Below are positions 1 through 61,763 of a DNA stretch of 61,763 nucleotides, piece by piece. A program made the translations under genes and the position numbers. The notes beneath the pieces are model-generated. The model had not been told where the DNA came from. It was given only the letters and a program-made list of their open reading frames with translations, and searched no databases. The DNA comes from Candidatus Poribacteria bacterium (lineage in GTDB: Bacteria; Poribacteria; WGA-4E; WGA-3G). The stretch covers positions 1-61,763 of the forward strand of contig JAJECK010000076.1 of the NCBI GenBank assembly GCA_022822085.1, written 5' to 3'. Positions within the stretch are counted from its first letter, which is position 1. Each line of letters opens with the position of its first letter.

Positions 1-164
1 TTTAGGTATAAAACTGTGTCTTTAAGTATGAAAGCAATTTTATGCAGCAATTTGGAAAAATCCGTTTGCCGCATTTTGCGTAAGTTCGGAAATTTTCGGG
101 TGACTTTTAACAATTCTTAGATGTTACTCGCTATGAGTTCACTAATAATCAAGATGATTTCCAA

Positions 165-473
165 CTGGTCCAGGGTTATTTAGTTTTCAATATTTTCTAT
201 GATTTTTTGCTGCTACTTTAATAATGTTAAATTTTGGTATCTTGTCCATGTCTTTAGTCCCGTCCGAAAATTATGTTATTAATTCGGTCTTTTTTATCCG
301 TACGAGGCAGGTTTCGTTCCTCCGCTGGCGAAGTTTCCTAACCTCGCCAAATTACCCAATTAAATTCTTAATCTTCATTAGGGACTAAAGACAGACAGGA
401 GGCTGCTATAAAACATTAACACAATAGAAAAAACTGTTCTAAAATTTTGAAAACTAAATAACCATGTAACTGG
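165..473. repeat. Large imperfect palindromic element
   Basis: The left arm (CTGG..GGTTATTTAGTTTTCAA, about 165-265) and the right arm (about 385-473, read on the other strand) match each other. Both run from a GGTTATTTAGTTTTCAA terminus to a CTTTAGTCCC inner motif. Related copies occur at 41241-41680 and 46873-47140. The whole stretch 1-534 contains no convincing gene. The loop also holds a segment (about 335-385, TTTCCTAACCTCGCC..) that reappears inverted near 41385-41430. It is probably a non-autonomous, MITE-like repeat; no transposase is visible. Confidence 0.6.
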
Positions 474-534
474 GCAGAGTCACTCAATTGTTGAGAAGCA
501 CTTTGTGGGACGACTTACCAACCAGATTTCTTGA

Positions 535-2142
535 TTATTCAATGAAACCACGCAGGCGGTGGCTTCGGATGGGATGGCGGAGTTTACGCAGTGCCTTCGC
601 TTCTATCTGACGGATACGTTCACGAGTCACATCAAAAACAATACCGACCTCTTCAAGCGTTTTCGGATAGCCGGTAGTTATGCAAAGTTCAGCAATACGT
701 TTGCGTGTGGGTTCCGACAATAAGGGAGGCACAGTGTCGTCTTCAATGCCGAAACGGAGGACTATCACCTCACGTTCCCGTTCCGACAGATCGGCAAGTG
801 CCTCTTGGATACGTTCTTTGAGAATACTTAACTCAGCTTCGGTGGCAGGTGAAAGCACAGATGTGTCTTCTATAAAATCACCTAATTGGCTGTCATCATC
901 GTCATCTCCGATAGGTGTTTCTAATGAGACAGTCTCTGGCACAATCCGTAACACCTCTCTGACTTTTTCTGCTGGGATGCCCATATCTGTCGCGATCTCT
1001 TCGGGTGTCGGTCTGCGTCCTAAATCTTGTAACAGCGAACGTTCGGCCCGTTTCATTTTATTGATTCTCTCGTGCATGTGGACAGGGATGCGTATAGTTC
1101 GTCCTTGGTCTGCGATGGCACGCGTGATACTCTGTCTAATCCACCACGTGGCATAAGTGCTGAACTTAAACCCACGCTGATAATCAAACTTGTCAACCGC
1201 ACGCATCAACCCGATGTTGCCCTCCTGAATTAGATCAAGAAATTCCATGCCGGGGGCTTGGTGTCTATATTTTTTGGCAATACTCACGACTAACCTGAGG
1301 TTCGCTTCGACGATAGCCATTTTCGCAGCTTGTGCGTTCTCCTCACCGATGCAAATTTGCTTTGTAACTGATTGGAGCGCATCCCGTGGAATACCGATTG
1401 TATTGAGATGTTGCTGAATTTCGCGTTGATATCGGATTATGGTGATATACGCCTCTTTTGCAGCTTTTGTTTTGAATTTGTGTTCCTTAGAGTTAAGTCT
1501 ACCGTTCAACCATTCAGCCGGGATTTTATGCTGTTTTTGCAGGCGGGAAATCTCTTGTTCACGATTACTAATGGTCTGCTCTACTTCTGTCACATTGCCA
1601 GAGATATTGCTAATTTCTTCACGGTCAATTTTCAGCTGATCAAGAAGTTTCATAAAGGTTGTATGACTACGGATGGAACTCAGTTCTACATGAGAACCGT
1701 TATTAGAAGCTTCCTTTGCAGCAACAAGGTATTCTAATTCTAATTTCTCAATCGTCCGCATCACCCTTTCAACTTTATCCCGCAGTTTCCGTTCCTTATC
1801 GCGTGTAGAGTTACTGGAAACTTGCATATCAATAATATCTGATGCCCGTTTCTTAGCAATAATAATTTTATAAAGAAGTTTACGCACCTCTGCAATAGCC
1901 AAACGCGTGGTAAAGGTCGCTTCTTGTGCCTGACGTAGACCTGTTTCAATCTGTTGAGATAATTCTATTTCTCTGTCTTTATCAATTAACTGTATTTTCC
2001 CCATTTCACGCAGATACTGTTTGATGAGATCTTCACGTTCACTGATTTCACCCGGTTCAAATTCTATATCCTCATCAAATTCCGCCTGGTCTGAATTATC
2101 AGATTCATTAAATTCAAGTAGGTCTGTATTTCCATATTCCAC
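535..2142 (-). CDS. rpoD: RNA polymerase primary sigma factor RpoD (sigma-70)
   Basis: Housekeeping sigma factor that directs RNA polymerase to -35/-10 promoters. In order: acidic N-terminus with region 1.2 (about residues 35-70), a long helical non-conserved region, region 2 (about 280-370, with [20 protein letters not shown] and [11 protein letters not shown]), region 3 and region 4 ending [20 protein letters not shown]. At 535 residues it is a normal RpoD length. Oddity: between GIEDD and TLEEVG in region 4, where the Escherichia coli protein has about five residues, there are about 25 (residues 470-494), so the -35-recognition domain carries an insertion of roughly 20 residues. It lies downstream of dnaG on the same strand, the classical macromolecular-synthesis order, but a truncated sigma paralogue separates the two. 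The identity is certain; the meaning of the insertion is not. Confidence 0.97.
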
Positions 2143-2242
2143 AAGTCAGCTCTCCTTTCCGTTTTTTCTGTGCTTTTAGAGGTAACTTTATCCTCGTGAT
2201 GTAATTCTAATGTGAGTTTGATAATTAGATCGAGATGTAACC

Positions 2243-2325
2243 GTCCGTTGAGTTGAGGAACGAAACCTAACATTTTTGCTCAATTAAAGGCTGCATGTTG
2301 GGTTTCGTTCTTCAACCCAACGGAC
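2243..2325. repeat. Hairpin repeat, 31-bp arms
   Basis: The arms 2243-2273 and 2295-2325 are inverted copies with about three mismatches and a loop of about 21 nt (core GTTGGGTTTCGTTC). The same sequence type recurs at 16297-16331 and 42001-42030, so it is a dispersed family. Its position in the rpoD leader could affect transcript structure, which is inference. Confidence 0.7.
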
Positions 2326-2449
2326 AGTACCTATTGAATCACATTATCAAATTCACGCTAATTCTAAAATTTGTATATATTCGGAACGATTCCTTTGACA
2401 ACGTCACAGTTTAGATTCCTAAAGAGTTGTTCAAAGTCTAATGTTCAAG

Positions 2450-2986
2450 TTAAGTTCTTTTATTGTCGATAACAGCACGACTAACACTTTGTCGGATCCA
2501 CCATTTTGCGTAGGTTTTAAACTGGAAACCACGTTCATAATCAAAATTATCAATAGCACTCATTAAACCAGCACTACCCTCGCGAATCAGATCAATAAAT
2601 TCCATTCCAGTTGCCCGATGTCTATATTTCTTGGCTATGCTAACAACTAACTTGAGATGCTCCTCAACGACACTCATTTTGACATCCCAAGCATCTGCTT
2701 CACCACTGGTAATCTGATTTGAGATACTTTTCAGTGCCTCGCGGGTGAGACCAATTTTTTTCAGATACACACTAATTTTGCTATGATAACGCATAATCTG
2801 CTGGTACGCAACTTTTGCCACATCAGTTTTGAATTGATATATGTCAGCATTGAAGTTTTCTGTGAAGCACTCCGCAGGTATGTTATATTGTTTTTGAAGT
2901 TCGTCAATTTCTTGTTCGCACTCACTAATATGACGTTCAACTTCGTCTATCTGTTTAATTATGGTATGTGAGTTTCCTGAATTCAC
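2450..2986 (-). CDS. Truncated sigma-70 paralogue with region 2 only
   Basis: 178 residues from a GTG start preceded by AGGAG; the start lies 22 bp after the dnaG stop, so the gene is probably cotranscribed with dnaG. An upstream in-frame TTG or ATG would overlap dnaG and lacks this SD. The protein aligns throughout with the middle of the neighbouring RpoD: the helical non-conserved region, then region 2 (SAIDNFDYERGFQFKTYAKW, WWIRQSVSRAV). It stops just after region 2.4, so the linker and regions 3 and 4 are absent, and the downstream DNA shows no remnant of them. Region 2 normally binds the beta-prime clamp helices and the -10 element. The product could compete for core polymerase, help another factor, or be a dying duplicate. 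Key region 2 aromatic residues are kept, which argues mildly for function. Confidence 0.75.
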   Translation of the reverse strand: MNSGNSHTIIKQIDEVERHISECEQEIDELQKQYNIPAECFTENFNADIYQFKTDVAKVAYQQIMRYHSKISVYLKKIGLTREALKSISNQITSGEADAWDVKMSVVEEHLKLVVSIAKKYRHRATGMEFIDLIREGSAGLMSAIDNFDYERGFQFKTYAKWWIRQSVSRAVIDNKRT

Positions 2987-3008
2987 AATTAATTCTCCTT
3001 TTAGTTTC

Positions 3009-4853
3009 TTATGCGTTATCAGAGGTAACCGTCCCATCGTCTGGTCGTTGTAAATTTTGTTTTTTATTCAAACGATTCTTTTGGATAACAGCACGCCTTT
3101 GATTGGTAAGTTCTACAAGTTCCTTGAGAGATGATTCATAGTCATCAGAATCCTGTGAGGTAGACCGCACTTGCTGTTCAAGTTCTTGTATCATAAAACC
3201 TTTCAGTTTATTGAGACACCCTTCTATCCTTGCCTGATGATAAGGAAAATCGTTATTACTCATGAGTGCATTTGAGATAAAATTTTTGACATAATCATCC
3301 TCACAAGTATTCAAGATATTTTGGATATCCACCTCCTCACCATTTTCAGTTGCGTCCCAAAGCAGTTGAGCAATCTGAACAAAGTTTGCATTCGTAATAT
3401 CACGATAATCAAATTGCGTCTTAATTTCTGATATAAGTTCTGGTGCTTGTATTAAAGTTTGGATAAATTGCAATTCTATTTGTTCGCGTGGCGACAACTT
3501 TTTTGTGGCGGTCTTTTGTGTTTTAGTTTTACCTGGAGAAGGACTATCTTTCAAACCGAGATCACGCAATTCCCGCCAAAGTAAGCCTTCGTCAACATTA
3601 AGTTCCCGCACCGCATATTTTACATATTCTGTGCGTTCAACCCGATTCTTGATGTTCACAAGCATTGTGCAAATATCTTTGACCACTTGTGTTTTTACTT
3701 CAGGTTGACGGATGTTGTCCCGTTGAATTGCAGACTGAATTTGAAATTCAATTAAGTTAATCGCTTTGTCAACTAATTCATTAAATGCGTCCGCACCGTT
3801 CTCCTTCACAAATGAATCAGGGTCATCACCTGACGGCATTAACGCGATACGGACACGGATCTCTTCAGCGATAAGCCTTTCCAACCCACGTTGTGCAGCT
3901 TGCAAGCCAGATGCATCCCCATCAAATACTATCACCGCTTCAGATGTATACCGTTTCACAAGTGATGCGTGGTTTTCACTGAGCGATGTGCCTGAGGAGG
4001 CTATCACATTTTCAATCCCATGTTGGTGCAACATCAACACATCCATATATCCTTCCACAAGCAGGGCTGATCGTTTTCTCGAGATAGATTGTTTCGCCTT
4101 GTCAAGATTGAAAAGAATATTGCTTTTGTTGTATAGCACAGTGCCAGGCGAATTCAGATATTTCGGTTGATGTTCATTAGAGAGTGATCTCCCTCCAAAA
4201 CCTACAGGAACACCTTGCGTGTTATTGATCGGGAATAAAATGCGATTCCAGAAACGATCTTGTGGACCTTTATCCTCGTTCTTAATCAAGCCAGCATCCA
4301 CCAGTTGCTGAACATTCCATCCCTCATGGGTTGCTGCTTTATACAAATCACGCCTCTGTTGTTTAGCATAACCGAGTTGGAACAGATGGATTGTTTGTGA
4401 TACCACACCCCGGTTCTTCAAATATTCGCGCGCCTGCTGACTATGTTGACCTGTCCGCAGCAATTCGTGATAATACTTCACTGCGAATCTATTCAGTTCA
4501 CTCAGTTCGTTGATCTGTTTTTGACGCGCACTCACTTTCGTATCTTTTGTCGGCAACGAGATATTCGCACGTTCAGCAAGCCATTCTATCGCTTCAACAA
4601 AAGTTTTACCTTCATGTTTCTGTAGAAAATGGATGACATTTCCACCCTCACCACAACCAAAACACTTGAATATTTGCATCTCTTGTGATACAGAAAATGA
4701 TGGTGTTTTCTCTTGATGAAACGGACAGAGTCCTTGATAGTTCCGACCTGCTTGTTTCAGAGGAACTCCGCACTCTATAATGATTTCAACGATGTCGTTA
4801 TGCGTACGAATTTCGTCAATCGTTTCTGGTGGAATGAAGTTTCTTGTTGCCAT
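3009..4853 (-). CDS. dnaG: DNA primase DnaG
   Basis: Synthesises the RNA primers for chromosomal replication. The N-terminal CHC2 zinc finger is complete: C43, H46, C64 and C67. The catalytic core follows with TOPRIM motifs EGYMD and DGDASG, then a C-terminal helical region expected to bind DnaB. At 614 residues it is a normal length. The ATG lies 47 bp downstream of mutS2 on the same strand, and the truncated sigma gene and rpoD follow, as in the dnaG-rpoD operons of many bacteria. No oddities were seen. Confidence 0.96.
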   Translation of the reverse strand: MATRNFIPPETIDEIRTHNDIVEIIIECGVPLKQAGRNYQGLCPFHQEKTPSFSVSQEMQIFKCFGCGEGGNVIHFLQKHEGKTFVEAIEWLAERANISLPTKDTKVSARQKQINELSELNRFAVKYYHELLRTGQHSQQAREYLKNRGVVSQTIHLFQLGYAKQQRRDLYKAATHEGWNVQQLVDAGLIKNEDKGPQDRFWNRILFPINNTQGVPVGFGGRSLSNEHQPKYLNSPGTVLYNKSNILFNLDKAKQSISRKRSALLVEGYMDVLMLHQHGIENVIASSGTSLSENHASLVKRYTSEAVIVFDGDASGLQAAQRGLERLIAEEIRVRIALMPSGDDPDSFVKENGADAFNELVDKAINLIEFQIQSAIQRDNIRQPEVKTQVVKDICTMLVNIKNRVERTEYVKYAVRELNVDEGLLWRELRDLGLKDSPSPGKTKTQKTATKKLSPREQIELQFIQTLIQAPELISEIKTQFDYRDITNANFVQIAQLLWDATENGEEVDIQNILNTCEDDYVKNFISNALMSNNDFPYHQARIEGCLNKLKGFMIQELEQQVRSTSQDSDDYESSLKELVELTNQRRAVIQKNRLNKKQNLQRPDDGTVTSDNA

Positions 4854-4900
4854 AATATCACCTTTATTAATAACGCAATTATTCCTGACAAAACTTCAAA

Positions 4901-7330
4901 TTATTCTCTGAATTTGACGACCGTAACACCCTCGCCACCCTCATTCGGATGTGCGTATTGAAAATCTGCAACAAGTTGGTTTGATGCCAATGCTTTGTGA
5001 ACTGCACTACGTAGTGTGCCAGTCCCTTTCCCGTGCAATATCCTTACGCTCAGTAATCCTGCAAGGTATGCATCATCCAGATACTTATCCGCCATTGCCA
5101 ATCCTTCTTTCACAAGCATTCCGTGTATACAGAGTTCTTCTTTAACCGTATTTGCTTTGTTATGTTGAATTTCCAACACCGAGGGGGTCAGATGTTGCGA
5201 CTCTTTTTTCGGTAGCACTGTGTCAATGTCGTTGTAGGATACCTGCATCTGCATATTACCAACCCTTATCCGTAAAGGTTTGGCACCATTGCCGACAGCG
5301 GTTACTTCTCCAAATTGGTTCAACTGGACTACTCGCACTTTGTCACCAACGTTCACAGTGACTATCGGTTTTTTCTTCTGTTCAGGGGGCGGATCGGGTT
5401 TGAATTGTTTTTTGGCGGTTTCTATTTTTGTGAAGGCTTCACGGATACTGGCTTTTGTGGCTTGTTCGCGACGTATATCAGCTACCACATTGTCCACAGT
5501 TCTACGAGCATCGGATATAATATTCAGTGCCTCTTTTTCTGCGTTTTCCTGTAGCGTCTTTTGTTCTAAATCAAATGTTTCAACCTGTTCCTTGTGTTTC
5601 TGATATTCAGTTTCTGCCAGACGAATCTTTTCTTGAAGTTGTTCTCGTTCTGTGTCTAATTCTTGTTGTGAGTGTTGTAATTGGAGGAGTAGGTCTTCCA
5701 CAGCAATGTTATTTTGCCCTAAATTCTGCTCAGCATCAGCGAGAATCCGTTCTGGTAGTCCCAACTGTTCGGCTATTTTTATCGCATTACTACTGCCCGG
5801 AACCCCTATTTTCAACTTATATGTCGGTTGCAATGTGCTCCAATCAAACTCCATTGAAGCATTTTCCATGTTTTTCTGCGTATGGGTATAGGCTTTCAAC
5901 GCGCCGTAATGTGTCGTAACGATAGTGTTGACATTCCGTTCATTTAGCCACGACAAGATAGCCATGCCGAGTGCAGTGCCTTCAGTCGGATCCGTGCCAG
6001 CACCGATTTCGTCTAATAGGACTAATGAGTTTTCTGCCCCAGATTCTTCCATGGACTTTAGCATACCCGATATTTTGGTTATATGTGAGGAGAAAGTGCT
6101 GAGACTCTGCTCTATGTTCTGGTCGTCGCCGATGTCTGCAAAAATGTGGTTGAATATAGGAAGTCGACTACCACGTGCTGCTGGAATATGCATACCCGAC
6201 TGTGCCATCAGACATAATAACCCAACAGTCTTAAGGACTACGGTTTTACCACCTGTATTCGGACCGGTAATAACAAGCGTTTTGAAACCTTTGCCGATAT
6301 GTACATTTGTGGGAACAACCTGTGTAGGGAGTTTGTGTGTTGATGTCTCGGTAGTTTCTTCTTTTTTAGCTTGGAGGTTGGCACGAGTTTGGAATTCAAG
6401 CAAGGGGTGTCGTGCTTCAAAGAGGCGGAGAAAGCCTTTTGTATTCAACTTTGGTTCAACAGCATTCAAATCAAAACTGAATTGAACCTTTGCATTTAAA
6501 AAATCAAGTTCAGCAAGTAAATCAAGCGCAAGTTCTAAATCAACAAGTCTCACACGGAGTTGATCTGTCAAATCCAATAAAATCCTACGGATTTCTCTCT
6601 GTTCTGCTTCAACTGCTTCGTGGAGTGCATTGTTCATCTCTACGATAGACAACGGTTCCATAAAATATGTCGCACCACTCGTAGATTGACCTTGAACAAC
6701 ACCTTTGAAAAAAGGTTTGGCATCCTGTTTGATTGGAATCACATAGCGGTTGTTACGGGATGTAATAACAGTTTCTTGTATGGATTTTTGATAGTCGGGT
6801 GAATTGAGGATGGTATCTAACTTATGATGTATCTTATCACGGATTTTCTGTAGTTGTCTTCGGATAGTGCGTAATTCATCACTTGCTCTGTCAAGGACAA
6901 CACCTTCCGTGCTGATACAGGATTCAATAGCATCTATGATTTCATCAAAGGTTGGTAGCGCGTCTACGATTGACATTAACCGCGGTATCTCATCGTGATC
7001 CTGTTTTCTGAATTTCTTTTTGATAATGGAAGGGAGTTTTGCGACCTTTCCAATCTTGATGAAATCTTCCGGTTCTAAAATTGCCCCTATCTTAGAGACA
7101 TGCAATAACGTTGAACTAATATCTGTTAACCCGTCTAACGATATCCCACCCGTGCGTTGGTGGAAGTTTTTCATATCAGAACACAATTTCTGTTGGTATA
7201 GCACCGTGTCATAGGAATCAGATGGAGAGAGATTGTCAACCCGCGCATTTCCCAACTCAGATGCGGTATATCTCTTTAAATGATGTTTTAGTTTATCGTA
7301 TTCTAATGTATTTTCTACGTTAGACAGCAT
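4901..7330 (-). CDS. mutS2: Endonuclease MutS2
   Basis: MutS-family ATPase with a C-terminal Smr nuclease domain. In the family it acts on recombination intermediates or on collided ribosomes rather than in mismatch repair. It lacks the N-terminal mismatch-recognition domains of MutS. Visible in order: MutS core and clamp helices, Walker A GPNTGGKT, the signature near DDQNIEQSLSTFSSH, Walker B LVLLDEIGAGTDPTEG, a long charged coiled coil, a KOW-like segment, and Smr with CIHGM and the LHGKGTG-type motif (ILHGKGTGTLR). At 809 residues it is typical. It is probably the first gene of the dnaG-rpoD transcription unit. Confidence 0.95.
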   Translation of the reverse strand: MLSNVENTLEYDKLKHHLKRYTASELGNARVDNLSPSDSYDTVLYQQKLCSDMKNFHQRTGGISLDGLTDISSTLLHVSKIGAILEPEDFIKIGKVAKLPSIIKKKFRKQDHDEIPRLMSIVDALPTFDEIIDAIESCISTEGVVLDRASDELRTIRRQLQKIRDKIHHKLDTILNSPDYQKSIQETVITSRNNRYVIPIKQDAKPFFKGVVQGQSTSGATYFMEPLSIVEMNNALHEAVEAEQREIRRILLDLTDQLRVRLVDLELALDLLAELDFLNAKVQFSFDLNAVEPKLNTKGFLRLFEARHPLLEFQTRANLQAKKEETTETSTHKLPTQVVPTNVHIGKGFKTLVITGPNTGGKTVVLKTVGLLCLMAQSGMHIPAARGSRLPIFNHIFADIGDDQNIEQSLSTFSSHITKISGMLKSMEESGAENSLVLLDEIGAGTDPTEGTALGMAILSWLNERNVNTIVTTHYGALKAYTHTQKNMENASMEFDWSTLQPTYKLKIGVPGSSNAIKIAEQLGLPERILADAEQNLGQNNIAVEDLLLQLQHSQQELDTEREQLQEKIRLAETEYQKHKEQVETFDLEQKTLQENAEKEALNIISDARRTVDNVVADIRREQATKASIREAFTKIETAKKQFKPDPPPEQKKKPIVTVNVGDKVRVVQLNQFGEVTAVGNGAKPLRIRVGNMQMQVSYNDIDTVLPKKESQHLTPSVLEIQHNKANTVKEELCIHGMLVKEGLAMADKYLDDAYLAGLLSVRILHGKGTGTLRSAVHKALASNQLVADFQYAHPNEGGEGVTVVKFRE

Positions 7331-7592
7331 GGGTCTGACCTATTCATCTAAAGTTCTACCATTTCAAATTGACAGATTTTAGAATTATTTCTACATTTTG
7401 ACAGGCGAGGTTAGGAAAGTACTAAATCAACGGTATGAGTGCCCTTTAGTATTCACTGCCTACCGTTTTATGCGTAAATTGCTGGTTATTATTTTCAAAA
7501 GATATATGACTATTACGAGTTGTACCAAATAACTATATGTTAGGTATTGTTTCACACATTCAGATCGTTTTATCCGGCCTTCTTACTCTTAA

Positions 7593-7766
7593 GATGCTCT
7601 TTAGTCCCGTCCGGACGATATATTTATAGAAAAACGTCTTTAACACCTTCTTTAGTCCCAGCAAATGCCAAACACGTATTTGGCGTTGATTTGGTAGGGA
7701 CGATATCTGTTCATTACAAAACCAATATGTGTGAAAATATAATAAACAGTTAGTTATCTTACACAA
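7593..7766. repeat. Intergenic repeat cluster (CTTTAGTCCC family)
   Basis: The 7331-7879 gap has no convincing gene. It carries CTTTAGTCCCGTCCGGACGAT at 7600-7620 and a block of about 120 bp (about 7650-7766: AGTCCC..AAATGCCAAAC..GATTTGGTAGGGACGATATC) that is closely repeated at about 41830-41955. The open frames in both orientations here follow the repeat and are not genes. Confidence 0.55.
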
Positions 7767-7879
7767 GCGTAACGCTTCACTCTATCTTATCTACTCAATG
7801 TTGATAGAACAGCAGTTATGTTAAACGAATATGAGATGGGTAATAAAGACAGGAAACACTATCATTCTATGGAAAACTG

Positions 7880-8905
7880 TTATCTCAGAGTACTTTTGAC
7901 ATCACCCCACGTCGTAGTTATTTTCTGTTTGGGTTCAACAGGTAGTGAAATTGCTTCCTGTTTCCACCATGAAATACCAAATATACCGCCATCTACCTCA
8001 AAAAGTTTCTCTGTCTTTCCAGCATCAAGATCGTGAAGATAAAACACACCCCATAATGAGTAGATAATTGACCTTGAATCTGCAGACCAGTCAGTCCACA
8101 TACCCGCATTCTTATCTATATCATAAAGCGGTGTAAGGACTCTCGTTTCAACATTAATGGAATACATCGTGTCAATTTCTCTGTCCCACCGCTTAAATAG
8201 AATATTCTCACCATCTGGAGTCCATACAGGATAAATATCAATATTGAATTCTGTCAGAACTTCTATCTCTTGTGTTTCAGTATCTAACAGGAAAAGTTGC
8301 TCTAAACCACCAGGTCTTTCAAGAGAAAACACTAACCGTTTACTAAAAGGTCCCCATGATATCCCGTAAAAGAAAAAGGTTCTCCCGAAATGCGGTATTG
8401 CCGTCACTGCCTCCATTTGTCGGGACTTAATATCCATCACCCAAATCTGGTTTTCTTGTTGTCGCTGTTGTGATGTATACCCATTAAACGCAAGTTTCTT
8501 ACCGTCCGGCGAAATCGCAAGGAAACGGTAAGTCCCACCAATTTCTGTAAGTTGTGTCTTTTGGCGTGGACTATTTACATCAATGGAAAAAATATGCGAT
8601 TCTGTTTTAACCCGTTGGATAAAATAGAGAATGTCCTCTTCAGGACTCCAGACCGCGTAATATCCAGGGTGATTCAACGATCTTGTCTTGTAATCGCCAT
8701 CAACGAATGTCGTCATCTGTATGTTGTAATCAAATTTACCAAATCCTTCATTAAAGCCTCTGACAGAATAAGCAATCCGTCCTGTCAGTTCCGGTAATGC
8801 TACTACGGTAACGGGTAAAAAAAGAGAAACAAAAATAAAACCTAAACTAAACAACTTAAAGATTTTTGTGTTGCCAAAATTGCCAACCTGATTTCTATTA
8901 CTCAT
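7880..8905 (-). CDS. TolB-like beta-propeller protein, exported
   Basis: 341 residues from the ATG at 8905. That start is preceded by GAGG and overlaps the end of the upstream TPR gene by 8 bp; longer upstream starts would read deep into that gene. A hydrophobic signal segment (FSLGFIFVSLFLPVTVVA) is followed by repeated PD40/WD40-like blades such as WSPEEDILYFI, ISPDGKKLAFNG, WTPDGENILFKR and WSADSRSIIYSL. The family includes TolB and many extracytoplasmic propellers with no enzymatic role. The C-terminus (VEPKQKITTTWGDVK) matches the tails of the three LamG proteins in this window. Probably translationally coupled to the upstream gene; the specific function is unknown. Confidence 0.8.
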   Translation of the reverse strand: MSNRNQVGNFGNTKIFKLFSLGFIFVSLFLPVTVVALPELTGRIAYSVRGFNEGFGKFDYNIQMTTFVDGDYKTRSLNHPGYYAVWSPEEDILYFIQRVKTESHIFSIDVNSPRQKTQLTEIGGTYRFLAISPDGKKLAFNGYTSQQRQQENQIWVMDIKSRQMEAVTAIPHFGRTFFFYGISWGPFSKRLVFSLERPGGLEQLFLLDTETQEIEVLTEFNIDIYPVWTPDGENILFKRWDREIDTMYSINVETRVLTPLYDIDKNAGMWTDWSADSRSIIYSLWGVFYLHDLDAGKTEKLFEVDGGIFGISWWKQEAISLPVEPKQKITTTWGDVKSTLR

Positions 8906-10055
8906 TAGATTCCTCTGTGCCAGACGTTGCGAGCCGGTCATAATTGAGTACTGCCAACTCATAGAGTTCTCGATTCAATCCTATTTTTTCGAATCCTACG
9001 ACATCATTATACCTGTTTAATGTTGTGCTTTGGAAGCCAGATTCCTCGGACTTCCGCGCAGCCAGAACATTACTGATCATCTCTGTGACTACATCTTCAT
9101 AACTTCGGATACGTTTGCGTATTTCAGATGACAACCCACCTTCTATATCCTTTTTCACTTTATAGGTCCGAATTGCATCGGTATATTCCATCAACGCTTC
9201 AAAATAGAGTTCTTCTGTCTCCGAGTGTTCAGCCTTAGTCACATCTATAGAGGCTTCAACCAATAAGATGACTTCTTTCGCATCCTTAATAAGTTCAATG
9301 CTTCTCTGTTCAATACCGTGATTAACTGTAGTCTTGAATTCATCAATAATTTCTTTGTAAGTAGTCTTTGCGTCTTCTGCTGCGTTCAATTTTTCATGAC
9401 ATAGTGCCTGATTATATTTTGCGTTTAAAAGGACATACTGGCGAATTTCTGGGGCAAGTTGCGGGGTATCTGGAAATGCCTTGGCATCATAGGTCGTGAT
9501 CGCCTGTGCGTAATCACCTTCCTGCTCGTAACAGTTGCCTATCGCCTTATGTGCGTACAATGTATATATCTGGTTTTCAGGTTTGCTTGTCTCAATTACC
9601 TTTTCAAACTGAGCCCGTGCATCGGAATATTTCCCTTGAAAATACAAGCTCTTTGCGTAATTAAATCGTGCTTTATCAGCAAATTTCGTGTTCGCATATT
9701 TGTCAAAAACGGCATGCAGTTCTGCCTCAGCATCTTGAAACGAAGTTTTCTCTTCAGTAGTATCATCTTCAGTAGTATCATCTTCAGTTTCAGTTGGCGA
9801 GGGGACATCAAAAAAATTCGTCTCAGCTTCTTTATAGGTTTCTGTTGCCTTATTGAAGTTTGCTGATGCCTGAACATACTTATTTTCTTGATTTTGAGTG
9901 TAAGTCAGATATGCAACAACCCCGATAACAGCAATAGCCAAAGTGATTATGATAGTTCTAAGATTATTTTGCAGAAAAGCGTAACTTTGTAGAACAAGAT
10001 TAATAAACTTGTCTTCTTGCATCTCTTCTTTGGTTAAACGTTTGTTTTGCGACAT
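8898..10055 (-). CDS. Membrane-anchored TPR protein (YfgM/BamD-like)
   Basis: 385 residues: a short cytoplasmic N-terminus, one membrane segment at about residues 36-56 (TIIITLAIAVIGVVAYLTY), then a periplasmic region. An acidic Thr/Asp/Glu linker contains a small tandem duplication (EDDTT twice) and is followed by several TPR-like helical pairs (FNYAKSLYFQGKYSDARAQF, HKAIGNCYEQEGDYAQAITT). One N-terminal membrane helix plus TPRs resembles YfgM, which in gamma-proteobacteria associates with SecYEG and periplasmic chaperones. The similarity is architectural, so that role is only a suggestion. It overlaps the downstream propeller gene by 8 bp, so the two probably work together in envelope biogenesis. 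tRNA-Gly lies 28 bp upstream. Confidence 0.8.
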   Translation of the reverse strand: MSQNKRLTKEEMQEDKFINLVLQSYAFLQNNLRTIIITLAIAVIGVVAYLTYTQNQENKYVQASANFNKATETYKEAETNFFDVPSPTETEDDTTEDDTTEEKTSFQDAEAELHAVFDKYANTKFADKARFNYAKSLYFQGKYSDARAQFEKVIETSKPENQIYTLYAHKAIGNCYEQEGDYAQAITTYDAKAFPDTPQLAPEIRQYVLLNAKYNQALCHEKLNAAEDAKTTYKEIIDEFKTTVNHGIEQRSIELIKDAKEVILLVEASIDVTKAEHSETEELYFEALMEYTDAIRTYKVKKDIEGGLSSEIRKRIRSYEDVVTEMISNVLAARKSEESGFQSTTLNRYNDVVGFEKIGLNRELYELAVLNYDRLATSGTEESNE

Positions 10056-10083
10056 GATTTCCTCTTTATTGTATTGGCGATCA

Positions 10084-10155
10084 AGCGGGTGACGGGAATT
10101 GAACCCGCGACCCTCAGCTTGGGAAGCTGACGCTCTACCGCTGAGCTACACCCGC
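10084..10155 (-). tRNA. tRNA-Gly (anticodon CCC)
   Basis: Read on the minus strand it folds into a full cloverleaf: acceptor stem GCGGGTG/CACCCGC, D-arm GCTC..GAGC, anticodon stem TCAGC/GCTGA around loop TTCCCAA (anticodon CCC, codon GGG), T-arm with TTCAATT, and U73 as expected for glycine. The 3' CCA is not encoded. Confidence 0.95.
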
Positions 10156-10254
10156 TCCCTATGTATTATTATACTATATCTTATACGGGTTGTCAAGACA
10201 AAGGAAGACGGGCAATATATCTACCCGCCTTCTCAAAATTCCATGTCAAAAAGT

Positions 10255-10719
10255 TTACAGATTATCAAGTTCGTCCAGCACCTGTTCTGCGGTTAGCGTA
10301 TTGTCCGGTGGCGCATCTTCAACGTGTTTGAAGGCAATTTTACCTGAGCCATCTACAATAAATACACCGCGGGTCGTTATACCCACTTCATCAAGTGCCA
10401 TCCCATACTTCTTTGATACCTCAAGATTCATGTCTGAAAGCAACGGGAAACCGATGCCACCCAATGACTCACTCCAGGCTTTATGTGCAAACGTAGAGTC
10501 GCGATTAATCGCAATGACATCCGCACCTTTCGCACGAATAGCATCTAAGTTATCATTAAAATCGGGAACTTGTTCTGAACATACAGGTGAAAAATCAAGT
10601 GGATAAAAAAGAATTACCAGTTTTTTCCCTTCAAAATCCCCCAAAGTAACTTCTGTATCATTTTGGTTTGTTGCTCCTGTCAAACTAAAATCTGGAGCAG
10701 CACTTCCTAATTCTGCCAT
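10255..10719 (-). CDS. Peroxiredoxin (AhpC/TSA, AhpE/Bcp-like)
   Basis: 154 residues from the ATG at 10719, which follows AGGAGGTGTTTT; the longer reading has no SD. Reduces hydrogen peroxide or organic peroxides in the cytoplasm. The thioredoxin fold shows FYPLDFSPVCSEQ with the peroxidatic Cys at residue 47, and a downstream TTRGVFIVD strand. This is the only cysteine, so the enzyme is a 1-Cys type needing an external thiol for recycling. No signal peptide. Monocistronic, between tRNA-Gly and a repeat-containing spacer. Confidence 0.9.
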   Translation of the reverse strand: MAELGSAAPDFSLTGATNQNDTEVTLGDFEGKKLVILFYPLDFSPVCSEQVPDFNDNLDAIRAKGADVIAINRDSTFAHKAWSESLGGIGFPLLSDMNLEVSKKYGMALDEVGITTRGVFIVDGSGKIAFKHVEDAPPDNTLTAEQVLDELDNL

Positions 10720-10814
10720 AAAACACCTCCTAAAATGTATATATTCCTTATAAAATAATACCACATGTTATGTCTAAAACCAAATTAAAATTGGAACGAA
10801 CAAGTAGGGTAGCA

Positions 10815-10831
10815 GGCACACTCCGTGTGCC
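10815..10831. repeat. Short hairpin GGCACAC-TCC-GTGTGCC
   Basis: Perfect 7-bp inverted repeat with a TCC loop, inside the longer motif GTAGCAGGCACACTCCGTG. The same family occurs at 42160-42176 and 55461-55533. It is a dispersed intergenic repeat and lacks a T-tract, so it is not a standard terminator. Confidence 0.6.
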
Positions 10832-10963
10832 GTTCTTACATTATCCAGGAATCATGCCGAATACCAAACGCGTATTAGACAATGGCATTCATACATTCAT
10901 ACCTTTGATTTATTGAAATCCGAGTAATCCGCTATAATCGCGATTCGAAAACAAAAAGGTTTC

Positions 10964-11224
10964 CTAACCCCGATGCCCCTGAAAATTCCGAACAAGATGG
11001 ACAACAACCAGAACCTGCCCATCTTTATCCAAATATTGAGAACTATCAGGAAAATCTACCTGTGCATGATGACCGAAGGAAATTATCAAGAACAGGAAGA
11101 CCGTTGCACCCATCCCCATCATCAAATACAACGCTGATGGATTTCGTCCTTGTTTTCCGTGCCTTCCGCGTTTCTGTCCGAGAGGTTTCCAACCCATATA
11201 ATCATTATGTTCTTTGATTGTCAT
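10964..11224 (-). CDS. Possible small membrane protein
   Basis: A frame of about 86 residues from an ATG at 11224 (a TTG at 11305 is also possible; neither has a strong SD). The N-terminus is Lys/Arg-rich, followed by one hydrophobic segment (ALYLMMGMGATVFLFLIISF) and a short tail. No family is recognised. The 3' end runs into a repeat-like TTTCCTAACCCCGA sequence, which lowers confidence. It could be a real single-pass protein or a chance frame. Confidence 0.35.
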   Translation of the reverse strand: MTIKEHNDYMGWKPLGQKRGRHGKQGRNPSALYLMMGMGATVFLFLIISFGHHAQVDFPDSSQYLDKDGQVLVVVHLVRNFQGHRG

Positions 11225-11474
11225 GTCCAATGAGGGGCTTTCCAGCGTCTTCCGCGATTCAGAAACAAACAATCCTGGTTCAGACAAAATATTGTAATAA
11301 ACCAATTCTTAAATAATAACGTCAATAAATTGTAGCGATTAAATTCACAAGGTAAATCTCAAGAAAATCATTCAGCGGTTAGATTGTTACGAACATAATC
11401 CGGGCATTGTCTGTCTAAATCACCAGGTGTAGGAATATTTTAATTTTATCCTTTCAGGTCTTTGGAGACAGGAA

Positions 11475-12776
11475 ATGCGAATATTTGAAGGGTTATTCGT
11501 TGGAATTTCAGCGATACGTAGCAACAAACTACGTTCCTTGCTGACAATGCTCGGAATTATCATTGGTGTTGCCTCGGTACTCGCAATGATTTCAATCGGT
11601 GATGGCGCGAAGGAGATTGTGCTACAGGACGCACAAAAACTCGGAGGTGTCAACCAATTCACCATGTATCGCAGCAGATACAAACGGGTCGGATCGCGAT
11701 GGATGCCAAACCGTAGTAATGAACATTTTAAATATGAAGACGTTTTGGCAATAGAAGCAGAATGTCCATCTGTCAAAGTCGTTGTCCCGAGAATCCCTGA
11801 ATGGCGCGGTGTACACATCCAAACCAATGATGGTTCTGAAGCACGGAGCGGATACAATGGTGTCAATGCATCATTTTCCGAAGCAATGGACTGGAAAGTC
11901 CAAGAAGGTCGTTTCATTTCCAACGAAGATATGGAAAACAAAGCGAAAGTCTGTGTATTAGGAACCGAGGTAGCATTTAACTTATTTGGAAACAAATCGC
12001 CCATCAAAAAAGAAATAAAAATAGGCAAGGGTGGCGACCGTTATGACCGGTACGGAAGGAGAGATCAAGCCCGGATCGCTGAAAGGTTTACCGTTATCGG
12101 AACAATGGAAGCCCGCGGAAGAAGTCTACGATTCGGATGGAACCTTGACGACATGATATTTCTACCGCTCACAACTGCACAGGAACGTTTTACCGGAAAC
12201 GATAACGTTGTCATGCTATCGGTACAAGCAAACACCGTTGATGATGTCCCTAAAGCCATTGAAGAGGTAAAAGGGGTAATGAGAAAAATGCACAATAATC
12301 AGGATGACTTCTTTGATCTCAGAGATATGCGAGAGGGTATGGCACAGTTGGAGAAAATCAGTAGAGTAATTAAAATTGCATTGGGGAGCATTGCAGGATT
12401 TTCACTACTCGTAGGCGGTATCGGCATTATGAATATGATGTTAGTTGCTGTGAGTGAACGCACGCGTGAAATCGGTCTACGAAAAGCCATCGGTGCAAAA
12501 CGTTTAGATATTATGATGCAGTTTCTCATTGAATCTATTGTCATGTGTATCATAGGCGGCGCATTAGGAGTAGGATTAGGTTATCTCGCAGGTGAAGGTA
12601 TGGCACTCCTTGCAGTCAATATCGTCAAAATCGTCCCAGATTGGCCGTCCGTTATCTCTATGCAGTGGGTTATTATATCTGTCTCATTTTCTGCTTTAAT
12701 AGGTGTCTCTTTTGGACTATATCCTGCATTAAAAGCGTCCGCACTTTCACCTATAGAAGCATTACGCACTGAGTAA
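11475..12776 (+). CDS. ABC transporter permease, MacB/FtsX family (first)
   Basis: 433 residues, ATG preceded by GGAG. Topology is that of the MacB_PCD/FtsX family: an N-terminal membrane segment (LLTMLGIIIGVASVLAMISI, about 20-42), a large periplasmic domain, and three C-terminal membrane segments with the conserved EIGLRKAIGAKRLDI coupling motif. These permeases normally transmit ATP-driven conformational change across the membrane to move lipopeptides, toxins or antibiotics. Unlike Escherichia coli MacB there is no fused N-terminal ATPase. Followed 13 bp later by a second permease of the same type and then a MacA-like fusion protein, which suggests a tripartite exporter with heteromeric permeases. 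Confidence 0.9.
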   Translation: MRIFEGLFVGISAIRSNKLRSLLTMLGIIIGVASVLAMISIGDGAKEIVLQDAQKLGGVNQFTMYRSRYKRVGSRWMPNRSNEHFKYEDVLAIEAECPSVKVVVPRIPEWRGVHIQTNDGSEARSGYNGVNASFSEAMDWKVQEGRFISNEDMENKAKVCVLGTEVAFNLFGNKSPIKKEIKIGKGGDRYDRYGRRDQARIAERFTVIGTMEARGRSLRFGWNLDDMIFLPLTTAQERFTGNDNVVMLSVQANTVDDVPKAIEEVKGVMRKMHNNQDDFFDLRDMREGMAQLEKISRVIKIALGSIAGFSLLVGGIGIMNMMLVAVSERTREIGLRKAIGAKRLDIMMQFLIESIVMCIIGGALGVGLGYLAGEGMALLAVNIVKIVPDWPSVISMQWVIISVSFSALIGVSFGLYPALKASALSPIEALRTE

Positions 12777-12789
12777 AGAGGGAAACTAT

Positions 12790-14106
12790 ATGAACCTTTT
12801 TGAATGTATCATTTTAGGTATCACTAGTTTAAAAAGAAACCCACTTCGTTCAAGCCTGACGATTTTGGGTATTATTGTCGGAGTCGGCTCGGTGGTCAGT
12901 ATGGTCTCCGTTGGGGACGGTTCCAGAGCTATGGTGTTACGAGAGATTGAACGTACTGGTGGCACAAAGATTATTGAAATATACAAAGATGATTGGGATA
13001 AGCAATCTGGCACTTTGAGCCGCGCTGCTGGCGAAGCGGTCAGAGGTAAGAGTCGATGGCGTAGAAACCGAGCTGAACATTTAGAAACCGAAGACGCATT
13101 TGAAATATTAAAAAATGCACGTGGTATCGTTGATGTCGTCGCTGAAGACGATATGCCCGGTTGGAGCGTTAGTTTTAAAGGACGTAAAAAGGAATCACGT
13201 ATCGTTGCATCAACTGCCGGTTACGACCGTTCACATAATTGGTACACATCTACTGGAAGATTCTTTAGTCCAGAAGAGGTTGACGACGCAAGCAGTGTCG
13301 CTGTCATCGGTTCTAAAATCGCTGAAGAGATATTTCTTCATGAAGACCCAGTAGGCAAAGAGATCAAAGCTTCGCGTCCATCATATTGGCGGGGTAAGAG
13401 TGGACTTTATGAGGTGCGTCTAAAAGTTATCGGTGTCATGGAAGAGAAAGGCGACGCAATGGACACCACCGGGTGGGATGACAGATTCATCATACCAATA
13501 ACAACCCTTCAGGAACGCTTTAAAGGACGGCAAGATGTTGAACGGATACGTGTTGAAGCCGTAGACATAAAAGATATCCCACTCGCGATTTCGGATTCAA
13601 AAACGGTGTTAGGAAGACAACACAACAACACAGGAGAAGAATATAATTATTGGACTGCAGAAGAAGAATTAGCAACCGCTGATAAAGTCGGTTTAGTCAT
13701 GAAACTATTGATGGGTGGAATTGCAGGTATCGCTCTGATGGTAGCAGGCATCGGTGTCATGAATATCATGCTCGTTTCTGTAACTGACCGCACCAAAGAA
13801 ATTGGACTGCGGAAAGCGCTCGGGGCAACATTCAATGACATCATCACACAATTCCTGATTGAGGCTTCTGTCCTTACATTCGCTGGTGGAATACTCGGTT
13901 CAATTATGGGAGTATTTATGGGACGAGGGACTGCCTTACTAATAACAAAATTCGTATGGGAAGGTAGTAACTGGCCCTCTGTCGTATCGTTCTTAACTAT
14001 GTTCATCGCATTGCTCGTGTCTGTTGCTATCGGTGTTTTTTTCGGGTTATATCCAGCATATAAGGCTGCGAAACTTACACCGGTTGAAGCTCTCCGATCC
14101 GATTAG
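12790..14106 (+). CDS. ABC transporter permease, MacB/FtsX family (second)
   Basis: 438 residues, start preceded by GAGG and 13 bp after the first permease. Same architecture: N-terminal membrane segment (LTILGIIVGVGSVVSMVSV), periplasmic domain, and three C-terminal helices with EIGLRKALGATFNDI. It is a diverged tandem paralogue, so the pair probably forms a heterodimer. The ATP-binding subunit is not in the window and would have to be supplied from elsewhere. Confidence 0.9.
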   Translation: MNLFECIILGITSLKRNPLRSSLTILGIIVGVGSVVSMVSVGDGSRAMVLREIERTGGTKIIEIYKDDWDKQSGTLSRAAGEAVRGKSRWRRNRAEHLETEDAFEILKNARGIVDVVAEDDMPGWSVSFKGRKKESRIVASTAGYDRSHNWYTSTGRFFSPEEVDDASSVAVIGSKIAEEIFLHEDPVGKEIKASRPSYWRGKSGLYEVRLKVIGVMEEKGDAMDTTGWDDRFIIPITTLQERFKGRQDVERIRVEAVDIKDIPLAISDSKTVLGRQHNNTGEEYNYWTAEEELATADKVGLVMKLLMGGIAGIALMVAGIGVMNIMLVSVTDRTKEIGLRKALGATFNDIITQFLIEASVLTFAGGILGSIMGVFMGRGTALLITKFVWEGSNWPSVVSFLTMFIALLVSVAIGVFFGLYPAYKAAKLTPVEALRSD

Positions 14107-14113
14107 TTAGATA

Positions 14114-14225
14114 ACTTGCCTCTTGTAGAAGGGGTTTCCAACCCCGATTTTGTGGGAGGGTTCAACCACGATATTATAGGAACCCTATCTACCACGACAT
14201 TGTTGGAAGGGTTTCCGACCACGAT
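14114..14225. repeat. Degenerate tandem repeat, unit about 25-30 bp
   Basis: About four imperfect units of the form GGAAGGGTTTCCGACCACGAT lie between the second permease and the fusion-protein gene. The rest of the 14107-14351 gap shows only the SD of the next gene. Confidence 0.45.
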
Positions 14226-14351
14226 TTTATTGATTATGCAATACAAAATCAGGTGTCAATAAATATTGTGGAGGAACCCATAAAATCCAAACAAACGCTA
14301 TGAAAAATATGGTGCTTAATTTACACACGCAATTATAGGAGGAATTCGGTT

Positions 14352-16241
14352 TTGAAGAAACTCATTATTACTGTCGCTGCTATCATAGTTCTTTTGGGTG
14401 CAGCTGTAATTGTTGTTAGAAGTTTTGAAAAAAATAACGGTAACGATCCTGCGCTCGCTCCAAAAATTGAACTCGTCAAACGCGGAAATTTCCAAATGAC
14501 CATCAGAGCCACCGGGAATTTAGAGCCACTTCTTGACGTTGAAGTCAAATCAAACGTTGAAGGTGAAGTCATAGAACTTCTGGTAGATGATGGCGATCCT
14601 GTGAATGAAGGAGATGTTTTAGTTCGCCTTGATCCTAAATTATATGAAGAGGAAGAGAAACAAGCAAAAGCGGATGTTAAGGCCGCGCAAGCGCAACTCA
14701 TGCAGTCTGAATTAAACATTCAACTCAAAAAGGAGCGTTTGAATAGTGACAAAACACAGAGACAGGCTGCTGTCAGAATCGCACAGGCGAACCTTGAAAC
14801 GACAAAAGCGGAATCCTTAACCCGCATCAGTTCCGCTGAAACAGACATACAATCAACGAAAAATCAGTTAGAACAGGATAATATCGCTTTAGAACAGGCT
14901 AAAATTTCACTGGAGCAAGCAAAACTATCCCTCGCCGAATATGAAACATCATTAAACTCGTCCAAAGTTTCTTTAGATTCGGCAAAATCAGAGTTGGATC
15001 GAAACACATCACTCTATGAACAAGAATTGGTCTCCAAGCAGGTGTTAGAAGATGCTGAAACCCGCCACGCAAACGCTAACACACAACATGAAAACGCAAA
15101 AAAACGCGTAGAATCACAGAAACAAACCATCGTTTCACAACAACGGACCATTCAAGCACGTAAAACTGGTATAAAAACACGCGAAGCGCAGCTACAATAC
15201 CAAGAACTAAACCTTGAACACCTCAAAAAGACACGACAAAAAGCAGAAGAAGAAGGGCAAATTCGGTTAGATAATGCAAAAACGCAGCTACAAGAACTTT
15301 TACTCACTATTGATAATGAAAAATTGCTAACAGAACAGTCAAAGGTAAGTGCTGATGCAAACCTCCTCCGAAGAGAAAGCAGTTTGAAGAATCGGGAAGA
15401 ACGACTTGAATGGACAACTATTACGGCACCGATGTCAGGCACAGTTACACAACTCGCTATTGAACAAGGTGAAATCGTTACCTCTGGTCGTTCCGCATTT
15501 TCACAGAGTCCACCAATCATGACAATCGCTGATCTCTCAAAAATGGTCGTCAAAACTTTCATCAACGAAGTGGATATGGAACGGCTTGAACTCGATCAAG
15601 GTGCTGTGATAAAGATTGATGCTTTCCAAACGCAAAAATATGACGGCAGGGTCTATGAAATCTCACCGAGTGGACAGCAACAAGATAACATTATCTCTTT
15701 TGAGGTTATGATAGAAGTACTTGATTCCTCTGGCAGAATCAAACCCGGTATGAGTGCTGATGTGGACATCATTACTTACGAAGAGAAGAATGTCCTGTTA
15801 CTACCACTTGATGCGGTCATTTCCAAAACTTCTGCGTCTGCTGTCGCGCAGGTAGGCAACACATCCCCCTTCAAAATTGGCAAACCTGTCGCTATGCAAA
15901 CGTTGAGTGAGAAGATATTCAACGGTACTATCAAAGACGTTGCAAACGGAAGCGTCACGATTGAACTTGACAGTTCACAACGCGGTCTCATCTCTGGTGC
16001 CTCAACCGTATCGCTATTGATTAATGGAGAGAAGAAGGCGGATGGGGTTCAAGCGCAGGTCAACGTTTCACGAGGAAAGTTTGTTATGTTGGATAGTAGC
16101 GGGGATGGCAAAGGTATTGAAACTCAAATTGAAACAGGCATGCAAAACGAGACAAACGTCATTGTCAAAAGCGGTGTCAAAGAAGGTGATCGCGTCATCC
16201 TCCAACGCCGACAAAGACCACAAGGCGGTTGGGGTAGATAG
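14352..16241 (+). CDS. Periplasmic adaptor (membrane fusion) protein, MacA/HlyD family
   Basis: 629 residues from a TTG start preceded by AGGAGG at 9 bp. The N-terminal membrane anchor (LIITVAAIIVLLGAAVIVV) is followed by the first half of a lipoyl-like domain (VKSNVEGEVIELLVDDGDPV). A very long alpha-helical hairpin follows (about residues 100-340, rich in Gln/Lys/Glu/Ala), then the second lipoyl half (ITAPMSGTVTQLAIEQGEIV), a beta-barrel, and a C-terminal domain ending VKEGDRVILQ. It is longer than MacA (about 370 residues) because of the extended hairpin, which may span a wide periplasm or reach a TolC-type channel directly. Probably cotranscribed with the two permeases; no outer-membrane channel gene is nearby. 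Confidence 0.9.
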   Translation: MKKLIITVAAIIVLLGAAVIVVRSFEKNNGNDPALAPKIELVKRGNFQMTIRATGNLEPLLDVEVKSNVEGEVIELLVDDGDPVNEGDVLVRLDPKLYEEEEKQAKADVKAAQAQLMQSELNIQLKKERLNSDKTQRQAAVRIAQANLETTKAESLTRISSAETDIQSTKNQLEQDNIALEQAKISLEQAKLSLAEYETSLNSSKVSLDSAKSELDRNTSLYEQELVSKQVLEDAETRHANANTQHENAKKRVESQKQTIVSQQRTIQARKTGIKTREAQLQYQELNLEHLKKTRQKAEEEGQIRLDNAKTQLQELLLTIDNEKLLTEQSKVSADANLLRRESSLKNREERLEWTTITAPMSGTVTQLAIEQGEIVTSGRSAFSQSPPIMTIADLSKMVVKTFINEVDMERLELDQGAVIKIDAFQTQKYDGRVYEISPSGQQQDNIISFEVMIEVLDSSGRIKPGMSADVDIITYEEKNVLLLPLDAVISKTSASAVAQVGNTSPFKIGKPVAMQTLSEKIFNGTIKDVANGSVTIELDSSQRGLISGASTVSLLINGEKKADGVQAQVNVSRGKFVMLDSSGDGKGIETQIETGMQNETNVIVKSGVKEGDRVILQRRQRPQGGWGR

Positions 16242-16296
16242 AAAGATGCACCATAAGCGTCAATTTAAGGGAAATTAAGCTCAAATAACCCGTATT

Positions 16297-16331
16297 TGTC
16301 CGTTGGGTTGAGGGACGAAACCCAACGGACA
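16297..16331. repeat. Hairpin repeat (GTTGGGTT family)
   Basis: Inverted arms of 13 bp (TGTCCGTTGGGTT / AACCCAACGGACA) around 9 nt, of the same family as 2243-2325. It may act as a barrier between the convergent adaptor and MBL genes, but there is no T-tract. The motif CATAAGCGTCAATTTAAGG just before it (about 16250) recurs near 57010 and 57100. Confidence 0.6.
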
Positions 16332-16403
16332 GCAGTTATTGTATTTTAATTATCAAACTCACGGTAAATTAATCTTCATTTAGTTTGTGCATCGCTCACG
16401 TTA

Positions 16404-17198
16404 TCACAAATTAATCACCTGTCCATCATACGCCAAATACGCATTATCGGGCAGATCAATATCCTGTTCCGCACACTGTTCTTTGAAATACCGATGGTCA
16501 AGCCGATGCATAATGTGCGTAAAATAGGTCTCTTTCGGCTGTAGTGCAGCACTAATCTCCAATGCCTGTCCTACCGATTGGTGGGTTGGATGTCCCGGAT
16601 TGAAACTCAACGCATCAATCACCAACACCTCAATCCCTTCAAGCAGTGCTTGTGATGTTTCTGGTAACCGCTTTACATCGGGTATATACCCAAAATTGTC
16701 TATTCGGTAACCATTCGTATCAACGTTCCCGTGCTCTACTGGAATAGGAGTAATATCAAATCCAAGTAATTCAAACCTGCCATTAACCACATTCGGTAAC
16801 AGATGACCGACGCCACCGCCTTGGAAGGTCTCTTTAGTGAACATATAATCGTAGTTGCGCTGCAATATATCTATCGTCTGTTCGGGACCGTAGATTGGCA
16901 TATCCATCTGCTGTTTTCTGCACGGCATCACAATATCGTTTGTTCCGCTGATATGATCAGCATGGCAGTGCGTAAAAATAACAGCATCTATCCATTCAAT
17001 CTTGTTCCGATTGATTTGATCCATAAAGTTTGGACCGAGATCAAATTGCAGATTTTTACCATCCTTATGAATGTGGACTGATGAACGCGTGCGGTAGTTC
17101 TTTGAACCAACTTGCATTGAATCTTGACAAGTATCACATTCACATTTATACTCAGGAACACCTGTGGAAGTGCCTGAACCCAATATCGTTACCTTCAT
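16404..17198 (-). CDS. MBL-fold metallohydrolase, PhnP-like
   Basis: 264 residues from the ATG at 17198; longer starts would run into the divergent neighbour. Starts with the family opening MKVTILGSGTSTGVP, then a Cys cluster (KCECDTCQ) as in PhnP-type phosphodiesterases, then the metal-binding THCHADH motif, with later His residues (HGNVDT, HIMHRLDH) completing the dinuclear site. PhnP acts on 5-phosphoribosyl 1,2-cyclic phosphate, and relatives on other cyclic or ester phosphates; no phn genes are present here, so the substrate is open. Its start codon is only 25 bp from that of the divergent GNAT gene. Confidence 0.85.
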   Translation of the reverse strand: MKVTILGSGTSTGVPEYKCECDTCQDSMQVGSKNYRTRSSVHIHKDGKNLQFDLGPNFMDQINRNKIEWIDAVIFTHCHADHISGTNDIVMPCRKQQMDMPIYGPEQTIDILQRNYDYMFTKETFQGGGVGHLLPNVVNGRFELLGFDITPIPVEHGNVDTNGYRIDNFGYIPDVKRLPETSQALLEGIEVLVIDALSFNPGHPTHQSVGQALEISAALQPKETYFTHIMHRLDHRYFKEQCAEQDIDLPDNAYLAYDGQVINL

Positions 17199-17223
17199 TA
17201 ACAAAGAGTCCTTTCTACAAACA

Positions 17224-17988
17224 ATGGATAAACTAACACCTGAAGAATGTAGTGTTTTAGTAGATGTTATCGGTGATACCTCGACAACGTTGAATGTTAT
17301 AGACTGTCTCAAGCAGGAGATGTGTCGTGCTTATGTTTGTGGTCCTCTTCCACACATAACCGCCTACTTAGTAATTGATACACTTTACGATGATGCATTC
17401 TGTTTTGCTACAGATGTCAATGATTTGTGGCATCTGTTAGAATCACAGCAAGGGTTAGAAGGTCTGATTATCAACGTTGATTCTGAATATGCCGAAATCC
17501 TTGGGCAACGTATATCAGCGAAAACTGGCGGATCCGTTAGTTATTTCGTTGAAATTCATCAAGCCCTTTTAGCACCTGTTCGTGCCTATCCCAATATGGT
17601 AATTCGATTATTGACTTCAGTAGATGAAGCACTTTTAGCAAAGTCGCCAGAGGAAATTCAGGGAAATGCTTATCAAACACCTCAAAAGATTTTATCAACA
17701 GGTCCGGTTGCTGCTGCTATTGTGAACGATGATATTGTTTCAATCGCTCGAACTTATGCACAAACGGATTTGCATGGTGGAATTAGTATTTCCACATTAG
17801 AGGAATGGCGAGGAAAAGGCTATGCTACCTCAGCTGCATCTCTCGTTGCAGAACAACTTCAGGCTATGGGCAAAGTTCCAGTCTGGTATTGTGGTGAAGA
17901 AAACGGTCCCTCGCTTCGGACTGCAGAAAAGTTAGGATTTGTTGAAGTCTCAAGACGTATTGATATTGTCTATACCTCTACTGAATAG
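17224..17988 (+). CDS. GNAT-family N-acetyltransferase
   Basis: 254 residues from the ATG at 17224. No clear SD precedes it, and an in-frame ATG at 17164 inside the divergent gene is possible. The C-terminal half has the acetyl-CoA-binding motif A (EWRGKGYATSAASLVAEQL) followed by ENGPSLRTAEKLGF, typical of GNAT enzymes; the N-terminal half is a less conserved GNAT-like domain. The substrate is unknown. Divergent from the MBL gene and convergent with the DegT gene. Confidence 0.8.
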   Translation: MDKLTPEECSVLVDVIGDTSTTLNVIDCLKQEMCRAYVCGPLPHITAYLVIDTLYDDAFCFATDVNDLWHLLESQQGLEGLIINVDSEYAEILGQRISAKTGGSVSYFVEIHQALLAPVRAYPNMVIRLLTSVDEALLAKSPEEIQGNAYQTPQKILSTGPVAAAIVNDDIVSIARTYAQTDLHGGISISTLEEWRGKGYATSAASLVAEQLQAMGKVPVWYCGEENGPSLRTAEKLGFVEVSRRIDIVYTSTE

Positions 17989-18017
17989 TCCTTCAGAGAC
18001 TCAACTTGGATGTCGTT

Positions 18018-19277
18018 CTATCCCAAGGCGTTGTCAACTTTATTGATAGCAGCTGCCATCAACCGGGCATGGTCCTCCTGCATATTGACATTAAATCCAA
18101 ATCGTAATGCACGACCGAGGATAGAAAGCGTTTCAGGACACATATCACGAGAATATTCAACATTCCCTTTGTATCGTGGATCGCTCCACGGATAACCCGC
18201 AGCATTCGGTGAATGCTTATCCAGAATGGAATCCCAATAAGTATAAATATGTCTGTCAGGGAAACCTTCGTTGTAGGCAGTGCCGGCACCAAGTCCTTCT
18301 GCTCTGAGTGCTTCCGTATATTTTTTGGCAAGTTCAACATCCCGCACGATAATCGCAGCACTGATGCCGCACTCACCGCTGGGGTCGTCAACGTGCTGAC
18401 GGGTATAACCTTTCGGTTCATCAGCCAGCTCAGACATAAACGCCTTCTTGAGCAAACGTGTCCGTCCGAGAATGTCATCCAGTTTGGAAAGCTGCACACG
18501 AGCGATTGCTCCTAATATCTCACCTGGACGATAGGTCTGACACGAAAACGGTTTGTTCTGCCACTCGGAGTCGCTCATCCACATCGGCAAACCGGGTTCA
18601 GAGGCAAATGCAGCGCGTTCATAGGTGTTATAATCATCAGAAAAGACTAAACCGCCTTCACCGCAAGTGATCACCTTGAAGTAGTTGAGACTCCACGCGC
18701 CTGCATCACCCCACGTGCCAGCGTATTTTCCGTTGTATTGCCCCCCGACACATTGGCAGGCATCTTCAACTACCTTGAGATCATGCTTCTTTGCGATAGG
18801 CAGAATTGCGTCAAGTCGGCATGGGACACCCTGCATGTGGACAGGCAATATTGCTTTGGTATGTGGTGTGATTTTACGTTCTACATCTTCTGGGTCTAAG
18901 CCGAGCGAATCGTCAATTTCTGCTATGATGGGGATTGCGCCGACCCCGACGATTGCCGCTGCTGTTGCTATAAATGTGTATCCGGGTAGTATTACCTCAT
19001 CGCCTGGACCGATGCCTACGCCAGTAAGTGCACAGATTATAGCCGAGGTGCCGGAATTCACCATCAACGCATGGTTGACACCGAGGCGGGCTGCAGCTTC
19101 TTGCTCAAAGGCAGCGACATTTGAACCTTCCACAAATCGAAAGAGTTTCCCGCTTCGTAATACCTCTGACACTGCATCAATCTCGCGATCATCTATGACA
19201 CTCGGGCCGTGCATTCCGCCTGGAATCGATTCTGTGATGATGGGGGTGCCACCATCAACTGCTAAACGTTCTGACAT
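18018..19277 (-). CDS. DegT/DnrJ/EryC1/StrS-family PLP aminotransferase
   Basis: 419 residues from the ATG at 19277, preceded by GGAGGAGAAG. Fold-type I PLP enzyme; in the family it transaminates keto-sugars or related cyclic ketones. Motifs: NSGTSAIICAL for cofactor phosphate binding, VVEDACQCVGG for the ring-binding Asp, and NYFKVITCGEGG with the Schiff-base lysine at residue 201. The opening LAVDGGTP is typical of the AHBA-synthase/StrS branch. No nucleotide-sugar genes lie next to it, so the substrate is not predicted. Confidence 0.92.
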   Translation of the reverse strand: MSERLAVDGGTPIITESIPGGMHGPSVIDDREIDAVSEVLRSGKLFRFVEGSNVAAFEQEAAARLGVNHALMVNSGTSAIICALTGVGIGPGDEVILPGYTFIATAAAIVGVGAIPIIAEIDDSLGLDPEDVERKITPHTKAILPVHMQGVPCRLDAILPIAKKHDLKVVEDACQCVGGQYNGKYAGTWGDAGAWSLNYFKVITCGEGGLVFSDDYNTYERAAFASEPGLPMWMSDSEWQNKPFSCQTYRPGEILGAIARVQLSKLDDILGRTRLLKKAFMSELADEPKGYTRQHVDDPSGECGISAAIIVRDVELAKKYTEALRAEGLGAGTAYNEGFPDRHIYTYWDSILDKHSPNAAGYPWSDPRYKGNVEYSRDMCPETLSILGRALRFGFNVNMQEDHARLMAAAINKVDNALG

Positions 19278-19383
19278 CTTCTCCTCCATTATTACCAAGA
19301 TCAAGATTGGTGACACTTTACCCGATACAGTCATTTTTGTCAAGTGTGGATTAATATACAGCAGGGTAATTGGTTAGATTTTC

Positions 19384-19412
19384 TTGACATCTCCCCTCAA
19401 ATTTGATAAGAT
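19384..19412 (+). promoter_or_regulatory. Probable sigma-70 promoter
   Basis: A perfect -35 TTGACA (19384-19389), a 17-bp spacer and -10 TAAGAT (19407-19412), about 80 bp upstream of the TPR gene. A second candidate (TTGACA, 17 bp, TATATA) starts about 30 bp further on. Both would read the TPR-transketolase pair. Confidence 0.55.
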
Positions 19413-19493
19413 ATAAATTGACATAAGACAGCGTGGAGAATATATACTTGACTGCGCGATAGAATATATCACTGATGAGGAGAAGATAGATAG

Positions 19494-20072
19494 ATGGATT
19501 TTAAACTTGAAGAATTAGACGGTTTAGACGATGAAATACTTAAGGCTTTGGAAAAAGATGATGACAAAAATCTTACCGACGAGGAGGAATTTGATCCGTT
19601 AGGTGTTGAAAAAGATGACGATGAAGACAATGGCGCGAGTGCTCCCTATGAAGCGGATGAAGCAGAGGAAGTAGAGGATGAAGACGATGAAGACGATTTA
19701 CCCGTTGGTAAACCTTCTACACTCATTTTAGGACAAACTATTGATGTCGCACCTTTTAGTGAACAGGAAGAAGATAACTTTGCATACACAGAAGCGGTTA
19801 CAGCCTATTATGAGGACAATAATTACGAACAAGCGATAGAGAAATTTAGTGAAGCAATCAAAAATGAAAAAAAGCAGAGAAGAGGTAAGCGAAATGCGGC
19901 CAATGAAATATTAGCCAAATCGTTGTATTGGCAAGCAGAAGCTTATGTCAAAACTCATGACATTCCAAAAGCAATAAAGGCATTTGAATCCCTTGCAAAA
20001 ACCTGCCACGAACATTATCTTATGATTGCAGCGCGACGACGCGCGGAAACATTGAAAGCAAAACACTCTTAA
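19494..20072 (+). CDS. Acidic TPR-like protein
   Basis: 192 residues. The first about 85 are very acidic (runs such as EADEAEEVEDEDDEDD), followed by a TPR-like domain (AVTAYYEDNNYEQAIEKF, SLYWQAEAYVKTHDIPKAIK). No signal peptide or membrane segment is seen, so it is probably a cytoplasmic adaptor. It lies 21 bp upstream of transketolase and is likely cotranscribed with it; the link to that enzyme is unclear. No specific family is recognised. Confidence 0.7.
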   Translation: MDFKLEELDGLDDEILKALEKDDDKNLTDEEEFDPLGVEKDDDEDNGASAPYEADEAEEVEDEDDEDDLPVGKPSTLILGQTIDVAPFSEQEEDNFAYTEAVTAYYEDNNYEQAIEKFSEAIKNEKKQRRGKRNAANEILAKSLYWQAEAYVKTHDIPKAIKAFESLAKTCHEHYLMIAARRRAETLKAKHS

Positions 20073-20093
20073 AAGAAAGGATGAGCGAAATTT

Positions 20094-21932
20094 GTGGACA
20101 CATTGAAGAATATACTTGAAAGGAAAGCAACGAACTTACGGATACATTCTATTTTATCAACATCAGAGGCAGGTTCAGGACACCCAACTACCTGCCTTTC
20201 AGCAGCAGATATTGTATCGGCACTGTTTTTTCATGCGATGCGCTATGACTGTGGAGACGCGCAAAATCCGAATAATGATCGGTTTATCTTATCAAAAGGA
20301 CACGCCGCGCCACTGCTATATGCTGCTTATGCTGAAGCCGGTATCATTCCAGTAGACGACCTGCTGACACTGCGGCAAATTGATAGCATTCTTGAAGGAC
20401 ATCCGACACCCCGATTCGATTGGACAGAGGTGGCGACAGGTTCTCTTGGACAAGGTTTATCGCTTGGACTCGGGATGGCTCTTAACGGCAAATACTTAGA
20501 CAAATCCGACTACCGTGTCTATGTGCTACTCGGTGATGGAGAAACCGCGGAAGGTGGTGTTTGGGAAGCTGCCGCATTAGCATCACATTATCAGTTGAAT
20601 AACCTTATCGGCATTGTAGATGTAAATGCTCTTGGACAGAGTCAACGGACAATGTCCGAGTTTGATATTGATACATATTGTAACCGTTTTGAGGCATTCG
20701 GCTGGCAAACCATCGGTATTGATGGACACGATTTTGATGAGATTCTACCAGCACTGGAGAAAGCCAAATCCTCAACTGACAAACCGACAATGATCATTGC
20801 GAAAACATATAAAGGGAAAGGGGTTTCTTTCCTTGAAAATGAAGACAACTGGCACGGGAAGGCTGTTCCTAAAGGTGAGGAACTTGATAAGGTATTAGCA
20901 GAACTTGGACCGCTACACACAGATATTCCAGTTCAAATAGAATCCCCAAATCCAATAGATATTCAGTCGTCTCCTATTACAGCATGTGAACCACCTGAGT
21001 ATGCATCAGACGATGAGGTGGCAACACGCGGTGGTTATGGGACAGGATTGGCGAAACTCGGTGCTGCTAATCCAAATGTTGTGGCACTGGATGGAGACAC
21101 TAAAAACTCTACTTATGCCGAACAATTTATGGAACTTTATCCGGACCGGTTTTTTGAGATGTTCATTGCAGAACAGAATTTGGTGGGGGCAGGTATTGGA
21201 TTGGCGAAACGAGGAAAGATTCCGTTTGTTTCCACATTTGCTGCATTTTTATCTCGTGCGTATGACCAGATACGTATGTCTGCGATTTCACAAGCGAATA
21301 TCAAATATGCAGGTTCACACTGCGGTGTTTCAATCGGTGAAGATGGGCCCTCACAGATGGGTTTAGAAGATATTGCAATGTTCCGAGCAATACCTGAGTC
21401 TGTCGTGCTATACCCAAGTGATGCTGTCTCTGCTGAACGTCTTGTGGCAGAAGCAGCTGCACACCATGGTATCGTCTATATCCGTACTTCTCGTCCGAAA
21501 ACTGCAATTCTTTACGATGCAACAGATAATTTTCCCATCGGTGGATGTAAGGTTGTTCGGGAGAGTGCAGAAGATAAAGCGACTATTGTTACCGCAGGTG
21601 TCACACTGCACGAGGCATTAAAAGCACACGATATACTTGCTGCAGATGGTATCAATATCCGTATTATTGATCTGTATTCCATCAAACCGGTAGATACGGA
21701 GACCTTGTTATCTGCTGCCGCTGAAACAAACAACATCCTAATAACTGTTGAGGATCACTATCCTGAAGGTGGATTAGGAGATGCGGTGTTGGATGCTGTT
21801 GCGACTGAAGGTGTCCGTGTGCATAAACTTGCTGTTACTGGTATACCGCGCTCTGGTAAACCTGATGAGTTATTGGAACTTCACGGTATTAGTGCGAATG
21901 CTATTGTGCAGAAGGTTAAGGATGTCGTTTGA
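20094..21932 (+). CDS. tkt: Transketolase, animal-type length
   Basis: 612 residues from a GTG start. Thiamine-diphosphate enzyme of the pentose phosphate pathway that transfers two-carbon ketol units. Motifs: SKGHAAP, the cofactor-binding GDGE..N segment (VLLGDGETAEGGVWEA), EDNWHGK, and a pyrimidine-domain catalytic Glu region (FIAEQNLVGAGIGLAKRG). The C-terminal domain ends with VTGIPRSGKPDELL. Length and motif wording (for example NDRFILSKGHAAPLLYA) resemble the short transketolases of animals and some bacteria rather than the enzyme of about 660 residues in E. coli. It is a complete single polypeptide, not split into two subunits. Confidence 0.93.
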   Translation: MDTLKNILERKATNLRIHSILSTSEAGSGHPTTCLSAADIVSALFFHAMRYDCGDAQNPNNDRFILSKGHAAPLLYAAYAEAGIIPVDDLLTLRQIDSILEGHPTPRFDWTEVATGSLGQGLSLGLGMALNGKYLDKSDYRVYVLLGDGETAEGGVWEAAALASHYQLNNLIGIVDVNALGQSQRTMSEFDIDTYCNRFEAFGWQTIGIDGHDFDEILPALEKAKSSTDKPTMIIAKTYKGKGVSFLENEDNWHGKAVPKGEELDKVLAELGPLHTDIPVQIESPNPIDIQSSPITACEPPEYASDDEVATRGGYGTGLAKLGAANPNVVALDGDTKNSTYAEQFMELYPDRFFEMFIAEQNLVGAGIGLAKRGKIPFVSTFAAFLSRAYDQIRMSAISQANIKYAGSHCGVSIGEDGPSQMGLEDIAMFRAIPESVVLYPSDAVSAERLVAEAAAHHGIVYIRTSRPKTAILYDATDNFPIGGCKVVRESAEDKATIVTAGVTLHEALKAHDILAADGINIRIIDLYSIKPVDTETLLSAAAETNNILITVEDHYPEGGLGDAVLDAVATEGVRVHKLAVTGIPRSGKPDELLELHGISANAIVQKVKDVV

Positions 21933-22030
21933 TAATTCGATGTGGTGTTTGGATAACAAATTGTAAAAATCCGGTTTGCATCATAAGGACTTAAGACTTC
22001 AAGCCAAAAATCACGCTGAGGCGAATCGCT

Positions 22031-22300
22031 ATGTCACATAACAAGTTTACTTCTGAAGTTGTTGTTGCCCGAGGTAAAGCGATCTATCGGCAGCAGATTC
22101 AGGATAAGGTTGAACCAGAACACAAAGGAAAATTCTTATCTGTAGACATTGAAACTGGCGACTACGAAATTGGCACAGATGATTTGTCTCCAACCATGCG
22201 TCTTCTTGCTCAGCGTCCTGATGCTGTTATTTACAGTTTACGGATTGGGTTTGAGGCAGCACACCGTATGGGTTTTAAGATTTCAATACCGACACAATGA
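22031..22300 (+). CDS. Small conserved protein paired with aspartic protease
   Basis: 89 residues, no recognised domain. It has a charged N-terminus and a conserved-looking core (GKFLSVDIETGDYEIGTDDL, RRPD-like AQRPDAVIYSLRIG). From memory, small proteins of this type occur in cyanobacteria and related genomes directly upstream of clan AA aspartic-protease genes. Here the stop overlaps the next ATG (ATGA), so the two are translationally coupled. A two-gene toxin-antitoxin-like or processing module is possible but unproven. Confidence 0.65.
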   Translation: MSHNKFTSEVVVARGKAIYRQQIQDKVEPEHKGKFLSVDIETGDYEIGTDDLSPTMRLLAQRPDAVIYSLRIGFEAAHRMGFKISIPTQ

Positions 22301-22675
22301 TAATTGGAAAAATTACATCGGATTTAGAAACTGTTATTGAATTAGAAATTGGTGGCTCAAGTCAATGGAAAAAAAATTGAGTGTATAGTTGACACAGGAT
22401 TTTCTGGTTATTTGGCTTTACCAAGTGAATTAATTGAGGTCCTTAAACTTCCAAAAATTGATGACCAAGAGGTACTCCTCGGTGATGGCACTGTGGTATC
22501 TTTAGAGAAATATGTGGCAAAAGTGCTATGGCATAGTGAAGAACGAAGTGTCTCTGTGCTAAGAACAGAGGGTAGTTCTATATCTGGCATGCTTCTTCTG
22601 TTTGGTAGTCGAGTAATTTTAGATGTCATAGAAAATGGTAATGTGAGCATTGAGGTTTTGCCATCAATTCAATAG
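22297..22675 (+). pseudogene. Clan AA (retropepsin-like) aspartic protease, frameshifted
   Basis: The ATG at 22297 overlaps the upstream stop. The first frame encodes MIIGKITSDLETVIELE and ends at a stop about 28 codons in. A second frame from about 22349 carries the rest: VNGKKIECIVDTGFSGYLAL with the catalytic DTG, then LLGDGTVVSLEKY and a final LLFGSRVILDV strand. Removing one A from the GAAATT around 22345 joins the two frames into a normal protein of about 125 residues. It could be a single-base decay, a sequencing or assembly error, or translation from the TTG at 22349. An N-terminal truncation at that TTG would still keep the active-site motif. Confidence 0.65.
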
Positions 22676-22701
22676 ATAACAACTGTGAGGAACACTAAGA
22701 G

Positions 22702-23070
22702 GTGCAGCAGGCTATTGTCTGGATTGTCGTATTATTTATTCTCATTGTGGTGGGTTTTGGTATGTATTATGCCATACGCACTCCACGCACTACCTCGATG
22801 ACGTATCCTGCGGATAAGGGAACAGACTTTATTGATGTCTCAGAATATCCAGAGGAGATGCAAACACTTTACGCGATATTCACTCGGAAATGCAGCAGAT
22901 GTCATACCATTGCACGTCCGATTAATTCTGACTTTAAGGCTGAGGAATGGCGAAAATATGTGCTGAAGATGATGCGCAAACCGGGGTCCGGACTCAACCC
23001 AAAAACAGCTGAACAGATAATCAAATTCTTAACCTACGATACACAACATAGGAAGAAAAACACATTATGA
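22702..23070 (+). CDS. Membrane-anchored c-type cytochrome-like protein
   Basis: 122 residues from a GTG start. An N-terminal membrane segment (AIVWIVVLFILIVVGFGMYY) is followed by a periplasmic domain with one CxxCH haem-attachment motif, CSRCH, and downstream KMMRKPGSGL, where a Met ligand could lie. This resembles single-haem cytochrome c domains that carry electrons at the membrane. The stop overlaps the start of the redoxin gene (ATGA), so the two are coupled, which suggests a joint redox function. Confidence 0.8.
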   Translation: MQQAIVWIVVLFILIVVGFGMYYAIRTPRTTSMTYPADKGTDFIDVSEYPEEMQTLYAIFTRKCSRCHTIARPINSDFKAEEWRKYVLKMMRKPGSGLNPKTAEQIIKFLTYDTQHRKKNTL

Positions 23071-24140
23071 CAAAACTGATACTTACCACTTGTGTTATAT
23101 TGTCCATTGCTACAACATTGTATGCATCCCCTGTCAGTGACCTCAAAGTTTCAATTGATAGTAAACTAATCACATTTTCTGCATCTCCTATATTGAAAAA
23201 TGATGTGTGGTTGGTGCCAATAGATACTCTCTGTAAACAGTTAGGGTTAAAGGTTGAGAGCCCGGATAGTGGAAAGATGGTAGTTATCTGCGATAGTGGA
23301 GAATCGGAATTGTGTGTGCCACTCAATTTGGGTGAACATGCATTCAACATTGATAACGTTACTTATGCTAAACTTATTGACATCATTGAACCGTTCGGAT
23401 TTGAGATTTACAAGATCTCCGAAACCGAATTTGAGATTGTTAGACCAGAACATCTTGCCCCGCACTTTATACTACCCGATCTTGACATCAATCCAAAACG
23501 TCTGCAGGATTTTCGTGGGAAGAAAACGCTTCTCTATATTTGGGGTTCATGGTGAGCATGTCGTGGACAGCTGCCAGGCTGGCAGCAATTCTACGCGAAA
23601 CACCGTGATAAACTAAATCTTGTCTCAATAGCGATTGATGCGCAAGGGGCATCTGTAGTGCGACCATGGCACGATAAAGCCAATGCAGAATTCGTCACAC
23701 TTGTTGATTCACAGAATATCCTTGGGAATCTTTTCAACCTAAAGGCAATTCCCTACGGTGTTATGATTGACGAAGCAGGACGGTTGGTCAAATTCCCTTT
23801 CAGTATCAATGTTGCTAAAAAAGAGACGCTCGCTATGCTGGAAAAATGGTTGTCGGATCCGGCATATAATGCGACACTACTCAACGATGTGAAACCAGCA
23901 AACATATCGCAAAACCCAAAAGTTATTGAAGCGAATGCGCGTTTTCAACTTGGACGAACTCTGTTAGAGATAGGTAAAAAGACTGAAGCAATGGCGGAAT
24001 GGCGGAAGGCACTGGCATTAGACCCGAAAAACTGGATTATACACAAGCAGATTTGGGCTGTTGAACATCCCGACAAATTTTATGATGGTAATGTCGATTA
24101 TGGGTGGCAGAAGGCACAGTTGGAATCAGAAAAGAGATAG
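23067..24140 (+). CDS. Exported redoxin/TPR protein with candidate selenocysteine
   Basis: One reading frame of 358 codons with a single in-frame TGA at 23553-23555 (residue 163). Before it: a signal peptide (LILTTCVILSIATTLYAS), a domain resembling the copper-amine-oxidase N-terminal fold (about residues 25-125), and the start of a thioredoxin/TlpA domain (LPDLDINPKRLQDFRGKKTL). The TGA falls exactly where the first active-site Cys is expected: W-G-S-W-[TGA]-A-C-R-G-Q-L-P. The frame stays open for 194 codons after it, completing the redoxin fold (SIAIDAQG, LKAIPYGVMIDEAGRLVKF) and adding a TPR-like tail. A perfect 17-nt hairpin lies 15-31 nt after the TGA. Selenocysteine is the simplest reading; a nonsense mutation cannot be excluded without SelA/SelB/SelC evidence. 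The spacing is U-x-C, one residue shorter than classical CxxC. Confidence 0.75.
23570..23586 (+). promoter_or_regulatory. Candidate bacterial SECIS hairpin
   Basis: GCTGCCA-GGC-TGGCAGC is a perfect 7-bp stem with a 3-nt loop beginning GG. It starts 14 nt after the in-frame TGA, and the loop is 21 nt away. Bacterial SECIS elements lie within the coding region just after UGA and carry a G early in the apical loop. The E. coli fdhF minihelix is also 17 nt at about this distance (established knowledge). Function here is inferred. Confidence 0.7.
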
Positions 24141-24251
24141 AGTTATTCATTGCAATTTCTTACCGAATCCGCGTACGGTATTCGGCGGGCACAGAGACTC
24201 CACCCTACAATGTATTTAGGGATTATTCCCAAATTGACACTTATGGTGCTG

Positions 24252-25142
24252 TTATCCCATCGCAAGTCGTTTTTTCTGCTCTTCCAACATCTGCTTTTGT
24301 CGTTTGACACGTTCTGGTACCAAGCGTTCTCGCGGGGCTGTCGGTTTGAAATCTAAGCGATCTTTGCCCAACCCATGTAGAACTGCCATCTCTACTGGCG
24401 AGAAATCGTTTGGATTCTCACGGTTGAAATTCATCGGTTCTTTGAGTGCAACCGGTGGATTTGTGATAAATCTGGCGCGGCCTGATGGGTTCTGTGATGC
24501 TGAATGTAGGATAAACGGATGTAAGAGAACCACGTCCCCTGCGGTGCCTGTAATTTCCACGAAGTCCTTACATTTTTCATACAACTGACCGAAACCTTGT
24601 CCCGGTAGCAATCCTTCTGGATGTGCGTGTAAATGCTGTGCGACATGTTGCACGGAATCACAAGCGACATAAGTGCCACCACTCTTTGGTTGAATGTCTG
24701 ACCAGACGACGATAGTGAGTAATCCTTGTTCAGGACTATCCAAGAAGTGGCGGAAGAAATCGCCATCCTTATGCCAACCCGTGTAGTGTGATTCAGGCGG
24801 TTGCCATTCAGTATCTGCTCCTAATGCAAAGTTGATGATAAAGCCATCACCCCAAGAAGGGGCTGTATTGGCAATTCTGTCTTCACCGCCGAGTAGATCA
24901 CAGATACCGTCCCATGCTCTCGGTGCGATTTCTCGAATTGGCATACGATTCATTGACGGGAGATGGATGCGTGGTTTTTCCCAAGTTGTTGGGTCATCAG
25001 GAGCATAACCGAGGCGTTTAAAGGCAAATGCACGCCATTCAGATGCTAATTCGCGTGAAAAGCAGTCTTTCAGGACAACATGTCCCTTTTTAACAAAATG
25101 GTCTATATCCGATTCTGTAAGTGTTCTGTAGGTTTTTGGCAT
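24252..25142 (-). CDS. Phytanoyl-CoA dioxygenase-like (PhyH) protein
   Basis: 296 residues. Non-haem Fe(II)/2-oxoglutarate oxygenase fold. The iron-binding H-x-D is H124/D126 in GWHKDGDFF, with a distal His near 213 (HPFILHSAS) and a 2-oxoglutarate-binding Arg in GRARF. The family hydroxylates diverse substrates and is strongly expanded in Poribacteria, so the substrate cannot be named. No signal peptide. Lies 10 bp downstream of the Tm-1-like gene and is probably cotranscribed with it. Confidence 0.87.
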   Translation of the reverse strand: MPKTYRTLTESDIDHFVKKGHVVLKDCFSRELASEWRAFAFKRLGYAPDDPTTWEKPRIHLPSMNRMPIREIAPRAWDGICDLLGGEDRIANTAPSWGDGFIINFALGADTEWQPPESHYTGWHKDGDFFRHFLDSPEQGLLTIVVWSDIQPKSGGTYVACDSVQHVAQHLHAHPEGLLPGQGFGQLYEKCKDFVEITGTAGDVVLLHPFILHSASQNPSGRARFITNPPVALKEPMNFNRENPNDFSPVEMAVLHGLGKDRLDFKPTAPRERLVPERVKRQKQMLEEQKKRLAMG

Positions 25143-25152
25143 TTATTCTCTC

Positions 25153-26361
25153 TTATTTCAAACTTTCCAACAACGTTTCTGCAAGCTTTGTAGCGAACTC
25201 GTCATCGTTAATATGTGCATCCATCTCAATAATAGTAACGTTGTCGTTGATGTGTGCTTTCAAATTTTCTCGCCACGCATCGCGTGCTTCAGGTGAATCA
25301 AATGGTTGATCTGCTTTATCTATTGCGGAAACGCCTTGCGTAGGAATAAGGACGGTTGTAGGTCCTTTCGCTTCGTTGAGTTTTTGTGCCATGATTTTGC
25401 CCAATTCAGCTGTCTCTTCAGCAGTTGTCCGCATAAGTGTGACTGTGGGATTGTGTTGATAGAAATGTCGTTCACTAAACTTGTCAGGAACTGTGTCAGG
25501 AGGACCGAAATTAACCATGTCCAATGCCCCGGGAGCAATTACCTGCGGTAAACCTGCATGTCCTGCGGCTTCCAATCGTTCGGGACCGGCACTGAGAATT
25601 CCGCCAACCAATTCATCGGCAAGTTCTGTTGTCGTTACGTCAAGCACACCTGCAAGGAATCCACCTTTGACGAGGTCTTCCATCGCGCGTCCACCTGTGC
25701 CTGTTGCATGAAAAACGAGGACTTCGTAACCAGCTGCCTCAAGGATTTCACGCGCTTTTGTAACACACGGTGTAGTTACACCGAACATTGTGGCAGCGAT
25801 GAGAGGCTTGTCATCAACTAAGGTTAGCACTTCCTCAGTGACCATGCCGACTATAGCACCTGCAGCATTAGTGAGAATCTGTCGTGACAAGCGGTTGATG
25901 CCTGCAATGTCAACAACAGAGTACATCATGCAAATATCTTTAGACTGCACATAGGGACTTGTATCCCCTGACGCAAGGGTAGAAACCATGATTTTTGGAA
26001 CACCTACGGGTAACGCCTGCATTGCTGTTGTTCCGATAGTCGTTCCTGCGGAACCACCGAGTGAAATGATTCCATCTACTTCACCTGCAGCGTGTTTTTC
26101 TGCAATGAGCGTTGCTGCACCTTGTGCCATCACAGCGACACTGTTGCCTCGGTCGCCTTCATCTTGCAACGCTTTTAGCGACGAACCACCTGCTTGTGCA
26201 ACCTCATCAGCAGAAATGTCAGGGGTAAACTGTGGTTCTCCTAATATCCCTGCATCGACAACACAAGTTGAGATACCAATTGATTCTATCAGATCTGTGA
26301 TATAGGCAAACTCATCACCCTTGGTATCCATTGTTCCGACAACCCAAATTGTTTTTGACAT
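25153..26361 (-). CDS. Tm-1-like ATP-binding (UPF0261) protein
   Basis: 402 residues, starting with the family signature WVVGTMDTKGDEFAYI. Two Rossmann-like halves are visible: the N-terminal part with GIISLGGSAGTT-type glycine-rich motifs, the C-terminal part with VFHATGTGGRAMEDLV and later the TVLIPTQGVSAID motif. The family includes the N-terminal domain of the tomato Tm-1 resistance protein and many bacterial proteins, often found beside TIM-barrel signal-transduction-like proteins; the reaction is unknown. First gene of a two-gene unit with the PhyH enzyme, suggesting a catabolic or modification step on a shared substrate. Confidence 0.88.
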   Translation of the reverse strand: MSKTIWVVGTMDTKGDEFAYITDLIESIGISTCVVDAGILGEPQFTPDISADEVAQAGGSSLKALQDEGDRGNSVAVMAQGAATLIAEKHAAGEVDGIISLGGSAGTTIGTTAMQALPVGVPKIMVSTLASGDTSPYVQSKDICMMYSVVDIAGINRLSRQILTNAAGAIVGMVTEEVLTLVDDKPLIAATMFGVTTPCVTKAREILEAAGYEVLVFHATGTGGRAMEDLVKGGFLAGVLDVTTTELADELVGGILSAGPERLEAAGHAGLPQVIAPGALDMVNFGPPDTVPDKFSERHFYQHNPTVTLMRTTAEETAELGKIMAQKLNEAKGPTTVLIPTQGVSAIDKADQPFDSPEARDAWRENLKAHINDNVTIIEMDAHINDDEFATKLAETLLESLK

Positions 26362-26562
26362 CGGCAGAATCCTCCGATATGTTTATTTTAAGTGTGTTGA
26401 AAATTATATGGAGAGGTGTCCAATATGTCAAGGTAATTATATTGAACATATCTATAATTATCAGTTATTCCACTCCATTCCCTTTGGAAAGGGATGTAAT
26501 TCAGAGGCACGCAATTACTTTGTGAAGAATGTAGTTGATTCACTCTGCCTTAAATAAAATTG

Positions 26563-26589
26563 TGCAACAAATTGCACCAAACTCGCGTC
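26563..26589 (+). promoter_or_regulatory. Candidate ECF-type promoter
   Basis: TGCAAC (26563-26568), 17 bp, CGTC (26586-26589), then TTATA, 43 bp before the ATG. The second ECF fusion gene has TGCAAC, 18 bp, CGAC and TTATA at 37735. AAC and CGTC cores are typical of ECF promoters, so self-activation is plausible. The -35 also overlaps an inverted repeat, GTGCAA-CAAA-TTGCAC (26562-26577). Confidence 0.5.
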
Positions 26590-26631
26590 CTTATATACGA
26601 ATGAATACAGGTACGTTTTACGGAGCATTTT

Positions 26632-27639
26632 ATGAAAAATGATGATGTTAAGTTGATCCAACGCATCCTTGCAGGTGATGTGGCTGCTTTTGAGAGCTTA
26701 ATTGAAAAATATCGGAAGCAGGTTCACGCGTACGCATGGCGACGGACAGGAGATTTCCATATTGCTGAAGATATTACGCAAGATACCTTTCTGCAAGTTT
26801 ATCAGAAACTGGAAACTCTGGAAGATTTAACTCAGTTTTCAAGATGGCTGTATGCAATTGTGAATCGTCTCTGTATTGCGTGGTATCGGAAAAACCGTAT
26901 ACACACTGAATCGTTTGAAGAAACCGATGAGTCAGAGATTGAGATTGATGCCTATTCTCGATATGTTGCCTCAGAACAGGTGAAAACAACTGCTATGGTG
27001 CAACGCGACATCGTCCAGAAACTTCTCACTAAATTAAAAGAAAGTGACAGACAAGTTGTCACGCTCCACTACTTTAATGAGATGACCTATTCTGAGATAG
27101 GTTCGTATTTAGGTGTATCAGAAAGTACGATTAAGAGTCGGTTGCACCGTGCGCGCAAACGTTTGAAGAAGTATGAGTTCATGATTCAAGAAGCGTTAGA
27201 CATAACAATGGAAGAGGAGCATCACTTCCACAAAGATATAAACGGAGGTATTGGAATGAATTTGACATTTGAAAGAGACGACCTTTTGTATTCCCTACAA
27301 GTGCTACAGGATATTGCGAATGGAGAGGATACCTCTCCGATTCTCTCAAATGTATTTATCCATGCAATGGGTGATACTATTGAGTGTATGGCAACAGACA
27401 CTGAAATCGGTATCCGAATGAAGGTTAAAGGGGCAGTCAAAGAAGAAGGGAAAATTGTTGTTTCTGCCCAGAAGTTGACGGACATCGTTAAGGGGTGGCA
27501 ATCTGATAAACCGATAAACTTAGCAACGACAGCAACTGACAGCATTGAAATTAGTAATGGGAATGGTGGCCGTAAAAGCGTCAAACTTTCCGATGCGGAG
27601 ATGCGGAGATGCGGAGTTTCCAAAACTACCTTCTGTTGA
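26632..27639 (+). CDS. ECF sigma factor fused in frame to sliding-clamp N-terminus
   Basis: Residues 1-190 are an ECF sigma factor: region 2 with AEDITQDTFLQVYQKL, region 4 with YFNEMTYSEIGSYLGVSEST and IKSRLHRARKRLKK. Without any stop, a DNA polymerase III beta-clamp domain begins at M209 (MNLTFERDDLLYSLQVLQ, SPILSNVFIHA, VVSAQKLTDIVKG). An internal SD (CGGAGG) lies 7 nt before the ATG at 27256, so a free clamp could also be made. The frame leaves the clamp at three tandem copies of an 8-bp repeat (27593-27616) and ends at MRRCGVSKTTFC; the clamp continues in another frame. With one or four repeat copies the full fusion (about 570 residues) would be restored. I know of no described sigma-clamp fusion. 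Confidence 0.75.
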   Translation: MKNDDVKLIQRILAGDVAAFESLIEKYRKQVHAYAWRRTGDFHIAEDITQDTFLQVYQKLETLEDLTQFSRWLYAIVNRLCIAWYRKNRIHTESFEETDESEIEIDAYSRYVASEQVKTTAMVQRDIVQKLLTKLKESDRQVVTLHYFNEMTYSEIGSYLGVSESTIKSRLHRARKRLKKYEFMIQEALDITMEEEHHFHKDINGGIGMNLTFERDDLLYSLQVLQDIANGEDTSPILSNVFIHAMGDTIECMATDTEIGIRMKVKGAVKEEGKIVVSAQKLTDIVKGWQSDKPINLATTATDSIEISNGNGGRKSVKLSDAEMRRCGVSKTTFC

Positions 27640-28372
27640 CGAGAAGGCAGTCACCATAGATGGAAATTCTTTGCGGTCAGTCATTCACAAAACAGGATTT
27701 GCTGCATCTACAAAGGAGCGGCACCCATTAAATGGGATCTATTTTAACCTGCTTGAGAACAAAACGGAAGTCGTTGCAACTGATAATGTGCAGCTTGCTA
27801 TTGCGTCCTTTGCATCTCTTGAGTTGGACGAGAGTAGTGACGGGTTTATTTTACCCACTAAAGCTGCCACAGATATTACACGGACCTTTGCCAATTCGTC
27901 AGAGATCAAGATCGCACGAATAGAGAATCAAATTCTCTTTGCCGATGAACACACTACATTAACAACAAGGTTGATAAAAAGCGAGTATCCGAGATATGAT
28001 GAAATTGTCCCCAAGTCTCTTGAGGGACATGTGGTGGTGCCGAAAGATCCTGTTTTGGAGGCAACACGTAAAATATTGTTGCTATCAGATCCAGCACACT
28101 TTAAAATCTATTTGAATATAGACACACAAAAGATTCGGATGTCGGCTAAACATGCTCCATCGGATGCGGAAGTTGAAACAGTGGCTGTGGAATCGGGTAC
28201 TGGAAACGTCAATATATGTGTGAATTCTCGTAACCTGATAAATATATTAGAACGTATTGAAACTGAAGTGTTGTCATTGGAATTCTCAAGTGCGCTGTAT
28301 CCTTTAGTTGTTAAAGCTATTGGCGAGGAGGCTTATATCTGCATGCTTGCAGCAATGCTCTCGGATGACTAA
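27545..28372 (+). pseudogene. dnaN: Sliding clamp (DnaN-like) C-terminal part, out of frame
   Basis: Continuation of the beta clamp started by the preceding frame. Authentic clamp sequence resumes at about 27617 (EFPKLPSVDEKAV, the usual end of domain 1); the first 24 codons of this open frame are shadow sequence. Domains 2 and 3 follow: LRSVIHKTGFAASTKE, NGIYFNLLENKTEVVATDN, then VSGT-like VESGTGNVNICVNSRNLI, and a C-terminus (YICMLAAMLSDD) in place of the usual YVLMPMRL-type end. Counting from M209 of the upstream frame, the clamp would be about 370 residues, the normal length. Whether it is the only dnaN of the genome cannot be seen. Expression needs the repeat to change copy number, a ribosomal shift, or an assembly correction. 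Confidence 0.7.
27593..27616 (+). repeat. 8-bp tandem repeat ATGCGGAG x3
   Basis: Three perfect head-to-tail copies inside the sigma-clamp gene at the end of clamp domain 1. The reading frame changes exactly here. One copy gives the expected D-A-E-F-P-K-L-P; each additional copy shifts the frame by two, so three copies break it and four restore it with eight extra residues. Confidence 0.85.
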
Positions 28373-28651
28373 ACACGGATGTGAAAAGATTCTGTCCAAA
28401 GGCTTTATACACCTGTCCAAGAACTGTTCAATTGTCGAGCGTCCCTATTGTAGGAGGATTCGTGATAATTGGATAGTTCTTGCTGTCACAACCGTCATTG
28501 ATTTTATTGATGGGATGTGTTATTATTGACCATCTGTAAGAATGATAGAGTGTGAATGTCCGAGGCGTAATGAATTGCGCAACTACGAATCCCGCAATTC
28601 ATACGCGAATGTTCACTATAAAAACTAAGGAATAATATTAGAGTATATCAA

Positions 28652-29485
28652 ATGGCAATATTAACACAAGCACATCGTGAACATTTTGATGAATACGGTT
28701 ATATGATAATTGAGAATGCAGTACCGATTGATCTTTGTGAATCTGTCGTTGATGCGATTTTTGCGTTTTTGGAAATGGATCCTTCCGATCCAAATGATTG
28801 GTATCGCGCGCCTCACAAACCCGGTGCTGGTATGGTGGAGATGTATTTTCATCAAGCGATGTGGAATGTATACCAACATCCACCGATTTATCAAATCTAT
28901 ACCGAGGTATATGGAACAGAGCGAATATGGGTTCACATAGATAGGGTCAACATGAAATCTCCTAAACATCCTGATTACCCAGAATGGGATCACCTTGGGA
29001 TGTATCATTGGGACGCGGACACAACAAAACTACCAGTGCACTTTAGCACACAAGGAGTTCTGTTTCTAAGAGATACGGCAGAAAACCAAGGATCTTTTGT
29101 TTGTTGGCCTGGGGCACATAAGTCGTTAATAGATGAGGAGAATCCGTGGGTACCTGAATTGACACCGGAAGTCTATAGAGAAAAATTTGTCCAAGTGCCA
29201 GCGAAAGCAGGTTCATTGTTGATTTGGCATGTAGCCCTGCCGCACGGTAATGGTCGCAACACATCAGATAAACCGAGACTTGCCCAATATATGAACTATT
29301 ATCGCGCACCCAATCCGATGAATGAGGAACGCCGTCAAGAACGTCTTACATTGTGGCGCGAGCGAAGAGCATTAGGACACGGTCCTTATCCTGGTGACCC
29401 ACGCGGTTGGGAAGCCAAAAACTACGGATCACCAGAATTAACACCGTTAGGACGAAAACTGTTAGGTATTGATTTGTGGGATTAA
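28652..29485 (+). CDS. Phytanoyl-CoA dioxygenase-like (PhyH) protein
   Basis: 277 residues. Fe(II)/2-oxoglutarate oxygenase with H119-x-D121 (MYHWDADTT), a double-stranded beta-helix core (GVLFLRDTAENQGSFVCWPG) and a distal His at 198 in ALPHGNGRN. The conserved tail YYRAPNP...ERLTLWRERRALGH is typical of one PhyH subfamily. Substrate unknown. It converges on the LamG gene: the two stop codons overlap (29482-29485), so there is no room for a dedicated terminator. Confidence 0.86.
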   Translation: MAILTQAHREHFDEYGYMIIENAVPIDLCESVVDAIFAFLEMDPSDPNDWYRAPHKPGAGMVEMYFHQAMWNVYQHPPIYQIYTEVYGTERIWVHIDRVNMKSPKHPDYPEWDHLGMYHWDADTTKLPVHFSTQGVLFLRDTAENQGSFVCWPGAHKSLIDEENPWVPELTPEVYREKFVQVPAKAGSLLIWHVALPHGNGRNTSDKPRLAQYMNYYRAPNPMNEERRQERLTLWRERRALGHGPYPGDPRGWEAKNYGSPELTPLGRKLLGIDLWD

Positions 29486-30282
29486 TATGCCTTAATCATT
29501 GCCCATCTTGTGGCTAATTTATCTTGAGGATCGACACCAAGGGCACTTTTTAAACCGTTATTACGGATTGCATCAATCTCTCTCTGACTCAAGTCCACGT
29601 TGAAAATAGCGACTTCATCAAATGAACCGAGCATGAAGACGTGGTTCGCCAACCGGGCTCCAATATTGACCGCTTGGGTATCAATATTTGTGTTCATAGC
29701 TTTATCGGTTCCCTCTTTGCTCTGCAGTTTACCATCTACATAAAGATCATGGTCTTTCACTGCATCTGCCCCTTCTGGGAAAACGACAGCACAATGATGC
29801 CATTCACCGTCACAGACGTTATCTATTCCGTAATTTTGTCCTCCGTTTACTTCCACTCGTAAATTACATTCATTGCCTCGGATGTGGGACCGGATGTAGT
29901 ATTTTTGTTCGGGCGAATTTATTCCCCATTTTACCCATGAATGTTCACGTACTACATCAGATTTAAACCAGAAGACGGTTGTTCTGGGTTCTGTACCGCC
30001 TATGCCGTTATATCCTGTAACAATGAGATTGTCATCAACTCCATCGTATTCTAATGCTTTTCCAAACTTACCTTCAACCCTTTTCGCTCCGGTGATTTCA
30101 CCATGGCGTGCATTGCCAGATATATCTTTGGCAACGTTGCCATCATGTCCGTCTAAGAGGTAAGCCACCTCAACGGTATCTGCATCAATCGCTGCAGCAA
30201 AACTGATGTAAGGAATTAACAGCGTAAATACAATAGTACTAAGTTGGGTAATCTTTATCGTAATCTGACTTCTGTATTGCAT
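29482..30282 (-). CDS. LamG-domain exported protein 1
   Basis: 266 residues from the ATG at 30282 with SD GGAGGAAAA. Signal peptide (LSTIVFTLLIPYISFAAA), then a concanavalin-like LamG_3 domain with WFKSDVVREHSWVKWG, VCDGEWHHCAVVF and HDLYVDGKLQ. LamG domains usually bind glycans or act as structural modules outside the cell. Its sequence is a clear paralogue of the protein at 32719-33516. The C-terminus VDPQDKLATRWAMIK belongs to a tail motif shared by four proteins in this window. Confidence 0.85.
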   Translation of the reverse strand: MQYRSQITIKITQLSTIVFTLLIPYISFAAAIDADTVEVAYLLDGHDGNVAKDISGNARHGEITGAKRVEGKFGKALEYDGVDDNLIVTGYNGIGGTEPRTTVFWFKSDVVREHSWVKWGINSPEQKYYIRSHIRGNECNLRVEVNGGQNYGIDNVCDGEWHHCAVVFPEGADAVKDHDLYVDGKLQSKEGTDKAMNTNIDTQAVNIGARLANHVFMLGSFDEVAIFNVDLSQREIDAIRNNGLKSALGVDPQDKLATRWAMIKAY

Positions 30283-30479
30283 TTTTCCTCCAACGTTAAT
30301 ATGCAAGGATAGTTTTATTCTCAATAATTGTTGACATTCCTAACAAAACATATTAGCAGCATAACTCTAAAAAACAATAAAAACATTGACACTCCACAAA
30401 CGTAATACTTTTTGATGGACAAACGTTAATCAAGTACATTCTTGGGATATTTAGAACAAGTTTTCTTAGGATAGTATTT

Positions 30480-31694
30480 ATGTCAGAGCACAACAAGACA
30501 CCCTACAAAGACGTGAATTCAGCAGTGCGAGGGATATTGACAGATAACTTCAGTGGAGAAGTTCGCATTGATAAACCTGAAAATATACATCCGCAATGTC
30601 TATATCGTTTCAGAATTCGATCGGGACCTGATGGGATCCCAGATACTGTTTTCGTTAAACGGAAACAAGCACGAAGAATTCGTGTTGAATGGGCGTGTTT
30701 GCAATTCCTAAACGATCAAATGAGTGCAAATAGTGTCACCCCTTGTCTCTATGGAGGCGGGTATTCCGGAAAAAATAACGTCCCACTTCTCGTAATGGAA
30801 GATATGGGTGATGGACAGAATCTTAGGGCAATTTTGATCAATGACGATAGCGAAACTGCCAAACGTGTGCTGATTAAAGGTGCTAAGGGACTTGGACAGA
30901 TACATGCACATACAATCGGTGAGATGGAAAAGTTCCTCAAACTACGGGACTCAATTGTTAAACTTGACCACAGTCCTGAAGACTTGGATAGTATTTATGC
31001 AGAAAAATGGGATGAGATATGTAGTGCCGCAGATGTCCAACCCTATCAAGAATCCTTTTCTGAATTGAAAGTCTTGTCCGAATTCCTTGATGCTAATAAT
31101 CGTTTTCACGGGTTAATCCACGGAGACCTCTATCCCGTCAATATCTATCAATCTACTACCAAATCAAAAGTGTATATATTTGACTATGAATTTGGACACT
31201 TTCAACATGTGCTTGTGGGTGGGTTTCAGATTCGGGTGCATCTCGATATGTGGGCAGAGGTGTCCCGGTTTCCAGACGATGTAATGCATGAGATGGAAAA
31301 CACCTACCGTACAGAACTTGCTAAAAATTGTCCTGAGGCTGAAGATGACCGTTGGTATTACAGACGCGTCATTGAGGCATGCGTTTATGAAACGGTTCGT
31401 TGTATTTATAGGTTTTTTGAACCTCCTGAAGCGGTTTTTAGTAATGTGATAAATGATAGACCTGCAGGGGATTATGAGGCATTCAGGACTAATCCGAACT
31501 ATAATCATTGGGGGTTGCCTGCTGTTCGTCGACGTGTTTTCTATCGTTTGGGGGTGTTGGCAGAGTTGACTGAGACGCATGGTTATTTACAAGGACTTGG
31601 TGCTACAGCGAAGATAATTCGTGATAAATTCAGTAAGATATGGCCTCCTGAAGTTCAAGAAATGCCTTTGTATTCTGCGTTTTTGTCTGATTGA
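30480..31694 (+). CDS. APH-like phosphotransferase (kinase-fold)
   Basis: 404 residues. Aminoglycoside-phosphotransferase/choline-kinase fold: N-lobe with VFVKRKQARRIRVEWACLQF, catalytic loop HGDLYPVN (H214, D216), metal-binding Asp in FDYEFG about 17 residues on. The family phosphorylates small molecules (choline, aminoglycosides, sugars); similarity does not by itself imply antibiotic resistance. Lies upstream of the Stf0 sulfotransferase on the same strand (166-bp gap). Confidence 0.82.
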   Translation: MSEHNKTPYKDVNSAVRGILTDNFSGEVRIDKPENIHPQCLYRFRIRSGPDGIPDTVFVKRKQARRIRVEWACLQFLNDQMSANSVTPCLYGGGYSGKNNVPLLVMEDMGDGQNLRAILINDDSETAKRVLIKGAKGLGQIHAHTIGEMEKFLKLRDSIVKLDHSPEDLDSIYAEKWDEICSAADVQPYQESFSELKVLSEFLDANNRFHGLIHGDLYPVNIYQSTTKSKVYIFDYEFGHFQHVLVGGFQIRVHLDMWAEVSRFPDDVMHEMENTYRTELAKNCPEAEDDRWYYRRVIEACVYETVRCIYRFFEPPEAVFSNVINDRPAGDYEAFRTNPNYNHWGLPAVRRRVFYRLGVLAELTETHGYLQGLGATAKIIRDKFSKIWPPEVQEMPLYSAFLSD

Positions 31695-31765
31695 TGTCCA
31701 CTGGTGCGGATCGGAAATGGGATCTATAGGTGGTAATTTAAGGAACACACCATTGGCACATTGTA

Positions 31766-31787
31766 GGGCGGGGTCTCCGTGCCCGCC
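31766..31787. repeat. GC-rich hairpin repeat GGGCGGG..CCCGCC
   Basis: An interrupted palindrome (GGGCGGGGTCTCCGTGCCCG..) between the phosphotransferase and Stf0 genes. A close relative in inverse orientation lies at 35889-35909 between the DUF6785 and sulfatase genes. It is part of a dispersed intergenic family. Confidence 0.5.
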
Positions 31788-31860
31788 ATCCGTATTGTTT
31801 AAGGGGTTGTAACTTCGATCTTTGAGTTACGTAGGAATGACATAGAAAGGAGAATTGCTT

Positions 31861-32664
31861 GTGAAACCGAAAGTCTCATATCTGATTTGTGCGACGCCTC
31901 GTTGTGGTGGCTACTTACTTTTTGAGGCTTTGGAGAGTACTGGACTTGCTGGTATTCCTGGAGAATATTTTTGGGACGATAAAGAGTGGGCAAAGAAATT
32001 CGAGGCAACGGATTATGCGGATTTTCTCAATAAAGTTATAGTGAGTAGCACAACCCCAAACGGTGTTTTTGGCACAAAACTGATGTGGGGATACTTTGAA
32101 AACTTTATCGGCAAAGTGTGCCAAACACCGCAATTTATCGGCCGTGATTTATCTCCGTATTCAGTGTTATCAGAACTTTTTCCTAATCTGAATTATCTCT
32201 GGATCATGCGTCGAGATAAAATTCGACAAGCTGTCTCTTTGTGGAAAGGACTTCAGACATGTATTTGGTGGAAAAGAGTCGGAGATCCTATACCGAAATT
32301 GGAGAAAGAACCTGAGTATAACTTTGATGCGATTGACTATCTTGTTCAAGAAATTGTTTTTCACGAAGCAGCTTGGCAAGCGTATTTTACACGATACGAT
32401 ATTGCACCATTTACGGTGATTTATGAGGATTTGGTGCCACATTATGAGAGGACAACACTCAATATTTTAAATTGGCTCAATATTTCGTATCCTGAAAACC
32501 TTGTGTTTGGAAAAAGACGTTTGCTGAAACAAGCAGACAGTGTTTCGGAGGATTGGGTTCAGAAATATCGTGCTGAAAAAGAGAAGAAAGAAGAGACAAT
32601 GGAGAGGTGTTCACCGTTTTCTATGTCGTCTTGGAAGTTTAATGTCCCTGATGCAATTAAATAA
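31861..32664 (+). CDS. Stf0-type sulfotransferase
   Basis: 267 residues from a GTG preceded by AAAGGAG; a TTG two codons earlier is also possible. PAPS-dependent sulfotransferase: the 5'-phosphosulfate loop is at the N-terminus (ICATPRCGGYLLFEAL). The 3'-phosphate-binding region follows (LNYLWIMRRDKIRQAVSLWK), and then the VIYEDLVPHYERTTLNILNW motif typical of Stf0, the mycobacterial trehalose 2-sulfotransferase family. The acceptor is probably a carbohydrate, but it is not known. A sulfatase lies 3.4 kb away. Confidence 0.87.
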   Translation: MKPKVSYLICATPRCGGYLLFEALESTGLAGIPGEYFWDDKEWAKKFEATDYADFLNKVIVSSTTPNGVFGTKLMWGYFENFIGKVCQTPQFIGRDLSPYSVLSELFPNLNYLWIMRRDKIRQAVSLWKGLQTCIWWKRVGDPIPKLEKEPEYNFDAIDYLVQEIVFHEAAWQAYFTRYDIAPFTVIYEDLVPHYERTTLNILNWLNISYPENLVFGKRRLLKQADSVSEDWVQKYRAEKEKKEETMERCSPFSMSSWKFNVPDAIK

Positions 32665-32666
32665 AG

Positions 32667-32689
32667 AGGCGCGCTTACAAAGCGCGCCT
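32667..32689. terminator. Possible bidirectional terminator hairpin
   Basis: Perfect 10-bp GC-rich inverted repeat AGGCGCGCTT-ACA-AAGCGCGCCT between the convergent Stf0 and LamG genes. There is no strong T-run on either side, so it may instead be a dispersed repeat hairpin. Confidence 0.45.
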
Positions 32690-32718
32690 ACAGTTTGTTA
32701 TGTAAGTGTTAAATTACA

Positions 32719-33516
32719 CTAATACTTCTTGATGCTTGCCCAATTGGTTGCTAATTTGCCTTGTGGGTCAACACTGACAGAACCATACAATCCATTATCT
32801 TTGATTTCATTTATCTGCTCTGCGTCTAATTCAGTGCTAAGAATTGCGAGTTCATCCATAATACCGTGCAAAAAGTGATGCCCAGTTAAACGGGCACCGA
32901 CGTTTACAATCTGTTCTACACCCGTGTCCATAACTCGATCATTACCTGTATCTTCTTGAAGATTACCATCTACGTATAGGTCATGGTCTTGGACAGAATC
33001 TGCACCGTTGGGGAAAACCACTGCACAATGGTGCCATTCGCCATCACATACATCATCTTGACCGTAATTTTGTCCACCATTGACCTCTATTCTCAAGAAG
33101 CATTGTTCTCCAGATGGATGTGCGCGGATATAGTATTTTGCCCCGGCGGTATTCGGTCCCCATTTGACCCATGAATGTTGTCTTGTAGAGTCTGATTTAA
33201 ACCAGAAAAGAATTGTTCGGGGGGTTGTGCCGCCGACACCAGCATATCCATCAATAATCAGGTTGTCATCTTCGCCATCATACTGTAGTCCGGTACCATA
33301 GACAGCATCTACCCATTGTGCTCCAACGATTGTTCCATCCCGTCCGTTTGGAGATGAATCATAAGCCACGTCACCTTCTCCTTCTTCAAAAAGATAGACG
33401 ACTTCAACATTTTCATCTTCTATAACACGTGCATAGATAATAGCGGTAGTGGTGAGTGCCAATATGAGGACACTTAAACATAGAAGTATATATCTACTCT
33501 GATTTCTAAATTTCAT
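32719..33516 (-). CDS. LamG-domain exported protein 2
   Basis: 265 residues, ATG preceded by GGAGGAAAACG. Signal peptide (YILLCLSVLILALTTTAIIYA), then a LamG_3 domain nearly parallel to LamG protein 1 (VWFKSD-type LFWFKSDSTRQHSWVKWG, VCDGEWHHCAVVFPNGADSV). It ends VDPQGKLATNWASIK, the shared tail motif. The two genes flank the phosphotransferase/sulfotransferase pair on the opposite strand, suggesting duplication around it or a shared surface-glycan role. Ligand unknown. Confidence 0.86.
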   Translation of the reverse strand: MKFRNQSRYILLCLSVLILALTTTAIIYARVIEDENVEVVYLFEEGEGDVAYDSSPNGRDGTIVGAQWVDAVYGTGLQYDGEDDNLIIDGYAGVGGTTPRTILFWFKSDSTRQHSWVKWGPNTAGAKYYIRAHPSGEQCFLRIEVNGGQNYGQDDVCDGEWHHCAVVFPNGADSVQDHDLYVDGNLQEDTGNDRVMDTGVEQIVNVGARLTGHHFLHGIMDELAILSTELDAEQINEIKDNGLYGSVSVDPQGKLATNWASIKKY

Positions 33517-33951
33517 CTTCGTTTTCCTCCATTATGGATAGTAATTTTACTAACTAAATGCCAGTTATGTTTCAGGGATATGGTTCGGTATTGTGCTTTT
33601 TGTTATTGCACAATTTCCTTTATTGTTTATTCACCAATTAACAAGTTAGGTGTTGAATTTATCATTCAAGCATATCTTATGTATTACACGACTTTCTATG
33701 ACATATAATAGTATCATTTGTTGTCAAAATTAGCAACAATTAAATCAGTAATCCCCAGAAGCATTCAATTGTGAGTTTATAAAATTAGATAATTAAAAAT
33801 CGGGGTTGCCCCCTCCAACAAGCGTGTTTCTCAACAATATAAATGCCTATGATGTAATTCCATCTTTCTGTGATATGCTTATATTAACGTTATTTGCTAA
33901 AATTAGCAACAGAAATTTTGTGAAAGGATTTTTGTGATAATATGTGCATAC
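33517..33951. other. Intergenic AT-rich region
   Basis: 435 bp without a gene. It holds the upstream region of LamG protein 2 and a short GGGGTTGCCCCC palindrome near 33810 that resembles the 14114-14225 repeats. Nothing else is recognised. Confidence 0.4.
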
Positions 33952-35862
33952 TTAACCTGGCAGTGCGTTTTGGTAGTTCACCCCCGTGAACATTCCGAGG
34001 ACCATCCACGCGCCGACGATGCCAAACTCACCAACAATCAGTCCCATAAACAGTGGTCGGCACCGACGGTAATATCCTATACCTCCTGATTTTAGAATCA
34101 AGAATTTCAAAAACCATCCGACAAATATACATGACCAGAGGAAATATGAGGAATAGACTGCGCCCATCACATAGCCGATTGGGTGCAGCTGCCACCACAT
34201 AAATTGCCGTTGCATGATGAGTAGGAATGATGTGATGCCAACGCCTAATAACATGCTGTATGCCTCACCCAATTTCATATCTCTGGGATATTGGATTAGG
34301 GAAACCATGTGGTTGAAGTATCTCGGTGCTCCGATGAAAGGTCCGCGTTGCAGATTTACACCGCCTTTTTCATATATCAGAGGTAACGAAGCAGCGAATG
34401 AAACACCGATTGCGACAACGATTGCAAGCAGCATAGCACCGAGAATTTTTCTACGATGTATTCCAACAGGGTCAGTGGCTTTGAACCCGTGTAGTACACT
34501 TGGCATTAAAATACCACCCCAGTCGCGCATCATGACGCGTTGAAATCCTAAGAGTGCTAAACTGTTGGCATTGATGATCCTTGATCCGGTAACAATCTCA
34601 AAGTATTCTACGGGATACATCGGTGCTTGAATTAATAGCATGCCGCCATTGACCACCATCCACGACAACGCGGTGGAAACAATTAGAAACAGGACAATGA
34701 TACTACATGCGATCCACAACGACATTCCCGCATAGGCACAAAGCATGACGAGTAGCATAAAACTGATGAAACCACCGATAACTGCCCATCTATAGGGTAG
34801 CACTTCGTTGGAGTCGTCTATCGTTGTAGCAGAGGATTTTGTGAATGTCCGTTTCAGTATGTCCATGATGTGTGTGCGACTATTTATTAGGAAAGCGATG
34901 ACCATCACAACATAAGCGGCCATCGTCTGACCTCTTGCGCATATCCAAGGACTGATTGGGATAGCAAATGCGTTGATTATGATGTACTGTATTTTGAAGA
35001 CAAGAAAAAAGAACCAACAGCTAAACGACACGTCCATCGCGAGAAAATATGTTATGCCAATGACTGAGAAATAGAGGAAGAATCGGAATTGGGGCCACCA
35101 CCGCATCACAATCCAAGGACGTTCTGTGAATGGTGCATATAGGTCGTAGCGATTTGGGATGGATGGGAGTGCAGGTATATATTCGTGCAGACCATTGAGT
35201 AGATGAAATGCAGCAGCGATGCCAAAGCCTATCCATACAAGTTTTTTGTTGAAAATAGAACCAGATTTCACTTGCGTTGCGGATTGTTGAACCAGTTCTA
35301 CGGGGACTGTTACAAGCGGAAATATAAATCTTTCGCGTTCTACCCACTGTTTTCGTAGGACGATTGAGACACAGATTGTTACAAAATAGAGGAGTAGGAT
35401 AAAAACGGACCATACGATTATCGGTTTTATCCAGAGTAACCATGGAACGACTGCCTCTCCTTCGTAGAAATTGGTAACAGCGTTTTTATCCCATACGATT
35501 AACCATTCAGGCAGATGTGGATGGAGTGTTTCTGCCCATTCGTTTTCAGATGTGGCAAAATAAACAGGTGCGGCTAAATATGGCAGCAAGAATCCGATCA
35601 TTCCCTTTGATGGGATTGCTGAGCTTACCCCCATCATCACCCAAATGACTATAAGTTCTGCTGGACTGAGCATCGCTCGTGGTCGTATTTTCTTAAATAC
35701 GGAATTGATGACAAAGGTAAGAAAGATGAGCGTGAATACTGCCCCTAAAGGGAAGTGATTACCAGAGATGTCTGTTCCTTGAAGGTAGTAGTCATTGTAT
35801 GGTGTGACTGCTGTTTGAACGATGACGAGTGCTAACCCGATGAGAACTGCCCTTGGGGTCAT
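33952..35862 (-). CDS. DUF6785/DUF6784-type polytopic membrane protein
   Basis: 636 residues with at least a dozen hydrophobic segments spread over its length (for example AVFTLIFLTFVINSVF, PIIVWSVFILLLYFVTIC, GFISFMLLVMLCAYAGMSLW). Conserved family-like motifs are LSPAELIVIWVMMGVSSAIP near the N-terminus and RKQWVERERFIFPLVTVPVEL. The DUF6785/6784 family has an OPT-transporter-like layout and is common in Poribacteria, Planctomycetes and relatives; transport substrate unknown. The N-terminus may serve as a signal anchor. It lies downstream of a sulfatase gene on the same strand (163-bp gap), so import or export of a sulfated compound is a reasonable guess. Confidence 0.75.
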   Translation of the reverse strand: MTPRAVLIGLALVIVQTAVTPYNDYYLQGTDISGNHFPLGAVFTLIFLTFVINSVFKKIRPRAMLSPAELIVIWVMMGVSSAIPSKGMIGFLLPYLAAPVYFATSENEWAETLHPHLPEWLIVWDKNAVTNFYEGEAVVPWLLWIKPIIVWSVFILLLYFVTICVSIVLRKQWVERERFIFPLVTVPVELVQQSATQVKSGSIFNKKLVWIGFGIAAAFHLLNGLHEYIPALPSIPNRYDLYAPFTERPWIVMRWWPQFRFFLYFSVIGITYFLAMDVSFSCWFFFLVFKIQYIIINAFAIPISPWICARGQTMAAYVVMVIAFLINSRTHIMDILKRTFTKSSATTIDDSNEVLPYRWAVIGGFISFMLLVMLCAYAGMSLWIACSIIVLFLIVSTALSWMVVNGGMLLIQAPMYPVEYFEIVTGSRIINANSLALLGFQRVMMRDWGGILMPSVLHGFKATDPVGIHRRKILGAMLLAIVVAIGVSFAASLPLIYEKGGVNLQRGPFIGAPRYFNHMVSLIQYPRDMKLGEAYSMLLGVGITSFLLIMQRQFMWWQLHPIGYVMGAVYSSYFLWSCIFVGWFLKFLILKSGGIGYYRRCRPLFMGLIVGEFGIVGAWMVLGMFTGVNYQNALPG

Positions 35863-36025
35863 CTATTTTTTACCTTGTGATATATTTAGGCGGGCCCGGA
35901 GACCCGCCCTACAATAATGGTGGTTTTGGACTATCTCAAATAGGTCTAATAAGAAAAACGTGTTATATTGACGCTTATGAGATTATTAAGAACTTGCACC
36001 CACGTTTTGAAATTCAACCGATAAA

Positions 36026-37486
36026 CTAATGTGAAGCGACACGAGGTACCATCTGTGGATGTGCGTAGACGGTTGCATCAAAACTTTTTTGCATCAGTTC
36101 CCACTTGACATCTTGATAATTGGTGTGTTCGGAAAGATCATTGTGCTCCCACGGGTCATTTTCAAGGTCATATAATTCGCATATTCCTTTCTGATGGTAG
36201 GTGACGAGTTTCCATCGTCTATCTCGGTACATTGTGGCGTGCGTCTGGTCTTCTGTTGCGAGGGCACCGAAGAACTCAGAACGGACTGCCTCTCTGTGTT
36301 CTGAGACTGGAGTATCACCACATAACAATGGGGCAAGTGATTTTCCTTGGACGTAATAGGGGATGTCTATTCCTAAAATGTCGTATAGTGTTGGGACAAT
36401 ATCAAGCAGTTCTACGAGTGCTTCAGTTTGGACGTTTTCCAAGAAACGTGTGGGATAAGAGATGATGAGTGGCACCCGTGTCAACCCTTCATAAAAACGG
36501 CATCCTTTGTATGCTAACCCGTGGTCACCGAGTGATTCTCCGTGATCAGAAGTAAAGATGACGATAGTGTTTTCTCGTAATCCTTCAACATCAAGGTGGT
36601 CAAGTATACGTCCGAATTCGTGGTCAAGTTGTTCAATCATGGCGTAATAAGAAGCCTGCATCTGTTTATGGTCCCATGCTTCGGGTCTTTTTGACTGAGA
36701 TTGAAAATCTATACCTGCATTTGTCAACCTGTTCTGAAAGGCGATATCGCTTTCCTGAAAATAGCAGCCCGGTAAAGTTTCTGGATCGTAGCGACGGTAA
36801 TATTCCCAAGGTGCGTCAAATCCGGGATGTGGGTCAAACGGATTGATGTTTAGCATCCACGGTTGATCTTTGCGTCTGTTTTTATTGATAAATTCAATCG
36901 TTTTTTCAGTGCACCAGTAGGTTTGATGTAGATGTGGTGGGATATTATCGCAATCTGGTGTAGGTTCAGGAAATTGGCCGGTCTTTTTCTTTGGCTTTTG
37001 ATTGACGACTCTTTGTTGTAGCAGTTTCCCAAGGTCTTCACCTTGTTCGCGTAGCCAATCTGCGTATTCGTGTCCATAAGCCTTCGGTTTGCCGTGGTCG
37101 TGACTATATTGGAAGTAACGATAACCGTCGTTGACACGGTTTTCTTGTCCATCAAACGCACTTGCGAGGTGGAGTTTGCCGATCAAGCCGCAGTCATAAC
37201 CGTTATCTGCAAGCACATGAGATATTAGCCTATCTTCATAATATTCGGGAAAAACTGGGTTGCCGTTGCCGGTGACGCTTATGGCTGAAGGGTACATACC
37301 GGACATAAAACTGGCCCGTGAGGGCGTGCAGATAGGTGACTGGCAATATGCGTGCGTAAATGAAGTTGATTGACTAACAAATTCGTCCAGTCGTGGTGTG
37401 TGAATATGTGGGTTGCCTAATGCTCCAATGGTGTCAAATCGTTGTTGGTCTGTGCAGTACCACAAGATGTTTGGTCGCTTTTCCAT
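36026..37486 (-). CDS. Sulfatase (arylsulfatase family), no signal peptide
   Basis: 486 residues. Hydrolyses sulfate esters. The formylglycine motif is CTPSR with C53 (CTPSRASFMSG), requiring a formylglycine-generating enzyme not encoded here. The N-terminal metal-binding segment reads NILWYCTDQQRFDTI (DQQ variant), and the second metal/His motif is FTSDHGESLGDHG. The C-terminus has the usual WKLVTYHQKGICELYDLENDPWEHNDL strand set. No signal peptide is visible, so it is probably cytoplasmic, which fits uptake of a sulfated substrate. A membrane protein lies downstream and an Stf0 sulfotransferase is in the same region. Confidence 0.92.
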   Translation of the reverse strand: MEKRPNILWYCTDQQRFDTIGALGNPHIHTPRLDEFVSQSTSFTHAYCQSPICTPSRASFMSGMYPSAISVTGNGNPVFPEYYEDRLISHVLADNGYDCGLIGKLHLASAFDGQENRVNDGYRYFQYSHDHGKPKAYGHEYADWLREQGEDLGKLLQQRVVNQKPKKKTGQFPEPTPDCDNIPPHLHQTYWCTEKTIEFINKNRRKDQPWMLNINPFDPHPGFDAPWEYYRRYDPETLPGCYFQESDIAFQNRLTNAGIDFQSQSKRPEAWDHKQMQASYYAMIEQLDHEFGRILDHLDVEGLRENTIVIFTSDHGESLGDHGLAYKGCRFYEGLTRVPLIISYPTRFLENVQTEALVELLDIVPTLYDILGIDIPYYVQGKSLAPLLCGDTPVSEHREAVRSEFFGALATEDQTHATMYRDRRWKLVTYHQKGICELYDLENDPWEHNDLSEHTNYQDVKWELMQKSFDATVYAHPQMVPRVASH

Positions 37487-37813
37487 ATCTATTGATTTCC
37501 TTTATCGGTTTCTGATTATAGTGGTGAATTGACTGTTATTTTATCAAATCTTTGTGTTTTGATATAGGAAAATTTGTATCCCGATTTGGACTTGAAGAAT
37601 AATGGGTGTGTTGTTATACTGGGATATATCAGCAATTTTCCGAACACAATTGATGACCTGTTTGCATAGTTAAGTGTTGCTACATTCTATCCTAAACTCT
37701 TTTTTCTCTAAAAATTCTCTCCATCTCAGAATTATGCAACCGTTTTCCTCCTAAATTGCGACATTATAATTTGATATATGATAAATCAAACTATTGCTTT
37801 TTGGAGATAGCAG
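37487..37813. other. Intergenic region between divergent genes
   Basis: 327 bp between the sulfatase and the ECF-propeller gene. Apart from the ECF-like promoter at 37735-37762 and the SD TTTTTGGAGATAG of the next gene, nothing is recognised. Confidence 0.4.
37735..37762 (+). promoter_or_regulatory. Candidate ECF-type promoter
   Basis: TGCAAC (37735-37740), 18 bp, CGAC (37759-37762), then ATTATA, 51 bp before the ATG. It matches the site upstream of the other ECF fusion gene (26563-26589), which supports autoregulation by each or cross-regulation between them. Confidence 0.5.
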
Positions 37814-40792
37814 ATGAAAAACGACGATGTTGAGCTCATCCGACGAATTCTTGATGATGATGAAACAGCATTCGCTGAACTTGTGGATAAATATCATAAA
37901 CCTGTTCACGCGCTTGCATGGCGAAAAATAGGCGATTTTCACACTGCTGAAGATATTACTCAAGATGTTTTTCTTAACATATATCAAAGACTTCATACCC
38001 TGAAAGATCCGAAACTGTTTTCTGGGTGGATGTATGTAATCACGACACGTCTTTGTGCCACATGGATCCGCAAAAATCGGATAAAAACCGAACCTTTAGA
38101 GGAGACTGAGACAACGATGCTACAGAAAGACGCTTATTCGCAATATGTCGCAGAAGATCGTGCTAAAACTGCAAATCAGACTCAACGCGATGTAGTAAAA
38201 AAACTGCTTGCGAAGTTGAAAGAGAGTGAACGTACGGTGATGACGCTCTATTATCTCGGTGAAATGACGGTCGAGGAAATTAGTCGATTTTTAGGTGTGT
38301 CTGCGGGGACAATTAAAAGTCGATTGCAGCGGGCGCGGAATCGTTTACAAAAGGAGGAGACAATGATTAGAGAAGCACTTGAGCATTTTCAGATTTCACC
38401 GAACTTAACTACTAATATCATGCAGGAAATAGCGAGATTGAAGCCAGGAGCACCTACCAGTAGCAAACCGATAATGCCGTGGACGATTGCTGCATCAAGT
38501 TTTGTAATGATTATTCTGATACTCGGTATTGGCAGCCAATACTTCGCACGTTTTCAGAAACCGTATAGTTTGGATGCACAAGCTGAGATGACTGTAGAAA
38601 TCGTTGACGCACCTATTGTTCAAAATATAGATGCAAAGCAAGATGAAATAAATCAACGTGGGAATACAAATGTACTTAGTGCAAACGATAGTCGAGGTCA
38701 GAAATCCGAAGCAGTTCCACTGACTGCTGCAGAAGTACAAGGAGAAGACAATTCCGTTCTTAAGCAAGCGTGGATTCCATCTGAACCGATGTTTGGTAGT
38801 TCCGCACATAGTTTTGTTGCGACACCTGATGGTGATCTATATACGCTTATTCCATCTTTTGGGAAGATCTACAAATTGCCTGTCAATGGGAAAGAATGGC
38901 AAGCCATCTCTAACATTGAATCTTTGTATCAAATCCCCCCGGGTGATCAACAACTGCTTGGGACGTGGAACAGGACTTTGTATTTTTTACCCTCTTCTGA
39001 GCTTTACGAGTCGACAGATGATGGTAAAACATGGAATTTACTTTACTCTTGGCGTGAAAAGCATCAGGATCCTATTGGGTTGCTTCTAACGGATCACGCA
39101 TTCTACATTGCTTTTGAAAATGGTGTTTATAGTTCTGAAGATTGGGGTAAAACTTGGCAAAGTATTAGTGATGGATTGTCCGGGATTAATTCTTTAGTTG
39201 AAGTTAAAGACATGATTTTTGCTGGAACCGACGATGGTTTCTTCCGATTGGATGTTGATGGTTGGAAACGCATGAAATTTTCCGAGTCTATTAAACAGGT
39301 CTATTCAGTTGCCACTAATCAAGAGCATGTGTATGTGTTGGCAGAACTTAGTGGGGTTTGGGATAATCCAGAGAAAGTATCACGAGGACTTGATCGAGGT
39401 TGGGGTGTCTTTAGCACAAAAAACCTTGGGGATTCCTGGCATGATATAACACCTATAAACGCTTGGGCAGTCAATGGTTTTATCCCCGATGCCAAACTCA
39501 TTGTTGCTGGTGAAACACTCCTATTGATGGAGAGAGGTATGGTTCGTTCTAACGATGGTGGTATCACTTGGTTGCCTCCACAATTAGCAGATTCCTCGCC
39601 TCTTATGGATAGTAGAAGTCCTACTGTAGTTGTAAACACAAACACTATTTATGTCGGAAGTAACGACGGTCTTCATCGTTCTACTGATGGCGGTAAATCG
39701 TGGAATATGGTGAACATCACTCCGGATAAGGATGTGGGATTTATATATAATTTAATCGTGGATAAGGGAAACGATAAGGAACAAAACGGGCAACCAATTC
39801 TGTATGGAAGACTCGGAGTAGATGTAATAAAAACTACGGACAAAGGTAAGTCTTGGATGAATATTCCTGTTGAAATACCGATGTCAAAACCTCACAGAGA
39901 ATCATTCCCACATATTAATCATTTAGTCAAATTTGATGGTGTAATCTATGCAAGTGTAGATTATAACGACGAAAGCGGTACAAGAGTGAGTCCATATCGC
40001 TTGTCTGCAAATGGTAGAACATTTGTACGGATTCAGGATATACCACATTTTGACTCAGACTACTTTGAACCTTTGGTCCGTACACTGTTTAGAAAACCAT
40101 CTGTTGAACATCTACAAGATAATTTTTCTGGTGCAGCACAGTTCTTCAATCAATTGGTTAAAGTTGATAATCTGAACCAACAGATACTAATGTCGGAAGG
40201 TTTGCGTGGTGCGTTTGCTGTCAGTGGTAGAACATTCTATTTGGAATACAATTTTAAACTCTTCCGATGGGAACCTGGTGATACTGAATGGTACGATACC
40301 GAACAAGAAGAAACCGTTGAATTGTCATTGGACATAGCAAAGAAAGATCTTAAACTTGCCGCTTCAGGTGACGCTGTTTATGTCGGGAAACGTGATGGTC
40401 ACCTTGTTGCATCTTTTGATAAAGGAACTAATTGGCTTGATTTCACCCCAGCTCTACCGTTTCTTGTTAAAAATTTCAAAGAGATTGTGTTTGTTGGTGC
40501 CACAGTGTATGTGGCAACAGATGCTGGTGTCGCTACATCAAATAATGGGAAAAAATGGCGTGCTGTCACCGATGCAGATGGAACTCATCTCATTATGGAA
40601 CACCTGGCTGTTGACAGAACGACTCTCTATGGTGTCACCAAAACTACAGGAATTTACCGCTTGAAAAGCGGAAGTTGGGAACAAATTGTCACGGAGGCAC
40701 CTAATCATGTTGCCTCTCTTGCCATTGAGGGTAACACCATTTACGTTGGCACGAAGAACAACGGCCTGCTTCATTTTAACCTTGAAAAATAA
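37814..40792 (+). CDS. ECF sigma factor with membrane segment and BNR propeller
   Basis: 992 residues. Residues 1-190 are an ECF sigma factor, paralogous to that at 26632: AEDITQDVFLNIYQRL (region 2) and YLGEMTVEEISRFLGVSAGT (region 4). A helical linker leads to one membrane segment (about 222-243, PWTIAASSFVMIILILGIGS). The remaining about 700 residues carry many Asp-box/BNR motifs: STDDGKTWN, SSEDWGKTW, SNDGGITW, STDGGKSWN, TTDKGKSW, SFDKGTNW and SNNGKKW. The predicted topology puts the propeller outside the cytoplasm and the sigma domain inside, so sensing and transcription are in one chain without a separate anti-sigma factor. Release would need proteolysis, or the factor acts at the membrane. 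A close alternative is that the extension only tethers it. Domain calls are firm; mechanism is inference. Confidence 0.85.
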   Translation: MKNDDVELIRRILDDDETAFAELVDKYHKPVHALAWRKIGDFHTAEDITQDVFLNIYQRLHTLKDPKLFSGWMYVITTRLCATWIRKNRIKTEPLEETETTMLQKDAYSQYVAEDRAKTANQTQRDVVKKLLAKLKESERTVMTLYYLGEMTVEEISRFLGVSAGTIKSRLQRARNRLQKEETMIREALEHFQISPNLTTNIMQEIARLKPGAPTSSKPIMPWTIAASSFVMIILILGIGSQYFARFQKPYSLDAQAEMTVEIVDAPIVQNIDAKQDEINQRGNTNVLSANDSRGQKSEAVPLTAAEVQGEDNSVLKQAWIPSEPMFGSSAHSFVATPDGDLYTLIPSFGKIYKLPVNGKEWQAISNIESLYQIPPGDQQLLGTWNRTLYFLPSSELYESTDDGKTWNLLYSWREKHQDPIGLLLTDHAFYIAFENGVYSSEDWGKTWQSISDGLSGINSLVEVKDMIFAGTDDGFFRLDVDGWKRMKFSESIKQVYSVATNQEHVYVLAELSGVWDNPEKVSRGLDRGWGVFSTKNLGDSWHDITPINAWAVNGFIPDAKLIVAGETLLLMERGMVRSNDGGITWLPPQLADSSPLMDSRSPTVVVNTNTIYVGSNDGLHRSTDGGKSWNMVNITPDKDVGFIYNLIVDKGNDKEQNGQPILYGRLGVDVIKTTDKGKSWMNIPVEIPMSKPHRESFPHINHLVKFDGVIYASVDYNDESGTRVSPYRLSANGRTFVRIQDIPHFDSDYFEPLVRTLFRKPSVEHLQDNFSGAAQFFNQLVKVDNLNQQILMSEGLRGAFAVSGRTFYLEYNFKLFRWEPGDTEWYDTEQEETVELSLDIAKKDLKLAASGDAVYVGKRDGHLVASFDKGTNWLDFTPALPFLVKNFKEIVFVGATVYVATDAGVATSNNGKKWRAVTDADGTHLIMEHLAVDRTTLYGVTKTTGIYRLKSGSWEQIVTEAPNHVASLAIEGNTIYVGTKNNGLLHFNLEK

Positions 40793-40802
40793 GGTGGTAA
40801 AG

Positions 40803-41966
40803 ACTATAATTACGACTTGTGCCAGTTAACAAACTGTTTTGTTGGTTTGGACATTTAATTGTATATTAACACTATAAATATATCGCCCGGACGTGCCTGA
40901 AGAGGACACTCAAAATCAAAAACCCTTGAGTTGACACCTATGGGTAATTATCATATTCCCACCCCCGTTAGATGCGGTTTCCTAACCAATTCGGCATACC
41001 AAAAGCGTCCACTAACAGATGTCTCTAATAAATTACCTGATTTATTTTTAATTCTTCATATAAGCACGCTGGCTTTGATGTCATATTCCCAATTTATTTC
41101 TTAATCTTCAGGCGGAACGGTCCGTGATTTCCGACACATAACACTCCGCTGGAGCGCGGCATTTCTATAGAAAACTCAACTGCCACGAGACAAGAATTCT
41201 CCAAACTATAGTATATATTAACAATACCTTCTCCAATTCAGGTTTATTAGTTTTCAATATTTCCGATGATTTTTTACTATTCCGTTAATTAGTGTTATAT
41301 TTGGCATCTTGAATATGCCTTTAGTCCCGTCCGTACGATATCTGTGCGCCGATGGAATAATATTACCATATCGTCCCTAATGAAGATTAAAAAATAATTT
41401 CGGTAATGTGGCGAGGTTAGGAAACCTCGGCAGCAGGAGTACAACTGCCCCCGCCCAGAAGGAAAAAGCCTCCATTAATAAGTTAACCTTCGGACGGGAC
41501 TAAAGGGACTGTGTTTATGCACGATTCTATAAACATATCGTCCGGAAGGGACTAAAGAGCGTTACTCGGACCTTCATATCCTTTAGTTTATCTCATGAGT
41601 TTTGCTACGCTGGACTTGACCAGCGATTTTAACTTTCAGTAAAACACAGAAGCGATAATTCTTAAAACTAAATAACCCCGATTTTTTGTAATTTTATTTG
41701 ACATACATTCGGATTATGTCGTATGATATATCATCACATCATTTTTAAGACATAAACATTTTTACATTTATATATTAAATATAGTTTATAAATGACAACA
41801 CTTTCGCCAATTATCTGGGTTTAAAACGCCCGTTTAGTCCCGCCAAATGCTAAACGCGTATTTGACGTTGATTTGGTAGGGACGATATCTGTAATTACAA
41901 AGTATAATTTCTGTGAAAATATCGAAAACAATCAATTAACTGGCACAAGTCGTAAATTTGACTATA
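40803..41966. repeat. 1.16-kb block bounded by inverted repeats
   Basis: ACTATAATTACGACTTGTGC (40803-40822) with the following CAGTTAA is mirrored by TTAACTGGCACAAGTCG..ACTATA (41936-41966). No gene or transposase is present inside. The block contains the nested palindromic element 41241-41680 and the block shared with 7650-7766. It is probably a composite of non-autonomous elements. Confidence 0.5.
41241..41680. repeat. Palindromic element, second copy
   Basis: The left end TTTATTAGTTTTCAATATTT and right end (AAAACTAAATAACC near 41664-41677) are the family termini seen at 165-473. Inside are CTTTAGTCCCGTCCGTACGA and several inverted copies (GTCCGGAAGGGACTAAAG), plus TGGCGAGGTTAGGAAACCTC near 41410, which is found inverted in the first element. 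Confidence 0.55.
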
Positions 41967-42153
41967 AAGTGAGTTCAGTATAAGAGAAATGAAGTAGATT
42001 GTAGGTTGGATTGGGACGAAACCCAACCTGCAGCTCGTAATCTAATGAAAAAGTTGGGTTTTGTGTTTCAACCCTTATGTGCCAATTTAAGGAAAAAGAT
42101 GAACAAGGCAAAGTAGCCCGAATACACCGTGTGATATATCCAAAGCAGGTAAA

Positions 42154-42189
42154 GCGAACGGCACGCGGAGCGTGCCTGCTACCTTTAAA
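42154..42189. repeat. GGCACGC-GGA-GCGTGCC hairpin repeat
   Basis: Perfect 7-bp stem (42160-42176) within GCGAACGGCACGCGGAGCGT..CTGCTACC, the family at 10815 and 55461-55533. Just upstream (42001-42030) is a GTTGGATT..AACCCAACCTGC hairpin of the 2243/16297 family. The stretch 41967-42293 has no gene. Confidence 0.55.
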
Positions 42190-42293
42190 TCAACGCTAAA
42201 GTGACATATAAGGGTTTTGTATTTCAACCCAACCTATAACAAATATACCAAGTGAATAGATCAAGACAAAGAACAAACACCATGGAGGACAGT

Positions 42294-44873
42294 ATGTCGA
42301 TTGAGGAGCTCAAACGTGAAAATGCAGAGTTAAAAGCTGCCAACCTCAAACTGAAAAATCAGATCAACCTAATGCAGACCATTTTTGACAGTCTCAGTGA
42401 GGGGGTGGTAGCCACGAGTTTAGAAGGCGAGTTTTTACTTGCCAATCCAAGTGCACAGAAAATTACGGGTGCAGAGCCAACGGAAGGCTCACCTGAAGAA
42501 TGGGACAAGACTTATGGGACGTTTTATTTCGATACAGTTACCGTCGTTCCTTCTACTGAACTCCCACTTTATAAAGCCATGCAAGGTCAGACAACTGACA
42601 ATGTTAAGTTGTTTATGCGGAATGCGGACAAGCCGGATGGGGTATTTATTGGGGTTAGTGGGAGACCTTTATTCGATGAAGATGACAACATAATAGGCGG
42701 CGTTATCGTTATTCGAAATATTACTGAGTTGGAGAAGGTCACGCAGCAATTGGAAACAACAGTCAACGAGTTAGAAAAGCAGAACACTTTGATGGATACT
42801 GTTTTCAATAGTATCGGTGACGGTGTTGTCGTTGCGAATAAAGAAGGTAAGTTTTTATTTTTCAATCCAACTGCCCAGGCAATTCTCGGGATGGGGCCAA
42901 CTGATGAGATCCCTGAAAACCGGAGTGAGACTTACGGGACATTTTATCCTGATAAAGTTACGCCCATTCCATCAAATGAACTTCCGCTCTCCAAAGCTAT
43001 ACAGGGAGAGGTGACAAACAATGTAGAGGTATTTATTCGTAATCAGCATCGCCCGGATGGTGTTCTTATCAGTGTCAGTGGCAGGCCTTTATACGACGAA
43101 ACTGACAGCTTAGTTGGGGGTGTCGTCGTTTTCCGTGATGTCACCCAACTGAATTTGGTCAAGAGAAAATTGGAAACAACAGTCAACGAGTTACAAAAGC
43201 AGAATGCGTTGATGGATGCTATTTTCAATAGTATCAGCGACGGCATTGTTGTTGCGGATAAAGATGGAAGATATGTGATGTTTAATGAAACTGCTAAAAA
43301 AATGGGAGGTCGGGATCCTAAAAACGTCCCCAACACACAAGCCCCTGAAACATTTGGGCTTTTTCAACCGGACGGTGAAATTCTTTTTCCTACTGATGAA
43401 CTGCCTATCACTCTGGCACTGCGCGGTGAGCATCCGGATAACGTTGAGATGTTTGTCCGGAATCCGCAACTACCGCACGGGATTGATATTAGTGTCAGTG
43501 CAAGGCCTACATATGGTGAAAACGGTCTTGTGAACGGTGCGGTTTCTATTATTCGCGATATTTCGGAGCGCAAAGCGTCAGAAAACAAGTTGATAGCAAT
43601 AAACGATCAATTAACTGCTCAAAGCCAACTCATGGAATCTATTTTTAATAGCATCAGCGATGGTGTGGTAGTTGCCGATGAATCCGGGCATATTATTATG
43701 TTTAATCCGAGTGCAGTGCGAATTGCCGGTCTATCTGCGAGCTCGTCCACGGATGTAATAAGACGTGAACAGTGGATTAGAGAATATAAATTCTTTCATC
43801 CTGACAGAGTGACTCCCTGGCCTATGGATAACTTGCCCCTGATACAAGCTCTCCAGGGCAAATCAATAGATAACGTTGAGATTTTCCTCAAACACGACAA
43901 AATACCGGACGGGCTTTATCTCAGTGCAAGTGGAAGGCCGCTGCAGGACAGTGATGGAAAAAAGGCAGGTGGGGTCCTCGTCTTTCACGACATAACGGAT
44001 AGAATCAAATCGCAAGAAGCAGTCGCGCAAGCATTTGTCCAGGGACGGTTAGAGATCGTTGATACTATTCTCCATAATATCGGTAATGCGATTAACAGCG
44101 TGACTGTAGGTATTGACACCGTCTACAACATGCTTGCCGATGACCTTCTTGTCAGCCGTCTTACCGCCCTCGCCGAGGCTCTGAGGCAACATGAAGATAA
44201 CTTGGGGGATTACATTGAGAATCACCCACAGGGGCAGAAGGTCCTCCCGTTCCTTCTTACGATTTCCGAAGATTTCGAAGTTGCGGACGAGAAGTTGAGA
44301 CAGACGGTAGAACGCATCCAGAATAGAACAAGACATATCGTTGATATTATCCGCACGCAGAATTCATACCAGAATACGAGCGGGACACACAAAGATATAA
44401 ACCTGGCAGAGGCAATTTCAGACGCTGTTAAGATACTCCAAGACTCAATAAGCAAACGACAGATAGAAATTGCTATTGACTGTGACAAAGCACTTCCCGA
44501 GATTCGGACGCAAGAAAGTCAATTTCATCAAATGCTGGTCAACCTTATCAAAAATTCTATTGAAGCGATTGATGAGTTAGCAAACTTAGGAGAACTTACT
44601 GAAGAACCTTGTATTCGAGTTCGCGTCTACATTGATGATGATTTTTTATGTCTTGATATTACGGATAACGGTATAGGACTTGCTCCTGAAGATGTTGATA
44701 AGATTTTTTCGGCCGGATTTACGACTAAAAAACAGGGGAGTGGGTTAGGACTCCATTCAAGTGCAAATTTTGTGATCAGCTCTGGTGGGCAAATCAAGGC
44801 AAATAGTGAAGGGAAAGGGAAAGGAACAACACTGCACATCAGGTTACGGAATTCTGTCAATTTAGCCGAGTAG
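42294..44873 (+). CDS. PAS-repeat sensor histidine kinase
   Basis: 859 residues from the ATG at 42294, preceded by GGAGGACAGT; a GTG at 42252 is possible but lacks an SD. A short coiled coil is followed by four PAS domains arranged as tandem copies, each introduced by a QNxLMDxxFNSISDGVVVADK-type sequence, then a phosphoacceptor helix with H594 in LHNIGNAINS. The ATPase domain carries N-box NLIKNSIEAI, DNGIGL, FSAGFTTK and GSGLGLHSS. No membrane segment is seen, so it senses a cytoplasmic signal. The response regulator follows 19 bp later. Confidence 0.92.
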   Translation: MSIEELKRENAELKAANLKLKNQINLMQTIFDSLSEGVVATSLEGEFLLANPSAQKITGAEPTEGSPEEWDKTYGTFYFDTVTVVPSTELPLYKAMQGQTTDNVKLFMRNADKPDGVFIGVSGRPLFDEDDNIIGGVIVIRNITELEKVTQQLETTVNELEKQNTLMDTVFNSIGDGVVVANKEGKFLFFNPTAQAILGMGPTDEIPENRSETYGTFYPDKVTPIPSNELPLSKAIQGEVTNNVEVFIRNQHRPDGVLISVSGRPLYDETDSLVGGVVVFRDVTQLNLVKRKLETTVNELQKQNALMDAIFNSISDGIVVADKDGRYVMFNETAKKMGGRDPKNVPNTQAPETFGLFQPDGEILFPTDELPITLALRGEHPDNVEMFVRNPQLPHGIDISVSARPTYGENGLVNGAVSIIRDISERKASENKLIAINDQLTAQSQLMESIFNSISDGVVVADESGHIIMFNPSAVRIAGLSASSSTDVIRREQWIREYKFFHPDRVTPWPMDNLPLIQALQGKSIDNVEIFLKHDKIPDGLYLSASGRPLQDSDGKKAGGVLVFHDITDRIKSQEAVAQAFVQGRLEIVDTILHNIGNAINSVTVGIDTVYNMLADDLLVSRLTALAEALRQHEDNLGDYIENHPQGQKVLPFLLTISEDFEVADEKLRQTVERIQNRTRHIVDIIRTQNSYQNTSGTHKDINLAEAISDAVKILQDSISKRQIEIAIDCDKALPEIRTQESQFHQMLVNLIKNSIEAIDELANLGELTEEPCIRVRVYIDDDFLCLDITDNGIGLAPEDVDKIFSAGFTTKKQGSGLGLHSSANFVISSGGQIKANSEGKGKGTTLHIRLRNSVNLAE

Positions 44874-44892
44874 CCATAAGAAAGGTAGGTAA

Positions 44893-46791
44893 ATGGACAA
44901 TCTCAACACACGTGTCTTGATTGTTGACGATCAGGACGAAATCCATGTTGATTTTCAAGAAATATTTAACGAAAAGAATAGGAAAGCTGCTTCTGACGAT
45001 TTAGCAGATGCGTTTCTGCCGGGTAGTTCCCAAAATAACAAAACCTATCTGCCTTCGTTTGAGCTGTCGCACGCCTCAAGCGGGGCTGAAGCATATCAGA
45101 TAGTCAAAGATGCGACAGAATCTAACCGCCCCTTTGCGGTCGCGTATATTGACATTAGGATGCCACCAGGTATAGATGGTGTTGAAACTATTCGGAGAAT
45201 TAGAGAGTTTGAGAAGAATCTCGAAATCGTTATCATGACTGCTTACACCGATAAGCCGCTGCATGAAATTGTCACAAATATGGAATTGCTACATAAATTG
45301 CTCTATATACGTAAACCGGTTGCAAGGGAGGAGATTCAGCAGATTACGCTTTCACTTGTCCAAAAGTGGAACGTTGAACAACAGTCCTTCAAGCACCAGC
45401 AGTCACTTGCTCTTAGCTATCAAAGGCTTAAAGCGGTACTTGACGCTACGGGGGATGCTATCGGTGTGTTAGATAAAGACGACCAACTCTTGTTTGCGAA
45501 TCAACAGTATTGTCAACTGTTTGACATATCTGCTAACGACCTCAGTCAGATATCACCGGCTGACCTCACCACACGCGTCAACGCTCGGTTTCGTAAAGTT
45601 GAAACATCGGAAATAGATCACATCGTTGAGCCTATCGAGGATTTCACGAGCGTTTTAGAAGATGTTAGTGCCCCAGACCAGCGTCAGCCGCGATTATTTT
45701 ACAGCTTAACCACGTCTCTTAATGAGCATGAGGATGATGTGTCAGATAAAGTTATAAGTTACCGAGACATGTCAAAAGATGTTGAGATTCAGCAGATGGC
45801 AGCGGAGGTGATGTCCTTACGGACTGAGCTTGAAAGGAACTATGCCTTTGGTGAAATCATCGGCAAAAGCAAAAAGATGCAGCAGCTGTTCACGCAGATT
45901 CAAACGGCGACCGAAGGCACTATCACTGTGTTAATTCAAGGGGAAAGTGGTACTGGCAAAGAGTTGGTCGCAAAATCAATACATTATAATAGTCCCCGAA
46001 AAAGCGGTCCTTTCGTTGCGGTCAATTGTGCTGCAATACCAGAGACATTGATTGAAAGTGAATTGTTCGGACATGAACGCGGTGCTTTCACTGGAGCAAC
46101 CGAGCGGCGGAAAGGAAAGTTTGAACAAGCGAACAAAGGCACACTCTTTCTCGATGAAATTGGAGACATGCAACCGACGTTGCAGGCGAAGTTGTTGCGC
46201 GTGCTACAAGATCACGAATTTCAACGAGTCGGTGGCACACGCACCATCTCTACCGATATCCGTGTGCTGACAGCCACAAATCAGGACTTAACGGATTCCA
46301 TTGAAAGAGGTAACTTTCGTCCGGACTTGTACTATCGCATTGCAGCGTTCCGAATTGTGATTCCTCCGCTAAGAGAAAGACCTGAAGATATTGCTATCCT
46401 GGCAAATCACTTTCTGCAAAAATATGCCGCACCCGCTGAGAAATCCATTCGCGCCATTTCCGCTGATGCCTTACAAGTTTTGATGCGGTACGACTTTCCT
46501 GGCAACGTACGCGAATTAGAAAATGCTATTGAAAGTGCTGTCTTGGTTGAGACAACAGACCTGCTACAATCGCGTAGTCTCCCGTTGCATCTGCTACAAG
46601 CGATTCCACAAACTGATGCAGGTGAACCAACAGATCCTGATGTCATCTTACCGCTTGACGAAGTTGAACGAAGAACTATCCAACACGCGCTTGAAGTGAT
46701 AGACAATAATGTCTCCCGTGCAGCTCGTGCCCTGGGCATCGACAGATCCACATTGCATCGGAAATTGAAGAAATATGGCATGCTACAGTAA
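44893..46791 (+). CDS. Sigma-54-dependent response regulator (NtrC-like)
   Basis: 632 residues: a receiver domain (about 1-150; D87 in YIDIRMPPG) and a PAS-like middle segment (about 180-290). The AAA+ domain has Walker A GESGTGKE near 350, the sigma-54 contact loop GAFTGA near 397-402, and Walker [12 protein letters not shown]-terminal Fis-type HTH follows ([20 protein letters not shown]). It drives open-complex formation by sigma-54 polymerase. Cotranscribed with the kinase. The receiver is longer than usual, with an insert between the first acidic pair and D87. Likely targets include the -24/-12 promoters upstream of the giant surface protein and of dnaK. Confidence 0.94.
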
Positions 46792-46872
46792 CAGGATGGA
46801 CGCAATGTGTTTATAGTGGAATCTATAATTATACCAATTCTAATTTATAATGGACCCTTTTTCGTAGGTCGG

Positions 46873-47140
46873 CCAGGGTTATTTAGTTTTCAATATTTTC
46901 AAACAGTTTTTTCTATTGTGTTAATGTTTTATAGCAGCATCATTTCCGTGTCTTTAGTCCCGTAGGGACGATATGTGTCCAACAAAGATATTATACCATT
47001 TCTAAATAATAATGTCTCATTGCTAATTGGAAGAACCCCCTACATCCCCCTTATCAGTGGGACTTTAAGGAGGTTCCTTTATGACAGTTTCTTAAATAGA
47101 AATGGTATTAGATAAACATATCGTCTGGACGGGACTGAAG
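46873..47140. repeat. Palindromic element interrupted by a MITE
   Basis: The left half (CCAGGGTTATTTAGTTTTCA..TCTTTAGTCCCGTAGGGACG) matches the elements at 165-473 and 41241-41680. The matching inner arm (ATATCGTCTGGACGGGACTG) lies at 47118-47137. Between them sits the element 46993-47108, which has its own inverted termini, so it inserted later. The spacer 46792-47714 has no gene. Confidence 0.55.
46993..47108. repeat. MITE with ATACCATTTCTA termini, copy 1
   Basis: 116 bp with 12-bp inverted ends ATACCATTTCTA / TAGAAATGGTAT. Copy 2 with the same ends lies at 55654-55796 but has different contents, typical of a MITE mobilised in trans. No matching transposase is in the window. Confidence 0.65.
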
Positions 47141-47276
47141 ATAGTTGGAAACATAACGGACAATAGAAGTTGTCCCATAAACTTCCAGTTTGTGCCATTG
47201 AGACGCAAACAAGATGTTTTCGCTACAGAAGTATCCCATTAATTGTAGATTCAACTATACATAAGTCCTGAGTAAA

Positions 47277-47323
47277 ATGCTGTGTTGCAATATACTGCAC
47301 CGTTGTTTATTGCAACACAGCAT
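47277..47323. repeat. Perfect 16-bp inverted repeat
   Basis: ATGCTGTGTTGCAATA (47277-47292) and TATTGCAACACAGCAT (47308-47323) are perfect inverses around 15 nt, about 310 bp upstream of the -24/-12 site of the giant gene. It could be an activator binding region, a transcript hairpin or a repeat; no T-tract follows. Confidence 0.6.
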
Positions 47324-47628
47324 CTATGTACCTTGTCTTATCAAGACTTCCTTCCCTAAAACCCCACCAAACCGTTGTATTTTGGGACATTCGCCCAAAA
47401 TACGATTCTAAGTACTCACATCATACCTCCGACTTTGTCTATCCCTAATCCTTGATTTGTAAAGTGGGCAATATTAAATATTATAGGATAGGTCTCTATG
47501 CCCGCTCACATCAGACGTGGCGTGGCACAGAAGCCGCGCCCTGCAGTAGAGAAACGCGAAGTATTCTATGTAAATTTTGAACCTATGTTGGTAATATTTA
47601 CGCCCACTTATTTTCTAATTTCACCTAT

Positions 47629-47644
47629 TGGCACAGATCCTGCT
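47629..47644 (+). promoter_or_regulatory. Candidate sigma-54 promoter
   Basis: TGGCAC-AGATC-CTGCT: GG at 47630-47631 and GC at 47642-47643 have the 12-bp spacing required for -24/-12 recognition. The start would be near 47655, about 60 nt before the giant gene. The element shares TTGGCACAGAT with the dnaK site at 58222. Confidence 0.65.
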
Positions 47645-47714
47645 TTGCTTATAATAAGATTTTCTATTTAATTTGTTATTTTTTGAAATAGATATGCAAA
47701 AAAGGAGTTTAACA

Positions 47715-50700
47715 TTGAAACCGTTAGTTACGACGAATAAAGTTTTTAGATTTATTTTCTTTGTTAGTTTGATAGTTTTTATCGGACAAAATTTAAGTCA
47801 TGGACTGCAAGAAAACGCTTTAACACGAGGGATCACACCCATCAGTGAACGCACACCACAAGTGCGCGATGCAATTGCTGCCGCAATCGGTGTTGATGTT
47901 GGTGAAATTAGCGAAACAGACCTCAGGACTGTTACAAATCTTAATCTAAGAGATAAGTCGATCACATCACTGAAAGCAGGTGATTTTTCTGGACTTACCG
48001 CGTTGACAAATCTCAATCTACACAAAAACCAATTACATAACCTCCCAGCAGGTATCTTTAGAGGCTTGACTTCACTGACAACGCTCCGTTTGGCTGGAAA
48101 CGTAGTTGAACCTCTACCCATTAACGTTTCACTACAGAATGTGGCATCAGGTCAGTTTAAAGCAGTGACACCGACTGGAGCCCCATTTGATATTGTCTTG
48201 CCGATTGTCGTTACGAATGGTACCATCACTGACGGTGCGACACAGGTCGTCATTTCGCAAGGCAACATAGAAAGCCGCGTTGTGACCGTATCTCGTCCTG
48301 CTGATATGATTACTGCGGTCACTGTGGATATTGGCACGTTGCCGGAGTGTCCCCCAGGATATTACGGTTGTACCTTGTCTAAATCTGGCACGTTCCCGTT
48401 GGAAGTCCTCAGAACAGCCAACACTGCCCCCGTTTTCACGGAAGGGCCTAATACTACACGCATAGTAGCAGAGAATGCAGTTTCTGGTGTAAACATCGGT
48501 CTTGCTTTGGCTGTGACTGATGCTGATAACGATGAGCTCACATTCAGTCTCGGCGGTCCTGATGCTGCAGCGTTTGGCATTGATAACACTACCGGTCAAC
48601 TGACAACATACACTGAGCTGAATTATGAAACAAAACCTATTTACACGGTAACCGTCACTGCCTCCGACGGCAGTTTGACTGACACAGTTACCGTAACTAT
48701 TCATGTGAATGCTGTACCAAAGTTTCGTGAAGGTGAAATTACGACCCGCGTTGTGATGAAGGATGCACCATCCGGTACAAGCATTGGGAAACCTATATCG
48801 GCTATAGATGTGGATGGCGACCCATTAACATATACCCTGGGCGGCATTGATGTTAATGCATTTGAACTGGATAGTAAAAACTATCTGAAAACCAGAGTAC
48901 CGCTTGACTATGACAACAGGAACGTCTATTGTGTAACAATTACTGCATCTGATGGCATCCTCACTGATACCATTACTGTCGTTACCAGTGTGATTGGTGC
49001 TAACGATGTGTTCATGTTCCCTGAGTTTGTTCCTGTGAGTGAACGCACACCACAGGTGCGTGATGCTATTGTTGACGTACTACCGAACGTACAGAATGCC
49101 AAAGATGTGACCTTAGCACACCTCGCCACAATTACAAACCTGAATCTACGTAATAGTGGTATTTCAGAACTGAAATCGGGTGATTTTTCTGGGATGCCCG
49201 CACTCACAAATCTGAATTTACACAACAACTACCTCAAGGTCCTCCCTAATGGCATCTTCAAAGATTTGACTATGCTGAAAACAATCCGCCTCGGTAGCAA
49301 CGCCGTTGAAAAGGCATCCGTAATTCTATACCTCAAACAGGTGAGCGAGGATGAATTCAAAGTTGTGGTACCTACTGGCGCACCGTTTGATATCATCTTA
49401 CCTGTCACCGTTATCAACGGTGTTATCACGCATGGTGAAACGCCGCTTGTTATTCGGCAAGGCAGTATGGAAAGCGAGACCTTCGGTGTGGCATGCCCAC
49501 TGGGAAGACCCATAACTCCCACCGTAGTACTCAACACGCTGCCAAAGTTACCTCCCGGCCATTACGGTTATAGACTTGCCCAATCCACAGTTCACCTCCG
49601 CACCCCACAAGTCGCAGAAGCAATTACTGCTGCGGTATCAGATATAACCGATCCGCATTACGTAACGGATATACACCTCTCAGCAATTACGACCCTTAAG
49701 ATGAATACCAAAATGATTACATCTCTCAAGGCTCGCGATTTTGCTGGCATGCTGTCGTTAAGGACGATCTTTTTGCAGAACAACGAACTAACAAATTTAC
49801 CTTATGAAATCTTTGACGGTTTGATGTCACTGGCGTACCTTGATCTATCCGGCAACGAATTCACGTCCCTACCTGCCATACCTTTTGACAAATTGTTGTC
49901 TTTAAGATATTTAAACCTAAGTGGAAACAGACTCACTTCGTTATCGGAAAACGTCTTTGAAGGTATAACGGATCTTGAACAACTTCACCTGGCTGGCAAT
50001 CCGGTTGACCCATTACGACTTTGGGTAACACTTGAGAAAGTGAGAGATGCACAATTCAAGGCAGTAGTCCCTGCCGGTGCACCGTTTACAATTATTCTAC
50101 CAATCACCGTTGAGAATGGGTACATGGCAAATGACACGGGAACTGTCACGATTTGGACAGGTGAGACGGAAAGCGAACCGTTTACCGTAACACGTACCAC
50201 TGACACAATAGATGCTGTCACAGTAAGTATTGCCACGTTCCCGAAAATACCAGAACTTCATACGGGGTATTTCCTCGCCAGATCAGATGAGGCACAGCTA
50301 GACCCTTCATCGTTAGAGGCTATCAAGGTTATCGAATCCATAAATGTACCACCGGTCTTCACGGAAGGCGATAGCGCGCTCCGCACTGTAGCAGAAAATA
50401 CGCCAGCGGGTGTCTACATCGGCTCTGCCATTGCTGCGACCGATGCTAACAAGGACAATGTGCTCATATACACCCTCGGTGGCCCCGATGCTGACTCCTT
50501 TGACATTGATGAGAAAACTGGGCAGCTGAAAACAAAGGATCCCCTTGATTATGAAACAAAACCCAGCTATACCGTCATAATTACAGTAGATGATGGCAAC
50601 GGTGGCAGCACGTCCATTACTGTGACGATTAATGTCCCCGATGTAAACGAACCTCCCGTGTTCACAGAGGGAAGTAGCACAACGCGATCCATTGCTGAAA

Positions 50701-53700
50701 ACACGGAAAGCGGTGTCAATATCGGTAATCCCATCGCTGCAACCGATCCTGAATACGGGACATTCACATACAATCTCGGCGGCACCGATGCCAATGCGTT
50801 TACTATTGATCCTAAAACTGGACAACTGCAGACAAAAGCTGCACTTGACTATGAGACAAAGCCCAGATACAGCGTCACAATTACAGCAGATGATGGGAAA
50901 GGTGGCAGTGCGTCTATCAATGTCACAATCAATATCATTGATATCAATGAACAATCCGTAAATGAAGATCCTATCGATGAACAACCCGAAAACAGTGCTC
51001 CTGTGTTTACAGACGGAAGCAACACCTCACGATCCATTGCTGAAAACACGAATGCTGGTGTCAATATCGGTACGCCTGTCGCAGCGAAGGATGCGGATGA
51101 CGATACACTCACATACAGCCTCGGAGGTACCGATGCAGATGCTTTCAATATAGATAACACTACTGGTCAGCTACGGACTAATGCTGTGCTTGACTATGAG
51201 AAAAAGCACACTTATACCACCACAATTACAGCAGATGATGGGAAAGGTGGTAGTACGTCTATTGATGTCACAATCAGTATCACTGATATTGATGAGTTGC
51301 TCGGAAACAACACACCTGTGTTCACAGAAGGAAGCAGCACCTCACGATCCATTGCTGAAAACACGAGTAGCGGTGCCGATATTGGTAGTGCTGTCTCTGC
51401 AACCGATGCGGATGGCGACACACTCACATACAGCCTCAGTGGCACGGATGTGAATGCATTTAGTCTTGATCGCAGCTCTGGCCAGTTGCGGACAAGTGCT
51501 GCACTTGACTATGAGACAAAGGCCACCTATAACGTCACAATTACAGCAGATGATGGCAATGGGGGCAGTGCGTCTATTGATGTCACAATCAATATCACCA
51601 ATATCAATGAACAACCCGTAAATGAAGAGCCTATCAATGAACAGCCAGAAAATAACGCACCTGTGTTCACGGAAGGCAGCAGCACCTCACGATCCATTGC
51701 TGAAAACACGAATGCTGGTGTCAATATCGGCACGCCTGTTACGGCAACCGATGCGGATGACGACACACTCACATATCGTCTCAGTGGCACTGGTGCGAAT
51801 GCATTTAGCCTTGATAGCAGCTCTGGTCAGTTGCAGACAAGTGCTACGCTTGATTATGAGACAAAGTCCAGTTATAACGTTACAATTACAGCAGATGATG
51901 GGAAAGATAGCAGTGCATCCATCAATGTCACAATCAATATCACCAATATCAATGAACAACCCGTAAACGAAGAACCTATCAATAAACAACCCGTAAACAG
52001 TGCCCCCGTGTTCACAGAGGGAAGCAGCACTAAACGTTCTATTGCTGAAAACACGGCAAGCGGTGTCAATATCGGTAGTGCTGTCTCCGCAACCGATGCG
52101 GATGACGATACACTCACATACAGCCTCGGAGGCACCAATGCAAATGCATTTAGTATTGATAGCAAGACTGGACAGTTGAAAACAAAAGCTGCACTTGACT
52201 ATGAGACAAAGTCCAGCTATACCATCACAATTACAGCAACTGATGGGAATGGTGGAAATGCGTCTATTGCTGTTACAATCAATATCACTGACATCGAACG
52301 TGAAATAGCACCAAAAAAGCAAAACAATGCCCCCGTGTTCACAGATGGGAGCAGCACAACACGGGCTATTGCTGAAAATACGGCTGCTAATATCAATGTT
52401 GGTAGTGCCGTTGCTGCGACTGATCCCGACGACAATACTCTCACTTATAGCCTTAGTGGCACGGATGCGGATTCGTTTAGTATTGATAGCGGCACTGGCC
52501 AGCTGAAGACAAAAGCTGCACTGAACTACGAGGCGAAGTCCAGTTATACCATCACAATTATAGCAGATGATGGCAAAGGTAGCAGCGCATCCATTACAGT
52601 CACCGTTAATGTCACAAACGTAAACGAATCACCTGTGTTTAACGCTGGGTACAGCACCACACTTTCTGTTTCAATAGATGCGTCGGAAGGTACCAAGATC
52701 GGTGATCCTTTTACCGCGACTGATCCTGACGGAGATACAATTAAATACGACTTCATCGGTGGTGGTCCAACTGGAAAAATTGTTATTGATGGGAGCACTG
52801 GACAGTTGAAAAGGGGTTCTAACTGGGTTAAAGGCGTTAACGTTAATGTTGGAGATGCCATTTCCTTTAGGATCATCGCTACTGCTAATTTTCAGCTTGC
52901 CTACCCCCACTATATCTTAGTCACGGTCAATGTCACTGGCAACGAAGCCCCCGTGTTCACAGAGGGCAGCAGCACCTCACGTTCTATTGCTGAAAATGCA
53001 GAGAGTGCTGTTAATATCGGTGAACCTGTCTCGGCAACTGATGCGGATGATGATACCCTCACATACAGTCTCAGTGGCACCGATGCGGCTTCGTTTGGTA
53101 TTGATAGCGGCACCGGTCAGTTGCATACAAGTGCTACGCTTGACTATGAGACAAAGTCCAGATATACCGTCATAGTTACTGCAGATGATGGTACTGGTAA
53201 TAGCGCGTCTATTACTGTCACCGTTAATGTTACAGATGTAGCAGAATCCACAAGTCCGGTGTTCACGGAAGGAAGCAGCACTACGCGCACAATAGCTGAA
53301 AACACTGCAAGCGGTACCAATATCGGCAGCCCCGTCTCTGCGACTGATGCGGATGGCGATACACTCAAATATAGTCTCTATGGCCCCGATGTGGCTTCCT
53401 TTACTATTGATAGGAAAACTGGACAGCTCAAAACAAAAGCTGCACTTAACTTTGAGACAAAATCCACATATACTGTCAAGATGATAGTAGAGGATGACGA
53501 CGAAAATGCCGATTATATTACTGTCACGGTGAATGTCACAAACGTAAACGACAATGCCCCCGTATTCACTGAGGGAGATAGGACAGCACGCAGGTTTCCT
53601 TATTCGAGCTCGCGTCCCCTGGGCAACATTGGTGGGGATATCGGTGCACCAATCTCTGCGACTGATGCGGATGGTGATACGCTCACATATAGTTTCCCAG

Positions 53701-55106
53701 AAAACTTCGTTACATTTATCGTAAATAGCGAGACTGGACAGTTGATGACACTTGCATCTTTTGATCTTGGTATCACGTTCACACTTACGGTTTCTGATGG
53801 CACCTTCACAGATACTATTGACGTCACGATCAATAGCACCGGCACTCTTCCCAGTGAAGCTCCTGTATTCAACGACGGGAGCAGCACCACACGATCGGTT
53901 ACTGAAAACGCGGCTGCCAACACTAACGTTGGTAGTCCTATCACTGCAACGGATTCGGAGAATGAAACACTCACATACGCGATCTCTACCGAAGGGTTGT
54001 CCGTAACAGAGAAAGTGGCTATAGCGACTGCTTTTTATATTAATAGCGAAACCGGACAGTTAAAAACAGGGAAAACATTTGACTATGAGACGAAATCCAG
54101 CTATAGCCTCACAGTTACTGCCACTAATGAGATCCAGAAAAAGGTGTCCATAGCCGTCACGATTAATGTCACGAATGTCAACGAAGCCCCCGTTTTCAAT
54201 GATGGAAGCAGTACGACACGTTATATTGCTATGAACTCGCCTGCAGGCACTAATATCGGTAGTCCTGTTGCTGCGACTGACCCAGACGGTGATACACTCA
54301 CATACAGCAAAAGCGGTACCAAGGCACACCTTTTTAATTTAGATACAAAGACCGGACAGTTAAACGCCTCAAGTCAAAGCTTTACATCTGGGGACAAGAT
54401 CACAATGACGGTTACTGATGGCACATTTACAGATACCATTGAAGTCACGATCGAGGTTGATGTCAGGCCTGTGTTCAGTGAGGGGAGCAGCACCACACGA
54501 TCAGTTGCAAAAAACGCAGCTGTCGGCACTAACGTTGGTAGTCCTATCACTGCAGCTGTTCCGGGGAATACTGCGTCGCATACATACGAGATCATTCCCA
54601 CCGGGAACGAGATCCAGAGAGCCTTTGCTCCGTCTACTTTTAGTATTGATAGCACCGGACAGCTGAAGACAAAGTCTTTGATCTACTTTAACGTAGGGAT
54701 CTCCTATACCTTCAAAGTTAAAGCCTCTAATAGCTTGGGGGGCACTGCTACCATTGATGTCACAGTGACTGTCACTGCGGCGGCAAGCGCACCATCCTCT
54801 CACCAGTCTCCTGCTAAAACGGCTCTGTTAGCCAACTATCCGAACCCGTTTAACCCAGAAACATGGATCCCGTATCAGTTGTCCAAATCGGCTGAGGTTA
54901 CATTGGCGATCTACAATGTGAAAGGTGAAATGGTTCGGCAATTAGCATTAGGGCATAAAGCTGCGGGGAACTACCTTAGCAGAAGTCAGGCAATCTACTG
55001 GGATGGTAAGAATCAAACCGGTGAGAAAGTCTCAACAGGCGTATATTTCTATCGGTTTACCGCTGGAGATTTTTCTGCCACGCGAAAAATGTTAATCATC
55101 AAGTAA
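47715..55106 (+). CDS. Giant LRR/cadherin surface protein with sorting domain
   Basis: 2463 residues from a TTG preceded by AAGGAG (an earlier TTG at 47673 has no SD). Signal peptide (FIFFVSLIVFIGQ). Three LRR blocks (about 47840-48120, 49030-49310, 49600-50010; for example LTNLNLHKNQLHNLPAGIF), each followed by a beta-sandwich module (FKAV.PTGAPFDI.LPI). About 16 cadherin-like repeats (two early, fourteen from 50350) carry calcium-type motifs: PVFTEGSSTTRSIAENT, ATDADGD, ALDYETK. Linkers of the NEQPVNEEPINEQP type recur three times. The C-terminus (YPNPFNPETWIPYQL..GVYFYRFTAGDF) is a FlgD/T9SS-like sorting domain. It is probably a calcium-dependent adhesin on the cell surface. Near-identical neighbouring repeats imply recent duplication. 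Confidence 0.92.
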   Translation: MKPLVTTNKVFRFIFFVSLIVFIGQNLSHGLQENALTRGITPISERTPQVRDAIAAAIGVDVGEISETDLRTVTNLNLRDKSITSLKAGDFSGLTALTNLNLHKNQLHNLPAGIFRGLTSLTTLRLAGNVVEPLPINVSLQNVASGQFKAVTPTGAPFDIVLPIVVTNGTITDGATQVVISQGNIESRVVTVSRPADMITAVTVDIGTLPECPPGYYGCTLSKSGTFPLEVLRTANTAPVFTEGPNTTRIVAENAVSGVNIGLALAVTDADNDELTFSLGGPDAAAFGIDNTTGQLTTYTELNYETKPIYTVTVTASDGSLTDTVTVTIHVNAVPKFREGEITTRVVMKDAPSGTSIGKPISAIDVDGDPLTYTLGGIDVNAFELDSKNYLKTRVPLDYDNRNVYCVTITASDGILTDTITVVTSVIGANDVFMFPEFVPVSERTPQVRDAIVDVLPNVQNAKDVTLAHLATITNLNLRNSGISELKSGDFSGMPALTNLNLHNNYLKVLPNGIFKDLTMLKTIRLGSNAVEKASVILYLKQVSEDEFKVVVPTGAPFDIILPVTVINGVITHGETPLVIRQGSMESETFGVACPLGRPITPTVVLNTLPKLPPGHYGYRLAQSTVHLRTPQVAEAITAAVSDITDPHYVTDIHLSAITTLKMNTKMITSLKARDFAGMLSLRTIFLQNNELTNLPYEIFDGLMSLAYLDLSGNEFTSLPAIPFDKLLSLRYLNLSGNRLTSLSENVFEGITDLEQLHLAGNPVDPLRLWVTLEKVRDAQFKAVVPAGAPFTIILPITVENGYMANDTGTVTIWTGETESEPFTVTRTTDTIDAVTVSIATFPKIPELHTGYFLARSDEAQLDPSSLEAIKVIESINVPPVFTEGDSALRTVAENTPAGVYIGSAIAATDANKDNVLIYTLGGPDADSFDIDEKTGQLKTKDPLDYETKPSYTVIITVDDGNGGSTSITVTINVPDVNEPPVFTEGSSTTRSIAENTESGVNIGNPIAATDPEYGTFTYNLGGTDANAFTIDPKTGQLQTKAALDYETKPRYSVTITADDGKGGSASINVTINIIDINEQSVNEDPIDEQPENSAPVFTDGSNTSRSIAENTNAGVNIGTPVAAKDADDDTLTYSLGGTDADAFNIDNTTGQLRTNAVLDYEKKHTYTTTITADDGKGGSTSIDVTISITDIDELLGNNTPVFTEGSSTSRSIAENTSSGADIGSAVSATDADGDTLTYSLSGTDVNAFSLDRSSGQLRTSAALDYETKATYNVTITADDGNGGSASIDVTINITNINEQPVNEEPINEQPENNAPVFTEGSSTSRSIAENTNAGVNIGTPVTATDADDDTLTYRLSGTGANAFSLDSSSGQLQTSATLDYETKSSYNVTITADDGKDSSASINVTINITNINEQPVNEEPINKQPVNSAPVFTEGSSTKRSIAENTASGVNIGSAVSATDADDDTLTYSLGGTNANAFSIDSKTGQLKTKAALDYETKSSYTITITATDGNGGNASIAVTINITDIEREIAPKKQNNAPVFTDGSSTTRAIAENTAANINVGSAVAATDPDDNTLTYSLSGTDADSFSIDSGTGQLKTKAALNYEAKSSYTITIIADDGKGSSASITVTVNVTNVNESPVFNAGYSTTLSVSIDASEGTKIGDPFTATDPDGDTIKYDFIGGGPTGKIVIDGSTGQLKRGSNWVKGVNVNVGDAISFRIIATANFQLAYPHYILVTVNVTGNEAPVFTEGSSTSRSIAENAESAVNIGEPVSATDADDDTLTYSLSGTDAASFGIDSGTGQLHTSATLDYETKSRYTVIVTADDGTGNSASITVTVNVTDVAESTSPVFTEGSSTTRTIAENTASGTNIGSPVSATDADGDTLKYSLYGPDVASFTIDRKTGQLKTKAALNFETKSTYTVKMIVEDDDENADYITVTVNVTNVNDNAPVFTEGDRTARRFPYSSSRPLGNIGGDIGAPISATDADGDTLTYSFPENFVTFIVNSETGQLMTLASFDLGITFTLTVSDGTFTDTIDVTINSTGTLPSEAPVFNDGSSTTRSVTENAAANTNVGSPITATDSENETLTYAISTEGLSVTEKVAIATAFYINSETGQLKTGKTFDYETKSSYSLTVTATNEIQKKVSIAVTINVTNVNEAPVFNDGSSTTRYIAMNSPAGTNIGSPVAATDPDGDTLTYSKSGTKAHLFNLDTKTGQLNASSQSFTSGDKITMTVTDGTFTDTIEVTIEVDVRPVFSEGSSTTRSVAKNAAVGTNVGSPITAAVPGNTASHTYEIIPTGNEIQRAFAPSTFSIDSTGQLKTKSLIYFNVGISYTFKVKASNSLGGTATIDVTVTVTAAASAPSSHQSPAKTALLANYPNPFNPETWIPYQLSKSAEVTLAIYNVKGEMVRQLALGHKAAGNYLSRSQAIYWDGKNQTGEKVSTGVYFYRFTAGDFSATRKMLIIK

Positions 55107-55133
55107 TCTATTCTAAACTTACTAAACTTTATA

Positions 55134-55165
55134 GGGAAAGGTTGTCAAAACCTTTCCCTTTTTTT
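55134..55165 (+). terminator. Rho-independent terminator
   Basis: GGGAAAGG and CCTTTCCC form a perfect 8-bp stem around a 9-nt loop, followed by seven Ts, 28 bp after the giant gene. Confidence 0.92.
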
Positions 55166-55277
55166 GTACCGTTCTACAGTCTATCTTATAAATCGTTTAC
55201 CTGATGAATTTTGACGTTCAAGTTGGGTATTCGTCCGGGCATGGTTTCCACGCCCGATGGACGGAAACTCGCAAACC

Positions 55278-55370
55278 AAGCGGGTTGGGGAACCCAACCC
55301 CTACGTATTCAAGCGGGTTGGGGAACCCAACCCCTACGTATTCAAACGGGTTGGGGAACCCAACCCCTAC
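55278..55370. repeat. 33-bp tandem array, three units, each a hairpin
   Basis: Units at 55278, 55311 and 55344 carry GGGTTGGGGAACCCAACCCC, itself an inverted repeat (GGGTTGGG/CCCAACCC). Two units are identical; the third differs slightly. It is not a CRISPR, because there are no unique spacers. The apparent protein repeat SGLGNPTPTY here is a translation artefact. Confidence 0.7.
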
Positions 55371-55460
55371 TACCGATTTTGATTGTCAAAGTTCATTAGG
55401 TGTCAACTTAACGGTTGATTTAAAGGTAGCAGGCATACTCTGTCCGCTGTCCGCTTTAAA

Positions 55461-55533
55461 GGTAGCAGACACGCTCCGCGTGCCGTCCGCATCACATGCT
55501 TTGGATATACGGCACACGGAGTGTGCCTACTAC
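55461..55533. repeat. Inverted repeat of the GGCAC..GTGCC family
   Basis: GGTAGCAGACACGCTCCGCG.. (55461-55486) is mirrored by ACGGCACACGGAGTGTGCCT.. (55509-55533). A partial third arm lies at 55425-55440. Same family as 10815 and 42154. Confidence 0.6.
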
Positions 55534-55653
55534 TTTGCATCCGTACTTATAGGGTTGAAAACCCTTCCCACAAGAGGATATATCCGTAAGTTGACAGTTA
55601 TGACCTCATAAATCGTTTATCTGATCGCCTATTGTGTTATCTTTTGTAGTGTT

Positions 55654-55796
55654 ATACCATTTCTATATGATAACATGAAATTATTTCATAGGTCGGGTAG
55701 AGGCACGAAACCCGACTTCTTATAGCGTCATGTCGGGTTTCGAGCCTCTACCCGACCTACAATATATTATGACAATTTGTCAATTAGAAATGGTAT
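55654..55796. repeat. MITE with ATACCATTTCTA termini, copy 2
   Basis: 143 bp with ends identical to those at 46993-47108. Inside is a long hairpin of the GGTCGGGTAGAGGC type (about 55691-55759), seemingly a second repeat family inserted or captured. The rest of 55166-56102 has no convincing gene. Confidence 0.65.
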
Positions 55797-56102
55797 TAGG
55801 CAGCTTGTTTCTGAATCACGGATTATCTCGGATTTATCGGATTGCGCGGATTATGTGCTCGGAGATGACGAGTTGTTTTGCGTCTGGACGATAGCCCGTT
55901 TTTGTAGCGTCCACTTCCAGATTGCGCATTGGGGAATAGCACAAACTGGAAGTTTATGGTACAAAACGCTTTCGAATTTGGTGTCCTCTGCGATCCTGAC
56001 AACACATGCCAAAAACTGGACACACTCAAGACAGATAAAAACATTGACATTTTAAGGTTAAAAATGTAAAATTTCGCAAGGAATTTTAAAAGGAGATGAA
56101 CC

Positions 56103-56825
56103 ATGGAAGGGACAAAAGTTAATATCGGCCAACTATTGGAAGACGGTTATATCTTAATAGAAGGTGCGTTGTCACCTGAAGAAACCGAAAACATTCGTCA
56201 ACGGGTTAATTTTGCGCGTGAACAGGGTTGGGAGGAAGGTTTAAACGCTGTCGGTAATATGTGGTTTGATTCTTTGCTGGATCGTGAACCGGACACTTAT
56301 GCACCGTTGGTAGGACATCCAAGTGTCCGTCCATATCTTGAGGGGCTCATGGGTAAACAGTGTCAACTCCGTAGCCTACGCGCACATATCAATCCAGGTC
56401 CATATCTACAAGAATGGCACATGGATTTTTACGGGTATTGGCACGAAAAGCGGTATGTAGAAGAACATCCGTTTGCAATGGCACCAGTCGGAATAAATAC
56501 CACCTACTATTTTCAAGACAACGGTCCGGGAGATGGACATCTCAAGTTTGTCCAAGGTGGACATCTGAATGAACCCCCGCATCTGTATCCGTTAGATCGT
56601 CCTAAATTTGAGGAATGGTGTGAATCACAAGAACACGTTATCTTGTATCCGAAAGCTGGGGATTGCGTAGTGTTTATCAACCACATGCCGCACCAAGGTG
56701 CAAAGGAAAGAGACGATATGGAGCGTAGCAATGTCGTTTGCCATTATCAGGTAACACCGATGTATGATGGTATCTGGCATGTCTCACGTCCGCGCGGATA
56801 TCAAGGCACATTCCCGTTTGCTTAG
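56103..56825 (+). CDS. Phytanoyl-CoA dioxygenase-like (PhyH) protein
   Basis: 240 residues, ATG preceded by AAAAGGAGATGAACC. Fe(II)/2-oxoglutarate oxygenase fold: H106-x-D108 (EWHMDFYGYWH), core strand GDGHLKFVQGGHL, distal His near 197 in NHMPHQGAKERDD. It is shorter than, and only distantly similar to, the two other PhyH proteins here, so it probably acts on a different substrate. No signal peptide; it stands alone between repeat regions. Confidence 0.86.
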   Translation: MEGTKVNIGQLLEDGYILIEGALSPEETENIRQRVNFAREQGWEEGLNAVGNMWFDSLLDREPDTYAPLVGHPSVRPYLEGLMGKQCQLRSLRAHINPGPYLQEWHMDFYGYWHEKRYVEEHPFAMAPVGINTTYYFQDNGPGDGHLKFVQGGHLNEPPHLYPLDRPKFEEWCESQEHVILYPKAGDCVVFINHMPHQGAKERDDMERSNVVCHYQVTPMYDGIWHVSRPRGYQGTFPFA

Positions 56826-56984
56826 ATCAATCCTTTCTGTTTTTGGCGGATGTAGATAAATCCGCCTTATTACCTCTTACCACTTTATAGTGGAAACCAT
56901 AAGGACCTGCACACAATTATAGTGCAAATTTTTAGTTGGCGTACGGGACTGCACAAACAAGGAAACTGTCCATTCTAATCTTGT

Positions 56985-57194
56985 AGGCCGGGTAGAGCGT
57001 AAGCAAAACCCATAGGCGTCAATTTATGATTTTCCCAGGTCGGTAGGTTCGGTTTCCTTACCGAACCTACCGACCTGGAATTTATTGCGTAATTCTCCTT
57101 AAATTGACGCTTATGGGTAGAGCGTGAGCAAAACCCGATAATGTTAGTCTATAAGCACATACGTGTCGGGTTTCGCTCACGCTCTACACGACCT
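56985..57194. repeat. Nested palindromic elements
   Basis: The outer arms TAGGCCGGGTAGAGCGTAAG.. and ..CTCACGCTCTACACGACCTA are inverted copies. Inside is a second element bounded by ATAGGCGTCAATTT / AAATTGACGCTTAT, and at its centre a perfect 19-bp inverted repeat (57035-57053 / 57060-57078, loop 6 nt). A 22-bp stretch GGGTAGAGCGT(A/G)AGCAAAA.. is present on both sides of the middle element. No gene lies in 56826-57326. Confidence 0.65.
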
Positions 57195-57326
57195 ACAAAC
57201 AATAAATATAGACTGGACAGTCCACTGGGAAGTTTATGGGACAGCACAGTCCAAATAAGGCAGTTTAAGTTCCAAGGGCCAAAGTGTGCATATATTTTTG
57301 GATTTTACTATAAACAGGAATATCTC

Positions 57327-58136
57327 ATGCGAAACTTTATGATCTTCTTTGCGATAGTGTTAGGTCTGACAATGAGTTATCACATTAACTGTGTAGCTGA
57401 CAAATTGGGTGGATTAGTCGTCTATTTCGGTTTTGAAGATGGTGACGGTGAAACTGTTACAGATCTTTCTGGCAACGGACAGGAAGGGATGTTAGAGGGA
57501 GACACAAACTGGACCGATGGCAAATACGGTAAAGGGCTCAATTTCGGTGGAGAAAACGGGATTGTCAGGGTTTTTCATTCCCATCAATTTCTATTTACCG
57601 ATGGCATCACTATTTGTGCATGGATCCGCCCTACGTTAATCAAAGGTCCGGGAGAATGGCAACTTATTGCAGCCAAGGGTCCGGATGTTGAGGAATATTT
57701 TGAGGTGCTTCTTCATCCAGATGGATATATATGGATGGGTTGGAAGTTATCAAATCAACGGCAGGTTCCGAAAAAAAGTCCTATTAGAATAGTTAAAAAT
57801 AAATGGCAGCATATTGCCGTTTCATTTCAGAGTGGAGATTGGTGGACGGTATATCTTGATGGTGAGGTGTTAATTGATCATCCACGACAGAAAAGCAAAT
57901 TGCTACCTGTTGAATCCCACTTATTGCTCGGAACTGAAGAACCTTTCAATTTGAACCGCTACTATAACGGTGATATGGATGAGTTTGCTATCTACAACCG
58001 TGGGCTCACACAAAAAGAGGTGCAATTAGTTCAGAGAGGTATTGAGAGGTTGTTATCGGTTGACCCCGACGATAAATTGTCAACAACTTGGGGTAACCTA
58101 AAATGGAAATACAACATGCGTAGTGTGTCAAATTGA
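57327..58136 (+). CDS. LamG-domain exported protein 3
   Basis: 269 residues from the ATG at 57327 (SD CAGGAA); the longer upstream reading is repeat DNA. Signal peptide (FMIFFAIVLGLTMSYHINCV), then a LamG_3 domain: VYFGFEDGDGETVTDLSGNG, GKGLNFGGENG, ITICAWIRPT, WQHIAVSFQSGDWWTVYLDG and MDEFAIYNRGLTQKEV. It is a more distant relative of LamG proteins 1 and 2 but shares their tail motif near the C-terminus (VDPDDKLSTTWGNLK), here followed by about 11 extra residues. Probably envelope-associated; ligand unknown. Confidence 0.85.
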   Translation: MRNFMIFFAIVLGLTMSYHINCVADKLGGLVVYFGFEDGDGETVTDLSGNGQEGMLEGDTNWTDGKYGKGLNFGGENGIVRVFHSHQFLFTDGITICAWIRPTLIKGPGEWQLIAAKGPDVEEYFEVLLHPDGYIWMGWKLSNQRQVPKKSPIRIVKNKWQHIAVSFQSGDWWTVYLDGEVLIDHPRQKSKLLPVESHLLLGTEEPFNLNRYYNGDMDEFAIYNRGLTQKEVQLVQRGIERLLSVDPDDKLSTTWGNLKWKYNMRSVSN

Positions 58137-58222
58137 CAGACATTTTCTATATTTTCATCTCGGCATTAATTGCCATATTGACTTACTTCCCTAACTAAAC
58201 ACGCTTTTTTTCGCATAAATGT

Positions 58223-58238
58223 TGGCACAGATATTGCA
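58223..58238 (+). promoter_or_regulatory. Sigma-54 (-24/-12) promoter of dnaK
   Basis: TGGCAC-AGATA-TTGCA is a full match to the sigma-54 core, with GG at 58224-58225 and GC at 58236-58237 (12-bp spacing). The start would be near 58249, about 47 nt before the dnaK ATG. No CIRCE operator is seen, so sigma-54 control may replace HrcA control. Confidence 0.8.
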
Positions 58239-58295
58239 CTTATTTTTTAGCAAATTATTCGAACTATAATATTTATTATACTGATGGAGACAAAT

Positions 58296-60218
58296 ATGAG
58301 TAAAGTAATTGGAATTGATTTAGGCACAACAAATTCATGTGTTGCTGTTTTAGAAGGCGGTGATGCAAAGGTAATTGAAAACGCGGAAGGTAATCGGACG
58401 ACTCCTTCAATTGTCGGTTTTACGAAAGAGGGTGAGCGTCCAGTTGGGCAAGTAGCTAAAAGACAAGCCATCACGAACCCGGAAAATACAATTTTTTCTA
58501 TAAAACGGTTCATGGGACGCAAATATAATGAACTTGGGGACGATGCTTCCCGTGTGCCTTATGAATTAAAAAGTGATAAAGATGGTGATGTTGCTGTCAA
58601 CATTGAGGGCAAAGAGTATTCTCCCCCCGAAATATCAGCAATGGTTTTGCGGAAGATGAAAGAAACCGCTGAGGCATATCTTGGAGAAGAGGTTACACAA
58701 GCAGTTATTACTGTACCTGCTTACTTCAATGATTCCCAACGTCAGGCGACAGCAGATGCGGGTAAGATCGCGGGCTTGGAAGTTTTGCGGATTATCAACG
58801 AACCGACCGCTGCTTCACTCGCTTACGGTTTGGAGAATAAAGGTGATAAGAAAATCGCTGTCTACGATCTCGGGGGTGGCACGTTTGACATCTCTATTTT
58901 GGAAATCGGTGATGGTGTCTTTGAGGTGAAAAGTACGAACGGAGATACACATCTCGGTGGTGATGATTTTGACCAAGCTATAATTGATTGGATGGCTCAG
59001 GAATTTCTCAGTAGTCAAGGTTTTGACCTTCGCACGGATCTGATGGCACTCCAACGTCTGAAAGAGGCAGCAGAAACGGCAAAGTGTGAACTTTCCACCA
59101 CTCCACAGACAGATATTAATCTGCCGTTTATTACAAGCGATGCAAGTGGTCCTAAGCACCTCAATCTAACCCTTACACGTGCGAAACTTGAGCAAATTAC
59201 CGATGAGTTAGTTCAACGTTCTCTCACCCCTTGCAAACAAGCACTTGCCGATGCGGAGATGCAACCGACCGATATTGATGAAGTTATTCTTGTCGGTGGA
59301 CAGACACGGATGCCGAAAGTGCAAGAGGCAGTGGAGCAACTATTCGGTAAAGAACCGCATAAAGGTGTTAACCCTGATGAGGTCGTAGCAATAGGTGCAG
59401 CAATTCAAGGGGGTGTGCTTTCCGGTGACGAGGAAGTTAAAGATATTCTTCTATTAGATGTAACCCCGCTCTCCCTCGGAATTGAAACACTTGGTGGGAT
59501 ATTCACACGGTTAATTGAAAAGAATACTACGATTCCGACAAAGAAATCTGAAAAGTTCACGACCGCAGAAGACAACCAGACTTCAGTTGATGTGCATGTC
59601 TTACAAGGTGAACGGGAACAGGCTGTATATAACAAAACAATTGGACGGTTCCGACTGAGCGATATTCCTCCCGCACGAAGAGGTATGCCACAGATTGATG
59701 TTACTTTTGATATAGATGCGAATGGTATTCTCAATGTGTCTGCTAAGGATACGGCAACGGGTAAGGAACAGAAGATTACGATCACTGCTTCATCTGGTTT
59801 AAGCGATGAAGAAATCGATCAGATGGTAAAAGATGCTGAGACACATGCTGAAGAAGATAAACAGAAGCGGGAAGAAGTTGAGACACGCAACCGTGCTGAT
59901 TCTTTAGTGTATGAAACCGAGAAGAACCTGCAGGAATTTGGGGATAAGGTGGACGATGCGACTAAAGAAAAGGTCAACGCAGGTGTTGAACGTGTCAAGC
60001 AAGCCCTTGAAGCGAACAACAACGCGGAAATTAAATCTGCAACAGATGATTTGATGCAGATTTGGCATGAGGCATCAGCACAACTTTATCAACAGACTGC
60101 AGATGCGGAACCGGGTGCTCCTGAAGATGTCACATCTGAAGAAACTCCACCTGAGGATGTCGTAGATGCTGAATATGAAGTTGTTGACGAAGAGGAAGAG
60201 AAGAAGGCTGAAAAGTAG
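58296..60218 (+). CDS. dnaK: Chaperone DnaK (Hsp70)
   Basis: 640 residues from the ATG at 58296, preceded by GGAG; an ATG four codons earlier lacks the spacing. ATP-dependent chaperone that folds and protects proteins in the cytoplasm. Actin-like ATPase domain with [26 protein letters not shown] and [11 protein letters not shown]; linker [16 protein letters not shown]; substrate domain; acidic EEEEKKAEK tail typical of bacterial DnaK. Neither grpE nor dnaJ is adjacent. The upstream -24/-12 promoter is unusual for a heat-shock gene. A terminator-like hairpin overlaps the stop codon. Confidence 0.97.
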
Positions 60219-60242
60219 GTAACCCATTAACCGCCTACTTTT
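60211..60242 (+). terminator. Probable terminator after dnaK
   Basis: AAAAGTAGG (60211-60219) pairs with CCTACTTTT (60234-60242) around 14 nt and overlaps the dnaK stop codon. It has a short T-run, so it is a moderate candidate only. Confidence 0.5.
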
Positions 60243-60257
60243 ACAAGAGGTGTTATT

Positions 60258-60861
60258 ATGTCTTATAGTGAGTGGACCTTAGAAACCGCACAGAAAACGT
60301 TTCAACTTGATACGGTTCGGTCTTTAGGACTCTTCTCTGAAATAGAGCCAGTGCCCCCGAGTGAGTATCTCACGATGGGGTTAGCGAGAAAGGCATCATT
60401 AGCCACTGCTATCGGCACAGAGAAAGCAAGGTCAGAAATGATTGTTGCTGATGTGATCGTTGAACTCCTCGAACACTTTGATTACCGCATCAGTTTCTTT
60501 TCCGGCATTGAATTCAACGTTGATGCTGAAAAAGGTTTAAGTGGTGTGTGATTTTTTAGTGAGTCTGTCGCCCGAACAATTTTATTTGGAGGCACCTATC
60601 ATAGTCCTTGTTGAGGCAAAAAATCACGATTTAAAACTTGGGCTTGGACAGTGTGTTGCAGAGATGCTCGCTGTGCAACGTTTCAATGCTGATAGAGGTA
60701 ATGACATCCCTTGCATCTACGGTGCCTCTACAACAGGGGTAGATTGGATATTCCTCAAATTAGAGGAAAAATGTCTGCACATTGATATGACAATTTACCA
60801 AATCGCACAGTGTGACAGAATCCTCGGCATCCTTTCCAGTATGGTGGCACAAAAGGCGTGA
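60258..60861 (+). pseudogene. PD-(D/E)XK-like conserved protein, frameshifted
   Basis: Two overlapping frames form one protein of about 200 residues. The first (to 60551) starts MSYSEWTLETAQKTFQLDTV and ends FNVDAEKGLSGV; the second (from about 60541) continues CDFLVSLSPEQFYL, then the nuclease-type motif IIVLVEAKNHDLKLGLGQCV and CIYGASTTGVDWIFLKLE. The D..E-A-K pattern suggests a PD-(D/E)XK fold, and from memory intact relatives are common in cyanobacteria. The break is at GGTGTGTGAT: adding one GT restores S-G-V-C-D-F. It could be dinucleotide slippage, decay or an assembly error. Function unknown. It lies 39 bp after dnaK but beyond a probable terminator. Confidence 0.65.
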
Positions 60862-60949
60862 TATAGCGTTTGACTATATCTCTGTGGACAAGTTGTTGAT
60901 ACTAAATACGATGCTGTTGATGATGAATTGACACTTAAGGAATTTTGAA

Positions 60950-61504
60950 ATGAAAGGTAAAAGGAAAGATTGGTGTTCTGCCCATCAGAAAAAAGGTTGG
61001 TCCAGAGCCATACCATGTCTTTGTCCAACTTGTAAAAAAGACATTTTTTACTTTGAGTGTAGTTGTGGATCTAGGGTTTTCTTTGACAAGTTAGGACCGC
61101 CCTGGCCAGTTCACGACTGTGAGTATAGTCCGAAACCTGATAATGCACTTATCTACATTAAACAGGGAATGGAAAAGGTAAAACTTGATCAACACAGTGA
61201 TGCCATTGCCGATTTTGATATCGCTATAGTCTTTGATCCTAATAATGCACTTGCTTTCCACAATCGGGGTGTAGCAAAGGCAAAACTCCGTCAATACGAT
61301 GATGCAATTGCTGACTATGATACTGCTATACGACTCAAACCTAATAACGCGCTTGCCTACATGAATCGAGGAGCGGCAAAATATAATTCTGGTCAAACTT
61401 TAGAGGCGAAACAGGATTGGCAAACCGCATTGAAACTGGCATTGCGAACAGGCAATATAGAACTCAAAAGCAAAATTGAAAGTCATCTACGTTTGTACAA
61501 ATAG
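60950..61504 (+). CDS. Zinc-ribbon/TPR protein
   Basis: 184 residues. The N-terminal about 60 residues hold Cys/His pairs (WCSAH, CLCPTC, CSCGS, HDC) that could bind one or two zinc ions. Then come three TPR units (DAIADFDIAIVFDPNN, AFHNRGVAKAKLRQYDDAI, AYMNRGAAKYNSGQTLEA). No signal peptide is seen. It is probably a protein-protein adaptor; the partner is unknown and neighbours give no clue. Confidence 0.75.
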   Translation: MKGKRKDWCSAHQKKGWSRAIPCLCPTCKKDIFYFECSCGSRVFFDKLGPPWPVHDCEYSPKPDNALIYIKQGMEKVKLDQHSDAIADFDIAIVFDPNNALAFHNRGVAKAKLRQYDDAIADYDTAIRLKPNNALAYMNRGAAKYNSGQTLEAKQDWQTALKLALRTGNIELKSKIESHLRLYK

Positions 61505-61763
61505 CACACATTATAGTGGAATCTATAATTACTTGCACACATTTGTCCCGTCCACTTTCCAGTTTGCGCACACACTACTGCACAAACTGGAAGTTTATGC
61601 TACATTAAAGAGACTATAATATAATTACTATAGTTTGGACAGTTTAAACCCGTCAAGACTTTCAACAGGGAAGAAAATAGTTGTGTAAACACTTTTGCTT
61701 CTCATTTTCTGTTTGAAATCACAGCAATTTAGACTATATTTTTGAATAAAATCGTGAAAGAAC
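61505..61763. other. Terminal intergenic region
   Basis: No gene is seen. The motif TTATAGTGGAATCTATAATTA (about 61512-61532) recurs near 46811 and in a related form near 56887, so it is another dispersed repeat. Confidence 0.4.

Follow-up and report, generated by a model that had tools for sequence, protein, structure and literature searches.

Locus and Domain Organization

The window analysed here comprises 61,763 nucleotides of contig JAJECK010000076.1 from the draft genome (5.6 Mb, 96.5% complete) of a Candidatus Poribacteria bacterium (assembly GCA_022822085.1), and its forward strand bears two overlapping genes that are the subject of this report. The upstream gene (22702-23070, forward strand) encodes 122 residues with an N-terminal membrane anchor and a CSRCH haem-c-type motif (22891-22905), and it overlaps the start of the second gene through the ATGA at 23067-23070, as a first-pass annotation of the DNA had described. 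The second gene occupies a frame of 358 codons (23067-24140, forward strand) running from ATG to TAG and interrupted by a single internal stop, a TGA at codon 163 (23553-23555); translation confirmed the earlier report that 194 open codons follow this TGA, and orthologues are likewise full-length with one TGA. Read through with selenocysteine (Sec, U) at position 163, the frame would yield a protein of 357 residues with the putative redox motif W-U-A-C-R (WGSW-UAC), whose second redox residue, Cys165 (23559-23561), stands at +2. The motif is UxC (U-A-C) and not UxxC, with one residue fewer than the CxxC of ResA/TlpA. An ORF resembling clan AA aspartic proteases (22349-22675) lies upstream of the gene pair but recurs at only 12 of 65 loci, and is thus no constant feature of the neighbourhood.

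The protein begins with a signal peptide at residues 1-20 (23067-23126), assigned by eye from the sequence, residues 1-22 being of low pLDDT in the structural model. The N-terminal domain that follows (23154-23441) contains an invariant Cys75 and a Cys83 that is at least 90% conserved (codons within 23289-23315), a candidate second redox pair, and is succeeded by a redoxin domain of the ResA/TlpA fold (23451-23789; PF00578, 1.4e-13) and by a TPR hairpin and a strongly conserved C-terminal motif, DPxNWIIxKQIWAxExPxxFYxGxVDYxWQ (23931-24119), delineated from Pfam and the alignments. Of the three-part architecture proposed at the outset, the redoxin is supported in Pfam (AhpC-TSA/Redoxin), the copper amine oxidase-like part is marginal, Cu_amine_oxidN1 matching the first half of the N-terminal domain barely above its cut-off, and the TPR match falls below threshold; the N-terminal domain is absent from the scanned Chloroflexota relatives. 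Modelling of the read-through protein with AlphaFold, using 32 relatives, gave a single confident fold (pLDDT 89, pTM 0.84), whose redoxin part superposes on ResA (PDB 1st9) with a Z of 17.8 and an rmsd of 2.1 over 133 residues (VIA-align, mainly residues 127-269). The nearest solved folds, from Foldseek, are ResA, CcmG and TlpA, with peroxiredoxins lower, and the comparison thus places the predicted domain in the thioredoxin-like ResA/TlpA class.

Conservation of the UGA Codon

Codon 163 is TGA in all 114 loci of a tblastn alignment (65 distinct sequences) drawn from Poribacteria, Armatimonadota, Planctomycetota and Chloroflexota. A search of 85 genomes of the phylum Poribacteria, with matches accepted at E up to 1e-20, found the gene in 60, with the in-frame TGA in 59; the contig of the remaining match ends before the site. 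Fifty loci came from a scan of 84,980 species, Armatimonadota, Planctomycetota and Chloroflexota included. When 400 Chloroflexota genomes were searched with a profile, strong matches spanning the site proved to be TGA forms, and the 18 loci fetched from this phylum read W-x-S-W-U-x-C-R. Every Sec-encoding relative has a single residue between U and C (UGC in most orthologues as against UAC in the window protein), and Cys165 is invariant in both alignments. Recurrence of the identical TGA in many independent assemblies excludes a sequencing error at 23553. Selection has been purifying on both sides of the codon; over codons 164-197, immediately after it, pN is 0.01-0.14 against a pS of 0.49-0.78.

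Among 392 Planctomycetota genomes TGA occurs in eight matches, and here too was the sole Cys form found, a full-length protein (L161) reading W-C-T-C-R, whose DNA does not have the hairpin codons described below and in whose genome a search for SelB found none. The expectation that homologues would have Cys or TGA at this position holds for all close homologues, which have TGA, and for this Cys-bearing one. Other residues, which would have spoken against Sec, are absent among close relatives and confined to eleven distant Planctomycetota paralogues (L163, L166-L175). In these, Ser, Asp or His replaces Sec and the second Cys is missing as well, so that they are apparently redox-dead. SelB is present in four of the five tested genomes bearing such paralogues.

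Two irregular copies were also encountered. One of three matches in a single Chloroflexota genome (G391) has two TGA and one TAG in frame and may be a decayed copy, a product of poor assembly or a frame error; an orthologue on contig C1 of another genome (G009) is broken at codons 219-222 into two frames that overlap, an assembly frameshift being the probable cause.

A SECIS-Like Hairpin Downstream of the UGA

A perfect 17-nt hairpin (23570-23586, forward strand), with 7-bp arms and a GGC loop, lies 15-31 nt downstream, counted from the A of the TGA, just as the first-pass annotation had stated, and overlies the codons for QLPGWQ. Taken by itself, in a single sequence, it is weak evidence for Sec: across the window, 2.5% of TGAs have one of equal strength close by, and the fold of the 40-nt hairpin region does not stand out from shuffled sequences (z -0.6), as against a z of -3.9 for the surrounding 80 nt. 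Its significance stems from its conservation among relatives. None of the 77 distinct sequences compared lacks any of five pairs (19-33, 20-32, 21-31, 22-30 and 23-29, counted from the T of the TGA). These define a conserved core in which 23571-23575 pairs with 23581-23585 around a loop N-G-[GU]-N-U; the two flanking pairs of the window hairpin, G-C on the outside and A-U next to the loop, show no such conservation.

The outer pair of this core is C-G in 68 of the 77 sequences, U-A in seven, U-G in two and C-A in none. At the codon level, the stem shows a double synonymous change from CTG..CAG to TTG..CAA: Leu169 is encoded by CTG or TTG only, against the six Leu codons used elsewhere in the gene, and Gln173 by CAG alongside CTG and by CAA alongside TTG; the remaining sequences show a U-G wobble, and in no case C-A. 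Codon entropy at these two positions is 0.41 bits, whereas the remaining conserved residues give 1.8-2.3 for Leu and 0.86-0.98 for Gln. None of 500 shuffles reached the observed covariation score but, because that control does not preserve relatedness, changes had also to be counted on a tree of 39 proteins, where the U-A state requires at least six. Neither codon change that turns C-G into U-A alters the protein, and the simple interpretation is that selection acts on the RNA. Covariation on both sides is seen for one of the five stem pairs, the other four being fixed or wobbling. A search of Rfam with the hairpin gave zero matches at E up to 5, a result that bears only on the families included in that collection.

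Comparison of relatives thus establishes a SECIS-like constraint, and a conserved SECIS-type stem 3′ of the UGA, the mark of a bacterial selenoprotein gene, is evident from the aligned sequences. The element resembles the bacterial SECIS of E. coli fdhF in being a hairpin within the coding region just 3′ of the UGA, in its apical-loop G, and in the presence of SelB in the genome. It differs from the fdhF element in having a conserved core of 5 bp with a 5-nt loop and in lying about 3 nt farther from the UGA.

Selenocysteine Machinery

All four genes whose presence had been proposed as a check, selA, selB, selC and selD, were found in the same genome. The tRNA-Sec (78 bits, anticodon tca, ARAGORN) is encoded about 50 bases after selB and on the same strand, and the protein matches score 354 bits for SelB, 611 bits for SelA and 367 bits for SelD. 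The selD gene (C140:29818-30744) carries a single in-frame TGA of its own and probably specifies a SelD that contains Sec, of which examples are known. SelB scored above the cut-off in 76 of the 85 Poribacteria genomes. Of 17 TGA carriers tested from Chloroflexota and Planctomycetota, 16 have SelB, whereas it was not found in the single Cys carrier. Nor was selB found in four Poribacteria carriers (G004, G007, G022 and G034; 73-83% complete) or in two Chloroflexota carriers (G088 and G390), probably a consequence of incomplete assemblies.

How the UGA Is Read

Under the standard code the frame ends at 23555 and a GTG-started ORF of 160 amino acids begins at 23658, so that the UGA could be a true stop, leaving a 162-residue N-terminal product and a separate ORF or pseudogene. 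That would, however, split the redoxin domain in two, and the stretch between TGA and GTG is among the best conserved of the gene and contains the redox Cys. Neither would a pseudogene hold TGA, never TAA, TAG or a sense codon, at one position across four phyla. A truncated gene or pseudogene was rejected on TGA conservation and purifying selection, and termination at codon 163 accordingly seems extremely improbable. The open frame through one TGA would also suit decoding as Trp, Gly or Cys without selenium, whether by an altered code or by leaky readthrough, but TGA terminates five of the 30 long ORFs of the window as well as the overlapping upstream gene, and among the 62 relatives whose frame is complete it ends this same gene in 14. 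Code reassignment was rejected given that TGA is a working stop in these genes and relatives. Against selenium-free decoding in general stand also the complete Sec machinery, the compensated synonymous changes in the hairpin that follows the UGA, and the Cys found in the one sense homologue that retains the redox pair; we consider it very unlikely, if marginally less so than a true stop.

The comparative evidence of a conserved UGA, a conserved hairpin and the cognate machinery, together with the Cys form in a homologue, strongly supports the original proposal that the UGA specifies Sec, and from it we infer that Sec is inserted at codon 163. We put the probability that the gene encodes an exported, Sec-dependent redoxin at roughly 0.9.

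Proposed Function of the Selenoprotein

In the mechanism we envisage, a ribosome reaching UGA 163 would be met by SelB carrying Sec-tRNA(UCA) and bound to the hairpin 15 nt downstream, and Sec would be inserted. The protein, presumably exported, would then act outside the cytoplasm as a ResA/TlpA-type redoxin through its U-A-C pair, Sec163 serving as the attacking nucleophile and Cys165 resolving the intermediate as a selenenylsulfide, with the reduction of oxidised thiols as the outcome. In a weaker step of the scheme, the Cys75/Cys83 pair of the N-terminal domain would probably relay electrons to or from the U-A-C pair.

Fold and motif make a disulfide-reductase role for the redoxin reasonably likely, although the activity is not assured because UxC differs from the canonical CxxC. 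Sec is often the peroxidatic residue in selenoproteins, and the protein might instead be a peroxiredoxin-like thiol peroxidase in which Sec reduces peroxides and Cys165 resolves; AhpC-TSA is its top Pfam match, and the UGC kind has been classed as Prx-like in the literature (PMC2398784). Yet Sec occupies the position of the first Cys of the ResA/TlpA CxxC, not that of the peroxidatic Cys of TxxC, the solved folds closest to it are the ResA, CcmG and TlpA ones named above rather than peroxiredoxins, and the nearest model has been named ResA-like by NCBI. A peroxidase thus appears unlikely, without being far-fetched, and a thiol-disulfide reductase is the role we favour.

The likeliest partner or substrate of such a reductase, another weaker step, would be the CxxCH protein encoded by the overlapping gene. 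This gene is conserved at 51 of 65 loci, lying just upstream throughout the main Poribacteria family and in one other case not adjacent, and every one of the 51 copies retains its CS[RK]CH motif; beyond the main family the neighbour is absent or non-adjacent. Searches against cytochrome c families gave the CxxCH protein sub-threshold matches only (PF13442, 17.3 bits against a cut-off of 27). The gene arrangement suggests co-translation and a shared role with the selenoprotein, a functional link that we regard as tentative. More speculatively, this largely Sec-only UxC branch, with a selenenylsulfide, an N-terminal Cys pair and a co-translated membrane CxxCH protein, could form a selenium-dependent module for thiol-redox or cytochrome-maturation chemistry characteristic of Poribacteria, and could partly explain the retention of the Sec system by sponge symbionts, though we would rate this composite idea as rather improbable.

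Poribacteria are uncultured and largely sponge-associated. Sponge-symbiont genomes are reportedly enriched in selA and selB (PMC5649159), and the gene described here, found in 60 of 85 Poribacteria genomes, offers a specific candidate for one served by that machinery. It adds to this phylum a selenoprotein well supported by comparison, in which the constraint from the hairpin can be read at two codons. Gene annotation that lacks an appropriate model would break it at the UGA.

Relation to Known Selenoproteins and Redoxins

A literature search combining Poribacteria and selenoprotein found no paper, nor did one for WAxxUGC. The initial view that the architecture is undescribed stands only in part, for the kind is known, while the divergent branch seems new. 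"Prx-like (UGC-containing)" selenoproteins were recognized in the Global Ocean Sampling survey of 2008, with 855 Cys homologues as against 46 Sec forms (PMC2398784), were later named "UGC-containing TlpA disulfide reductase family protein" (PMC13188914), and have been relisted as UGC-containing Prx-like/TlpA-like selenoproteins in reviews of 2022 and 2026. Going by their published descriptions, the present protein is like them in its AhpC-TSA/TlpA domain and UxC motif, whereas its close relatives are Sec only. Its nearest model, NCBIfam NF041054 (WAxxUGC_long, "ResA-like WAxxUGC motif-containing protein"), shares the ResA-like redoxin, Sec in a UGC motif, a similar length and part of the N-terminal region, and its alignment also spans the TPR and C-terminal part in more distant members of the class. 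Against an equivalog cut-off of 300 bits, however, the window protein scores 145 and its relatives 128-181, and none of the 85 Poribacteria genomes exceeds the cut-off. Thiol-disulfide oxidoreductases of the ResA/TlpA/CcmG type resemble it in fold and in the position of the redox motif, but have CxxC where this protein has UxC, and here there are in addition a two-Cys N-terminal domain and a C-terminal TPR part. The protein therefore belongs within, or next to, the catalogued UGC-type bacterial selenoproteins. Its apparent novelty lies in a diverged branch that bears Sec almost exclusively and preserves two N-terminal Cys, the gene overlapping, in the main Poribacteria family, that of a membrane-anchored CxxCH protein.
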